64,000 nucleotides of DNA, taken from Dastarcus helophoroides. Its lineage: Eukaryota > Arthropoda > Insecta > Coleoptera > Bothrideridae. The notes under the pieces are model-generated. The model saw nothing but the letters and a program-made list of their open reading frames with translations, made no database searches and was not told the origin of the DNA. The position numbers and the translations under genes are program-made. Below, one piece after another: positions 1-64,000 of this stretch (position 1 is the first letter of the stretch; every line of letters starts with the position of its first letter). The DNA is taken from assembly GCA_028583605.1 (NCBI GenBank), contig CM053331.1, positions 9,594,857-9,658,856 of the forward strand. Direction: 5' to 3'.

Positions 1-2085
1 ATATCTGGCATTTTTGGTTTTTTGAAAATTTGAACTTTTCCTCAAAATTTTGTTTTACTTTTAACATTTCGACTCTTTCTTGACTATTTTAAATTTTTAA
101 TCTTTCTCGAAATTTCAGCGATTAAATTTTGCTACTGAAATTAAATTATTTTGTAAATTTGGAATGTTGTGAAAAATTTTACCTTAATTACTAATTACTT
201 TTCAAAAAATGTTTTGAAAGTTTATACTTTTTTCAAAATTTTGATATTTTGGAAATCTCGTTTCAAAACATTCGGTACTTTGACCTTTTTTCTTTATGTT
301 TTAACTTTTTCTAAATTAATTTAAGTTGGTTTAAAAAATTTTCACCCAATTAGTTTAAAATTTAGAACTTTTCTCAAATTTCCAATTGTTTTAGATTAGA
401 TTTTTTCTCAAAGATTAACATAGTGTTTTAAAATAGCTGTTTTTAAAAATAAATCACTTGTTTGAAAAATGTTAGTTTTAAAAATTTTAACTTTATTGAA
501 ATTGGGGATTTTTTCAAACGCTTTGTTTTTTTGGAAGTCTATTTACATTCTTTCAAAATGTCAACTTTTTTGAAAATCTACCTTTTTTAAAACAATTGTC
601 TTTCTTGAGCTTTTATCATTTGTTTTTTCGGAAAATATTGCCTTCTATTTTTAGAAAATTCAACCTCTCAAAATCTCACTTTTCTATAAAAAATATTACA
701 TTTCTCTGAAAATTCAGTATTTTTCGATTTGGTGTATTTTAACAATTTCACTTTTTTTTAATTCTCACTTTATGAAAATTTAAATCTAATTAAAAATTTT
801 ATGTTTTGAAAGTTTTGACTTTTTACAAGTTTCGACTTTCTTCAAAATTTTGACAATTTTTTAGGGTTTTGACTTCAAAATTTTTTTCGAAACGACTCTT
901 GAATAATCTGACTTGTTAAAAGTTTCGATTTTCCAAATTTTGCATTATTTAAAAATTCCACAATTTTTCAAAACGGTTTCTTTTTCCCTATATTTTAAGT
1001 TTTCTATGAATCTCGATACCTTCAGAATTTCAACATTTTAGGAATGTTGACATGTTGACATGTTGACATGTTGACTATTTTTTTTTTTCAAAAGTTTTTA
1101 TTTTCATTTACATTTTGACCGTATATATTTTGTAAACTTTGATTTTATTTGAAAAACTTTACTCTCAAATATTTTATCTTTTTCCAAAATTTATTAGTTT
1201 CTTTTAGACAATTTGATATTTTAAGCTTTTGACTTATTTGAATATTGCCACACTTTCAGAATTTCGAGAATTTGTAAAAAGTTTTACATTTTAAATTCAG
1301 TTTTTTTTTAAGTTTTTCTTTTTCTTAAATTTGTGATTATTTTTTGGTATTACTTTTATTTAAAAGTTTATACTTTTTTCAAATTTGGTTTAAGTTTGAA
1401 AATTTACATGATATTTTTCCCCTTATTCAAAGTTCTCACGTTTCAAAAATTCGACGTCTTTTCAAATTTTGTTTCATTCACTTTTGACTTTTCTTAAACA
1501 TGTTGGTTTTTAACTTTTTATTGAACATTTCGACCTACTGCTTTCTCTAATTTCTATTTTTGTAAACTTTCTATAAAAAAAATCCGACTTGTTTGAAATT
1601 CAGGGTATTTTTGCATAAATTGAGCTTTTTTCAAGATCTCTAATTTTTCTCAAAAAAACTATCTGAGAAGTTAGATCTTTTTTAAAAAATTCAAATTCCG
1701 CGTAAATATCGATTTTTGTAATGAACATTTTTAAAAATGTTTGTTTTTTCAATTTAGAATTGTTTAATTCATTTAAATTGTCAATTTTTTAAAGATCCTA
1801 ACTTTTTATTATTTCTACTTTTCTAAAAATTTTGATCTTCGCTAAAAATCTCGACTTTTCTAAGGGTTTCAAATTTTTGAACGAATTCGACTTTTTTAAC
1901 GATTAAGTTTTTTCTGGAAAGTTCACCATTTTTTTTAATTTAGAATTTTCTCAAAATGTCGACTTTTTTAAAATTTTTCTATCAATGTCTGTTCTTTCAA
2001 AATAGCAAATTTTTTGGATTTCTTTGTTATTAAGTTTTTGTTTTTCATCCTAATAAAGAATTTTTTAAAATTCATTTTCTCAGGG
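1..2085 (+). repeat. Degenerate AT-rich satellite-like block, pyrimidine strand on +
   Basis: The block consists of loosely repeated units resembling TTTTTCAAAATTTCGACTT, each about 20 bases, with heavy substitution and spacing variation. TTTCGAC/TTTGAC words recur throughout and their reverse complements are rare, so the block is strand-polarised. It runs off the left edge of the window. No long reading frame, terminal repeat or target-site duplication was found. The right border is near AGGGTGGCAGATAGG at about 2083. Confidence 0.75.
1044..1075. repeat. Perfect 8-bp microsatellite (ATGTTGAC)x4
   Basis: Four perfect tandem copies of ATGTTGAC lie inside the otherwise degenerate block. Identical units here contrast with the divergence around them and suggest a young slippage expansion of one satellite-derived word. 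Confidence 0.95.
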
Positions 2086-3304
2086 TGGCAGATAGGGAAT
2101 TCAATTTGTAAGTTCAGCACTTTTAAAGCTAGAAATATGGAAATTGGTGTTTGATTTCTGGTTATAAATAAAACTCAGGAGTATTAGCAATTTTAGAAAT
2201 TCATCCTGCTGCTTAATCCAACTGCTTAATAAAACTGGTACCACAACTGACCAATAACTCACAGATCGAAAATTTGTATGGAAAATATGGATTAAGAAAA
2301 ATTGAATGAACCCTGAGATGTTAGCGCTTGAAGACCAGAATTCTCATCGAGAATACGGCTATCATGCTGTTTAATTTATTAGAAGTAAATAACGATAAAT
2401 TCAAAATAACATTTTCAATTTGTTCACTTGATTTAACAGAATTGAGGAACTTTATTGAAAGAAATCTGAAGAAAAGTCAATTACAATTGTGGTAAACATC
2501 GCAGCGACATTTCCTTTATTTGCGTGCACATATCTGCATGGGGATTTGCGTTAGGCTTCAGTAGATTTATGTGGCTTTATGTAAGTTTAACCTTTTGTAA
2601 GTCTCCGACAAATATACGTCCGTATATATAAAGTTTGTTGCACTGAAACCCTAATATGTCAAGTTTCTTATAACGCTACATTAATTCAAGTTGTTGCTCT
2701 GAAAATAAAAGCAAATCTTTTCCTTTTTAAGTTTCCCCTTTTTTATTAGGATATTTACTGGCTTTAAATATTGTCTGGTTAAAAAATTGCTTCAGCCCTA
2801 ATGCACTTCGCTGAACTTACACCTAACCTTGCAAAAATTGTCACATATTTTATCATAACGGCTGAAATTTGTCCTTAGAGTTTATTTGAAGGAAATGTCT
2901 ACAAGATATTTCGCCGTCGCATTGTCAGCATAATATCTAAAAATGTGTCTTAAATGTAATAATAATTTAATAAAATTTTATGTTTTTTGGAATTGGACGG
3001 AGAATCATTTTAAGTGCTCGACATTTGGTTTATTCATAGAGAATACCCTAGTAACGGTAATATTAAAATCAAAATTTGAGGGGAAAATTTATAACGAAAA
3101 CGAAAACTAAGGACAGATAATGCAACATGAGAACGATATCTGATGCGATTTCATTATTAGGTAAAAGTGGTTCAAAATAGAAGAAAAATAGTCAGCTTAC
3201 GCAGTAATTTACCGAGTCGTGCACAATTAAGATCAGGGTTGAGTACCAGCTGGCTCACGGATCACATCGCCCCGCGACAATGTCGAAACGGCCCGATGTA
3301 TATA
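2086..3304. other. Non-repetitive intergenic stretch, no gene recognised
   Basis: AT-rich but more complex sequence without the TTTCGAC word structure. No coding segment, terminal repeat pair, tRNA or other recognisable element was seen on either strand. Confidence 0.5.
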
Positions 3305-3780
3305 AATGCATAAATACTTATAGATTTTCTCCACATTTCAACTTTTCACAAAATTTAAAAATTTCTTTTCTTACATTTATCAAAACACTCTAAATTTTCT
3401 ATTTTGTTCTCCTAATTCTGAAAATAAGATTTTTTTCTCTTTAAAATTTCAAAGCTCATCGCAAAATTTTGATGCATATTTTTCCATAACATGTCGACAT
3501 TCTACTGAAAATTTAACTTTTTATCAAATAAAGAATACGACGTTAACTACAAACTTTCGACTTTACATTTTTCAATGTTTAATGTTTATGATTAAAATTG
3601 AAATGACACGGTTTTACATAAAATTTCGAGTAAACATTTTATTTTTCAAAAATGTTCAACTTTCGCAAAAATTCGGTATTTTTACATTCATTAAAAATTA
3701 CCAAAATCTTGAAACAGTTGAAATTACTAGGAAATATTACTTTTCACGAAATTTATAAAAAAAAATATTTTTGCAATTAA
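3305..3780 (+). repeat. Satellite-like block, pyrimidine orientation
   Basis: Short stretch of the degenerate repeat with TTTCAACTTTT/TTTCGACTTT words on the plus strand. It precedes the opposite-orientation block starting near 3820, so the polarity flips inside one block. Confidence 0.6.
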
Positions 3781-3819
3781 TGTTTTTATTAAAATTTTGG
3801 CCTAGTTTTTAGAAGATAA

Positions 3820-6300
3820 TTGAATTTTGAGAAAAATGAGACGCAAAGGAATCAATTTTCACACTTTGCTTAAATTTTGATATACTCTCGAATGTTTCAA
3901 AAAATTCCTAATAAATCTTTCTGATAAAATTTTTACCCCTTTGAATATAATTTAAGCTTAATTTCAAACCAAAGAAAAAAAATATCGAATATTTGAGAAA
4001 AAAAATAGTTTTTCTTTAGAGATAATTCCCTTTTAATTTTTACCCTTTTTAATAAAAGTCTGGCTTAATTTCGATAAAAAAAATAGGAAAATTTCCAGAA
4101 AAAGACAATGTTGAGTTTTGAGATAAAAGTCGACAATTAAGTTGAAATTTTGAAAAAAATGATGAATTTCAACAATCAGTTGAAATTTCGAGAAGTAGTT
4201 CAATTAAAACAATAATAAGATTGAAAACAAGACAACTTTACTTTTGAAGAAACGTATATTTAAAAAAAGACAACTGTTGATAAAAAAATGTTGAAATTCA
4301 AATAAAAGGCGATTTTTGAAGAAAAAGTCAAAATTTGCAGAAGCATAAAAGGTTAAATTTTGAACAAAAAAAAAAAAACAATCACTACTTCCGGAAAAAT
4401 TTTTGCTTTACAAAATTTTGACTTGACTTCGAAGAAAAAAAAAATGGTCAAACTTCGGGAAAAAGAAGAATTTCGAGAAAATGTGCAAAATTTTGAGAAA
4501 TATAAAATAAGGAAGTTTGACATAAAAGGAATCATTCTCAGAAAAAAAATACTAAAAAAACTCAAATGCAAAAGCTAACGCCCTCCTAATAGAGAGTCAA
4601 ATTTTGAGAAAAAATGACACATTTGAGAGAAGATTGAAATTTTGAAAAAAGGCAAATTTAAAAATAGTCAAATTTAGAAAAACAGCAAGCCTCAAAAAAA
4701 GATATATTTTCTCAGCAAAAGACAAATTTTGAGAACAAAAATAGGCACAAAATTTTGCTAAGGAAACGTATTTCAAGAAAAAAAACTGGAAATTTGCAGA
4801 CATATAAAAGACTAAATTAACAGAAATGTCCATTTGGGATCTAATTTTAAAAAAAGTCGTAATTTTGCTGGAATGGATTGGTCCTTGGTTATCTTCAAAA
4901 ATTGAAATACAAATTTTGTCCCCTGAAACCAAGAAAGTTTAAAAAACATAACAAGGATTGCTCTAATGCGTTTCGATAGCAAAGTTATCATCTTCAGTAT
5001 CTCTCTGAAGATGATACCTTGGCTACAAGGGTTTGTTTGGGTTTTTAATGATTCCGTAATTTTGAAAAAAAAGACAAACTTTGAAGCGAAAGTGAAATTT
5101 CTAGGAACAGAAAATGTTTGATTTTAAGATAAATTTTACGTTTCCAATAAAAACAAACCTTAATAAAAAAAAAGAATAGAAAGAGATAGCTCAGTATGTT
5201 CGAACTGAAGTCGATGAGTTAAGCTGTAAAAAAAAATCCGATTTTTTACTAAAAAGTCAAACTTTGCAACCAAATTTGAGTTTTGGGAATAAAGCAAAAA
5301 TTTGAAAAAGGAAAGGTGAATTTTGAAAAGAATATCTAAATCAATTTTAAAAGAATTTGAAGAAAAAATATTAAGTTTCCAGAAAAAGACTGAACTTTAA
5401 AAAATGTAAGTCCCGCAGTAAGTGAAATTTTGAGAAAAAAAGTCGAATTTTAAGAATAGGGTTCTACTTAAAACATGGACACATATTAAGTTAAAAGTCG
5501 AAGCTTTGATAAAATACGAATTTTGAGCTAAAAATCGAAATTTGCAGAAATATCGAAGCCTAAATTTAGAAAAAAAGTTTTAGTTTACCCTTTTTTTCCA
5601 ATAAAAATTAGATGTCATTTTAAAAAAAGGCAAAATTTTAAGAAAAGTAGATTAAAAGATTAAAATATTAATTTCTAGAAACGGAAAAATGTGAAATTTT
5701 GAGATGAAGTCTGTATCCGCAGAAAGAGTTAAATTTTTATAAAAGTAAAATAAAAAGGTACCTTAAAAACAATTTTATTTTTTCAGTAAAATGTCAACAG
5801 ACAAATTTTAGAAATAAATTATTGAAAAACCATTTTAGACAAACACCCAAAATTTAAAAAAGTAAATTTTTAAGACAAAGTTAAATCGAACAAGAAGTTC
5901 CACTACTACGGATAAAATCGTGGCTAATAAAAAGAATTAAGAAAAAAAGTCAAGTTTTTAATAAAAAAAAATGAATTTCGAAGAAAATGTTGTTACCAGA
6001 AATGTAAACTTTGTTAGAAACAATTTTAAGAAAAAAGAAAAGAAGAAACAAAAAGAAATGTTTAGAAATTCAAATTTAATAAAGTTGATTTTTAAAAATA
6101 GCACTAAATATTAAAACCTTGATTCAAGACAAATTTTGAAGCAAAAGTCAATCATAATTTCGAAAAAACGTTGAAATTTAGAAAAAAAATCTAAAAGAGA
6201 AGAGGTTTTGAAAAAAGTTGCAATTTTAAAAAAAGATCGACTCTTAAGAATAAAATCAACCTAAAAAAAATGCAATTGCAATTTTAAGAAAGGTTAATTT
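3820..6300 (-). repeat. Satellite-like block, purine orientation on + strand
   Basis: Dense degenerate units resembling AAAAGTCGAAATTTTGAGAA on the plus strand, the reverse complement of the form at 1-2085. A palindromic dispersed repeat (4868-5050) interrupts it. The open frames near 4353-4932 on both strands have the Lys/Phe-rich composition expected from the repeat and are not credible genes. Confidence 0.75.
4868..5050. repeat. Palindromic dispersed repeat, copy A
   Basis: Diverged member of a family seen six times in the window. It starts GGAATGGATTGGTCCTTGG, continues with CCCTGAAACCAAGAAAG and GCGTTTCGATAG, then turns back through CATCTTCAGTATCTCTCTGA into a decayed inverted copy. It lies wholly within the satellite block. 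The fold-back shape and lack of coding capacity suggest a MITE-like non-autonomous element, but no target-site duplication was identified. Confidence 0.7.
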
Positions 6301-7081
6301 TTTTAAATTCTAGATCAAAGCCCAGGGTGCGTCTTTTGTATACCACGTCCTTTAGTGATGATTTGCTTTATTTTCAGGAAATGCTAAAAAAACGAGTTTT
6401 TACTATAAAAATAATTATATCTCAAGATTTTTGTACCAAATCACACGTTAATTAGCTTTTTGGATAGAAAAGAACTTCCTCTGGACAATAGTTTTATTTG
6501 CTACATTTTTAAATTGGGAATAATTCCAAAATTCGTCATTGACTGTCAGTCTGTGTCATGTTTGTTATCGTGCTGTTGGTCGCAATTCTCAACCGATTTT
6601 TGCCATTCTTTTTTTCTCAGACTAGAACTTTATTGATTTTGAAAAGTATTGCCCAAATAGTTTAAATTTTATTTAAAAAAACCTAGTTTATTAGAAGAAC
6701 ATCAAACTTGGGAGTCTCAGTTCCTAATAGATTTTATTCACGGTGCAGGTCAAGTTGATTTTAAGCACAGTGTAAAAGGGAAAGACGTAACTTGCTTTCC
6801 TTTTGTAAAAAAAATTATTTAGTTTTAAACTATAATCATATTCAGTAATGTTAGATGATAGCTGAAACTCTAGAAACTGCACAGTATACCGTTAATAGAA
6901 AATACCGAAATTAAATATACTCCAAAATTGTCATGGAAATAGAAGCTGCACAAATTGCGCACTGACTTTTAAATCCTTGCAGTAAGTTCAGTAAACAAAA
7001 TACTTACTACCGAACAAAATATTTGTATTTACAACCAATGTGACTGGTCATATTAGAAAAGCAATATGATGCTGAATTTTG
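6301..7081. other. Intergenic stretch, nothing recognised
   Basis: Moderately AT-rich sequence between the satellite block and palindromic repeat copy B. No credible reading frame, inverted termini or RNA gene was seen. Confidence 0.45.
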
Positions 7082-7255
7082 ATGGAACGGACTGGTCCTT
7101 GGTTGTCTTCAAAAATTAAAATACAAATCTTGTCGCCTGAAACCAAGAAAGATTAAAAAACACAACAAAGGTTGCTCTAACGCGTTTCGATAGCCAAGCC
7201 TTGTTGTGTTTTTTAATCTTTCGTGGTTTCAGACGACAAGATTTGTATCTCAATT
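7082..7255. repeat. Palindromic dispersed repeat, copy B
   Basis: Starts ATGGAACGGACTGGTCC. The left half contains CTTGTCGCCTGAAACCAAG and AAAAAACACAACAAAGG; the right half returns as TTGTTGTGTTTTTTAATC and CGACAAGATTTGTATCTC. The halves form a long imperfect hairpin centred on GCGTTTCGATAGCCAAG near 7181-7198. This is the one copy lying clearly outside a satellite block. Confidence 0.8.
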
Positions 7256-8388
7256 ATGCTGATTATTTTTGTAAAACGCTTGTCGCTTAAGGACTCTTTC
7301 ATGTTAGGAATAGTTATGAGAGAAAAGTAGATTTGCATGTTGAGCTGGAAGACGAACATCTGCTTATTTCTGGAAAATTGAAAATCAAAACAAAAATTTT
7401 CAATTTAATGTTAACATGTTGAAAAATAGGCGAACATTTAATTGTAAACTGTTAAATCAATTTCAGTGGCGTGCACTTTTGGTTTTGCCAACGATTTGGT
7501 TTTACCAACGATTTTTGATCCGGCCTGCGTCATAATACAATAAAATTTTATTTAGTCCGTCGAAAAAAAAAGTTGCTTACCTCTGCTATAGATGTTTGTG
7601 TATATGAAGCAGGCATGTAGATACTTCTATCTTGGGGTCTATATTTTGTTCCTAAATGGTCATCTATAATAGTAAAATCTTAATGATCCTATCACCTAAA
7701 ACGTTACATCTAAAAGGACCACATATTTTTCGGATACAATTTAGTTCTTTAGCTGTTAGTTTTTCTCTACTTCCATCCTCATGCAGAAGTGAGATCAGCT
7801 CCACTATTTGATGAACCGTCGAGTAAATTTGGAAATTCTACACATGCAAAAGGCATGATGTAGTAAATTTTAAATCAGCTGTGTTGCTTTTAACAGGAAT
7901 GTATGTATATTCATTTCGCATTAAACATGAGGGTTATTTAAGCGAAATTCACGGAGTTAACTCGATTGCTATCAACATATTCAAGGCAGGGCAATTACAT
8001 ATTCCCTTTTAACGTCAGCTCTTAGAGCGCCGAGATTAATTTTTACAGCAATCTGGACCAAATGAATAAGACCCAGCTTTTACGAGCTCTAGGTTAATCA
8101 TACATACTACAATGTTGTTAAATCTTTACAATGTGAGAGTTTCGATAAAGTTTGCCAAGAAATTAATCCAAACATCAAATCTGCTAGAAACGTTTGCTAG
8201 TCAAACTATAAATCGTATCCATTCTGAACCTCAGATACTTGAATGAGAAAAAGTGAAACTTTCGCATATACATAAATTTTATGTGTATTAATTACTGATT
8301 CGAATTGCCACCTTCGATGGCCCGTTTTCAAAATAAGTAGTGTTTCACAAAAGCTGAAAAATGCAAATTAATGTTTTGCAATCTATAT
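7256..8388. other. Intergenic stretch, nothing recognised
   Basis: No coding region, RNA gene or terminal repeat pair recognised. The sequence is of ordinary complexity, without the satellite words. Confidence 0.45.
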
Positions 8389-8762
8389 TGTAACGCAATG
8401 TAAATAGATGAAATAGGATTTAGAATAGAATTGTAGAATTTAGTAAATAAAAAAAAGTTTCTAGAAGGATCTGATAAGGGGAAAGCGGCCGCGATAACGA
8501 AACAAATGGCAGATAAGCGTTCCAGAAATTTCGGCAAACGATAAGCCTTATCTGCCGAAAAGTTCTAGAAGCCGGGGGCCAAAACTATAAAAGGCGGTCA
8601 GCTTTCCTTCGAGTCAGTCAGTTAGAAGTCAGTGTAGTTAGTGGCTTAGTAATTAGTAAATAGGTAGTGAGTTACTGTTCAGTTGAAGTGTGCCAAGTTA
8701 ATTTGGTAATAAAGTGGGTATTATTCACATGTGGTAATCAATTCTATAATAAGCCCGTAACA
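8389..8762 (+). mobile_element. Solo LTR 1 (Ty3/gypsy-like), TSD ATAT
   Basis: A 374-bp solo LTR with ends TGTAACGC and CCCGTAACA, flanked by identical ATAT at 8385-8388 and 8763-8766. It carries a TATA box (TATAAAA, 8586-8592), a candidate initiator TCAGTCAGTT about 25 bases downstream and a polyadenylation signal AATAAA (8708-8713), in LTR order. The 4-bp duplication and TG...CA ends fit Ty3/gypsy elements. No gag or pol lies nearby, so it is probably the product of LTR-LTR recombination. Three related copies occur at 9288, 31220 and 54642. Confidence 0.88.
8470..8556 (+). promoter_or_regulatory. GATA-motif cluster with inverted repeat in the LTR
   Basis: The segment upstream of the LTR TATA box holds GATAAG/GATAAC words at about 8472, 8493, 8512 and 8540 and CTTATC at 8547. 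Two of them form an inverted repeat, GGCAGATAAG (8508-8517) and CTTATCTGCC (8547-8556). The same arrangement is visible in the reverse-strand copy near 31443-31516 and is partly kept at 9288-9623. GATA-type zinc-finger factors bind this motif in insects; an enhancer role here is inference. Confidence 0.5.
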
Positions 8763-9287
8763 ATATTAATAGATTGAAACGTCTAAGTGTCTGCCTGTCC
8801 GACTGTTTGTCTGTCGACGGGTCTTTGTCTGGGTTAATCTCGGTAACTGCAGGATTGATTTTAATAAAACTTCTATTAGAACGTAGAGTATGTTTAGAGG
8901 TACCTTCTAGGCTATTTTTTTCCAGTAAACCTTAAACTATTTCTTCTAAGAACTCAACTGCGCCAACATTATTTAAAGATATGTTTCGTTTTCTTTTGAA
9001 TTGACTTTAGAGCACACTGAAAGTCTTGTCGGTATTGGCGCTTATTTAAACACGTTAGCCAGACATATTTTCATGCTCAATATCGGGAATGTCATGATTG
9101 CTTGACGTCTGTAAACAAAGGTTTTGGTTCCGACTTTTTTCCAAGTGATAACGTAGCGGGATATATTTGTGATGAATTATAACTGCAGTGACACCCGTTC
9201 CGCTTAATTTAAAAATATTTTGCGGTATAATATGAGTTTATTAAAATATTGTTGTTTTGAAATAAGAAACATTTTAATTAATAATAA
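8763..9287. other. Spacer between two solo LTRs, nothing recognised
   Basis: About 525 bases between LTR 1 and LTR 2. It contains a CTGTCCG/CTGTCG-rich stretch near 8790-8820 but no gag or pol fragment. The two LTRs have different duplications, so this is not the internal part of one element. Confidence 0.5.
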
Positions 9288-9623
9288 TGTAACAAAATGT
9301 AGATATAAAATTTGTATTAGTGATTGTGTAAGGAACTCTTTAGAAAAATTTGATAATGGGAAGTAGCCGCGATAATGAATCATATGGCAGGTAAGTGCTC
9401 TAGATGTTTCCGTAAGCGATAAGCCTTATCTGTACGAAGTTCCATTCTAGAAACCGGAACGGTACCTATAAATACGCGGTCGTCTTTCCCTAAATTAGTC
9501 AGTTAATTAAACAATGTTAGTGAGTTAGCTAGTAAGTGAATTATAATTTTATTATTCCGAAATCGGTTTGGAAATAAAGTGTTACAATTCACGAATTTTT
9601 AATTTTCGAACCGATAACGCGCA
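9288..9623 (+). mobile_element. Solo LTR 2, diverged relative, TSD ATAA
   Basis: A 336-bp relative of LTR 1. It starts TGTAACAAAATG and ends near AACGCGCA, with ATAA on both sides (9284-9287, 9624-9627). The surroundings are rich in ATAA, so the duplication is weaker evidence. Landmarks occur in the same order: GATAATG and GCGATAATG words, GGCAGGTAAG, CGATAAGCCTTATCTG, TATAAATA at 9467-9474, TTAGTCAGTTA and AATAAA at 9573-9578. It differs from LTR 1 at many positions and may be another subfamily. Confidence 0.75.
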
Positions 9624-10289
9624 ATAATAATTAATAATTTTATTAAGATAAACTTAGTAATTCACTGTTTGTAAATTTATAACTTAACTGAAGCATTTAA
9701 AGCCTACCACACAAATATTACAAAACTACAAAAAAGTGCTTTGTCGTTTGCATCTCCCGCTAAAAATCAATACAAAAGACAAAGCGCCCTAATTAGGTAA
9801 AAATAACCGGTCTACGAACCTCTTACGGACATCCCTCAGTAATATAAAGCTCGCATGATACACAAAGCTTTGTGATAATTGAAGTTCCGCTCTCTGATTC
9901 AAAAGTCGTATAGAAAACGAGATCGGAAGTACCTTCAGGAAATCAGGCTCGTTGTATTCATATTTAACTAAAAGAGGAAATTTAATAAGAATCCCTTAAT
10001 ATGTTCCGCATTAGCCAGCCTGTTTGAAGTTTAATACTAATTTAATACCCCATTTCCGCAATTATTTAATTGGGGCTTATTCCGCATCTGAATTCTTATC
10101 CAGTTTTTGGAAAATGGATTCGTGTCTACTGAACTAAGAATTTTTTAGTTCCTTAGAGAGAAAAAGAGTCGAAATTTTGAAAAGCGAGGGCGTCCCCTAA
10201 TCTTCAGCCACCTGCGCATCTATTAGTGTTTGGACGCGCTAAATTATTTTTTCGGATGAAATATGAAGGTAGGGTCGCAGGACAGGAAT
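9624..10289. other. Intergenic stretch, nothing recognised
   Basis: No coding region or paired termini recognised. Near 10185-10250 a less AT-rich segment (GCGAGGGCGTCCCC) precedes the next satellite block. Confidence 0.4.
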
Positions 10290-11155
10290 GTCACAAAAAA
10301 ATTTAACATTCATAGCAAAAGCCCTTTAAAATTTTGGAGAAAGAATGACGTCAGGTTAAAATTTTGATAAAACTCAAAACGTCTCAAATATTTTGCAACC
10401 TAGAACGTGAAATCGACACAAACTTGAAATAATTAAACTTTAAACTTGTGAGACTTAGAAAAAAATGTCAAAAAATTTATATTTAAATTATGAAAAGATA
10501 TTTGGGTTCACAATCAAAATTTTAGAAGAAAGGAACATTTGAAAGTGCAAACTTTGAATTATAATCAAAGAGCCCAAATTTTCAAATAACTGAGGGTTGT
10601 TCATTAACAATTTCGAAATTAAGTCCAAAATTTAAAAAAATTTTAAATTTTAAACTGAGAGAAATAAAGATTTGAATCAAAATTTTGTCAAGAGCAGTTA
10701 AACTATAATTTTTATTACAAAAATAAAAATTCTCTTTGGATTTAGATTTTATAATCGAAATTTTCTAAAAAAGTCAGTATTTGGGGTCAAAATTTTAAAA
10801 AATATTTCTAATAAAGAGCCTGAATTTGGAGTTACAAAATTTGAAAGCATGCATTTTTAAAAAAGGCGATGTTTCTAAAATTATTAGAGTTTCGGGTTTT
10901 AAGCCAAACTAAAATAAAACCTTCAATTCTTTGATTACAGAATAAAATAGTTTTAAAAAAAGTCAAGATTTCAAGATAACAGTCAAAATTTCAGATTAGG
11001 TTAGAAAAATCTTTTGAAATAGCCTAAGCATTCATAGTATAATTTTGAAATATATAGGAAAAAATTAACATTTCTTAAGAACACTCTGAACCTATAAAAA
11101 TAAAACCCAACCTTTCAAATTTAAACACAAATTTTCCAAGTAAAATAGAGTAATG
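10290..11155 (-). repeat. Satellite-like block, purine orientation
   Basis: Degenerate AAAATTTTGA/GTCAAAATTT units on the plus strand. The block stops at a TA dinucleotide where the fold-back element 11158-12987 begins and resumes after it, so that element is an insertion into older satellite DNA. Confidence 0.65.
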
Positions 11156-11157
11156 TA

Positions 11158-12987
11158 CCGGGTGTTTTTTTTAGTTGGGAGGTTACCTTTACATGGAGTA
11201 TCACTTATTATAAAGGCAAACTGATTTTGTCGATGGGGCTAATCCAAACTGAACTGCCTTTCAAACATATTTTTAACTTTCTCCCACTTCCGGTTATACC
11301 GGAAGTAGACATCAACTTTCTTATTTTAAATAGCAACCCCCAAATTTAATACTTTATTTGGATTTTACGTACAAAATTAAGGTGAGTTTATGTATACATG
11401 TTTATTGCTATCTTTAATAGTTTTAAAGATATTTCAATTTTTTGAAAAAAAAATGACAGAAAAGAGGGTTATTTTGACTTTTTGTATCTTTTTTATTATT
11501 TGCAGTAAAAACATCAAATTTGAATTGAAGTCATGGAATATTATGGAGATTATATTAACGAAATCAGGTTTTACATTTATTACACAGGGTGATGGAAATT
11601 TTATGATCTTTATTGTTTTTGTTTTATTCAAAAAAACTCTGTTTCTTTAAATAGAAACTATGCGTTTTGTAATCATTTTTGGATTCTTCAGATGAAAAGA
11701 AGAAAAAAGTTTTAGGACTATTTTTTTAAAATTCTGCACCGTTACAGAGATATAATTCAAAATAATAAAGAAAAATATATCTTTTTTTTCTCTAGTAGTA
11801 ATTTGGTAGTAGAAAACAAAATTTAAAAAAAAAAAATAACCACAAGTCTTAAAAATTTTAGGCTAAATAACATTTAAAAGATACCCGTACAAGACCAATA
11901 AGTTTTTGACTAATTGTTAGAATACTTATTCAGCCAGAATACTTAGGGAGCCACGAATGTAAGTTTCGTTAAAATGGTTTGTTAAACAGACTTCTCATCT
12001 ATGGAGTCATGAAAATTAACAACAAATGTTCAAGAAAATTCGTCCCTTAACTGTTGTGCTGTTAGATTAGAACTCAGGATTTGTAAGCGTTAAATTTTAT
12101 AGGGAGATCGAAATGGAAATTTTTTAGTGATTTTTTACGACTACTGCATGACAAGCATATTGCTAGGAACAATTGGATGTGCTTAAAAACGTTACTCAAT
12201 TCGAAATCTTAAAATATGCCTTTAAATGTATTGAAAGAGAAGATCGTCCTTGTTGTTCTTGATGTAAATTTTTTGTCAATTTTTTTTTCCTATTACTTAT
12301 TATGATTAATTCTTTAAGCTTTTATTGCCTACAGTTAATTTCCTACTTGAACAAAAAAACATGTTTGATTGTTTTTATTTTGAGATTAATGTAAAATATC
12401 TCTGCAACGGTACAAAATTTTACAAAATAAGTAATATAACTTTTTCTTCTTTTTATGTAAAGAATCCAAAAATGATTAAAAAACATATAGCTCGCATTTA
12501 AAAAAACAGAGTTTTTTTGAATAAAACAAAAACAGCAAAGATTATAAAATTTCCATCACTGTATAATAAATGTAAAATTTGATTACGTTATTATAGTTTT
12601 TATAATATTCCGTGACTTCAACCCAAATTTCATGTTTTTACTGCAAATAATAAAAAAGATATGAAGAGTCAAAATAACCCTCTTTTATGTCATTTTTTTT
12701 TAGAAAAATTGAAATATCTTTAAAACTATCAAAGGTAGCAATAAACATGTATACATAAACTCACCTTATTTTTTTACGCAAAATTTAAATAAAATATAAA
12801 ATTTGGGGGTTGCTATTTAAAATAAGAAAATTGATGTCTACTTCCGGTATAACCGGTAGTGGGGGGAAGTTGAAAATATTTTTAGAAGATAGCTTAGCCC
12901 CGATTACCCCATCGACAAAATCAGTTTGCCTTTATAATAAGTAGTACTCCATATAAAGGTAACCTCCCAACTAAAAAAAACACCCGG
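11158..12987. mobile_element. 1.83-kb fold-back element with about 600-bp inverted arms, TA TSD
   Basis: The left end CCGGGTGTTTTTTTTAGTTG and its reverse complement on the right (CAACTAAAAAAAACACCCGG) are bounded by TA at 11156-11157 and 12988-12989. Similarity between arms runs inward past CTTCCGGTTATACCGG, TTTCTTATTTTAAATAGCA and GTTTATGTATACATG to about 11770 on the left and 12375 on the right. TA duplication and sub-terminal motifs place it with Tc1/mariner-type transposons. No transposase reading frame survives, so it is non-autonomous. It shares sub-terminal sequence with the element at 39559. Confidence 0.88.
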
Positions 12988-13009
12988 TATAAGTTATGAA
13001 AAAATGGTC

Positions 13010-14130
13010 AAAGTAGCTAATAACGGGCAAAAATTTGTTTAGTTTAAAATTAAAATTACAAGAAAAAAGTAGCAATCAAAATTTTACACACGAAACTTTA
13101 AGAAAAAGGATAAAATTTTGAAAAACTTGAATACGGCTTTTTAGAAAATTTTCACTTGTTCGTAGGTTTGTGTTGAAAATTCCTACTTCTTTTTTTTACA
13201 CTTTTTTTCACAATTTCTATTTTTTTTCCAAAATGTTTGTTTTTTCACAAAATTTTGCCTATTTTAAAAATTTCTATACTTATTTCAAAATTTTCACTTT
13301 CAAAATTTTATACTTTTTCTCAAGATTTCGACTTTTTTGTAGCTTTTAAAAACTTTTTGAAATTTTTTTAAATGAAAATTTTGACTTTTTTCAAAAGTTT
13401 GACACTTTTGTAAATAGTTGTGCTTTTTCCCAAAATGACGACTTTCTGATGACCTTATTTTTATTCTTTTCTGAAGAATTCGATTTTTATGAAAATTATG
13501 TTTTTTTTAATTTCAACATTTAAAAATTTCCATGATTTCTATTTTAGTAAAGGTTTTGATTTCAAATTTTTGCCTTTTTATCACTTTATAAACATTGATT
13601 TATTTAAAAAAATTGACTTTTCAAAATGTTCAGTTTTTTCAGGTTCCCATTTTTTATCAAAATTCCAATTTTTTCTCAAAATATTGATTTCACGTTTTCT
13701 ACTGTTTCTCGAAATTGTGACTTTTTTGTAATTTCTAAAAATTAACATTCTATTTCGAAGGTTTTACATTTTCAAATTCAATTTTTATTAAAATTTGACT
13801 TCAAAATTTTGAATTTTTTGAAAATTTGTCCAGAGAAATTCGATTTTTTTGTGCCTATTATTTTTTTCGAAATTAACCTTTTGCAATTATTGGCTTTTTG
13901 TATATTATTAATTTTTTTTTTAAATTGTGGCTTTTTTTGAAAACTTCGACTCTCACAATTTCAACATTTGCCAAATTTTAATATCTTGTAAAAAATTTAA
14001 CTTCTTAAAAGTTTTGAAATTCTTTTAAATATTTAAATATAAAGTATTGAAATGAATTGAAATATTGCACTCAAAAAAAAATTTTAAAATTCCACGTTTC
14101 AAGCTCCCATTTTGAAATTTCCATTTTTAA
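13010..14130 (+). repeat. Satellite-like block, mostly pyrimidine orientation
   Basis: After about 130 bases in the AAAATTTTGAAAAA orientation, the strand form switches near 13140 to TTTTCGACTTTTT and stays so to about 14100. With 10290-11155 this makes one block that changes polarity, interrupted by the fold-back element. The frame at 13489-13731 is compositional (Phe-rich) and is not called a gene. Confidence 0.7.
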
Positions 14131-14963
14131 TGGGGTATTAAGAATTTTCTCTGAACGCAAGGCCATTATTAAAACGAATTAAACCACCTTGAAAAATCTT
14201 GCGTCAAAAAATAGTTGTAAGGAGGTATCCTGTTTGTTAAATTGAGGTAATATTCCGTTTAAATTTGCTTAAAATGCTACGTTCCCTGAAAAATTCGATA
14301 TATAGAGAAATTCGGGTGATGAAGGTTTGTTATAGGGAGGTTTAAAGAGTCAAAAATAAAAATTTAAAAAAAAATTCAAAATTAAAAAGAAAGAAAGAAT
14401 GCTGATATTTACAAAAAATCGAAACTTTCAGAAAAAACTTAAACATTTTCAGTCAAAATTAAACTAAAGAAAAAGATTATGTTTCCACAAAAATTAAAAT
14501 TTTAAATACATGTTGGGACAGTCTATTATGAAATATGGTAGGAAAATCTTTGATTAATATTTTGTCAAAGATTTCCAAAGATGCAGAGACATAAAATACA
14601 AGTTCCAGGTAATCCATTTCTACGATTTTTTAACAAATGATAACAGCAATTTTTGTTATCTTTCTTGGTTTCAGCAACAATTTTTAACCTCTTATTGTCC
14701 AATGGGTCATTTTAGGAACAAACCAAATATAATTATTTTCTGCGGTAGCAAATTTTATTTATGACATTTCGTAGTAAGAGTCCTAAGTGTCTACAGTTAC
14801 TCTTTAGGCACATGCTGGATACTGTTACTTTTGCTACTAATTCATAGAGGGGCATTAGTAGTCATTTAATTTGGTTATTACCCTGCAAGTTAGTGATTTT
14901 CGCAATCGTTGGAAAAGTGCATGTGTTTTTCCAAATTTTGGATTAGTATGGAAAACTAAAAAT
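14131..14963. other. Mixed stretch, short satellite trace, no gene
   Basis: Contains a short purine-orientation satellite trace at about 14345-14510. The rest shows no coding region. A CAATAAGAGGTTAA-like word occurs here in reverse (near 14680) and again at about 18034, possibly the eroded ends of an older element around 14964-17782; this is weak. Confidence 0.35.
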
Positions 14964-15383
14964 CAGAACCGGATTTAAGGCGATTGGAGCGATGGCGCCC
15001 AATTAGGCCTCGCACTTGAAGGGGCCCCGCGTCACCACCAAAATTAACAGAAAGTTATTTTTCGAAATTTAAAGCAAATTGCTTTTGACGGTAAAGGATA
15101 AATTACGAATTATTCAAAAAATTAAAAATATATTTACTTTAAGTTTGCATTGATGGATGAGATTTATTATTGTGTTAATTATAACACTAGCTGCTACCCG
15201 CGGCTTCCTCCGCTTGTTTTTCTAGAAAATGTTATCAGATTATTTTCTCGAGGTTTAATTTTCTTAAAAAAAACTCCATGTTAAGCATTGCCCATTCCCC
15301 GGAGCACTAACCATTAACTATCCAAGTTTAGGTTTCTACATCTAGATATTTAGGTTATGCATTGTTCCGTTAATAGTTAGCTA

Positions 15384-17530
15384 CATGGGTGTAGGCAGAA
15401 TTTCCTTCAAGGGGGGAGGGGGGCCATAATCATTCTGAAAAATTCATGGACAAAACAAGAAAACCCTCTGGCTGAGTAATAACGTACATTATATATATTT
15501 TCACCTAAAAACTACATGAACTGACGAGATCTAATTTTTGAGATTTAAAGTCGAAATTTCAAAAAAGAGCCAAATTTTAAGATGAAATCTTCAGGAAACT
15601 TCAAGAAATGTCAAAATCTCGAAAAAGAAAAAATTTAAAAAAAACTTATTCAACATATTCTTTAAATTTACATGAAATCTTTTTCTCAAAATTTCCTAAA
15701 ATTATTGCTCTCAGACTTAGATTTCTATTAAAATTTCGATCCAATTTTCAAAATAAATTTATTTTTAAACGAAAATGTCCAGAAACAGAATATATCGAAT
15801 TTCAAGATAAGTCAAAATTTGCAAAATACATAAACAAACCTCTAGCAATAATTTAAAATCACTCGCAATCAAATTAAAAAAAATTAACTAAAAACAGATA
15901 ATTACCAAATCGCACTTTCTAGAAAATACTTCAACTCTCCAAAAGAAAATCCAGTTTTAAGATGAAAATTGGAATTTTGAAAATAAAGTAGTAATTTCTA
16001 AAAAGACGAATTTCGAGAAAAAAAAATGGAAAAGTCGGAGTTTTCAGTAAATCACACTAAAAATAAAAACCAAACCTTTTGCAAAAGCTTGAAAAATGTT
16101 CAAAATTTGAAAAAAGTTAAAATTTTTAATGCCTAATTTTGTGAAGAAGTCAAATTTTGAGAAAAAATCGCAATATTTAAAAACACTGTACTCAAAATTT
16201 AAAATTCAGCAAAGACGACGAATTAATCTTTTTCTCTAAATACTTAAAAATATTTTTTTCAACATTTTTATTAACATTCGAATATAATTTAGAGCGAAAA
16301 CATTTTCAGAACCATAAATGTCACATTTTGAGCTAAAAGTGGAAATTTGCTGAGAAAGACAAATACTAAGAAAGGTTGCGGAATTTCGAAATAAATAAAC
16401 AATTTTTGAAACAGAAGTTCAAAAAGTAAAATTTTGACAATAAAATCGAAATTACGAAAAAGTCGAATTCTGAGGAAAAGGCAAATTTAAAAAAAAAAGA
16501 CTATTTTAAGAGAAAATGTAAAAATTTTGAGAAAAAAGACGAATTTATCAAGAAAATGTTTAATATCAGATATTGAGACAAAATTCAAAATTTCATGAAA
16601 AAGAAACCAGTTGGAATTTTCAAAAACTCAAATTCTATATGTTCCGAAAATTATCGAAATTTGAAAAAAAAGCGAAATTTCGAGAAAGCTTGGAAAAGGA
16701 CAAAAAATTCAGAGTGTTACAGAAAAAGTTAAACTTTAAGAGAAAAGTTCAAATTTTGAAAAAAACAATCTAAACTCTGATTAAAAGTCGAAAAAGCAGA
16801 AAATGACCGAAATTCTTCGAAAAAGATTTAAATTTTGAGAAAAAGCATTTAATCTTTTAGTGAAATTTTGAAATGTTCCAGAAAGAGTGTGATTTTATCG
16901 TAATTAAGAACAAAAGCAAATTAAAAAAAAACAGAATTTTAAGAAAAAAAATGGAAATTTCCTGGGTAAATATTTGTTTTCTCTCGACTGCTCGACTCAG
17001 AGGAAATCTGGCGCCCTACCTTGCCTCATGTGGCGTCAAAAAATGTCTAATATTGTGATACACGTCGAAATTTTGACAAACAAATTGAAGCTTTTGGAAA
17101 ATTTTTTCATTTTTTTTTTTAAATTTTAAGTTTCAAAAAATTATACTTTTTTGTTATGTTATTGTGTAAACATCGAGGAAAAGACAAATTTGACAAACAA
17201 GTTAAAATTTGCAGATTTAAAAGAAAGGCAAAATGTTCAGAAAAAGTATTTCTAGAAACAGCAAAACTTTGGAAAAAAACGACAAACTTTTAAATAAAAA
17301 TTTAAAATTTTGATAGTTATGTTTGATAAAAGTGAAATTTTATGAATAAATGCAAAATTTCAAAAAAAAGACAAATTTTGTAAAAAAAAATACGAAATTT
17401 GAGAAAAAAGTCGAAATTTCGAAAAAATATTTCAAAGAAAGAATGAATTTTGACAAAAAATGTTTGGTGCTTCAGTTGAATACATAAATTTTTCAGCATG
17501 AACCAGGAGGGGGGGCTAGCTACGCCCATG
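15384..17530. mobile_element. Inner hAT-like element carrying satellite DNA
   Basis: Inverted ends CATGGGTGTAG (left) and CATGGGCGTAG (right, reading inward) are flanked by GTTAGCTA (15376-15383) and ATTAGCTA (17531-17538), an 8-bp duplication with one difference. Near each end lies a G-run or C-run (GGGGGGAGGGGGG left; GGAGGGGGGG right) and a CTGAAAAATT-like word. The interior from about 15540 to 17470 is satellite-like DNA with no transposase, so the element is non-autonomous with satellite cargo. Confidence 0.7.
15540..17470 (-). repeat. Satellite-like cargo inside the hAT-like element
   Basis: Purine-orientation units (GTCGAAATTT, TTTTGAGAAAAAG) run the full length with no polarity switch. 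A less AT-rich patch at about 16965-17045 (CTCGACTCAGAGGAAATC) interrupts it. Reading frames at 15608, 16573, 16873 and 17317 derive from the Lys/Phe-rich repeat and are not called genes. Confidence 0.75.
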
Positions 17531-17790
17531 ATTAGCTAGGATGTATTCCTTAATATGACGAGTAAAATAGTTAACAGAAACAAAACTTTATGTGATCAAC
17601 TATTCAAAGTTAAAAATAATTTATGCAATTTCATGGTTTGTTAAATTGAAAGAGTTTTATTTGTTCTGTTTAACATATAAACTCGATAACAGCACAAAAA
17701 TTATTTTATTTCTGGTAATTATTCAGGCAAAAAAAACTAAAAAAAAATATAAAGCGCCCCGCACTTATTGGATCCGGACCTGCTAAAAAT

Positions 17791-18619
17791 ATGTATAATG
17801 TTGTTTGCAACCTACATATTTTCTTCTCTAATCAACCACATATGTGATATTCTATTGTTAGTTATTATTCTAACGGTATGGTCCACTGGCCCTTAAATGG
17901 AACAAATCCATATTTTTTTTGTAAACAAAATTAAAATTATGTATGAAGTGTACAATGTATTTTAACAATTCCCTTTTGACACATTTAGAATTTAAAATAT
18001 TTTTTTTTTCTTTTAAAATAAAAATGCGGTCAATAAGAGGTTAACTGATAGCAAAACCTTATGAGGAATTTTCCTAGAAGATAAGGTAGGAAAGTGGACC
18101 TTAATAATAATAAATAGGATTAAATTGTGATCTCCACCACGATTTTTGGGAACAGATTTAATACCGACACTTGAGCTCTCTTCTTTGTTTTAACATTTCA
18201 TGAAAATAAACAGGTTCCAAGTATCACATTTCATTTCGTTAGTAATTATTAACGAGTAGTTGCAACGAATCAAATATTACTGCTGATGTACTGATATCAT
18301 CTGTAGCAGACATCACACCAAATATTAATTTCGGTCATTAGAAACGAGGCTCAGCTAATGCTGATGTCTTATAAATTAATTAGGAACCAACAACATGACT
18401 ACAACGTGTATGTCAAATGTCATATGTGTTATTCAGTTCAATAGTAAAGAGATTGACCAGAGAAAATTTTTGGCACATCTCCGCATTACAATCGCGCCTG
18501 CAGAAATAAAACAAGCTTTAGGTAGTGTCCCCAAATAAGTCGAACGCTTACTTTTAGTATGCCTAATAATTACTTTGTGCTTTACACAGTAAACCAGATC
18601 GAGTTGATAAATTTTCACT
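17791..18619. other. Intergenic stretch, nothing recognised
   Basis: No coding region, RNA gene or paired termini. A short polypyrimidine run sits near 18000. Confidence 0.4.
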
Positions 18620-18633
18620 ACTGTTCTGTACGT

Positions 18634-18708
18634 TTTTTTATTCAATTTATTTAACATTTTCTTCGGCCATAATATTTCCGGTCAATAAGGGTCTACCATG
18701 AAGAATAA
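18634..18708 (-). mobile_element. 75-bp fragment of the 'CCGGTCAATAAG' retroposon-like family with 14-bp TSD
   Basis: The segment is bracketed by perfect 14-bp direct repeats ACTGTTCTGTACGT at 18620-18633 and 18709-18722. On the minus strand it reads from TTTATTCTTCATGG through CTTATTGACCGGAAATATTA and GCCGAAGAAAATG to an A-rich end, GTTAAATAAATTGAATAAA. The long duplication and A-rich 3' end suggest target-primed reverse transcription and a truncated copy. Related copies are at 28463-29068, 29250-29736 and 51121-51280. Confidence 0.75.
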
Positions 18709-18722
18709 ACTGTTCTGTACGT

Positions 18723-20759
18723 CACTAATACTTTGAATTCTGAGAAAGAAAATCGCAATGCAGATGTAGCTATGCTAGCAATTCTTGTACCCGTAAAGCG
18801 GAAAAAACAGCATTTTAAGATACATATTTATCCATTACAGCAGATCGTGAATTTTCACAACGACTGAAAATTCCGCAGAATTTCAACTGCAACTTCGCGG
18901 TAATCGTTGGCATAGCTCAAGAGCGCTGTCAGATGTAGTAGAAGCTTTTACTTACGCAATAAACATAAAATAAGAATGCCCACATTCCACAGCTTTATAG
19001 TATTTACATTGAGGTTGCCTGCCGCCGCCGCGTTGTCTTGCTGAAAACGTTCCAAACTTTTCAGGCGTGCATCTCATGAAAGAATATTAAAATTATGGCA
19101 CCGAAAAAATAATTCTGTGAATGCACGATATGAGGACGTCGACCTAATTTGTATTAATATATGGTTTTGAATGTTTGAACTGTCAGATACAGTTCTTGGA
19201 CGACGTTTTGCCCGCCGTAGGTTCCTCAGAAATAAAGCAAATAAACCAAATTTGATACAAAAGCGCATGGTAACTCGATATGTTGGTTATAGTAGAAGCG
19301 AAATTCTCGAAGTAAAAGTAGCACAAAAATACGCGGCGAAGGAAGCCAGTTAATAAAGAAGAGCGCAGCACTCAGTCAATCAGAATGACATTTCATCTAG
19401 AGAGACTGAAATAAAACAGGTTTAAAGCTTTGGGACTGGAGACCACTGGATTAAGATGACAGATCGTCTTCAACTGTTTTATATGCTTCGGAGGAATCGG
19501 AGCTACCAATCCTTCTGAACCATTCCCTCGAGGAACAAGGTACTGTTTCTGAGGACAACAGAAATTTGTAGGCTTCATTAAGTCAACTAAATTATGTGGT
19601 TAATTGTGCTCGATTGTTAATGAAAACCGCTATAATGTATTGAGAAATACATCCGTCTAGTTTTTACTTACATGCTGAAGTTTCAAGCTCAGTTAGATTA
19701 CCTGCAACAAAACACAGTATGAGCAAATATGTCCTTTTATCTTCATGAAAATGTCAATGGCGTCACCGTAATGCAAAAAGTCTCCCATTATAACTATGAT
19801 TATCCATTATTTATGGCAGGCGTAGCCTGTATTATTCTTCAGTCACTGAAATAACATAGGACAGCGGCCAGACTAATAGCATAGAGCTAAGCCGGGACAT
19901 TGTTAGTGTTAACATTGCATTGTGGCTTACAGAGCCGAGAAATCCTTTGGGGACACATCATATTAGCGGAATATTTCCTAAAATCAATATTGCACCATGA
20001 CGCATCGTGATAATGAGCAGGAAATTAAGGATACCGTTAGTCATACGAGGAACGCATTTATCATGTGTCTCAGAAACGCCCACTCAACATAATTAATTCG
20101 TTAGTATGCTAGATAGCTGGATATCAGTTGTGTGTCACATGTAGTACAAATAAACGAATAATTTAATGTGAAAGCCTGTCAAATTTAACTTTAAACCTCG
20201 TCATTTACACTGGATATGCACAGACAGATTATTTATTGTCACAGGCGGTGTGACGTTATTATCCTGGAATATTTAATGAAGCAGAAAGGTGGATTTACTT
20301 TCCGATCCTTCAGAGTGCAATTTCAGTAAAATAGAGTGCATCATGTGTCAGCCTGACCGATGAAATGAACATTATTCGACTTTTGTCAAAGCCACAAGAG
20401 CACAATAGACCAAATCAAGACTTGATAGCTACTGGCACCGCCATCATCAGTAGAATGTAAGATGGGGTTAGGTAAAGGATATAAACAATAAAAAAGGTTT
20501 CAAATTGGAGCTTGTACATTTATTAAGTAGGAATAAGAGATGAATGCGTGGACGTGCGAATTATATTTTTAAAAACTATTTATTTACAAATACGGATATG
20601 CACATTTAGCAAAGTTTATATTTACTATCTAAAACCGTTGATGGTGACAGCCGAAATTCCACCAATATCGAATTCAAAATTTATACAAATTCCTAATTCC
20701 TACCTTGGCGATTTGAGAAAAGAAGTGGTCCAAATAGGATGGTGTTAATTCCATCATTT
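18723..20759. other. Intergenic stretch of ordinary complexity, no gene recognised
   Basis: About 2 kb without satellite words. Small overlapping frames on both strands near 19074-19578 do not resemble a known family and lack a coherent coding context. A GCCGCCGCCG triplet run occurs near 19021. Unrecognised host exons cannot be excluded. Confidence 0.4.
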
Positions 20760-21689
20760 CGATTCCAATATTTGACTTGTCAAAGTTTTTGAATAAAATC
20801 GAAATGTGCCAACTTTACTTGAAATTCCTTCTTTCTTTTTTAAATATTTTAGGAATTTCTCAAAGATTCGACTAATGAAAATCCAGAATATTCCGAATTA
20901 CAAGATTTTGGAAAATTTTACCCTTTTTTTTTAAAAGTCGCCTTTACTCGAAAGTTTTTTAAAAATTTCTGCTATTTTAGAAAACATCAATCTCATTTGA
21001 ACATTTTCACTTTTTTGAAAAGTTCAATTTTTTATTTTGAAATACATTTTTTATTGAAAATTTCGATTTTATTTATTTATTATTTATATTGTAGTGATTT
21101 GTAGAATTTCGATGGTTTTTAAAGAATTCGATTTTTTGTTTTCAACATTTAAAAATTTTATTTTAAAAATTTCAACTTTTCTATAATAATTTAGGCATTT
21201 TACTACATCCAATTTGTTGAAACAATTTTGCCTAATTTTGAAAACTGAAATTTTTTCGAATATTGTTTTTTGGAGCATTGTCCTTTTTTTTAATTTTGAC
21301 GGTTTCGTGCCCATATATTTTGATTTTTTCGAAAAATGTGTTTACTTTAAAAATTATGTCTATTAAAAATTTTACTTTTTTGAAACATTTTGCATTTTTG
21401 ACTATTTCTATTTCCTTTTAAAATTAAATTTTTTTAAAGTACTTTGACTCTAATACAGTTTTGAGTTTTTTGGAAAATTTCGACCTTTTTCAAATTTTTT
21501 TAATATGAAAATTTTTATCTCTTTTGAAATTAGACGTTAATGAAAATTTATACCGTTTTTACAATTTTGTCTAGAAATTTTAGCTTCTAAAATCGGATGT
21601 TTTAAAACTTGACTATTCTGAAAAATTTATTTAATTTGAAAATTTGAATTTTTAAAAAATTTCAATATTATTGGAATGTTTAAATTAAA
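20760..21689 (+). repeat. Satellite-like block, pyrimidine orientation
   Basis: Degenerate TTTCGACTTTT/TTTTGAAAATTTC units on the plus strand, ending at the MITE copy beginning about 21690. Confidence 0.7.
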
Positions 21690-22078
21690 TTTTCATAACT
21701 ATTAAAGTTTATTAACGGTTAAAACGACAACATATATTTCTATAGATATTTGCTATGACCGGACCTGGTTTCGCTTTTCAGTTTGGTCGGCAGATATACT
21801 AGCAATTTGTTTAGCTGGTGTTACGCTAACAAGCTCCATGGATGACAGACTCCTACGAATATTGTATCAAATCCGAATTCTCGTCCAAAGGTTCACATAG
21901 AGATATGTTCAGAAGATCAAGCTGCTCGTTCATAAGCAAAACCAGGTCCGGTCATAGCAAATATTTATGGAAACATCCTGGAAATTTTAATTGTTGTTTT
22001 AATCGTTAATAAAGTTTAGTAATTATCAATATTGAAGAATGCCACATAGTAAGGGTTAGAGATGTCAATGTTTAATTT
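21690..22078 (+). mobile_element. MITE with internal inverted repeat, copy 1
   Basis: A left word AAGTTTATTAACGGTTAAAAC and right word GTTTTAATCGTTAATAAAG are inverted relative to each other. Further in, TTTGCTATGACCGGACCTGG (from about 21749) is mirrored by CCAGGTCCGGTCATAGCAAA (ending about 21961). The core between the arms (about 21775-21935) is unique and non-coding. Comparison with copy 2 at 24311 suggests the ends reach TTTTCATAACTATT on the left and GGGTTAGAGATGTCAA on the right. No target-site duplication was settled. Confidence 0.72.
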
Positions 22079-22079
22079 T

Positions 22080-24300
22080 ATTTTAAATTTCGACTTCCAC
22101 TTTTTTAAGGAATTATAGACTTTTATACAAAATTTTCACCTTCTGACAAAGACATTTTTAACAAATCTGACTATTCGATTTTTATTTTAAAGACTCAATA
22201 TTTAGACTTTTTTAAATATTAAATACGAAATACGAAACTTCAATATTTTTGAAAATTGTGACTTTTTGAAAATTATTATTTTTTATGAATATTTTCATTG
22301 TGCAAAATTTGCGAATTTATTTAATATTATAGCATTTTTTAAACATTTTGACTAAAATTCTGACTTTCAAAAATTTGGAGTTTTTTGACCATCTTTCAAT
22401 TCTCGAATTAAAGATTTCGACTATTTGTCAAAATTTCGATATTTTTTGGAACTTGGACTTTTTTTGATTGTCAGTTTAAAATTAAATTTTTGACTTTTAT
22501 TAAAATAACTAAAAGAGTAAATAAGTATCCATTTAAAAAAATTTAAAATTTAAAAAAGTCGAATTCTTAGAAATATTGAATTTTTAAAAATTTCCAAAAT
22601 TTCAAAAAAGTCGAAATTGTAAGGAAAGTGAAAATTCTCCAAACAGTCAAAATTTCCAAAAGAAGTCATAATTTTGAAAAATTGCAAAGTTTTCATGGAA
22701 ATTTAAAACTTCCAGGAAAAAACCAACATTTTAAAAACTGGCCAAATTTTCAAAGAAAGATTTGGATTTTTAAAAATAGTCTGAAATTTTAAAAATATTT
22801 GCAATTATGAAATGTCGAGATTTAAAGAACAATTTTTTTTTAAAATATCCTAAAAACCCAAATTTTCGAAAAGCCCAAATTTCGAATAAAGTCAAAATTA
22901 CCAAAGATTTCGAAATCGTTGTTAGTTAAGACTTAAAAAAAATGAAAAATTATAAATATTAAAAAGAAATTCAATTAAAAAATGTTGAAGTTTTCAAAAA
23001 AAGTTAAGATTTTCAAAAAAATCTCAAAATATTGAAAAAATCGACATTTTGAAAAAAGTTTAAATTTTTGAAATTAATCAAAAATTTTAAAATGGAATGA
23101 AATGTTTGCAAAAAAAATCCGACAGTCGATTTAAAAAAATCGATATTTTTAAATAAAAGCGAAATTTTAAAACGAAAGTCAATATTTTAAAAAACAATTG
23201 AATTTCGAAACATTTCTAAATTTTCACAGAAAATTAGAATTTAAAAAAATGAAACTTTAAAAATAATGTCAACGTATTGAAAAGATACTGCAAAATTCGA
23301 TCTTTTCAAAAAATTCAAAGATATCGATAAAATGAAGAAAATTTTAAAAAACTTTTAGAAAAGTTGAAATTTTGAAAAATAGTTGCCTTACGTTTTTTAT
23401 AGTTATTGGAGTTTTTTTTTAATTTTAACTTTAAAACCTTTTTCCTGGAAATTAAGGCTATTCTTTTCTCGAGATCTAGATAGTAATTATAAAAAGCTCA
23501 ACTTATTTCTAGAATTTCAAGCTTAAAAAATTGAAACATTCGGGGTCGAACAGGGAAAGTTGCGGATTTACATATTCCACTTTTTGTTCGAAAGTTGCTA
23601 AATTTAAGAAAATTTCTAAAAAGAAATTGATACCTAACTTGAGAAATGTTTATTACTGAATTCAGTTTGTTTTTTTATCAATTTAAACTCACTCGTAATT
23701 AAAATTTTTCTAAAACAACTTTGTTCACTATAAATGTAGAATTTTTATATGTTTTGAATTAAAATTCCAAATTTAATAAATCCAAAATTAAGATCAGAAT
23801 TTTTATACACAACATTTTTCACAAACATTTTTGCTAAACTTGCAAGTTTCTAGAAAGAGTCGACATTTAAAAAAAAAACATCTATAAATTTAAAGTAAAA
23901 ACCACAATTTTAAACAATGAATTTTCAGAAAAAATTAAAAAATATGAAGAACTGCCTCCGAATTTAACAGAAACTCTAATTCAAATTTTCAAAACAGTTC
24001 GAAATTTTGGGATTAAAGTTGAACTCAAAAAAAGATAAATAATTTTATACCAAAAACTTTATTTCGAAATATGGAAATACTGAAGAATCAAATGAATTTA
24101 AACCTTGCAAATTCTAATAGGAGCCAATAATTCTAGAAAACATTCAAATTTTAAGATTGTCTAAAATGAAAACCTACGAAGTAAAATTGTGACTGGTTAA
24201 AAAAAGGGAGTCGGACGATGGGAGGAATTTTTCAGAAATTAAAAAATACATTCAAATTCCAAATGTTACAAAGTTTACATGTTAGGTAAAAGTGAAAATT
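22080..24300. repeat. Satellite-like block with polarity switch near 22520
   Basis: The block is pyrimidine form (TTTCGACTTTT) until about 22500, then purine form (AAAAGTCGAAATT) to about 23390, followed by looser AT-rich satellite to 24300. MITE copies in opposite orientation sit at its two edges (21690-22078 and 24311-24462). Confidence 0.7.
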
Positions 24301-24310
24301 AAGAATTTAG

Positions 24311-24462
24311 TTGACATTTCCAACCCTTACTTAAACTTTATTAACGATGATGCAGTAATGCGAAACCTGGTCCGGTGTTAGCAAATATTTATCAAAGCCT
24401 TGTGGAATTTTTAAATTTTGTTGGGTTTTTATTGTTAATAAAGTTAAATAGTTATGAAAATT
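24311..24462 (-). mobile_element. MITE copy 2, internally deleted, opposite orientation
   Basis: The left end TTGACATTTCCAACCCTTAC is the reverse complement of the right end of copy 1, and the right end GTTATGAAAATT is the reverse complement of its left end. Internal landmarks CTTTATTAACG, GAAACCTGGTCCGG and TTAGCAAATATTTAT are shared. Most of the central part is missing. Confidence 0.65.
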
Positions 24463-26374
24463 AAGAATCAAAGGAAAATATTTTTCTTCAGTGGACTACA
24501 AACTATGTGCTTAATGAGAGCACTTTCGAGAGGCATTTTTTGCAGGTAAGTGCAATTTACACAAAACAGTTTAAAGGCAAATTTTAGAAAAAAAATATCC
24601 TTCCGGTATTCTATTCTTTTATCGGCATTTTTGTTTCCTCAGAAATTAAATTAAGATAAATAGGTTCAATTGTCTTGCGTAACAATAGAAGGCAAAACTT
24701 AAAGGGGACTGGGTGGGTTATAAGGGTATAAGTTGTTAAATTACTTTTCTTTGAAATGTATGCTTGAAGCTTCTTATTTTTTTACTATGTTGGATTAAAT
24801 TTCTATTTTTTTACTTAATTTTATTTTGTGTGCATACATATTTCTGCTAAATTCTTCAAAAAGGTAAACGTACTTTGAGAAACCTATAGAAAAGAATAAA
24901 TAGGCACGAGAAACTTCTTTAAATTAGGTCTAAATCATGTATAAAAAGGCAAAGAAACAAGCGAAATTGAAATATAGGCAATACCGCATGAAAAACGTCG
25001 AAAAAGGTAAACAGGTAGGATCATAGGATTTTACCTAAAATCCGGTCTTTGGCCTTTTAGGAGAGTTTGTTTTGAACCAGGGGCTCCCTGTTGGGGGGAG
25101 TTTATAGCATCTCTCTAAAAATGTATCATTTTCTGTCTTTATCAATACGTCCGAATATCCGTTTAAAATTAACGAACCCTGTATGTGGAAATATGATCAA
25201 AGCACGTCCATAGGACGCAAATTTTGATTACAGTTGAGAAGTTCATCAAATCGTTAAACTGATTAATCTTTCAAATGCTGCAGTTTTCCTTATTTTGCTG
25301 CAATAACACTGCAAAAGTTCTGTAAGTGTGGAAAAACAGACTTGTTATCTTTAGAACTAGCTAGATACCCCTTCAATGCATTCTAAACGAACTCTGCTTA
25401 TCTATGTTAATCAGTACAAGGAAAAACATACAATTTACGTTGCCCTGAAAGGAATACAGTCACAAGGTAGGCGCTCACGTTCACACAAAACTGAAGTTTG
25501 CGGGATAAACTGGTATTAGTTCTTTGCATAACTCCGGGATACATTGTAATCAATTCGTTTATTATACCAGTATTTAGCGAGGGGGCGTTGGAAATACAAC
25601 GTCTCGAAGTCTACGGTGTAACATTATACAGAAACAATGGCGGCAATGCCAACACAAAGGCTCGAAAATTAACTTTTCCGAATTGCCGAGCCGCATTCTA
25701 AACACCTCATTTCGAAGAGGCAAGTTTTAATATTATTTGTTGTCAGTAAAGGTACGCTTAGTAGTTAATGGCTCGCCCTGAATTAGTTCAGAATAAGCTT
25801 TTAGCTGTTTATAATAGACCAGCTGGCTTATTGTTTACAGAAATGCGAAACGAGACGAAGAAAACATCCTGGGCTAAAAATGTCTTAATGTTCGACATCG
25901 TCGGGTTGAAATGTAAAAATTAATTATCATCCTCCATTTCTACACGTAAAATTTCATCAAGATGGTTGAAATTGAATGGTACACATTCACGGGTAAGATT
26001 AAATGACTTCATAAAGAATCGTTTCATTTTTATTGCGTTCTTACTTGACAGATATTTTAAAATCAAATTTGATGTTTGATACCAATTTTTTGCGGGGAGA
26101 GTTAAATTATTTTTAGCTAAAGTTAAGAATGATATCATTTGTAATTGTTGTTTTATTACAATCAATTGGTTTCTAGCGTTCCAAAGCTCATAAAAAGCGA
26201 AACGTGCCTCTCTTGACTGACCATCTGTCTGTCCGTCTATTACCCACCATTTGAGATTAAAGTAATAACATTCAGAAAAGTTAATCGGGCCCATATAGCA
26301 AACTTTCGTAAAAATACTATAATGCGCAATCAATAGACCAAGATAAAATATTTTTTATATATAGGGTGTCCATA
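24463..26374. other. Intergenic stretch, no gene recognised
   Basis: Sequence of ordinary complexity. A frame at 25920-26333 (minus, 137 codons) is the longest here but matches no family I recognise; its middle encodes a CTGTCTGTCCGTCT-type simple run, arguing against a real protein. Nothing else was supported. Confidence 0.4.
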
Positions 26375-26961
26375 ACACTGGTCAACAAAATTCAAGTTTT
26401 GTCATGTCACATGAACTTCTTTTGTATTTTTTAATAGTGCTAGTTGTTGTCATTTAAAATGAAGCAGTTTTGAAATTTTCATCCCTCACGACATTTGTTT
26501 GTTAAATGTTTGAAAAATGATGGATCCCCATAAATATAACATAAAAAATGTACATTATAAACTTATAATCTTTGTTTCTCCAGATTATTTAGCTTTTAAT
26601 TGGTCCCTCTTGACCAAGGAATAGTAGTCAGTCAACACTCTTGAGTTTAATCTGCCCTGATAAAGTTTTTCCATCATTGGAATGCCCGCATGAAACTTTT
26701 ATCACTTACAGCCCCCTAATTCGTAGGAATAAAGCCAAGATATGTGTCTCAAAAATGAATCTTGATCCCCATATTGCAACCCAAAGGTTTATACCCCGAT
26801 AAAAGTTTTTTAACGAACATCTTTAGATGTTACTCTTATGGTAAACCAAAAAATTTCCAATTAAATTTTTGAAGCATCTTCATGCTGATCTTTTCAAAAC
26901 ATTTAATTTTTCTTTAAACAGCGAGTCTTTTATTACTTTTCCTAATTTAAGTTTCTACTAA

Positions 26962-26982
26962 TACTACTACTACTACTACTAC
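26962..26982. repeat. (TAC)7 microsatellite
   Basis: Seven perfect tandem TAC triplets inside the TIR element at 26375-27845. Confidence 0.95.
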
Positions 26983-27249
26983 TTCACTCATTCTGGGAAA
27001 TTTCTCTTTGAAATATAAAAATCAATCTTATATTTATTTATAAAAATCAATTTTATTATTATTGGTAACCTTCCCCCGTAACAAAATTTTGGTGGGCCTA
27101 GTTTAACATGAAGTGGCGGTCGAAATATACCAGAGAGCTTTACAAGTGTAAATTCTTTCTAGTTTTTTCCTAATTATAACTTTTTCGATCCCTGGTGTCC
27201 CATTCATATAAAAATGCCCTAATTTTAATGATAAATGAAGAATTAATAT

Positions 27250-27612
27250 GATCATGATGTGACAACGAAGACTTTCACGGCCAGAGTCAGTACAGAATAT
27301 ACTCTTCCGGGATTGGACCTTGTCAAAGAATTACTAAAAGTGTTCGACGTTTTGTCCACCATCGTAGGGGCTTCTTCAGGAACAAAGAAACAATAAATGA
27401 AAAATAAAATATAAGGAAATATACAAAAATAAAATGAAAATGCTCTGATATTTTGAAATTGGCCTTTTTTCATTTCCATTTTTGAATATTTCCTTATATT
27501 TTATTTTTTATTTATTGTTTTTTGTTCCTGATCCTACGATGATGGGCGAAACGTCGAACACTTTTAGTAGTTCTTTGACACGGTCAAATCCCAGAAGAAG
27601 TATATCCTGTAA
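27250..27612. repeat. Palindromic repeat with hammerhead-like cores (Penelope-LTR-like)
   Basis: The left arm (AGTATATTC...CCATCGTAGG region, 27290-27450) and right arm (to 27612) are inverted copies sharing GGGATT, GTGTTCGACGTTT, CATCGTAGG and AGGAACAAA words. Each arm carries a motif of the order CTGA-stem-GAAAC-GTC. Palindromic terminal regions with hammerhead motifs are known from Penelope-like elements; assignment here is inference from structure only. Confidence 0.5.
27341..27384 (-). ncRNA. Degenerate hammerhead-like motif, left arm (probably inactive)
   Basis: On the minus strand the order is TGTTC, CTGAAGA, a CC-rich and GG-rich hairpin around TACGAT, GGAC, AAAAC, GTC, GAACA. CTGAAGA fits the CUGANGA core, GTC fits a cleavage triplet and TGTTC/GAACA pairs as a 5-bp stem I. 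The conserved GAAA is AAAA here (G12 lost) and stem II has mismatches, so self-cleavage is unlikely. The plus-strand mate at 27533-27560 keeps GCGAAAC and GTCGAACA but has lost CTGANGA. Confidence 0.4.
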
Positions 27613-27869
27613 TGATATTGATATGCTTTATTTCTGATAACATTTTTTAAGATATAAATAATATATGGATCTAAATAAAAACCAACATTATTTGGAAAGA
27701 CTACATTTCCAAAATTAAATTTTACCTTGTTACAAGAAAACTGAGGCTGATGAAAAAAAATAAGTACGATTTCATGATGGGAGTGGCTAGTCCAAACAAA
27801 ATTACCTACCAGATTTCGTGTGACAAAATCAGTGTTGACCAGTGTAATTAGTTAATGTGGATAAAATTT

Positions 27870-28460
27870 GGCTCCTGGAAAATATCGAATTTTTATAAAA
27901 TTTCGAATTTTTATAAAATTTCGATTTTTTCTGTGAAATTTCAACCTTTTTCTCAAAATATCCATCTTTTCTTCGAAAGTTTAATTTTTTTGGAAATTGG
28001 TTTGGGTTTTCGAAGCTTTTGATTTTTACCTCAAAAATCGTCTTTTCTTCGAAATTTCAATATTTTTCACATTTTTCCAAAAATGTCGGGTTTCTTTTTT
28101 AAATTTGATTTCCTGAAAATTCTGACTTTATCCCAAAACTGAAGTTTTTTATTATAATTCGTCTTTTTCTAAATTAGACGACTTCATACTCAAAATTATA
28201 CTCGTTTCTCTCAAAACGGGATTATATTAGCAATTTTGAATATTTTACAGAATTTTCGGTCTTTTTTTCGAAATTTTGACTGCCTGGAAATTTTAACTTG
28301 TTTCATAAAGTTCGTCTGTCTTATTCTTGAAGTTTTAACTAAATGTCTAACGTTTCTGGAAATGTCTACTTAAAATTGAGTTTTTTTACCTAAAATGCGA
28401 CTTTTTCTCTATTTCTCTAAAATTGGACTAACATTTTATTAAAGTTATAAAAACTTTGAA
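27870..28460 (+). repeat. Satellite-like block, pyrimidine orientation
   Basis: Degenerate TTTCGAATTTT/TTTTTCTCAAAA units between the TIR element and the fold-back repeat at 28463. Two near-identical TTTATAAAATTTCGA units are adjacent at about 27889-27925. Confidence 0.65.
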
Positions 28461-28462
28461 GA

Positions 28463-29068
28463 TAATATTTTTTTTTGTTTATTAATTTTATTTAATATTT
28501 CTTCGGCAAAGTTTGGAAATATTTAAATTTTTATTGTTTGTTGACAATATTCTAAAACAGTTTTTAAAATATGACTACGTGACTACGTTTACCACAGTAA
28601 ATTATTGATGAAACGTCTATTCATGTAAATTTTTTTTATATATATTTTTTAAATTTTTATTTTTAAGAATTTCTTCCACATTCTTCCCTTCCCATGTTAT
28701 GCTCTGCTGCCAAGCCCAAATGAGAGCAACACATCGATGTCCAGTGCTACAACCTTTTTTATGTATTTTTTATATTTTTATAATTTATCAAAAATGCAAA
28801 AAATGTTTTCCTATCTAATTTTGGTCTCCTACTTTTTATTTTTCCTATTCTATGTAAAATAAACTAACTTTTTATTTTCTCAACTGTCATGAGGTGACGT
28901 TTTAAGAAAATTTAAATATCACGTAATCATATTTTAAAAACTGTTTTAGAATATTATCAACAAATAATAAAAATTTAAATATTTCCAAACTGGACCGAAG
29001 AAATGTTAAATAAAATTAATAAACATAATATTTCCGGTCAATAAGAGTTCACTCACCATGAAGAATAA
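28463..29068. repeat. Fold-back retroposon-like repeat, copy 1
   Basis: Inverted arms of about 115 bases lie at 28463-28578 and 28921-29033, both containing CTTCGG, TTTGGAAATATTTAAATTTT, TTTGTTGA and CTAAAACAGTTTTTAAAATA in mirrored order. The middle (28590-28920) has no coding capacity. The right arm is followed by ATTTCCGGTCAATAAGAG and CACCATGAAGAATAAAC, a tail shared with copies at 18634, 29250 and 51121. No flanking duplication was found for this copy. Confidence 0.72.
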
Positions 29069-29249
29069 ACCTATTCCTCTAACGGAACAAACGGACTCCG
29101 CAAATGGTGAGTGCGTCTAACTATCAAGCTGAAGAGATTTCGGCGGTTAGGAACAGTAATCACCAAGAGCATGTAAGTTCGACCCACAAGTGTAGTTCAA
29201 TGCCGGAAAGGGTATTAGCCCTTAAAGTAGTTGTTTCTTGTGGATCGGG
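29069..29249. other. Less AT-rich spacer between two fold-back copies
   Basis: A 180-base segment, richer in GC than its surroundings, separates direct copies of the fold-back repeat. Two overlapping short frames (a MKNK-initial frame from about 29054, and one from 29104) give no recognisable protein, and the frame from 29104 runs on into the AT-rich copy. A GGTGAGT splice-donor-like word occurs at about 29105. No function is assigned. Confidence 0.4.
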
Positions 29250-29736
29250 CTTCAAATATTTAAATTTTTACCACACTAAATTATTGATGAAACGTCTATT
29301 CATGTTAAAATTTTTTTCTATATTTTTTAAAATTTTTATTTGTAAGAATTTCTTCCTAATTGTTCCCTTCCTATGTTATGCACTGCTGAGGAGCTCAAAC
29401 GAGAGCGAAATATCGATATCCAGTGCTACAAGCTTTTTATGTATTTTTAATATTTTCATAATTTATCAAAAAAGCAAAAAATTTTTTCATATCTAATTTT
29501 GGTCTACTACTTTTTATTTTTCCTATTCTATGTAAAATAAACTAACCTCTTATTTTGTCAACTGCCATGAGGTGACGTTTTAAATAAATTTAAATATCAC
29601 GTTGTCATATTTCAAAAACTGTTTTAGAATATTGTCAACAAACAATAAAAATTTAAATATTTTCAAACTGGGCCGAAAAAATGTTAAATAAAATTAATAA
29701 ACATTTCGGGGCAATAAGAGTTTACCATGAAGGATA
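29250..29736. repeat. Fold-back retroposon-like repeat, copy 2 (left arm truncated)
   Basis: Direct-orientation copy of 28463-29068. From TACCACACTAAATTATTGATG onward it follows copy 1 closely, through CAGTGCTACAAGC, CATGAGGTGACGTTTTAA and the right arm to GGGGCAATAAGAGTTTACC. Only a trace of the left arm (CAAATATTTAAATTTTT) remains, joined directly to the middle by a deletion. The tail reads CCATGAAGGATAAT. Confidence 0.72.
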
Positions 29737-30326
29737 ATATTTTTACTAAATTTAGAGAAAAAGATTTCTTGTAAATTTCGTTATTGCATCAAAATTTAAA
29801 TAAAAATAAAATTTATGAATGGAATATTTTTAGAAACTGGTTTATTTTACAAATTCGACTTATTCTGAAAATTGCAACTTTTCCTACAAAATTCCGTAAA
29901 TGCCAGAGAAAAAGCAAACATTCGTATTCGCATTCGCGAATGTTGGAAATGAATATTCGCATTTGCAATATGAATTAATATACTTTTGGAAAATTATATT
30001 ATTCTTTTTATTTCTGAATAAGTGAGCGTTCTAAAAAGATGAGTAAATAATTACTAGGGGAATGATGAAGTATTTAATCCACTCTGAAGGTCTCAGGAGG
30101 AGATGCCATCATTAACGGATTAACTGTGGTAATCAGCGCAATGATGCCACACCGGTTAATTCTTAACAAAGTTCTCTATTTAAAACCGAAATATTTAGCT
30201 TTTTGAGCTCTAAATTCTTGAAATAATTTGACATTTCTAATTGTTATCTAAACCTCAAGAAAAAAGAGGGAAGCATTTGTGGAAAAAGGTTTGAAGGAAA
30301 AATTTTCGAAAAAAAAGGATAAACTG
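29737..30326. other. Intergenic stretch, nothing recognised
   Basis: Short satellite-like traces near 29750-29890, then ordinary sequence. A CATTCGTATTCGCATTCGCG hairpin-prone word occurs near 29921. No gene seen. Confidence 0.4.
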
Positions 30327-30480
30327 CGAGGGTAAATCAAATATGAATCGGCTTTTTTATCATGTCGCCATGAGGGCGTCGGGAGTGTGCACATACTCTT
30401 AGACATGTTAGGTGGGCATATCACATGACTTTCTGTGCTCAAGCGAATTCCGTTCTCGTAGTTCGTCACTTGTAAATACA

Positions 30481-31081
30481 ATGAGTGAGCAAGAGGTTCA
30501 TCCGCACGTTGCGCATCGCATTATTATTAAATTTCTTGCCATTGAAGGTGTAAAGCCCGATGAAATTTTTAGTAGACTAGAAGCACAGTTTAAGGATACT
30601 TGTGTAAAGAAAACTCAATCGTATGAATGGCATAAAAAAATTGGAAGGACGAACTCAAGGCAAAAACTCACCTCACAGCTGGAAAGGTTCTTGCAACAGT
30701 GTTTTGGGATTGGTATTTTAAGGGAGTTGTGCACGTCCATTTTCTGCATGAACGTCATACTGTTAATGCTGGCTACTACTGCCAGCCATTGGATGAAGCA
30801 AAACGTGCATATCGGCGGAAGAGTCACGAATTTTCGGCCAGAAATGTGATTTTGCTTCACGACGATGCCCGCCCCCACCTAGCCAATCTGACACATCAAA
30901 AATTAGAGGGAATGCATTAGGCAACATTAGAGCACCTTCCCTATAATTCCAACTTATTACCATGCAATTATCATATGTTTGGGCCATGAAAGAATCTCTA
31001 AGAGGTGAGCGATTCCATGGTGATGTTTCTGTTGAGACATTTGTGTGCAACTGGCTGCAAACCCGCCTCTCTTCTTTTTAG
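30481..31081 (+). pseudogene. Mariner transposase pseudogene, core deleted and frameshifted
   Basis: Mariner transposases are DD34D enzymes that cut the element out and reinsert it at TA. The start at ATG 30481 gives an intact helix-turn-helix region (IIIKFLAIEGVKPDEI and TQSYEWHKKI are typical). After about residue 60 the frame jumps, and about 125 residues expected between the HTH and the TVFWD segment, including the first catalytic Asp, are missing. A second frame carries HDDARPH, with the second catalytic Asp kept. A stop (TAG) interrupts at 30918-30920, and a further shift leads to MKESLRGERF and the end at 31081. The third catalytic position reads PCNYHMF instead of the usual Asp-containing DYH form. 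With deletion, stop, shifts and a lost catalytic residue it cannot encode an active enzyme. Confidence 0.85.
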
Positions 31082-31219
31082 AATGATAACATTAAAAAAC
31101 TTTCAATCCGTTAGGAAAAATGCCTAACAAAATGAGGAGATTATCTACAAAAATAGTAAATAACTTTCATGTATGTATCTTGTACTAATAAATTTTCAAA
31201 ACGAAATTCCGGTTAATAT

Positions 31220-31578
31220 CGGTGTGAGCTTATCGGTTCGAAATGATTATTAACACTTGCTGAATAATACCCACTTTATTTCTAAACTTAACTCGGAACA
31301 CCACAGCTAAATAATTTACTCACTTATTGACTTCTGACCACTAACTCACTAATTAACTACACTGTCTAACTGATTCTAATTGATTCGAGGGAAAGGCGCC
31401 GCCTTATATAGTTTTCGCTTCCGGGTTATAGAAAAATACAGCAGATAAGGATTATCGTTTGCCGAAATTTCTGGAACGCTTATCTGCCGTTTACTTCATT
31501 ATCGCGGCCGCTTTTCCTTATCAGATTTTTCTAGAAAATTTTCTTAGATTCTACATTTTACAATTACATTTCGTTACA
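31220..31578 (-). mobile_element. Solo LTR 3, minus strand, TSD ATAT, inside the mariner
   Basis: A 359-bp minus-strand relative of LTR 1. Reading the minus strand it starts TGTAACGAAATG and carries the GATA cluster with GGCAGATAAG inverted repeat, a TATATAAGG box (plus-strand 31402-31409) and an AATAAAGTGGG polyadenylation region. ATAT flanks both sides (31216-31219, 31579-31582). The end distal to the TATA box is diverged from the canonical CA. Removing the LTR plus one ATAT restores the mariner terminal repeat, which independently confirms both borders. Confidence 0.85.
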
Positions 31579-31599
31579 ATATTTTATTTACTCTTGTAT

Positions 31600-33720
31600 A
31601 AAAACTGCAAGGCTAATTTAAATAAAGAATTTAAAAAGTGTCTGAATTTTAAAAAGACCAAATTAGCATTTTTAAAAATTTGGAAGTTTGGAGCAAGATT
31701 TAGTATTTTTAAAACCCTTACTGTATTTCAAAATTCACAGTAAAGATTTTAGAAAAAAGTTTATATGCCGAGAGAAAAAAGTCATAAATTTCACTTTCAA
31801 TTTAGCATCTTTAAGCGCGAAAAGTTACAAAAATTTTATGAGTCAAGTCTTTCTCAACATGTAAAGTTGAAATGTGGTGACTAAAGGTAAGAAAATTTCT
31901 TATTAAAGTCGAAATTTGGTAATTAATTGCAAAATTGAAATTCCAATCCTAAATTTGAAACGTCAAACTTATTTCCGCAGTTTTCATTTGGAGGTCGAAA
32001 TTTTGAGAAAAAAGTCGAATTTTCGAAATCAAAATATGTCAGCTTAAATTAACAACTTCGAGTTAAACTGGTTAGTTAAAAGTTATGAAAAAAATTCTGA
32101 ATTTTAGGTCCTGAGGTTTAAAAATTCTGAGAGTTTGTGTAAAACTTTGAATTTATGAAAATATCAACATTTTAAACTAAATTTATAAAAGGCATTATTT
32201 GAAAAATTATTAAAAAATATCTTCTTAAAATTATGGTATGCAAGAGATTTTGTATTATTAGTAAAGGGTGAAATATTCAAAATTTTATTCAAATACAGAG
32301 TTTAAACTTTTAAATCCGTAAATATTATTACAAATTTCAAGTTTTTTGTGAAATTTCCTGTTAAATCTCAGAAGATCGTTTATATAAATCTTAATAATTT
32401 TTTTTGAAATGCAAACTTTAAGTCTTAAATTGGACTGCAAAATTCGACATTTTCTATAAAATCGAAAACATAAGGTCGAAACTTTGAATGAAAAATAACA
32501 AAAAATTTCAAGAAAAGTTTAAAATATTCATAAAAAATCTTAAAAATTTAAGTGTAACATTCAAATATTGGCTTTTTTTTCGAAATTTTGACACTTTTGA
32601 TTCCAAAATGTTCGCCTTTTTTTAAATGTAAGCCTCAAACGAAATCCCAAATTAACAAGTAAAGTTTAGGGAAAAATATCGAATATTTGAGGTTTAAATA
32701 AAAATTACAAATTTATGGTGCAAATTCAAGAATAAGAATAAGAACTTTTTAATTTGGAAATATTATGCTTGCCTTAAATATCCTGAGTATGACATAAAAT
32801 TTATTTTTTTCTTAAAATTCCAAGTAAACTCTTATTAATTTTGACACGGTTCCTCAAAATTTTAGCCTTAATCGAAAACTTTCAACTTTTTTCGCAAAAT
32901 TCTAAATCTCAACTTAAATTTTTGGCCTTTCAATGTTAAAAGTTTTACTTTGATATTAAAATTTTGACTTTTTCCTCGAAATATCTGATTCTATACTCGA
33001 AAATTAATGTTTTTTTTTTCATTTTGATTTGAAACCAAAAAAACTACAAATAAAAATAATCTTAAGATTGCAGATTCTTTTGAAACGTATTTTACTTAAA
33101 ACTCCGGCTTTCAATCTTTGATTATTGTATTAAAAATTCAGTTTTTAGGCTTGTACCAGAAATGTTCATTTATTTTTAAATTTAAATCCGAAATGTCATC
33201 ATTTTTTTCAGTAGGATTTCGATACAGTCTTTATTATTGTTTTTTATCGATTTTTTCCTCAAAATGCCAAATTTAATATTTAACTTTTTTCTTAAAATTA
33301 TGACTTAATTTTGACTCAAGGATTTTGACTTTATTGCAAAATTTCAATTCTAATCGCCAAATTTTGACTTTGTTTCGAAATTTTCAGTTGGAAAAGTTAC
33401 ATTTTTGATTTTTTTTTAAAACCAATTTTCTTTTCATAATTTTTTATTTTACGATTTGTAACAAATTTTGTAATTTGTAAACTCGAAAGTTCATGGAAAT
33501 TTTGATTTTAATATAAACTTTAGACTTTTATTGTCAAAAATTCGATTTAAATTTTTACTTCTGTTCCTCGTTCTTCGCTTAAAAACTCAAATTTTCTTTC
33601 TTTGGTCTTATATGTATTTTCCAAACTCCGCCTTTCCAACATTTTTTATAAACTTTGAGTTATTCCAAATTTGGTCCTTTTTCTCACAATTTAAAATTTA
33701 CACTTTGAATATTGTTCTTT
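31600..33720. repeat. Satellite-like block with polarity switch near 32560
   Basis: Purine-orientation units run to about 32550, then pyrimidine-orientation units (TTTCGACACTTTT, TTTTGACTTTTT) to 33720. The switch near 32560-32590 is abrupt. No terminal repeats were found for the block. Confidence 0.7.
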
Positions 33721-33723
33721 TTT

Positions 33724-33895
33724 CGACGCGTTTCGACAGCCAAGCTGTCATCTCCAGTTTCTCTCCGAAGATGATAGCTTGGCTGTCGAAACGCGTTAGA
33801 GCAACCTTTGTGGTGTTTTTTAATCTTTATTGGTTTCAGGGGACAAGTCCTGTATTTCAATTTTTGAAGATAACCAAGGACCAGTCCGTTCCACC
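33724..33895. repeat. Palindromic dispersed repeat, copy C
   Basis: Begins in the centre of the family palindrome: GACGCGTTTCGACAGCCAAG (33725-33744) is mirrored by CTTGGCTGTCGAAACGCGT (33779-33797). It continues through GTGTTTTTTAATC and GGTTTCAGGGGACAAG to ACCAAGGACCAGTCCGTTCC at the right end. The left outer arm is missing, so it is truncated. Confidence 0.8.
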
Positions 33896-33989
33896 AAAAA
33901 GAAGAGTAGTTTTTATTATAAATTTTAAACTCCTTTTGTAAGATTCCTGACTACGGCCCTGCCTACGTATTTCAACAGAACAAAATAGA

Positions 33990-34210
33990 AAAATGAAGCG
34001 GTTAAATTCTACTGGCAAAGCTGGGCAAATTACTTTTAAAAATGAATCATTACATTACCCATTACTTTTTCAGAAAAAGGAATGAAATTACTTCGAACTA
34101 CGTTACCATTGGTTAAAAAGTAATTCAATTGCCCAGTACTTAGGAAAAGGAATTAATTACAAAGCAATAACTTTTTCAATTACTTTTAAATTTTACAATA
34201 TAAACGATAA
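33990..34210. repeat. AATTACTTT-rich internally repetitive segment
   Basis: Contains repeated AATTACTTTT, AGTAATTCAATTGCCCAG and GGAATTAATTAC words in both orientations, unlike the TTTCGAC satellite. Similar TAATTACTTT-rich segments occur in insect MITEs, but no ends or duplication were defined here. Confidence 0.4.
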
Positions 34211-34389
34211 AATATAATGTACAAAATTCATTTTCAATTTAGTAATACAAAATAAACTATCCACTAAACGTAAACAATGGAATGTCAACTTTAGTGCCAT
34301 AAATGTTATGATTTATATTACAGAAAAGATGCTAAATAATAGCCTAGAAAAAAGAATTTATAAAGTTCGTTTTAACGAATACAAAAAAA

Positions 34390-35690
34390 TACAAAATATC
34401 TTTTGAAAATTTCGACTTGTTTTTCAAAATTTTGATTTTGCATTTCGACTTTTTTGGAAAGTCTGAGTTCAAAATTTCGACACTTTTAAACATTTTTATC
34501 CTTTTTTTTCAATCTCGTCTTTTTTCTAATTTTTTTCAAAATGTCTATCACATTTAAATATTTCGACTTTCTTTGAATATGTATACTTTCTGAAGATACC
34601 GGCTTCTATTAAAAACTCCGACTTATATTTTAAAATATTGACCTTTTGACTACTACTATTTTTGTAGAAGTGATGTTTATTGCAGAATTGCACTTTTTAA
34701 ATATATTAACTTATTTTGAAGATTTCGCATTTTTTTTGTTGTTGAAATTTTCGATATTTTAGAATATCCACTTTTATCGTAATTTTGACTTTTCTCGGAA
34801 TTTTCACTTATGTTTGAAAACCTCCACCGCCAAAATTTTGACTCGAAATTTTAACTTAAATATGAAAATTTCGACCTTTTCGACTCCTTTTCGAAATTAA
34901 GATTAATTTTTGAATATATTGACTTTATCTCAAATATTTGCGTTCTGTAGAAAATTTCGACTTTTTTTTTACTTATTTTTTAAAATTTCACCTTCTGTTT
35001 AATTTTTCTTCGTATTGAAAATTTAAAGTTGTTCTCAAGATCTATGTATTTTCTGAAAATTACATTTTTGAAAAATCTTACTTTGATTTTTATCCACAAT
35101 TTTTGACATATCTTGGAAATTTCGAATTTAAAATTTTGCATTTTTCTAAATGTCCACATTTTACGAAATTTGACTTGATTTGAAAATTTCAACTCTTTCG
35201 CGATTTCGCCTTTTTTCAAAAATGTCTACTTATTCCAAAATGTCTACTTTTTCTTAAAATTTAAACTTTTTTTTAATTTTTACTAAGTTTTGCCACAAAA
35301 GTTCAAACTTTGCTCAAAATTTCGACCCTTTCAAAATTATCTTTTTTTCGTCATTCTTTTACTGTGAAGTGTTATTTTTAAACTTCGATCTTATTAAAAA
35401 GTTTGCATTTTTTTCCAGAAATTTCGACCGTTGTTCAAAATTCTGTTTATTTCTCTAAGTTCTGCCTATCCAATTTTTTCTTTATTTCAGAAATCTCGAC
35501 TCATGTAAATTTGATTCCTTTTTTGAAAATTCTATCAAAAATTTTACTTTCCTTAATTTTTTTAGAATTTACACCGTTTTTTGAAAATTTCAACCTTTTA
35601 TCATCAAAATTGCGACTTTTACTCTAATATTTGATTTCTAAAGAATTCCGAATTTTTTTTCAAAATTTCGACTTTTTGAAGTTCGAAGAA
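34390..35690 (+). repeat. Satellite-like block, pyrimidine orientation
   Basis: Strong TTTCGACTTTTTT/TTTTTCAAAATTTCGAC units on the plus strand, among the least diverged in the window. The short frames at 34980-35219 and 35403-35627 are compositional. Confidence 0.75.
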
Positions 35691-36957
35691 CCTGACGTTA
35701 TAAATTGCAAATTTACAGCTTTCATTTTAAAAAGGAGGTAAGGCTGAAAAGTTTCGAAAAAAATTCGGAAATATTTTAATTTAAAGTTGGCATTTTGCAC
35801 TTTCAGTTGTTGCCTATTTTGTAAAATTTTGGAGAATTAAATTTCAGAAAACTTTTTATAGAAGATGCTTTCCGTGTCGACATATTTTAGATTTGTAAGT
35901 TTATTAGTTTTGAAGTTTTCGTGATGAGTACGTGCCATTTGGCTTTTATATATAGGTCTCAGTTATTATGTCATTAATTTGACTCACATGTTCAGAAGAC
36001 CCAATAAAGCCAGAAGATGGAACAAAGTTTTTGTTATTCGAAAAAAAAAACGGTTTGAAATTCTACTTTACATGTTGCATGGGGAATACACATTTTTATT
36101 TTTACGATAATAGCCTTGTAGTCACTACTGACCTCTTATTTGTCATAATAAAGAATATTTTTAATCGCCTCTCTCCGTGAGATATATCTTATATGCTGTA
36201 CCTATTGCGAGCTGCGTGTTTTTGTTCAGCAGTTAACTTCTCTATCGCGTTGAAAAAGGTAATGTATTTTTTAACCCCCGCTGAGTTTTATGGGCGCTCA
36301 CAACGGAAGGAAGAGTTTATTTTCGAACAGAAACCGGTGCCCGCTTAAGGATGTCAGAATGTGCCAAACTGCCTCCTTTAAAATAATTATAAAGCGTCAA
36401 TGCACCACCAGGGGGCGATCAATAGGTTCTTGCACGCGACAGTCCTGATTCGCGATAACATCCTACAAGTCTGGGCCGTAAATTAGTGAATATGGGCGTA
36501 TATGAATAGATGACTTTTGCGAATAACACACGGTATTTCGTTCGGTGGTGCATTATTCTAAAACCTTTTAATTATGCGAACAAAAGATCCTATTTTGTGT
36601 ATTGAATGTTTAAATTTATTATAAATATGGGGCAGCGAACGCGTTGGCTTCCCTACATAATTTATGAATTTTTTATCGAGGGTACGATAATATCTACCGC
36701 TTCTTGTAATCATAGCATTAGAAATATTTGAATAATACATTTGCGGCGACCTAGCTCGATTTAAGAAACCTTGTCGCATGGTGCGAACCCCAGCGAGCTT
36801 TACAAATAAGTAAAAAATCGGATCGTCAAAATAATATTGGAACTAGTTCATCATATTTCCATTTTTAGTCATCAGAATTGAGTGCAGCGCCTCTTTCACG
36901 AATACATAGAAAACGTTTTTTTTTTTAGGTGATTTACTGGACGGTAATAGTATATTA
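35691..36957. other. Intergenic stretch, no gene recognised
   Basis: More complex sequence. A minus-strand frame at 36558-36779 (73 codons, very basic) matches nothing I recognise and has no supporting context. The segment 36290-36500 is relatively GC-rich but shows no coding signal I can defend. Confidence 0.4.
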
Positions 36958-36959
36958 TA

Positions 36960-38129
36960 CAGGATGATTTAGTCATAATGGCATTAATTTTAAGAGAAGA
37001 TAGAGAAAAATAAGTATAATACGAATACGTGATTAAAAAAAATTAGGTGTAATTACGCTGAAAAAAAATTTTTAGGATTTTAATTTAAACCACTTTTTAA
37101 GCTGTCACTGACTCCAAAGGTCCCATGCTCGGATAAATAGAAAGAAGGAATTACGGCTGCGCAGTTGGGACTCGGCCGAAACAAATAAACAAAACATTAC
37201 TAGGTTATGTCTAAATAACAATACAAAAAACATTTAATGATCCTGGAGGCACTGATGGTTGCGGAAAAGTCACTGGGTGATCTGCTTTTTTATATAAAAA
37301 TCTGGTAACAACGAATTGCAAAAGAAAGTTACGCGAAAATAAAAAAAAAGTGAAATCGCGAGATGGATATAAAAGTGGATATCAATGCTGCGAGTAATGT
37401 TACGGGTGCAAGTGGTAAAAGGAGTTAATACTCGAGAGTTATTTCCCGATGTTTTATTATTTGTGACCTATGTGATACGATGGAAATTTCCTAAACCATG
37501 TGTCGTTTACCGACGAATCATCACTTTTTTCATGGGCCCGACAGGCCTTAAATAGTTCGGAAAAGAGGCACTCGAGTATAAATGTAAGTACACTGCACTT
37601 ATTCTGACTGTTGGCTATCGTTGACATATTTTTTTTATAAACAACAACCTAATTGCTAACCAACGTTAATATGCTTCAAAATTAAATAAACCAGTGCGTC
37701 GTATCGTTATTTATTTTGTAGAATTAATATTTTAGTTTGAGTGGTTTGTGTTCGTTTACTTTGAATTTTCGTTTTACTCTTTATCAGATCCAATAATTAA
37801 CGAAACAAAAATGTAGAAAGTTTTAAGTGTATGAAAATACAAATACTTATTCGGCAAAATAAATAATAGAAATTTGTTGCCCATTAATTAGCGATGTTTC
37901 GCCTTCGCCAGTCCAGCTTATTAGCAGCTGGTGAATAAATGATAACGTGATAAGTTCTGTTGCCGAAAAGTATTTAATGTGGTCAGTAGCTCCGGGCTTT
38001 TGGTGGTCAGTGGGTTTCTTTTGGTCTATTTTAAAGAGTCAAATAAAATTTTTTTTTTCGATTTTCTGTCTTTACTTTGCCTTCCAAACACGTAGTTCAA
38101 ATTAATGCCATTATGACCGAATTATCCTG
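36960..38129 (+). mobile_element. Tc1/mariner-type element remnant, 1.17 kb, TA TSD
   Basis: The left terminus CAGGATGATTTAGTCATAAT is matched on the right by ATTATGACCGAATTATCCTG; each continues inward with GGCATTAATTT in mirrored form. TA precedes and follows (36958-36959, 38130-38131). The interior retains one recognisable transposase scrap at 37497-37583. Length suggests large deletions relative to an autonomous element. Confidence 0.8.
37497..37583 (+). pseudogene. Transposase fragment with first catalytic Asp (FTDE)
   Basis: The plus-strand frame starting at 37497 reads HVSFTDESSLFSWARQAL and onward for about 29 codons without a stop. FTDE followed by Ser and aromatic residues is the usual setting of the first catalytic Asp (codon 37512-37514) in Tc1/mariner-type DDE enzymes. 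The preceding bases fit the RWKFPK-type lead-in only after a one-base shift. HTH and second catalytic regions were not found, so this is a remnant. Confidence 0.6.
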
Positions 38130-38131
38130 TA

Positions 38132-38951
38132 TATCTAGTAGTAAAAGCAAAACATTCTCGAACGATAATTTAAACCGAGGCTAACAAACATCGAAGCCCG
38201 GGAATGTGTTTTTACTACGAAGTATGTACACCATTTTTTTTGAAATCGCAATCAATTTTATTTAGATTGAGAAATATTTATAAATCTATGACATTTTGTT
38301 ATCATTTGTCATTGTCAACGTTACCTTCTTTCTCTGCTTAGGACGGAAAACAAATTATTTGGACTGTTTTGTGATGATTTCTTGGCAACGGTCTAAAATA
38401 CTCTAATAACGTATTTTGGGATGTGAAATTGCATCCAAAAAGTAGGCATTTCCTACGGATTTCAGAATAAACTTCTTTGTAACGGAACATTTATCCACTC
38501 TAAATTTCGACTTCTTTCTGAAAGTTTACAGCTTAAATTTGAAAATTATTCTAAATTAACTAAAATCTAAACTTTAGGATCGAAATTTCGGGCTATAGTT
38601 TAAATCTGTTTCATAAAATTTTCGCCTTTTTAATTTTATTCCGATAGTTTCACAATAAAGAGAGACTCCTGTTATAGTACAAAACTACAAATTTCAGCTC
38701 TAAAATTTGTAATTTCGTCTAAATCAGAGTTTCACCCGATTGTGCACCAAAAAGAAAACAAAAACATTGGCCAAAACTAGCCAAAATCGTATTTGGAAGA
38801 CAAAAAGTGAAAAAAATCTACCCTTTAAAAGAGAAGTAAATTAACCTTAAAACTTTCCTAATATGACGCTACTAATCGCAACAAATGGTCTGTAACTTCA
38901 TATCATGTTATCCTGCTCAACAGATGCACAGATAAGACAGGCTGGCTAAAG
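38132..38951. other. Intergenic stretch with weak satellite trace
   Basis: Ordinary sequence to about 38490, then a short pyrimidine-orientation satellite trace to about 38640. The 8-bp duplication of the following hAT-like element ends this stretch (38944-38951). Confidence 0.4.
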
Positions 38952-39149
38952 CAGTGGTCGGCACACTTTTAAACCGAAAGAGCCAGCCGCAATAAAAAAA
39001 TTGATTTCTTAAATTTCAAAGAGTTACAAATCTCTATTTCTGATTTTACAATTTATTTCAAAATTAAGTCAGATAAATCAGACAAAATATGGGACAGAGA
39101 AAGAGACCCCTCACACTCATGTAGTGAAACGAAAATATATTCAGCCCAA

Positions 39150-39556
39150 AAGACTTTTTATTTCTCAAAATTTAGACCTTTACTTCAAAATTTGACTTTT
39201 TTCGTAATTCCGACTTTTTTAACTCTTCTCTATATTAGTCTTCCTTTTTTAATATCTATTTTGTTCCTAAAATTAGACTTTTACCCAAGACAATTTGTGA
39301 AAATGTTTATTTTTTTCTATTCGACTTTCTGGAAGATTCGACGTATTTCTCAAAGATTTATCTTTTTCGATTTTTTCATAAAAAAAGTAAAAATTTAAAA
39401 TAATTGGAGATGTTAAGTAAAATAGTTTTTGAAGATTTCGATCCTTTTTTGAATGTTTTCGTTTTTCTAAATTTAGATCTACTCTCAAATTTAACTTTTT
39501 CCTAAAATTACATTTTTTCGACTTGGTTCTAAATTGTGGCTTTTTGTAGAACTTTC
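39150..39556 (+). repeat. Satellite-like cargo, left part
   Basis: Pyrimidine-orientation units (TTTGACTTTTTTCG, TTCGATTTTTTC) between the left hAT-like end and the nested fold-back element. The same orientation continues after that element at 41970. Confidence 0.7.
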
Positions 39557-40127
39557 TACAGGGTGAGTCACTGAGCGGGAATCGGTCTTTGGTAGGCGTA
39601 TCGTTCAAAATATCGAAAAATGTTTCGAATAAAAGTTGTTCGAAATAAAGTTCTCCACAACCTAAAATTATTGCCGGCCTTCCGGTTGCATCGGAAATGA
39701 ACACAACTTTCTTATTTTAAATAGAACACCCTATGTATTTTTACATTTTTGGATTCCTTGTTAAAAATGAATATGAATTTATTAAGACGACATAGGCCCT
39801 TAGTTGAACCGTTTTCGCCTAATTTAATTTTTTTGGTCTCAATTCTTCAGTTGTTCAAACATGCATAACTTAATTTTTTCAAATGGAACCACCTATCTTG
39901 GATTATCTTATCGGATGCGAAATTAAATTACCTTTTTTTGGTACCAGGTATTGCCACCTCCGTCCAATAATTTTTGAGAAATTTAGAATTTTGTAAAAAT
40001 TTTAATTAATTTCGTATTATCGCGTTAGCCCTGGATGTCGCGGTTTTGTTTCGTCTCGTTTGTCCGGCAATAACTGACAGTTTATCTCATTGTTGTCGCG
40101 AGGTCTTGGTATTAGTACTGAAAGACA

Positions 40128-40680
40128 ATGTTTTCTCAAGAAGAATTGGTCGATATGGTTTACGCCTTGGGCAGTGCTGACAGAAATCCATTTCTTGCCT
40201 CAAGAATTTATGCCCAACGCTTTGCCGATCGGAGACATCCAAATTCAGCGGCATTCGCTAAATTGAGAGAGAGGTTTGAGCGAACTGGTAGTACGAAATA
40301 CGAGAAAAAGGAGCGTAGAAAACCAAGTTTTAGTAGCGGCTGCTGTTGTCCAAGATCCGCATTTAAGTACCAGAATAATAAGCACGGAATTACAAATAAG
40401 TCAAACCTCGGTTTCACGAATCTTGCGTAAAAATAAGTTTCATCCGTATCGTGTCCAGCTAGTACAGGAACTCAATCAAGCTGATTTCAACAACCGAATG
40501 CAGTTTTGTGAGTGGGCGTTACGAAAACTACAAGAACAAAATGACTTTTTGGACAATATACTAAGACATGATGGACCGGGTTCGTGTTGCTTTCCAAAAT
40601 ATCAATGAAAACGTCTTGGTGGATGTGAACAATTCTTTGCTACAGAGACTGCGCATTTGCCATCGTGAAGCTGGTGTTAT
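40128..40680 (+). pseudogene. Tc1-like transposase, left copy: N- and C-terminal parts, DDE core deleted
   Basis: The start MFSQEELVDMVYALG at 40128 and the AQRFADRRHPNSAAFAKLR segment resemble the DUF4817-type N-terminal domain of insect Tc1/mariner-like transposases. A shift near 40324 moves to the frame with VQDPHLSTRIISTELQISQT and VSRILRKNKFHPYRVQ, a second helix-turn-helix, and on to EWALRKLQEQNDFLDNIL. The shift results from loss of 20 bases between two AAAACCAA repeats still present in the right copy. After DNIL the sequence jumps (about 40562) to DRVRVAFQNINENVLVDV, typical of the extreme C-terminus, so the catalytic core is gone. Confidence 0.82.
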
Positions 40681-40764
40681 TATTACCATTGTTTATGTAT
40701 TCTTCTTAATATTTGTTGCAACTTACTGTTACCGATTTGTTTATTGTTTATTTACTTTCTTTAA

Positions 40765-41227
40765 TGCTTTACACTGAAATCCAATGATGATTTTCAGTAT
40801 GGTGGTGTATCGTTTCCTTCCCACGAAGCGGTTCTTAAAAATGTTTGTACATTCGTCGGTAAATAGTCCAATGTCCGAAACGGTCATTTTGTTCCGGCAG
40901 GTTATGTAACGTCCATTCACACAACTGCATCGATTGTTAGTCAGCTTGATTGAGTTCTTGCACTAGCTAGTTGTGCTACGGATGAAACTTGTTTTTACAC
41001 AACAATCATGAAACCGATTTTTGGCTTATTTGTAATGTCACACTTATTCTTCTGGTTCCTAAGTGCGGATCTTGGACAACAGCAGCCGGTACTAAAACTT
41101 GGTTTTCTTCATGCGTCGTTGGTTTTCTACGCTCCTTTTTCTCGTATTTCGTGCTACCAGTTCTCTCAAACCTCTCTCTCAATTTAGCGAATGCCGCAAA
41201 TTCGACCAATTCTTCTTGAGAAAACAT
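40765..41227 (-). pseudogene. Tc1-like transposase, right inverted copy: N-terminal part to first catalytic Asp
   Basis: Read on the minus strand from MFSQEELV at 41227. About 105 bases of the N-terminal domain are missing, joining EELVE to FAAFAKLRERFERTG. The frame then runs intact through ERRKPTTHEENQVLVPAA and QDPHLGTRRISVTLQISQ, where the left copy is shifted. After further stops the region matching the left copy continues (GGAACAAAATGACC) and reaches GLFTDECT, the first catalytic Asp motif (plus-strand 40852-40863), absent from the left copy. Reading ends in the central segment. The two copies carry different lesions. Confidence 0.75.
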
Positions 41228-41969
41228 TGTCTTTCAGTACTAGTACCAAGACCTCGCAACAACAATGAGATAAACTGTCAGTTATTGCCGGACAAACGAG
41301 ACGAAACAAAACCGCGACATCCAGGGCTAACGCGATAATAGGAAATTAATTAAAATTTTTACAAAATTCTAAATTTCTCAAAAATTATTGGACGGAGGTG
41401 GCAATGCCTGGTACCAAAAAAAAGGTAATTTAATTTCGCATCCGATAAGATAATCCAAGGTAGACGGTTCCATTTGAAAAAATTAAGTTATGTATGTTTG
41501 AACAACTGAAGAATTAAGTCGACGGATGTGAAGAAATTTAAGAAATCTTGCTAATAGCAAAGACGTAAACAAATACTTCATTTCTTCCTGAATCCAAAAC
41601 CGTATGCCACACAACTCTAAGTCATTGCGTTTGGAAAATATCGTTAATGGCGTCAAGCTCCGAAATCGTCAAATTTAACCAAAAAAATTTAATTACGCGA
41701 AAACGGTTCAACTGAGGGCCTATGTCATCTTAATAAATTCATATTCATTTTTAACAAGGAATCCAAAAATGTAAAAATACATAGAGTGTTCTATTTAAAA
41801 TAAGAAAGTTGTGTTCATTTCCGGTGCAACCGGAAGGTCACCATATTTAACAATAATTTAAGGTTGTGGAGAACTTTATTTCGAACAACTTTTATTTGAA
41901 ACATTTTTCAAAATTTTGAACAATACGCCTACCAAAGACCGATTCCCGCTTAGTGACTCACCCTGTATA

Positions 41970-43640
41970 TTCTTTTTAAAATTTGTCCTTTTACCAAATT
42001 TCGGCGTTTTCCCCATAATTAGCTTTTAAGAAACATTTAAAATTTTATTTATTTTCTAGAAATTTGGACTTGTTACTCAAAATTGGGTTTTTTTCCGAAA
42101 TTCGACATTTGCTTGTTTCTGCAAAGTGCGATTTTTTTCGACGAAATTTATGATCACATTTTCAAAATGTTTGACCTAATCTCAAAACTTGACTTCCTTT
42201 GGGAAATTTTTACCTTCAACACTTTAACGCTTTTCTCGAAATTTCTATATTCTTTTTAAATGTCGTCCATTTTCCAAATTTAGTCATTTTGCTCAAATAT
42301 TGGCTTTTATTAATCATTTAAACTTTTATTTATTTTCTACAAATTTGAACTTGTTTCACAAAATTTGAATTCGACTTTTAAAACTCGACATTTTATTGCT
42401 TCTGGAAGCTGCGATTTTTTCAACGAAATTCGTCAACTTTCAAAATGTTTGACTTAATCTCAAAATTTGATTTTTCTTTCCTAAAATTTGACCTTTCTTT
42501 AAAGTTCGACATTTTACTCGAAACTGGAAGTCTTTTCTTTCGAAATTATTTTACCAATTCTATCAAAATTCGAATTTATCTGAACATTTTGAGGTTTTTT
42601 TTTAATTCGTTTTGTTTTTGAAATTTCTAAATTTATTCTCAAAACGTAACTTTCTCTGGAAAAATGCAAATTTTTTATTTTCTTCTTCTCTAAAAAACTT
42701 CTGCTTTTCCCTTTTTGAAATTCTTCAATTTTTCACAAAACTTAAATTTGTTTAAAAATTTAAGGTTTTAGATTTGTTCTGGTTTCAAACTATTGTCGAA
42801 ATTCGACTGTTTTTTTAATATAATCTTTTTTAAGAATTTGACAAATTCATTCTTTCGAAATCTCTTTTTTTAAATTCTGTTTTTTTTTGGAAATTTTAAC
42901 TTTCGTTTCGAACTATCCATTTTCAAATCTCAAAATTTGATTTTTTTCTTGAAATTTGACTTTCTCTGGGAAATTTTAACCTACTTTTAAACTTCAATAC
43001 TTTTCTCGAAACTGGAAGTTTTATCGATATTCTCTTTTCTTTCGAAATTATTATAACAATTTTCTCAAAATTCGAATTTACCAGAAAATATGTATTTTCT
43101 CTTCAAATCGTCTTGTTCTCAAAGTTTCTTTTGAAAATTTAAATTTACCTGAAAAAGTTCAAATAATTTTGTCGAAATTACGAGCTTTTCTTAAAATTTT
43201 GACTTTCCTTGAAATTTTTTCTAAAATTTGATATTTTTAAGCTTTTAATTTATTTTTCCAATTGCCCTTTTTGATATTTTACAACTTTTCAAAAAATTCA
43301 AATTTGTCTAAAAATTTCATGTTTTTAGTTTTTTCTGAGTTTCAATTTACTGTCGCAATTCGAGGTTTTTTTTCTAAAATTCTACCGTTTTTTGAGAAAT
43401 TTTGATAAGTTCATTTTTTTAGAAATCTCTTTCTTTTTCTCATATTTTTCGAAATCGAAAAAGCACGGGAAAAATATTTTTTAGAAATTTTGACTCCCCA
43501 AATTAGTATTTTTCTAGAAATTTCAAATTTCATGTGTTTTTCAAAATGTTAATACAATTCAATCAAAAATTTTAGAAAAATACTTCTTGAAATCATAACT
43601 TTTTTGTCAAAATTTAGGCAAAACCTAAAAATTCCTACCT
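41970..43640 (+). repeat. Satellite-like cargo, right part
   Basis: Pyrimidine-orientation units. A higher-order similarity is visible: segments around 42000-42260, 42260-42560 and 42880-43080 share ordered words such as AAAATTTGACTTT, TTTTCTCGAAACTGGAAG and CTTTCGAAATTATT, suggesting 270- to 300-base duplications of several units. Confidence 0.65.
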
Positions 43641-43879
43641 AGAAAGGTATTTATGGAAACGACTTCTGTAAGTCACTTGTCTAATGCGTACTCATTTTCT
43701 GCATATCTGTCCACTCTAGCTCTTATTTACATATATTTTTAAGGGCATTTAAGGGCGGCAGTTGTCTTTTAAAAGAGCCGCATGCGGTTCGCAAGCCTTG
43801 GTTTGCGGACCCCTAGGCTAAAGCTTTACTTTCCAACCAGTGCAGGCAGCGTGCTTCCCTAGGGGGATGTAAGGTTCTA

Positions 43880-46130
43880 ATATGACGACATTTTTACCTT
43901 TTCCAATTTCGATTTTTCCAACATTTCTAGTTTACCAAAATTTTTACCTTTTCAAAATTTAGATTTCTAAAAAAATGGTAACTATTTCAAATATTTGAGT
44001 ACAAAAATGTCGTCCAAAAACTTCTCGTTTTTAAAAATGTTGACTTTTTTAAAAATTTAAAATTTTTTCAATGGTCAAGTTATTTAAAACTTTTATATAT
44101 TTTAAAACTTCGACTTTATTACAAAATTTCTTAATCTGACTACAAAAATTGCAACTATTTATAAAATTTTGTTTTTTCAAGCTTTGGGTTTCTTTGAAAA
44201 TGTCAAGATTTTAAAATGGTTGAAATAGTTTCAAAATTCTTTGGTCTAGTTCAAAATTAGGACTTTTTTTTTCAAAATTAAAAATTCTTTAAAATGTTTG
44301 ACTTTTCCACAAAATTTCGATGTTTTAAATTCTAAACTTTTCAAAAATTTTGACTTTTTTGAATTTTAGATGTCCTATTTCAAAATGTTTTAAAAATTTT
44401 GTTTTGTTTTTATGGCAACGTCAACATTTTTATAATTTAGAGTATTATTTGAACTTTTTTTTTTTTAATTTTGATTCTATTTTAAGTTTAAAACTTTTTC
44501 CAAAACCTATTTTTGAATATTTTTAATCTAAAATTTTGACTTTATAAAGTCTATACATTTTTACATAAATTCAAATGCATTTGAAAATTTTCCGTTTTTT
44601 TTTTTAAATTTCAGAATTTTGTGAAAAGATTGACTTTATTTTAAAAATTTTAAATTATGGTACAGCTAAATTACTAGTTTTAAAATTTTTTGTTTTTTTT
44701 TGCAAATTTTGATTTGATCTAGATAGACATTTCCCCAAAATTCGCCTTTTTAAAAATTTTCGACCATTTTTCACAATTTTCACTTTTTTGAAAATATCCA
44801 CTTTTTTGAATATTTTGACCTTATGACTTATAAATTTACATCTTATTTTGACTTATTTGAAAACTTTTGCTTTATATAATTTTCGATAATTTAAAATTTT
44901 TTGCAAATTTTTTGAAAGTTTTGTTTCAAGAAAAAAAATCGAAAACTTTTCGGAAGTGCTTACTTATCTCAAAATTGAAGGTTTTTCCAAACTTTAATTT
45001 TTTTTAGGGTTGCCTTGTCTTAAAATTATGGACTAATTTTTAATATTTTGATTTTTTTAAAATTAGAATTTATTTTTAAAAATTTTAACGTTCTTTTAAA
45101 GATATGATTTTGAAATTTTAATTTTTTCCTCTTTTTCAAAAGTATTTAACCTTTTTCAAAACTAAAACTTTTTATGAAAATTTCTACATTTTTCAAAATT
45201 TTGCTTCTCAATATTTTTGGCTCCTTGCAAAATTTTACCTTTTTTGAAAATTTCAAAATCATTTAAAAGGTATTTTTCACAATTTTTGAACATTTTAAAC
45301 TTGTTAGAGCTATACACTATCTGAAGATTTTGCCTTTTTTCTTCAGATTTTCTGATTTTTTGAAAGTTTGAACTTTTTATGAAATTTTCGACTTTTTTAA
45401 AAGTTTTGACTTTTTTTCAAAACTATAACTATATGAAAATGTCTACATTTTTCAAAATTGGAATAAATATTAAAAATGTTTTCTAACATTTCCAATATTT
45501 TAGACCTAATTTTTTGAAAATGTTGACTTTCAAATTTTCCATTGTTGTTGGAGACATTATTTTTTGAACATTTTAACTTTTTATGAAAATCTTAGCTTTC
45601 CTTAACGTTTTAAACTTTTCTCGAAACTACAACTCTACATGAAAATTTCTACATTTTTCAAAATTTTGAATTTTATAATTTTGCCTTCTTAAATTTTATT
45701 TTTTTTCAGAAGTTCGAATTGTTTAAAAAATGTTTACATGTTTTAAAATGCATCTATGTTTTTAGTTAAATTTTGACTTTTTCGAAAATTTAAAATTATT
45801 TGAAAATTATTCAAATTTTTAAATTTTATTTTTAAAATGTAGCTTTTTTAATATTTAATTTGTTTTTAATGTTTGCTCTTTTTCATAATTTGTAACTGAT
45901 TGTAAAGATATTGATTTTTCCAAAATTTTAAATTTAATGAAAATTTTTACCATTTTCAAAATAACTTTTTTGAAAAATTCGAAGTTTTTTGAACTTTCTC
46001 GCCTCATTTTTATGAATTTTGAATTAAGTTTTCCTTAAAAATTTTATACGGTTTTGACTTTTTATGAAAATTTTGTCTTTTTTAGTGTCCATTTTAATTC
46101 ACTTTTCCAACTTTTTTGAAAATTTTGAAT
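43880..46130 (+). repeat. Satellite-like block, pyrimidine orientation
   Basis: Uniform orientation over about 2.2 kb (TTTGACTTTTT, TTTTTCAAAATTTTG), starting about 65 bases after the hAT-like duplication and ending near 46130. CTACATTTTTCAAAATT words recur around 45185, 45445 and 45650, indicating segmental duplication inside the block. Confidence 0.7.
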
Positions 46131-46425
46131 TCTAACACGGGATTCGTGAGAGAAATTCCTATTTGTGAATTAGTAGATACATGCAGGTTGACTAATATAA
46201 TGTATAGATGATAATTTAGTATCTCAAAGCTATTTTCCCCATTCAAATTAATTGAAATGCCATTAATTCGTTCCAGATCCCAAAACACCACCTCAATTGT
46301 TTTTGTTAAGTAGTTTTAAATAAGAAAAATGTATTTTCAAGAAAAAACATTTATTCATAACAAATACATATTCAATAAAAATATAATAAAAGAAAAAGTG
46401 AAGTACTTACGGAAGAAGCTAGCGT
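46131..46425. other. Downstream flank of the Tigger pseudogene
   Basis: No copy of the CAGTGGTACC terminal repeat was found here, so the 3' end of the Tigger element is lost, diverged or further away. A minus-strand AATAAA-type signal occurs near 46349. No other feature recognised. Confidence 0.4.
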
Positions 46426-48101
46426 TTAATTCTCGTCACTAGTTTTTGCTTTTTTTGTCACGCTTTGCTCATTTTCATCTGTAGATCGTTGATAAAAACT
46501 GTCTAAGGAGATTTGTTTCTTTCTCACTTTCAGGATATTGCGGGAATAAGTTAGGCAAGTTTCGTTGAACAACTCCGATGCACGACCAATTGCAACTTTT
46601 TCGGGGTGATTTTTATCCATGAACTCTACAACTTTTCCCACATTCCCAAGACCTCCTTTATATCTCTTGTAGAGATAACCTCCTCCATCTGTGGCTCCTC
46701 ATCAAAACTAATTTTTTGTTGAACCAGCGTATGCTGCTGCGAATGTAAATCGTGTAACTCCTCGGTTGTCAGCTCCTAAGAGTGTCCCTCGACGAGTTCG
46801 TTCACATCTCTCTCATCCACCTCCAGACCCATGGATTTTCCCAGAGAAACAATCTCCTCTACCACTCACACTTCGGATTCCAATCCCTCAAAGGCCCTTT
46901 TAGCTACCGTCTCAGGCCACAACTTCTTCCATGCAGAGGTTAAGGTTCTCCTCGTTGTAACAGCCAACCAGGCCTGATCAATAATTCTTAGGCATATCAC
47001 GATGTTAAAGTGGTCCTTCCAGAACTCTCGAAGGGTAAGGTTTGTATTTGCCGTCACCTCAAAGCAGCGCCGAAACATGTGCTTGGTGTACAACTTCTTA
47101 AAAATAGAAATCACCTGCTGATCCATAAACTGCAGGATAGGAGTGGTGTTGGGTGGTAGGTAGAGAACCTTTATAAATTTGAACTCTTCGAATCTTCGAG
47201 GTTTGGTGGGCAAGCAGGGGCATTGTCGAAGACGAGAAGGGCTTGCATGGGTAAGTTGTTTTCCTGTAGATATTTCTTAACAGAAGGGCCAGGTTTATCC
47301 ACGCCACAATGAATTTCCTGGTGACTCACGCCTTTGAATTTGCCCTCCACATAACTTGCAGTTTTTATTTAAGAATCTTATGTGACTTAAAAGCTCTGGG
47401 GTTTTTCAAATGGTGTACTAACAGAGGCTTGATTTTGCAGTCAGCACTCGCATTGGCGCAAAGTGCTAGAGTTAATCTATCCCTTATGGGTTTGCGATCT
47501 GGCATCGTCTTCTTCTCTGCCGTTATGTAAGTCCTATTCAGCATCCTTTTCCAGAAAAGCCCTGTCTCGTCACAGTTGAAGACTTGCTGAGGGATGTATC
47601 CTTTGACTTCTATCAGTTCGGAAGACGTTTTGATGTAAACCTCAGCTGCCTTCACATCCGAACTTGTTGTCTCACCATGCCTGACGATGGAGTGAATGCT
47701 GGCCCTTTTACTACAGTTGTCAAACCAGCCCCTACTGGCTTTAAGCGAGTTTTCTGATTCCTTGTTTGTGGAAGTGTGTGGGATTTGCTTCAGCAAATCA
47801 CCTGAATCGCTCGTGCCTTCTCATATATGATGCTTTTTATTAAGGTTCCTCCTTGAAGCTGCTTCTCTGTCACCCACATCATCAGTAGTTTCTCCATCTT
47901 TTCATGGAGAGAGGTCCGGAGCTTAGAAATTGTTGTAACGTCCTTAGCTGGCTTTATACCCTTTATCAACTCATTCTGCTTAAGCAGATGTGCCACACCC
48001 GCCTCGCCAAGTCAATTGCTCGCACACCTTGCTCATGTTTTTCTATGATTTCACGCTTTAATTCAATAGACATCATCTGTTTCTTCTTTCTTCGGATTCA
48101 T
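46426..48101 (-). pseudogene. TIGD1-like Tigger transposase, full length but frameshifted
   Basis: Tigger transposases belong to the pogo branch: an N-terminal CENP-B/psq-type DNA-binding region, then a DDE_1 catalytic domain. In minus-strand order: IELKREIIEKHEQGVRAIDL (HTH, about 48070), KGIKPAKDVTTISKLR and KMEKLLMMWVTEKQLQGG (CENP-B-type region), KASRGWFDNC and IHSIVRHGE, QQVFNCDETGLFWK with the first catalytic Asp (about 47570), LLVFDNAPA with the second (about 47230), LPPNTTPILQFMDQQVIS with the third (about 47130), NLTLREFWKDHFNI, and RNILKVRKKQISLDSFY before the stop at 46426. The whole order matches TIGD1-type proteins, and all three acidic residues are visible, but pieces lie in different frames with at least four breaks. 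No intact protein is possible. Confidence 0.88.
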
Positions 48102-48250
48102 GGTTATAAAAATAAATGTGATAATGTACTATAAATGTAAAAAAAGCAAAAAATGCGAATCCAACTTATCAAAAATGCTTCGACAGCGGAGGAAACAAGC
48201 ACAAAGACTGAGGTCTATTTGGACGTGGAAGAAACTGTTGGACGCTATAT

Positions 48251-48285
48251 ACGACCCCAACATGCGGGGCGCATGTTGGGGTCGT
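48251..48285. repeat. Perfect 15-bp hairpin in the Tigger 5' region
   Basis: ACGACCCCAACATGC (48251-48265) is followed by a 5-base loop (GGGGC) and its exact reverse complement GCATGTTGGGGTCGT (48271-48285). It is GC-rich in an AT-rich neighbourhood and fully intact in a decayed element. Confidence 0.9.
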
Positions 48286-48381
48286 GTGCAGCGGTGTAGT
48301 GTGCGATTCCTCGTAACTCAAATCTTGCTCTCATCTCAAAGCAAAATATCGCCCGCTCGGCGGCTAGTATCTCAGAACACT

Positions 48382-48421
48382 CGTACGTATATTAGGGCAC
48401 TCGTATATCGAGGTACCACTG
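48382..48421 (-). repeat. Tigger 5' terminal inverted repeat
   Basis: Minus-strand CAGTGGTACCTCGATATACG at the element edge, then AGTGCCCTAATATACG and related TACGAG words repeated inward. TA lies immediately outside at 48422-48423, consistent with pogo-type insertion. Confidence 0.8.
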
Positions 48422-48446
48422 TATATTTAAGTATTTGTAGTACTGA

Positions 48447-49231
48447 CAAATGACCAATTAAATGATCTGTAATTAAACAGTTAAACGTGATTAAAATTGA
48501 AAATATGTACAACCGCAACCATAGACTAGTTTCGGCCTTCCTTGGCCTCATCAGCATGGTACGGTGGTTGTATTCACTTCCAACTTAAAGCCGTTAGTCA
48601 GTCGTATAAGTATCCAGGAGAGCAAACCTCCATTGGGTGACTTGTAACTGACTTATAACTGTTTATTCCGCAAACATTTTCGCTACATGCTAATTGAAGC
48701 ATTATTCTCTGCCGAGATAATAAGCCTTGTATATACGAATATATACAAGTTTATTACGATGCAATTGAAATCTAATTTCATTATAATCTAATGAAAACCA
48801 GACTGCAATTGCAAAGTTTACGTAGATGAGGCAAAGCTTGTATAACGGGTTGCATCGCAACATCCATAGATACAAACGTCCTCGGCGTTTCATCCAGTTT
48901 TGATAAATGACCAATTAAATGTTCTGTAATTAAACAGTTAAACGTGCTTAAAATTGAAAATATGTACAACCGCAACCATAGACTAATTCGGCCTTCCTTG
49001 TTTAATTACAAGGCATTTAATTGGTCATTTGTCAAAACTGGATGAAAGTAAGGTCACGCCGAGGACGTTTGTATCTATGGATGTTGCGATGCAACCCGTG
49101 ATACAAGCTTTGCCTCGTCTACGTGAACTTTGCAATTGCAGTCTGGTTTTCATTAGATTCTAATGAAATTAGATTTCAATTGCATCGTAATAAACTTGTA
49201 TATATTCGTATATACAAGGCTTATTATCTCT
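48447..49231 (-). mobile_element. Non-autonomous Penelope-like insertion with hammerhead, 16-bp TSD
   Basis: Perfect 16-bp direct repeats GTATTTGTAGTACTGA lie at 48431-48446 and 49232-49247. Inside are two copies of a unit containing GACCAATTAAATG and TAATTAAACAGTTAAACGTG (48450-48540 and 48905-49000), and a large inverted repeat with arms about 48711-48936 and 49005-49229, including CGTTTGTATCTATGGATG and CTTGTATATACG words. A full hammerhead ribozyme sits in the first unit (48508-48572, minus); the second is cut off within stem II. Variable long duplications, inverted rearrangement and hammerheads are the known Penelope-like pattern. No reverse transcriptase is present. Confidence 0.75.
48508..48572 (-). 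ncRNA. Hammerhead ribozyme, type I, very short palindromic stem III
   Basis: Minus strand: CTGATGA (plus-strand 48548-48554) is followed by stem II GGCC-AAGGAA-GGCC, then GAAA, then ACTAGTC with the GTC cleavage triplet (48526-48524). Stem I is formed by ACCATG just before CTGATGA and TATGGT just after GTC (6 pairs including one G-U), an internal loop, then TACAACC with GGTTGTA (7 pairs). All invariant core bases (CUGAUGA, GAAA, GUC) are present. Stem III is the self-complementary ACTAGT, too short for a stable monomer loop; such motifs in Penelope-like elements are thought to work best as dimers. Predicted cleavage lies between plus-strand positions 48524 and 48523. Confidence 0.8.
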
Positions 49232-49247
49232 GTATTTGTAGTACTGA

Positions 49248-51108
49248 AAAACAAATTTTTAATTTATTCAATTATTAAGATATCAATATTGATTTTTTTA
49301 TGGTAATAATGAAAAAAACTTGAAGAGGGGCTTGGATATATTTTGTATTTTCAAAGGAAGTTCAACGCTGCATCATTATTTGAATTTTTATATACTTAAA
49401 ACTAATATAAAAATAATTGCATCAACAGATCATTTTAGGTTTCTTTAATCAATCGATTCGACGAAAGGTCAAATGGAAATTCTACAAAATAAACTATCGT
49501 AAAAATAATTAATTTGCTTGACGCCAGCAAAAACTTTGCTCATGGAAAATGTGGCAAGATGGAATGTTATAACATAGAACAATGTTAGAGTAAATGCCCA
49601 TTTTTTAAAATTCTTTGGGGATTCTAGGGTTACCAAAGAAAAAGAAAACAGATAATTCTTCGGTAAATAAAAACATCGTTTAAAAAATTTCCTGCGGAAT
49701 AATTTGTTTTCCTCATACCTAGATTCGCAAAACTTGAAACGTTTGTAATTCCCTTCGTAAAATATCTCTTGAGTGTTAGGCTTGTTATAATATTACATTA
49801 CTTTTTAATTACTCACCTTTCGCATTAACTTTTATTCTAAAATCCGCTGCCGCTTCCGAACGATTTTTATGCGGAGAGCAAATCTTCCAACGACTTTTTT
49901 GAGGTTCTTGAGCCAAAAATTATTATTCAATGATTGACTTTCATGTTTTCATCTTTCAAGCATGATCTAAGACATATTTTGTTTCCTCTGATTCCCGATT
50001 GAGCAGCTGCCGCATTTTTCTCTAAATTATTTCGCGATTTAACACTTAAGTCAGTGGGATCCCGAAAAGGGATTTAAATTAGGATTTTAAAAATTTTGTC
50101 AACGAATAAATATACCTGAATGAGGTATTACTATCTTTCTCTACTTTCTTTAAAAATTATGACATGACTGAGACATTCTGCATATATGAAAAGTTTCTCA
50201 TGTTTGCTAACATTCTGTCTTTGCTTAAGAAAAAGAAATACTGCTTCTAAGAATGCGATTATGCTAAACACCAACATCAAGTTTTCCTCAGAAGATCTCA
50301 TATTTTGTTTCATTTTAGTCTTAACTTGATAACAGTATTGGGCGATGTATTGACTGACATTGTTTACAACTCGTTTCAATTGCATGACTGCAATACAACA
50401 TCCCAAATTCTATATATTTCCAAGTTGGTCTTATGCACGTATCTAAGCCTTCACCTTCAGAACAGCCTGTCCAAGCTTGTTAGTTTCGTCTGCAGCAAAC
50501 ACAAAGTTAGAAACTAACTAAATTGGTTTTCGAAGGGGTTCCTTGTTAAGGTATACCTCTCGACTTCGAAACGCTTTTATGGTAGAAATTACAGCTACAC
50601 GACACGACTGTGTCGAATTTAAACTTGCAAAGGGATGTTTTCGCTTTGATCAATACCAGTCTGAATGAATTCCGTAAATCATGTTAGTTATAATCCATGT
50701 TTTCATTATTATTGTCCGGACCACTTAATGTTCAGACATTTCCTGCATTACAAAGTTTAACATGAGCAACGACAGCGCGAAATGTGTCTATTCTGGATTC
50801 GAATTTCCTCTCAGCTGGAAAGTTTAATGTGCAAAGTAGCATCAGCTTTCAAAGCATTTAAAGGATATCTGTCGCACTAAATATGAGGAACTTAGTCCAA
50901 TTGTTTTATAAACTAAGTCGTTTGATTAAATCTTGAAAAAATCATTTAAAAATGTGGAACAAGTATTGATTAATTTCAAATCGGGATTTTTTATAATACT
51001 GACCTAATCAACTTCTTTTGCGCAGATTTTGAATGTAGGAAGATGTTTTTAGTTACCTAATAAAAAAGTTCTTCTAGTAACGTTGTTTATAATTTTTGAG
51101 AATTAAAC
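49248..51108. other. Intergenic stretch, no gene recognised
   Basis: About 1.9 kb of ordinary AT-rich sequence. Frames near 50131-50517 on both strands overlap and match nothing I recognise. No paired termini or RNA genes seen. Confidence 0.4.
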
Positions 51109-51120
51109 TTCAGCAAGGTT

Positions 51121-51280
51121 TATTCTTCATGGTAGACCCTTATTGACCGGAAATATTATGTTTTTTTTCAATTTATTTAACCCAGTTTGGCAATATTTAA
51201 ATTTTTATGGTTTGTTGACAATTTTCTAAAAAATATTGCCAAACTGGGCCGAAGAAATGTTAAATAAATTAAAAAAAACA
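51121..51280 (+). mobile_element. Copy of the 'CCGGTCAATAAG' retroposon-like family, fold-back form, 12-bp TSD
   Basis: TTCAGCAAGGTT direct repeats at 51109-51120 and 51281-51292 bracket 160 bases. The insert starts TATTCTTCATGGTAGACCC, passes CTTATTGACCGGAAATATTA, and contains a perfect 17-bp inverted repeat CCAGTTTGGCAATATTT (51182-51198) and AAATATTGCCAAACTGG (51231-51247). It ends GAAGAAATGTTAAATAAATT followed by an A run. The 5' part is inverted relative to the 3' part, as in twin-priming products. Confidence 0.75.
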
Positions 51281-51292
51281 TTCAGCAAGGTT

Positions 51293-52114
51293 CATGCTCC
51301 AAAAATAAAAATTGACTTGGTTGAGCAATTTTACAAGGAATTGCCAATTTCCAAAATTGGAAAGATTTTTAAAACACACTTTATGTGTGTAGATATATTT
51401 TTTTAATTTGAAAGAATGTCGAAAAGAAAATCCTGTCTTATAGCTTCTGTTATCCGTCTTTTTCATGAATTCCTACATACGCTGAAACAGTTTTATTTCA
51501 ACCAAGAACTCTTATCTGTTTGAGTAGAATTCAACACACCCTAGAAACCAGGTTTTGATATTCCTAGCATTCAGCCTAAAGCGACCAATTTCTTACAGCG
51601 AAAGTTTCACAAGACAGCACCTAAGGTGGCAAACTACCACAACAATCAATTCATAAATAAAATTCTCTATCGAACGACAATATTAGTTTAAATATTATAG
51701 ATATTTACACCAACGAAAGCTTCTAGAATATTAAGCAGCTGCAGTTAACGCCGCAATGAGATTAAAAATTAAATGGATCTACTTTCGGGGTAATAACCTG
51801 GAAAAAGTTCTCGTGATATTGTAAGCCCTTTGTTAAATAGATCGACAGAGGATATACGATGAAATATGAGCCGAATATGATATTACATCACACGAAATCA
51901 CATGTCCAATACCTCAAGGACCTAATAACACTGTCAGGATCGGTATACTCAATGGCGTGTCTACCCCTTTCCGACCGCAGCCTCGCTTCACAATCCGGCA
52001 TTCCTTAACGTGAAAATAAATCGTCGAAAGCAGAGAATTGTCTGAATGTATACCTGAGTATGTTAAACAAGAAATAATTCACAGAGGCAGTATATTGCGG
52101 AAAAGTAAATAAAC
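51293..52114. other. Intergenic stretch, no gene recognised
   Basis: Ordinary sequence with a TGTGTG/ACACAC-like patch near 51376-51390. Nothing supportable as a gene or element. Confidence 0.4.
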
Positions 52115-54000
52115 TGATAATCTTTTTATAGAAATTCCATTTATTTTCTCGAAATTTCGAACTTTTACTCAGAAATCGACTATTTTAAACTTAAATTTTA
52201 TTTTTTCACAACCATTGTTTTCAAAATTCAACCCTTTGCTTAGAACTTAAATAATTTTAGGAACTGTCGATTTTTTCATAATATGGCTTTTTAACAAAAA
52301 AACCGCATCTTACTTTTTTTAATCCCAATTCTCCCCTATTTTCCGAAATAAACTTTTAATAGCTTATTTTTCAAATCCCGAGTTTTTAATATTGACGTTT
52401 TAAATTCTAGAGTTTTCTGTGTGACACTTTCTTTAAATTTCGACGGTTTTTTCGACATTACAAATTTATTGTTGAGTTTCTTTTTCTTAATCTCTTTATT
52501 TTTCTCAAAATTCGATTTCTTGAAAAATATGCATTTTTTCTAAGTACAACTTCCTGGAAATTTAACTTGTTTCTAAAGATAAACTTTATTAACATTTTTC
52601 ATATTTTCTCTAGAGATTCAACCTTTTATTTCTTACTATATTTTGATTGTGTTTCCGGAAAATGTTCTCATTTTTTAATAATTTTCCTAATTTTTGTCCT
52701 ATTCGCGTAAGTTGAACTTTACTGTAAAATTCAACTTTTTTCTTAAAAGATGATTTTCTTTTTTAAGTTTTTCCAAATTTTCCATCGACAGAATTCGTTT
52801 TTTCTTTCGTAAATTTCCGTTATGCTCAAAATTCAACTTTTGTCAAAAATTTTACTTTTTCTGAAAAATCTTGACTTTATCAAAAGATTTACTACTTTTA
52901 AAATTTGTGTTTTTTTTTTACTCTAAATTTGGAAGCTCTTAAGAAGATTTGGTTTTCTTTGAACATTTCAATGTTTTTTTTTTAATTTTCACTTTATGGA
53001 AGGTTCGATTTGTTTCTCTAAGCTCTTCTCCTTTTTTCAAATTATTTTGCAGATTTCAAGTTTTAACTTATATTCTGTCAAAACGTGATATTTTTGTTAA
53101 AATTTTCTACGTTTTTCTAAATTTCTACTATTTATTGCAAACTTTGACATTTTTCTAAAGACCTTGACCTTTATTTCAAAATTGGTTTTGTTTTCGACAA
53201 TTTCAACTTATTTTTCCAAATGCAAGTTCCTAAAATGTTTGACTTATCTCTTATTTCAAATTTGACCTTTTATGTCTAAGCATATTTTGACATTCGAAAT
53301 TGTTCTTTTTATTTTCTCAAACATCGTTTTGTTTGTCTTTATTGTCAGAATTGGACTTTTTTTCTTAAAATATGATTTTGTTTTGAAAAGCTTGGTATAA
53401 TATTCAAATTCGAAATTTTTCCACGAATTTAGCTTTCTCTGGAAAACTTCGAATTTTTTTAAGTTCTCATTTCTTCTCAAAAGGTTTTGCTTCTTTCCAA
53501 CTTTTTTTTTATAAAAATGTGGCAAGTTTTCTCAAATTTTAAATTTTTTTGACGACCTTTTGAAAATGTATCTTTTCTCGAAATTTAAATGTATCCTGAA
53601 AATTCAATTCTCTCAAAATTTAATTTCCTCTAGAAATTTTTTTGTTTATTTCGCTATTTTTTTAATTTTTGATTTGTTCTCCAAATCCATACTTTTTTTT
53701 GAATTTCTATTTTTGAAATTCGTACTTTCTTTTCAAAATTTGAAATTTTTGCTAGACCGACTTGATTTACCCTTAAATTTCACTCCATATATAATAGGAT
53801 ATAATATATAATAAGAAATCAAAATGTGACATTTTTTGTTAGAAATTTTAAATATTTTTGTAGATTTTTTCTGTAATTTGTTTCTTTTTTATCTTAAAAA
53901 CTTAAGGCTATGTAAAAATATAAGCGAAAATTTAACAAATACGAGAAATCCAAATTTAGGCTTTTTTTTCAAAGGCTGCCTTTTTCGAAAAATTTGGACC
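52115..54000 (+). repeat. Satellite-like block, pyrimidine orientation
   Basis: Units such as TTTCTCGAAATTTCGA and TTTTTCTCAAAATTCG, uniformly oriented. An AT-only patch TATATAATAGGATATAATAT occurs near 53787. The frames at 52949, 53256 and 53560 are Phe/Lys-rich by-products. Confidence 0.7.
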
Positions 54001-54641
54001 TAATTTGTTTTCTTAAAATTCTGTCCAAATATTAATAAAAGAGGCACACTTGTTGAAACAAGTTTTTTTTATTTAGACAATATTTCTTAGAAATATCAAT
54101 TTTATTTCAACACTGTCAAAATTTAAATAATAAAATAAAAATTTCGAATAAAATATTTTTGGAACATTTTGGCTCACATAATCAAATAAAATGTAAAATT
54201 AGGAGTTTTGTTCTGCGCATCAATTTTTCTTAGAATAGATATTTACCCCATGTCAATTAAAGTATTAGATTCAAATTACTCGAGAAGGTATCTTTACTTG
54301 ATCTCTCACGTGCCATGTGATGGGCAGCCGAGAATTAAAAAAATGTCTCGAAATTCTAATTTTAATCTTAACATTTTGATTAAGAATTACACCTATAAAG
54401 TCAAATTGGGTTTCCAAATGAAATTTTCTAAAAAACAATAAAAAGTAAAATATAGAAATTTTGGTAAAAAAATTGGAATACCAATAAAACTTTAAATTAA
54501 TAAAAAATCAACCTAAAATACATATAACGAGATTAAACTTGAAACATTATGGCTAAAGATTTAAAAATTAATTAAAAATTTGGTCAAAACATTGTTATTG
54601 CATTTCAGGAAAAAAATTCAGAGCTGCGTTCTATAACATAT
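54001..54641. other. AT-rich transition, no gene
   Basis: Mixed AT-rich sequence with a weak purine-orientation satellite trace from about 54330. Frame 54208-54441 is not recognisable. Confidence 0.4.
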
Positions 54642-54768
54642 TGTAACGCAATGTTAATAGAATTTAGAATAGAATTGTATAATTTAGTAAATAAAAAAAA
54701 GTTTCTAGAAGGATCTGATAAGGGGTAAGCGGCCGTGATAACGAAACAAATGGCAGATAAGCGTAACA
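54642..54768 (+). mobile_element. LTR 4: solo LTR with large internal deletion, TSD ATAT
   Basis: Only 127 bases remain of the LTR 1 family. From TGTAACGCAATG it follows LTR 1 almost base for base up to GGCAGATAAGCG, then jumps to the terminal TAACA. ATAT flanks both ends (54638-54641, 54769-54772). The junction falls on CGT, present in LTR 1 both at the left breakpoint (AAGCGTTCC) and near the end (CCCGTAACA), a 3-base microhomology. TATA box and polyadenylation signal are gone. Confidence 0.88.
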
Positions 54769-54772
54769 ATAT

Positions 54773-55543
54773 AATACCAAAATTAGAAATAAAAAAACTA
54801 GAAATGTTTAGAAAGAAAAAGTCAATATTTTAAGCAAACAAAAAATTTAAGATGGGCTTTAAATTACAAAAAGTGTTGAGATTAAAAAAAATGTCCAGAA
54901 CAATTCTAAATTTGAGTTAAAATTTTAGAAATTAAAAATAGTAAACTCTAAGTTGAGACATTTAAAATAAATGAATGAATCAATGAATAAATAGATGACA
55001 TCTAAATGATAAAAAAACGATCAATTTTCAAAAACAAACTTATATTATTTATCTAAAAAAATACCGAAATTTGGATGAAACCAGATATATAAAAAATATA
55101 TTAAAGTGGAGATTCTAAAAAAAAAACTTTATATTTCTGAAAATGTTACAACTTTATGATAAAGACTATGCTAGAACCCTCAACAATTTTTAGCGCTTGG
55201 AGTCTCCTCGACTAGGAAAGGAATTCTAACTTTTTTCTCGAAATTACGACAATCTTTTTTTATACATATCATTACATTAATCTCAAATGTAAGATAGAGA
55301 GGTTCTTATCCATTTGTCTATTGAAACTGTGGTTATAAATAAATAGTTTCGACAAAATGTAGCCCAGGATGATTACATTCCAATTTGTCAATGGTCCAGC
55401 CTTGTTTTTGGACATATTTGGCCGCCAGTTGGGCAAAACTGCAAAGTGTGCTACGTCGAATTTTGAGCTGTCATCTGTGCTCGGCTTAACTTGCGATCTT
55501 CCTAAGTTCAGCAAGCTCTATTTCCAAAGTTTCTATATTTTTT
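54773..55543. other. AT-rich stretch with weak satellite trace, no gene
   Basis: Loose purine-orientation satellite words from about 54780 to 55190, then ordinary sequence. Overlapping opposite-strand frames at 55272-55608 match no family I recognise. Confidence 0.4.
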
Positions 55544-55716
55544 GGTGGAACGGACTGGTCCTTGGTTATCTTCGAAAACTGATATACAAATCTACAACAT
55601 ACTACTAAATATCTCTCTGAAGATGATAATTGGTTATCGAATTGCGTTAGGGCAACTGTTGTGTTTTTTAATCTTCTTTTTTAGGGGACAAGATTTGCAT
55701 ATTAATTTTTGAAGTT
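55544..55716. repeat. Palindromic dispersed repeat, copy D
   Basis: Begins GGTGGAACGGACTGGTCC, the best-preserved outer end of the family, then CTTGGTTATCTTCGAAAAC. It passes CTCTCTGAAGATGATAATTG and TTGTGTTTTTTAATCTT to GGGGACAAGATTTGCAT. The left inner arm carries a deletion relative to copy B. Confidence 0.75.
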
Positions 55717-55859
55717 CTTACAGCAAATCATTTTAAACTTTAGTAACACTTTCAACTACCACTTTTTAATCAAACTCTGAGGACAATAAAACATAACGGA
55801 GCCTAATAATAATTGAAATGTAACCACTGCTGACAACGTAGCCTCGATTGACGGTCCAA

Positions 55860-56870
55860 ATTATTATCAGGATATTAAAATTTGAAGAAAACAATTGAAG
55901 TTTGAAAAAATCTATATTTAAAATAATACCTTTCTAAAAACCAAGTTTAAATTTTAAAAAATAAAGTTAGAAATTTTGCGGAATAGTCGATATTTTGCGA
56001 AAATATAGAGGTTTTGTAGACAGTTAAAATTTGAGAAAAAAATCGAAACTAAGAAAAAAGATGGAATTTTTTGAGAAAAGATGGAAATTTTGAAAAGAAA
56101 GTCCATATATCTATTTTGTTGAAAAATTAAAATTTTGGAAAATATGTCAAAGCTTCGAGGACAACCAGAAAGATTGGAAAAAATATCGAACTTTGGAAAC
56201 CAGAAATTTTAAGCAAGTTAGGTGTCGAGAAGAGTGCATATTTTGAGAAAAAAGTTGAAAACTTGGGAAAGTCCAAATTTCGAACTCCTGATTTCGAGAA
56301 AAAGGAATCAACCTTTTATAAAGACCGAAATATTTATTAAAAAGTCGACAATTTAAGAAAAAAATTGAAATTTTAGGAAGACTCAAAAATGGAAATCTAA
56401 ATTCCGGAAAAAACGTTGAAATGTAAAATGTGAGAAAAAGTGAAGATATTAGAGAAAAGAAGAAAATTAACAAATAATAAGGATATTAAACCAAAATAAA
56501 AATTTTTTGCGGTAAAAATCTGAATAAAAAGATTTGATAAAAAATGTAGAAAAAAATAAAAATGGAAATCTAATTTCAGAAAAAACGTCGAACTGTAAAA
56601 AAATCGAAAATGAGGGAAAAAGTCAGAATATTAGAGAAAAGAAGAAAATTAAAAATAATCAGGATATTAAACCAAAATAAAATGTTTTTGTGGAAAAAAT
56701 CTGAGTAAAATGATTGATAAGAAGTCTACAAAAAATAAAAATAGAAATCTAATTTCGGAAAAAAAACGTCGAACTGTAAAAAAATCAAAAATGTGAGAAA
56801 AAGTGCTTTTGAGGTAAAAAATTTAAATTTTACAAGAAACAGTCTATTTCTGGCAAAAGGAGCGACCTCC
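55860..56870 (-). repeat. Satellite-like block, purine orientation
   Basis: Units AAAAAGTCGAAATTT/TTTGAGAAAAAAG. A tandem duplication is visible: about 56390-56530 is repeated at about 56570-56710 and partly at 56740-56800, sharing CTAATTTC(A/G)GAAAAAACG, GTGAGAAAAAGT and ATTAAACCAAAATAAAA words. Confidence 0.75.
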
Positions 56871-56915
56871 TGACAGGTATTTTTTGGTGCTACCAAACAC
56901 AACAAATATGTTACT

Positions 56916-57050
56916 AGTCTTGTCCCCTGAAACCAAAAAAGATTAAAAAACACAACAAAGGTTGCATTGTTGTATTTTTTAATCTTTCTTGGTTTCAAGT
57001 GACAAGATTTGTATTTCGTTTTTTGAAGATAAGGACCAGTCCGTTCCATC
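56916..57050. repeat. Palindromic dispersed repeat, copy E
   Basis: Short near-palindrome: GTCCCCTGAAACC...GATTAAAAAACACAACAAAGG is mirrored by TTGTTGTATTTTTTAATC...GGTTTCAAGTGACAAG. It ends ...AAGGACCAGTCCGTTCCATC. The GCGTTTCGA centre is missing, giving a tight hairpin. Confidence 0.8.
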
Positions 57051-58799
57051 AAAAAAAAATATGTTACTGTTATTTTTTTTTGTATTTATTCAATTATAGG
57101 ACAATCTTTATTGAAAACGAATCTACATTCTAATTGACAATCTGCATGAAAAATTAATTTGTTTAGCCGAAAGATAATACCCCGACTTACCCAAACAACC
57201 TCCAGTAAATTCCAAACAGAATATTAAAATTTACTTTAAAACAATATGCCCGAAACCCGACGGAACACGAGGCCAAAATAAAGAGGTTTTTTATATTCCA
57301 CACCATCCCCAGCCTGTTTCCCGCTGGGACGAGAGAGATGAGCCGATTTCCGCGGATAATGCAGGCGTACTATACAGGTACATAGTTAAGAGGGTCTCCG
57401 TTCCATAATTGTCTACTTAATATTCAAAAGCCCACAAAATCTCACATAACGGGATCTGTGTTTCAAGCAGGGCCGACTCTGCCAGGCTTTAATTGTTAAT
57501 AGAATATAAAGTCACTTCCCCCAACGCTTACTTTGTATTTTAAATTGCTTAACATATTTTAGCGTGTTGTTTTACTTGCATGATAATTCCGTTAAACTAG
57601 GTTTGGGGGCATAAGCAGTTTTGCATTCATGCCCCCTTTTTTGCAGTAGTTTCATATTTATTTTTGCTTATTAAAATCAGTTGGAGGCTCAACTGAAAGA
57701 TAAACTGTGTCAATCCCAACAGCTGGTTATTTTGCTTAAATTCATTTAGTTTTATGTAATACTAGCTACCTCCTCGAGTTTGCATGCGTAAGATCCAAAT
57801 ATTTCTAAATAAAATTATTTCTCATTTCATTAATACAATAATAAATTCAAACTTTCGTACTGCTCATTCTCGTACCCATCAGAATATTTGATGACGTGCA
57901 ATATTATACCAGCGATAAACATTGCGAATTGGTTTCGCTTTTATATGTTTTGCATTATATAACCTCAAATAAAATTGATAGCATAATTGAGTTCTTAAAA
58001 ATCAGGGCTTTGAATCGCTATTTTTTTCGTTCCAGTTTTCGGTTTTTGTTATATTGGTTTTCGTTTCGACAAAATTAACGGTTTTTTCCAGTTTTCGGTT
58101 CAGTTCCGTTCGATTTTTAAAAGTTTTTTGAATTAAAAATTGATTTTTGAATATAATTTAGAAAATGTGATGACTTTTTTTCTTTAATATTACGACACAT
58201 AACTACTTCGACCTTGCATTTAAGGAAAATAATTTCTATTTTTAAGTTTAAAAATTTCATGCTGAAGCTCTGAATTTTTAGTGCCGTCGATAAACTAAAT
58301 AACACTCTTTCTATAGAGACTAAATTTGTTAAATTTCATTAAAAATAACTGAAGTAAATGGCATTTAAAATTTTTTTTTCGACCACCACTTTATTTTTAG
58401 AGGTAGAACAAAAAGTGTAAAACAAAAGCAAGTCGAAATTACTCAAGGTTTACAATGCATATATTTTCAATTTACCTTAATTAGGCAAAATTTCTAGTAA
58501 ATCCTAATTTTCTATTTAGTCCTACGTCTTACGCCACCTAGCGGTCATTTTAGAACTTCAAAAATAGTTTATAGCAATTTTTCAGGGCCACTTGTCTTAT
58601 TGAAATATTTTTCCCAAAGCTTTAAGGCCGGGGTCTGGTAAATCGCTAAGTACGATTTGGCTCTCGGATTTAAATGCCCTGTTGAGGGCGGTTAAGAGAA
58701 CAGTATTTATATTTGTTTGTAAACGTGCAAGTGGAGATTTTGACCTGTTTCTTAAGTTAGTATTTTTTGTCGCGCTTTGATAAACAATTAAAACAGAAT
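57051..58799. other. Intergenic stretch, no gene recognised
   Basis: Ordinary sequence, with a GC-richer patch at 57290-57370. Frames near 57896 and 58117 are not recognisable. See the separate entry for the GTTTTCGGTT-rich segment. Confidence 0.4.
58018..58115. repeat. GTTTTCGGTT-rich short repeat
   Basis: Contains CCAGTTTTCGGTT twice, with related TGGTTTTCGTTTCG and CAGTTCCGTTCG words, unlike the surrounding sequence. TTCGGTT-rich segments are common in insect MITEs, but no ends or duplication were defined. Confidence 0.4.
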
Positions 58800-59885
58800 G
58801 GACAATTATTTTTAAAAAATTTCAACTTCCTTTTGATATTTGGATTGTCGAAATTTCAACAAAAAAAAACGAAAGTTTCCCGAAAAATATTTTCTTCGGA
58901 AATTTTTTATTTCTCTATCGAAATTTGACTTTTTTCCAATTCAACTTCAGGGCCGTGCGGTAGATTTTCTCAGTATGATGTAACTCATAAATATCGATTG
59001 AATCCCAAATTTTCGTTTTTTTTTTAAATTTTGTATTTAGGCATTTAACTTTTATTTTTCTTTTCTTAATTTTCCTGAAAGGGCTTTTTTTTCTATTTGT
59101 GAAATTGGGTCTTAATTGCCCAATTTTTTTTCTATATCGACCTTTTTTTAAAATTTCGAGAAAGATTTTTTGAACATTCTCGACTTCTGCATCAACTAAT
59201 TTCCATTTTATTCAAATTTTGAACTATTTTAACAAAATCGCAAGTTTAAATTCGATATTTTATCCGTAAGGAGTTGTAGACTTTTTTCAGAACTCATAAT
59301 CCTAATTTTGTTACTCCAGAGTTACAAAAAAGTATTTATTTTTTAATTAAATACGGAATTTGAGAATAAGGTAAAAGCTCAAAATTTAATTTTGGGGATT
59401 AAACTTGAAAATTGGAAAAAGGTGAAATATCAAGATTTATAAAATAATTGAAAAAACATCACATTTCTTATGATTGAAAACCATTTCGAAATCTACAGAG
59501 TTCCAAGTTTCCACTTGTAATTACTATTTTTTTCTTAATATTTTAGGCATTGCAATTAAAACTTGGTTATTTAAGTCGAAATGTCAGTAATCAACTTTAA
59601 TATTTTAAGACTTATTCGACTATTCAACTTTAAGACCAAAATTTTGTGAAAGAAGTGAAAATTTCGAGTTTAAAATTACAAATTAAAATTTCAAAAAGAC
59701 AGTCGAAATTGCTCAAAATCGGAATTTCGTTTAGAAACTTTTTAAATGTTTCAAAAAGATAGAAACCGTTTTTTAATTTCGACTTCAGAAACAAAATGTG
59801 AAGAATAAAGTCAAACTTTTGAGACTAAAATCGAAATTCCAAGAAACAAGTTCAAAATTTTGAGATTATGAAGTAGAGAGTTTGA
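58800..59885. repeat. Satellite-like block with polarity switch near 59330
   Basis: Pyrimidine-orientation units to about 59280, then purine orientation (TTTGAGACTAAAATCGAAATT) toward 59885. The copy F palindrome follows immediately. Confidence 0.65.
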
Positions 59886-59888
59886 GAA

Positions 59889-60198
59889 AAATTGAAATAC
59901 ACACAAATTGTTCCCTGAAAGCAAAAAAGTTTAAAAAACACAACGCTTTTCAACAGCCAAGCTATCATCTTCAGTATCTCTCTGCAAATGACAGATTGGC
60001 TATCGAAATACGTTAGAGCAACCTTTGTTGTGTTTTTTTAAACTTTCTTGGTTTCAGTCAGAATCTTTCTGAAGGTGCTTCCTTGGCTGTCGAAACGCGT
60101 AAAAGCAACTTTTGTTGTGTTTTTTAATCTTTCTTGTTTTTAGGGGACAATTTTTGTATTTCAATTTTGAAGATAACCAAGGACCAGCGTGTTCCACC
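59889..60198. repeat. Palindromic dispersed repeat, copy F (with internal duplication)
   Basis: Contains two successive right halves: TTGTTGTGTTTTTTTAAAC...TGGTTTCAG near 60018-60057, and TTGTTGTGTTTTTTAATC...GGGGACAA near 60113-60150, each preceded by a TATCGAAATACG- or GTCGAAACGCG-type centre. It ends AACCAAGGACCAGCGTGTTCC. About 310 bases, longer than other copies because of this duplication. Confidence 0.78.
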
Positions 60199-60239
60199 AA
60201 CATTACTATATAGATCTCTAGAAAAGAGGAGACATAATT

Positions 60240-62340
60240 TCTGGGAATAAAGCTTTGAAGTTAAATTTTTTGAAAAAAAAAACACAAAAAACTATGAAAA
60301 TTGCAAGGTAAGTTTCAATTACAAATTTTAGAACAAAAATCTCTAAATTTTGAAAAGATTTAACAAAAATTATCAAAATTGAACATTTTGTTCTGAAACA
60401 AAATTTAGAGAAGAAACTTTGAGGTTTCTTGAATCGTGTACTGTTTCCTAGAAATCTATAGTGACTTTTTTTTAAACTTCAACTAAAATGTCAAAATGTT
60501 ATTTTAAGAATTTATTGAAATTTGGCCAACAAAATTTCGAGAAACAAGTAAAAATCCTAGCTTAAAAAAGGATATATTTAAATAAATTCTGAAAGAAAGT
60601 CAAAAAGTTTAAATTGGACTTAGACTTTGAAATGGAATTTCTAGAAAAAAAGTCGAAATTACAAAATTTCTAAAATTTCCATTTTACAAATGTCAATTTT
60701 TATTCCTTTTATTTTTATTTACTTATTTTCTTAAGTTCGAATTTAGAACCTATATTTTCTTAAACTCGAATTTAGGATTCGGAATTTGAGATTTTAGTCA
60801 AAATTCTGGAAAAAACTTTGAACAAAATTATGTCAGAAACTTACAAATTTTTCACGGAATTTTAAAATTAAAAAAGACGTGGCTTGAATTTTTTCCAAAC
60901 AATTTTTTTTCGACATTTTTTACATTTTTTTATTTTAAAATTTAAAAAATACGTTTTTCTTTGCTATTTTCATTTGGACTGGAAAGTAAAGGCTGAAAAT
61001 TTAATGTTTCTTTCTAGACTTGCAATTTCAAATAAAAAAAACAATTTCAGATTTAAATTAGAAATTTTGAAAAAATAGCCTAAATTTTAAAAAAATTCTA
61101 ACTGTTCTCTTTAGAACTGCACCTTGAATTATAAAAAAACGATTTTATATTTCAACTGACATTTTTGAAAAATAGCAACAGATTTGAAAAAAAAAATGAG
61201 ATTAATGTAAGGAACTTTTAAATTGAAATATTCCGTATTTCTGTCGACGTTTCCATGAAATTTCAAAATCTCTAGGAAAATTCGAATAGTTTAAACTTTA
61301 AATTAAAAATTCGAGAGAAAAGCTTGAAATTGGGCTAACGAATTGCAAACTTATAAAAAAATCCTTTGACACGTATTCCTTCTTTCAAATTTCTAAGCAG
61401 GTAAAGTACATAGTTAGAAATAGGTGACTTAAAAATGCTTCATTTTACCATTTTTGTTTCCTGTTAATTCCTTTCAAATGGACATATTCTTTTCCACAAA
61501 GGAAGCACAGTCTTTTCTCGAAATTATGAATTTTATCTTAAAATCTTCTTTGTTGGCACTTCGATTTGACTCTTAAAATTCAACTTTTTTCGAAAAATTC
61601 GACTTTGAAACAACTTTTTTTCTGAATTTCCACAAAATTTTTACCTTTTTTCTTTTAATTCGTGCCTTTTGGAATGTTGTTATTTTTTTAAACTTCGGTT
61701 TTCTAATAATTTCGACATTTTTTCTAACAGTTCGAATTTTCGAACATATTGACCTGGTCGGAATTATTAGTTTGTTCACCTTTTTAAAAGGTCGAAATTG
61801 TCAAAAAAAGCAGATTTTTTTAAAGAAAGTCGAGATCTACAATAAAATAAAAATTTCCTGAAAAAGTTGAAATTTTGAAAAATTGGGAAGTTCCAAAAAT
61901 AGCACTATTTTAAAAAAAGGGAAAATTTTGAAATGGCTACAGTTTTGTAATAAAGTCAAAATTTTGTTTTTTTTTATGATGATTTAAATTAAGTGGAAAT
62001 TTTAAAAGATCCAAGCCGAAATCATAAAAAAAGTAGAAATTAAAAATGTCAAATTCCTCAAGAAAAGCTAGAGATTTTGAAAAAATAGTTGAAAATATGT
62101 ACCAAAAAATAGAAATTCTCAAGAAAAGTCGAAATATTTAGCGAGTGGTCGACATTTTCAAAACTAAATAAAGAAGTCGAAATTATCATAAAAATCATAT
62201 TCCCCAAAAAAATTCATAATTTTCAAAACAGTCCAAAGTTTCAAGATGTCGAAATTGTGAAAATAGTTGATGCTTTCAAAATAAGTAGATTTTCAAAAAA
62301 ACTATTGAAATTTTGAAAAAAGTCAAAAGTCAAAGAGCTG
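60240..62340. repeat. Satellite-like block with several polarity changes
   Basis: Mostly purine orientation to about 61350, pyrimidine at about 61500-61790, then purine (GTCGAAATTTTGAAAAAA) to 62340. Switches are abrupt, at about 61500 and 61795. Frames at 60884, 61573 and 61937 are compositional. Confidence 0.65.
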
Positions 62341-64000
62341 AAATTTTTATTTTCCCACGCATTTTCTCCTAAGGTAAGATCTAAATATCTGCATATAAAT
62401 AAATACCTATTAATTAATTATGTGAAAAATAATGTCTTGGTGGTTTTCGACTACAAGTGATGCTAGTAGAATATAACGTTTCCAATTGAAATGATATAAA
62501 ATCAATTTTTCTGTTTTTTTTGTCATAGCATTTATTTACCTAAACAATTTATATTTTTCCAAAGACATATAAAAACGTTAATTAGGAGAGAAAAAAATTC
62601 TTCTAAACATATCAAAACAAAAACCACTAAATATTCAGTAAATGATTATAAGCTACAAATACTAATCAATTCATTTTACTCTCAAACTCTGGTAGAACAA
62701 ATGTTTTAATATTGTTTATTATTATTATGATATATCTGCCGTGCTTAGATAAAAAAAATATGAGCTTGAAAGCCGAAGATACTTAGTTCGTATTGGGGAA
62801 GGGGCAAAAATTGCTTTGCTCCGCATCACGTTCGTCTCCGTACCCTGCCTGACCAGAGTGAAGGCAACCGAAATCTAAGCGCAATTTTTATGCCAAACAC
62901 AGCTCTCCCATTTTACAAATGGTGCCTTAATTTTAAAAGATTTTGTTTTCAAATTTGGAGAACTTATGAAACAAACATGTCGAATTCACGCTTTGGAAGT
63001 ACTTTTTTTTAAATTCCGTTTAGTTTCCGAGATATTCGCTTCTGAAAACAGGCAAAAAAGAAACAAATTGTACGCTCATTTGTGGGATGCTAAGACCAGA
63101 ATTAAAAATCTGCTTCCAAAGCCCAAATTCCCCAACATTTCTAAACATTATTACCAAACTTTATTAAATTCTAAGCTATAGTATTGAAGTAGTTTGTAAA
63201 ATGGCAAGCGAAGAATTTCGACGTTTTAAGAGTACCAGATCGACGCCTTAAAGTAATTCGTTGCTCAGATATAGCCGGCGTCCTTTCTTAGTTGGCCACC
63301 CAGTATACTTAAAATAAAATAACTGTTACATCCACCTGCTTGGTGGATCTACACATGACTACAATTTAGGTATTTTCTGCAGCTTAAATAATATTATACA
63401 CAAAAAAACTAGTCCATTTTTTATTCTACTTTGTGCATGTAAGACATGAATGCCAATATCATTTACGGAAATCACGAAAAATTGTAAATGTTTAAAGGTG
63501 CGTCTTTAGATAAAAAAATGAAACAAAGAGAATTATTTCCACATCAAAGAAATACTACATTTTATTGATAAAATTCGTCTATTAATAATAAAATGAACTT
63601 GTCAAACTTCCATCTCTCCCGCTTTAGTTGAGTCTAAATTTAGTGAATGATTACCATCAGTTAAGCTCATTATGTATGCGTGATTTTCCGTTTGTAGTAA
63701 ATTCTCGTCTGACAGCTGATGATAGAAGAAATGATCTGAATGCTTAATTATGTATACATTTTTTATAATTTAGGGAGAACTTGCATGTCAACAGTAGCTT
63801 TTATAACAATATTTCTTTCTTGCACTGCCGAGTTTGCCTTCAATAATTTATATTATTTAGGAGTTTCGTGTGGATAAAATAAGTCATATATTTGCGTTAA
63901 TGGTAAATAAATTTAAATTGCCTCCACTAAAAATTTCAAATTACTATATTTAAAGGTTCATTTGAAAGCCTAAAAATTTAAGAACATTATAATCATGCTG
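62341..64000. other. Intergenic stretch to window end, no gene recognised
   Basis: Ordinary AT-rich sequence. The frame at 62966-63181 (71 codons, plus) has a balanced composition but no recognisable similarity or context. No terminal repeats, tRNA or other element seen. Confidence 0.4.

Follow-up and report, generated by a model that had tools for sequence, protein, structure and literature searches.

A complete hammerhead ribozyme motif on the minus strand at 48508-48572 of the analyzed stretch of Dastarcus helophoroides DNA (64,000 nt, here called the window) raises the question of what kind of element carries it and how this element moves. We propose that the hammerhead probably belongs to a non-coding, non-autonomous retroelement of the retrozyme type that is moved by the enzyme of a Penelope-like element (PLE). 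The motif, the repeated unit around it and its abundance, two preferred insertion ends, a rule by which these ends are mixed, flanking repeats, the sharing of haplotypes by parts of one insertion and the recurrence of this anatomy in PLEs can all be read directly from the genome. A preliminary description had reported the motif but missed its setting, a retrozyme-like element of high copy number whose insertions have a definite anatomy.

Read from 48572 to 48508, the minus-strand motif is UACAACC ACCGU ACCAUG CUGAUGA GGCC AAGGAA GGCC GAAA CUAG UC UAUGGU UGC GGUUGUA. The invariant core CUGANGA ... GAAA ... NUH and stems I and II are all present in type I order, as the preliminary description had claimed. 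Its two-part stem I was also found again when the pairs were checked, as an outer helix UACAACC/GGUUGUA of 7 bp (48572-48566/48514-48508), an internal loop and an inner helix ACCAUG/UAUGGU of 6 bp including one G-U (48560-48555/48523-48518). The CUGAUGA core (48554-48548) is followed by stem II, GGCC-AAGGAA-GGCC (48547-48544/48537-48534, pairs checked), by GAAA (48533-48530), by the short stem III palindrome ACUAGU that had been likened to those of PLEs and has the sequence stated (48530-48525), and by the GUC triplet (48526-48524); from the position of the motif, cleavage is predicted between 48524 and 48523. Two of the checks that had been suggested gave less uniform results. With covariance models, the best match was RF02275 (Hammerhead_HH9), which aligned end to end, so that a match does exist, yet stem III is shorter than in the model and the score of 25.5 bits is below the gathering threshold of 52; a scan of Rfam at gathering thresholds accordingly gave no match to the hammerhead region, and the E-values at laxer limits were 0.0019 on 2.3 kb and 0.052 on 64 kb. 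Folding of the minus strand spoke against the motif, the best monomer fold mispairing the hammerhead core (whole-fold z -2.5). We regard the hammerhead at 48508-48572 as confirmed and its earlier interpretation as supported, and self-cleavage as predicted.

In a monomer, stem III is limited to an A-U and a C-G pair over a 2-nt loop, while two copies of the self-complementary ACUAGU are able to form a 6-bp stem, in line with the dimers that the preliminary description had considered. Modeled with a 30-nt linker, the dimeric form reached -40.8 kcal/mol, two monomers without stem III -39.3 kcal/mol and the best fold -46.7 kcal/mol, and these energies do not decide between dimer and monomer.

Other hammerheads were seen in passing. 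A second motif in the window, at 29371-29443 on the plus strand, scores 37.5 bits with HH9, above the motif at 48508 and below the gathering threshold; it has a CUGAGGA core, stem II GCUC/GAGC, GAAA, a palindromic stem III, an AUC triplet and, by eye, a stem I GCACUG/CAGUGC. Its fold energy is no better than that of shuffled sequences (z 0.14), and relatives occur in L013 and L070. A third type with a short stem III, CCGG or CCAG, was found at about 1543 in L014, 3171 in L035 and 1061 in L042. In these three types and in that of the PLE family PLE1 described below, stem III is short and mostly palindromic.

Within the window, the bare core pattern occurs at near chance frequency (3 found vs 1.86 expected), and the insertion around the hammerhead contains an inverted repeat of 175 nt. 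Both observations would suit a chance motif or a foldback DNA transposon in which the hammerhead is accidental. What raises the motif above chance is its repetition across the genome: in the 539-Mb assembly (50 contigs), the 25 nt that follow the cleavage site on its 3' side gave 2136 matches with at most two mismatches, and the reversed control gave none. Fixed terminal inverted repeats, moreover, are not what the copies have, as the arms have alternative ends and many copies consist of one arm, and the core is conserved in the sampled copies. An accidental hammerhead is thus exceedingly improbable.

The element family is young, non-coding and very common in the genome. BLAST against fetched loci defined a unit of 466 nt, numbered u1-u466 between cleavage sites. 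As a single insertion can hold several matches, the number 2136 counts matches and not insertions. A DNA search returned 1921 first-look candidates, of which 40 were scored and gave 42 matches at 95-100% identity. Units are arranged in tandem, up to trimers. Among the first 100 exact matches listed, all of them on one contig, same-strand neighbours were 465-470 nt apart in 11 of 12 cases and opposite-strand neighbours stood head to head in 12 of 12. Tandem units 466 nt apart are what a dimer in cis requires; the second hammerhead in the window is broken. The unit has a GC content of 0.369, its longest ATG-initiated open reading frame in a trimer encodes 80 aa, and its RNA is predicted to be highly paired (-158 kcal/mol, z -9.4).

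Sequence variation among 43-50 sampled copies per position is lower in the hammerhead core, with a minor-base share of 0.5% (N7 excluded) vs 1.9% for the whole unit. N7 is the free position of the hammerhead core, at which any base is allowed. In this family (CUGA[U/C]GA) it is C in 34% of copies, and only two other positions of the unit reach a minor share of at least 20%. Older relatives (42 matches at 67-85% identity, with the query itself set aside) were also found. The young copies are too alike for covariation, and the older ones in L006, L012, L051 and L057 look degenerate by eye. Two old relatives, at G000:C2:9818789-9819038 and 9819251-9819501, lie 462 nt apart on one strand and are ~68% identical to the L012 query; judged from these two, unit size and tandem arrangement look old. 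A plasmid search gave no match, nor did one exact-pattern scan of viral contigs.

The copy in the window is a head-to-head insertion of 785 bp on the minus strand (48447-49231), as delimited by BLAST anatomy and repeats. It is flanked by 16-nt direct repeats that, from sequence and repeat comparison, we take as a target-site duplication, namely GTATTTGTAGTACTGA at 48431-48446, the last 3 nt of which may be the element's own (microhomology), and a second copy at 49232-49247. According to the BLAST anatomy, the minus-strand arm consists of a tail downstream of the cleavage site that ends at what we call site 1 (48447-48523, about u80) and of one unit between successive cleavage sites (48524-48980), which has 457 nt as compared with 466 nt in the usual copy. 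A second hammerhead follows on the same strand at 48981-49000, recognized from the sequence and a direct repeat as a broken 3' remnant that extends from the 3' half of stem II to GUC. The arm in opposite orientation (49001-49231, plus strand), recognized from inverted repeats and BLAST, covers u45-u276, with the BLAST match starting at 48999, and has its outer end at site 2 (about u276). In the vicinity, a Tigger-type transposon end, judged by eye, lies at about 48400-48421, ~10 nt from the retrozyme insertion, and DDE_1 fragments of a Tigger-like DNA transposon are present at 46866-47796 on the minus strand.

The same two ends are preferred elsewhere in the genome. Among the 27 insertions with a single arm, the end falls at site 1 (u76-u86) in 18, at site 2 (u273-u282) in 6 and elsewhere in 3, and the 5' ends are scattered. 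Head-to-head insertions combine the two sites: 19 of 23 were clean, and all 19 were mixed, with site 1 (u71-u87) at one end and site 2 (u275-u287) at the other, while the same site was found at both ends in none of the 23. Site use in single-arm insertions would predict a mixed share of 37.5%, and the probability of 19 out of 19 by chance is ~8e-9. The unclean cases were L009 (u258 with site 1), L040 (site 2 with u261), L096 (u366 with site 2) and L091 (sequence incomplete). This rule was first drawn from 8 retrozyme and 13 PLE1 cases and then predicted for 12 fresh pairs, of which 10 were clean and 10 of 10 mixed. These pairs were picked for their head-to-head layout, so that 23 out of 50 is not a frequency; the head-to-head share was 11/39 in an earlier end count and 12/76 clusters in the genome-match list. 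Flanks shared at least 8 bp in 26 of 49 insertions, compared with 3.4% of 2352 mismatched flank pairs.

Several scoring decisions define these counts. L024 was scored as clean, its outer end being visible in L097, L093 (end u71) as site 1 at one nt outside the earlier range, and L037, split by the 60-nt gap rule, as two single arms. The duplicates L007, L015, L051, L053, L057, L081 and L082 were left out of the end, constraint, haplotype and flank counts, and L097 also out of the haplotype, flank and final end counts. The identity limit was 85% for the final end tally and 88% for the PLE1, constraint, haplotype and flank counts.

Truncation at the 5' end, flanking repeats and inverted 5' arms occur with LINEs, too. 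The element could hence be moved by a LINE in the manner of SINEs, with inverted arms produced by ordinary twin priming of the L1 type, and the scattered 5' ends would agree with this. L1 twin priming, however, leaves inverted arms whose outer end varies, whereas 19 of the 23 head-to-head cases observed here have two fixed outer ends. An A-rich 3' end is absent from the junctions inspected, and the PLEs of the same genome show the anatomy of the element. Mobilization by a LINE is therefore unlikely.

A different origin of the head-to-head insertions, by self-priming of one cDNA instead of priming on both target strands, was proposed for rotifer Penelopes with inverted pLTRs and palindromes at the junction, as far as the accessible part of that report describes them (PMC3846280). 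In one of our insertions, L086, BLAST places the inner ends of both arms at u1, as self-priming would produce, and by eye its left arm extends slightly further. Across the 23 head-to-head insertions, though, the inner ends of opposite arms are at most 10 nt apart in only one, and in all 19 clean cases the two outer ends lie at separate fixed sites, which makes self-priming a quite improbable source of this anatomy. Priming at two sites is the reading that we pursue below. Sites 1 and 2 (about u80 and u278) are ~198 nt apart, and both fall into apical loops of the predicted circular fold, in which apical loops make up 8.2% of the unit; this position is suggestive only.

Candidate enzymes are present in the same genome. 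A search for GIY-YIG endonucleases returned 1070 candidates, of which 150 were scored, with 91 matches, and a PLE reverse-transcriptase query matched in all 150 scored of 1645, many of them in open reading frames of more than 500 aa; among the latter 150, one reverse-transcriptase group had nearly identical scores and several minus/plus neighbours. The terminal module of PLE1 contains a minimal hammerhead with stem III ACGCGU, as read by eye. Copies of PLE1 end mostly at q217-228 or q251-259 of the query (L081 880-1400; some duplicates included), and of 17 head-to-head PLE1 insertions 13 were clean and 13 of 13 mixed, the other 4 having one end outside both ranges. For a second family, PLE2, three mixed cases were read by hand (L078, L049 and L083/L084), with L072 left uncounted because its arms are not contiguous. 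Judged by these ends, the retrozyme and the two PLEs appear to share one insertion anatomy. Local folds around the PLE1 and PLE2 sites vary with the size of the folded segment.

The likeness does not extend to terminal sequence. Comparison of the unit with PLE1 (L081, L082) and PLE2 (L083, L084) gave short, chance-level matches only. A pattern combining the tail with a PLE-like ORF start had 11 matches (reversed control 1), and no PLE was among the six listed, which were the retrozyme itself once and otherwise junctions of retrozyme and host DNA. As one PLE1 locus, one PLE2 locus and the pattern search thus revealed no PLE with the terminal sequence of the element, we infer the helper enzyme from anatomy only. 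Three loci from the GIY-YIG search with retrozyme-like sequence beside PLE fragments were considered as links between the two and rejected, since they share no terminal module: an old copy ~500 nt from a PLE2 fragment (L051), PLE1 nested in an old retrozyme-like copy (L057) and a young copy beside a PLE2 fragment (L053).

Some further observations concern the PLEs and other repeats. The 5' ends of PLE1 pile up at q113-118 (20 of 80 matches, duplicates included), ~40 nt upstream of the predicted cleavage site, which is perhaps the RNA 5' end or a stop of the reverse transcriptase. In L082 (G000:C7:33904500-33906500), the PLE copy gives way to homopolymer-rich sequence, as if a tandem PLE had been misassembled. 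In the window, PLE1-family fragments stand head to head at 4854-5024, 7075-7255, 33726-33898, 55541-55714, 56919-57053 and 59887-60200, and may explain several weak microRNA-like Rfam matches there. The window also contains a tandem repeat of 181 bp at 56425-56804 (2.1 copies, 87% matches).

The insertions also bear on the nature of the RNA template. Arms are longer than one unit in 31 of 73 cases. The 25 nt spanning the cleavage site had 2101 genome matches (reversed pattern 0), close to the 2136 matches of the adjoining sequence, which suggests that the copied RNAs were mostly uncleaved or religated. Rare variants, i.e., those in at most 3 of 52 insertions, with segments under 40 nt dropped, were shared by 14% between tandem units of one arm and by 18% between opposite arms, as compared with 0.5% between different insertions; L024 supplies many of the segment pairs in this count. 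Opposite arms share 8 of 8 listed variants in L092 and 6 of 7 in L091, and 3 of 24 in the window and 0 of 13 in L023, so that a common RNA source of both arms is evident in some insertions and not in others. A circle would be the simplest template, of which the arms longer than a unit and the shared haplotypes are indirect signs only.

The template could instead have been linear, a multimeric read-through transcript of a young tandem array, with no circle and no role of the hammerhead in movement. Tandem arrays do exist, the copies cross the cleavage site as noted above, and a PLE with a mutated hammerhead remains capable of insertion in vitro, according to the part of the study by Frangieh et al. 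considered here (PMC11167929). The depletion of variants from the core except at N7, and the haplotypes often shared by arms and units of one insertion as if from one small circle, weigh against a linear template; both are compatible with a homogeneous linear multimer too. We regard this alternative as possible but doubtful, and continue with the circle.

It is tempting to combine these observations into one pathway, for which we infer cleavage, circles, the enzyme and the assignment of strands to sites. Transcripts with tandem 466-nt units would be cut to unit length by their hammerheads, which probably work as dimers, given a stem III that is no more than a palindrome, and a host ligase would close the unit-length RNA into circles. 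A reverse transcriptase/endonuclease of the PLE type would then cut both target strands with a stagger of roughly 8-16 nt, and each cut strand could prime cDNA at a fixed internal loop, one at site 1 and the other at site 2. Copying would cross the cleavage site and may circle more than once. If both cDNAs are kept, they would be joined head to head, and if one is kept, a 5'-truncated insert would result. Whether PLE integration in general is such a two-site, two-strand reaction, in which a single RNA, circular or multimeric, is bound by a perhaps dimeric enzyme so that each cut strand faces a loop of its own and both strands prime, we consider an evenly balanced matter.

If so, a two-site reaction would account for two features of PLEs, their inverted arms and their optional tail, and animal hammerhead retrozymes would owe their movement to PLE enzymes. 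The agent that mobilizes animal retrozymes is still sought, and the inverted insertions of PLEs are so far only partly explained. A common family of near-identical copies, in which both RNA start sites are legible from the insertion ends, makes both questions testable by counting, and the element offers a small non-coding RNA as in vitro substrate for PLE enzymes.

Among known systems, the element is closest in kind to the animal non-LTR retrozymes, which, according to the consulted sections of Cervera and de la Pena 2020 (PMC7229834), consist of non-coding units in tandem, contain type I hammerheads and give rise to circles. The likeness comprises non-coding tandem units of a few hundred nt with one type I hammerhead each, low GC content, high copy number, highly paired RNA and flanking repeats of more than 4 bp; the element, too, has no LTR. 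Its unit of 466 nt is, however, slightly above the published 150-450 bp, its stem III is a bare palindrome unlike the stable helix III of most invertebrate retrozymes, and its two fixed ends and head-to-head inserts have no counterpart in the description given in those sections. By sequence, the element shares the tested retrozyme features except unit size, with a circle as the presumed intermediate. Amphibian retrozymes act as dimers (PMC7229834). The hammerhead repeats of axolotl and newt resemble the element in their tandem arrangement, with units of about 330-350 bp, and in a weak palindromic stem III, with dimers said to be active, and differ from it in a stem III closed by a tetraloop instead of a 2-nt loop, in the portions considered (PMC7229834, PMC6155905). 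Retrozyme repeats carry no motif that reveals an autonomous partner, and PLEs/Terminons were suggested from co-occurrence, as stated in the consulted part of a 2020 review (PMC7761336).

With minimal-hammerhead PLEs, the element shares a minimal stem III, two internal start sites, inverted terminal arms, a tail on one arm, flanking repeats and, presumably, cutting and extension of both target strands, as far as the accessible parts of two reports go (PMC11167929, PMC3846280). In the first, the protein of the Anolis PLE PAc was shown to cleave either strand of the target and to extend both, with two internal positions of the RNA serving as start sites (Frangieh et al. 2024, PMC11167929); no difference in start site between the strands was seen in vitro, which counts against our assignment of strands to sites. 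In the second, the pLTRs of Adineta vaga Penelopes occur in inverted orientation, one of the two optionally with a tail, and self-priming was favoured (PMC3846280). Unlike PLEs, the element has no ORF for a reverse transcriptase or GIY-YIG endonuclease, and as the unit is non-coding, it could only be a non-autonomous follower and not an autonomous PLE. Its two sites are about 198 nt apart, in contrast to a PLE tail of 30-40 bp (PMC11167929, PMC3846280), and it has no terminal sequence in common with PLE1 and PLE2 of the same genome. Within the parts of the PLE and retrozyme literature consulted, we did not find the mixed-end rule stated; PMC3846280 gives the optional tail on one inverted pLTR. 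While the hammerhead and the element class are already known kinds, the two-site, two-end rule common to the retrozyme and two PLE families may be new.
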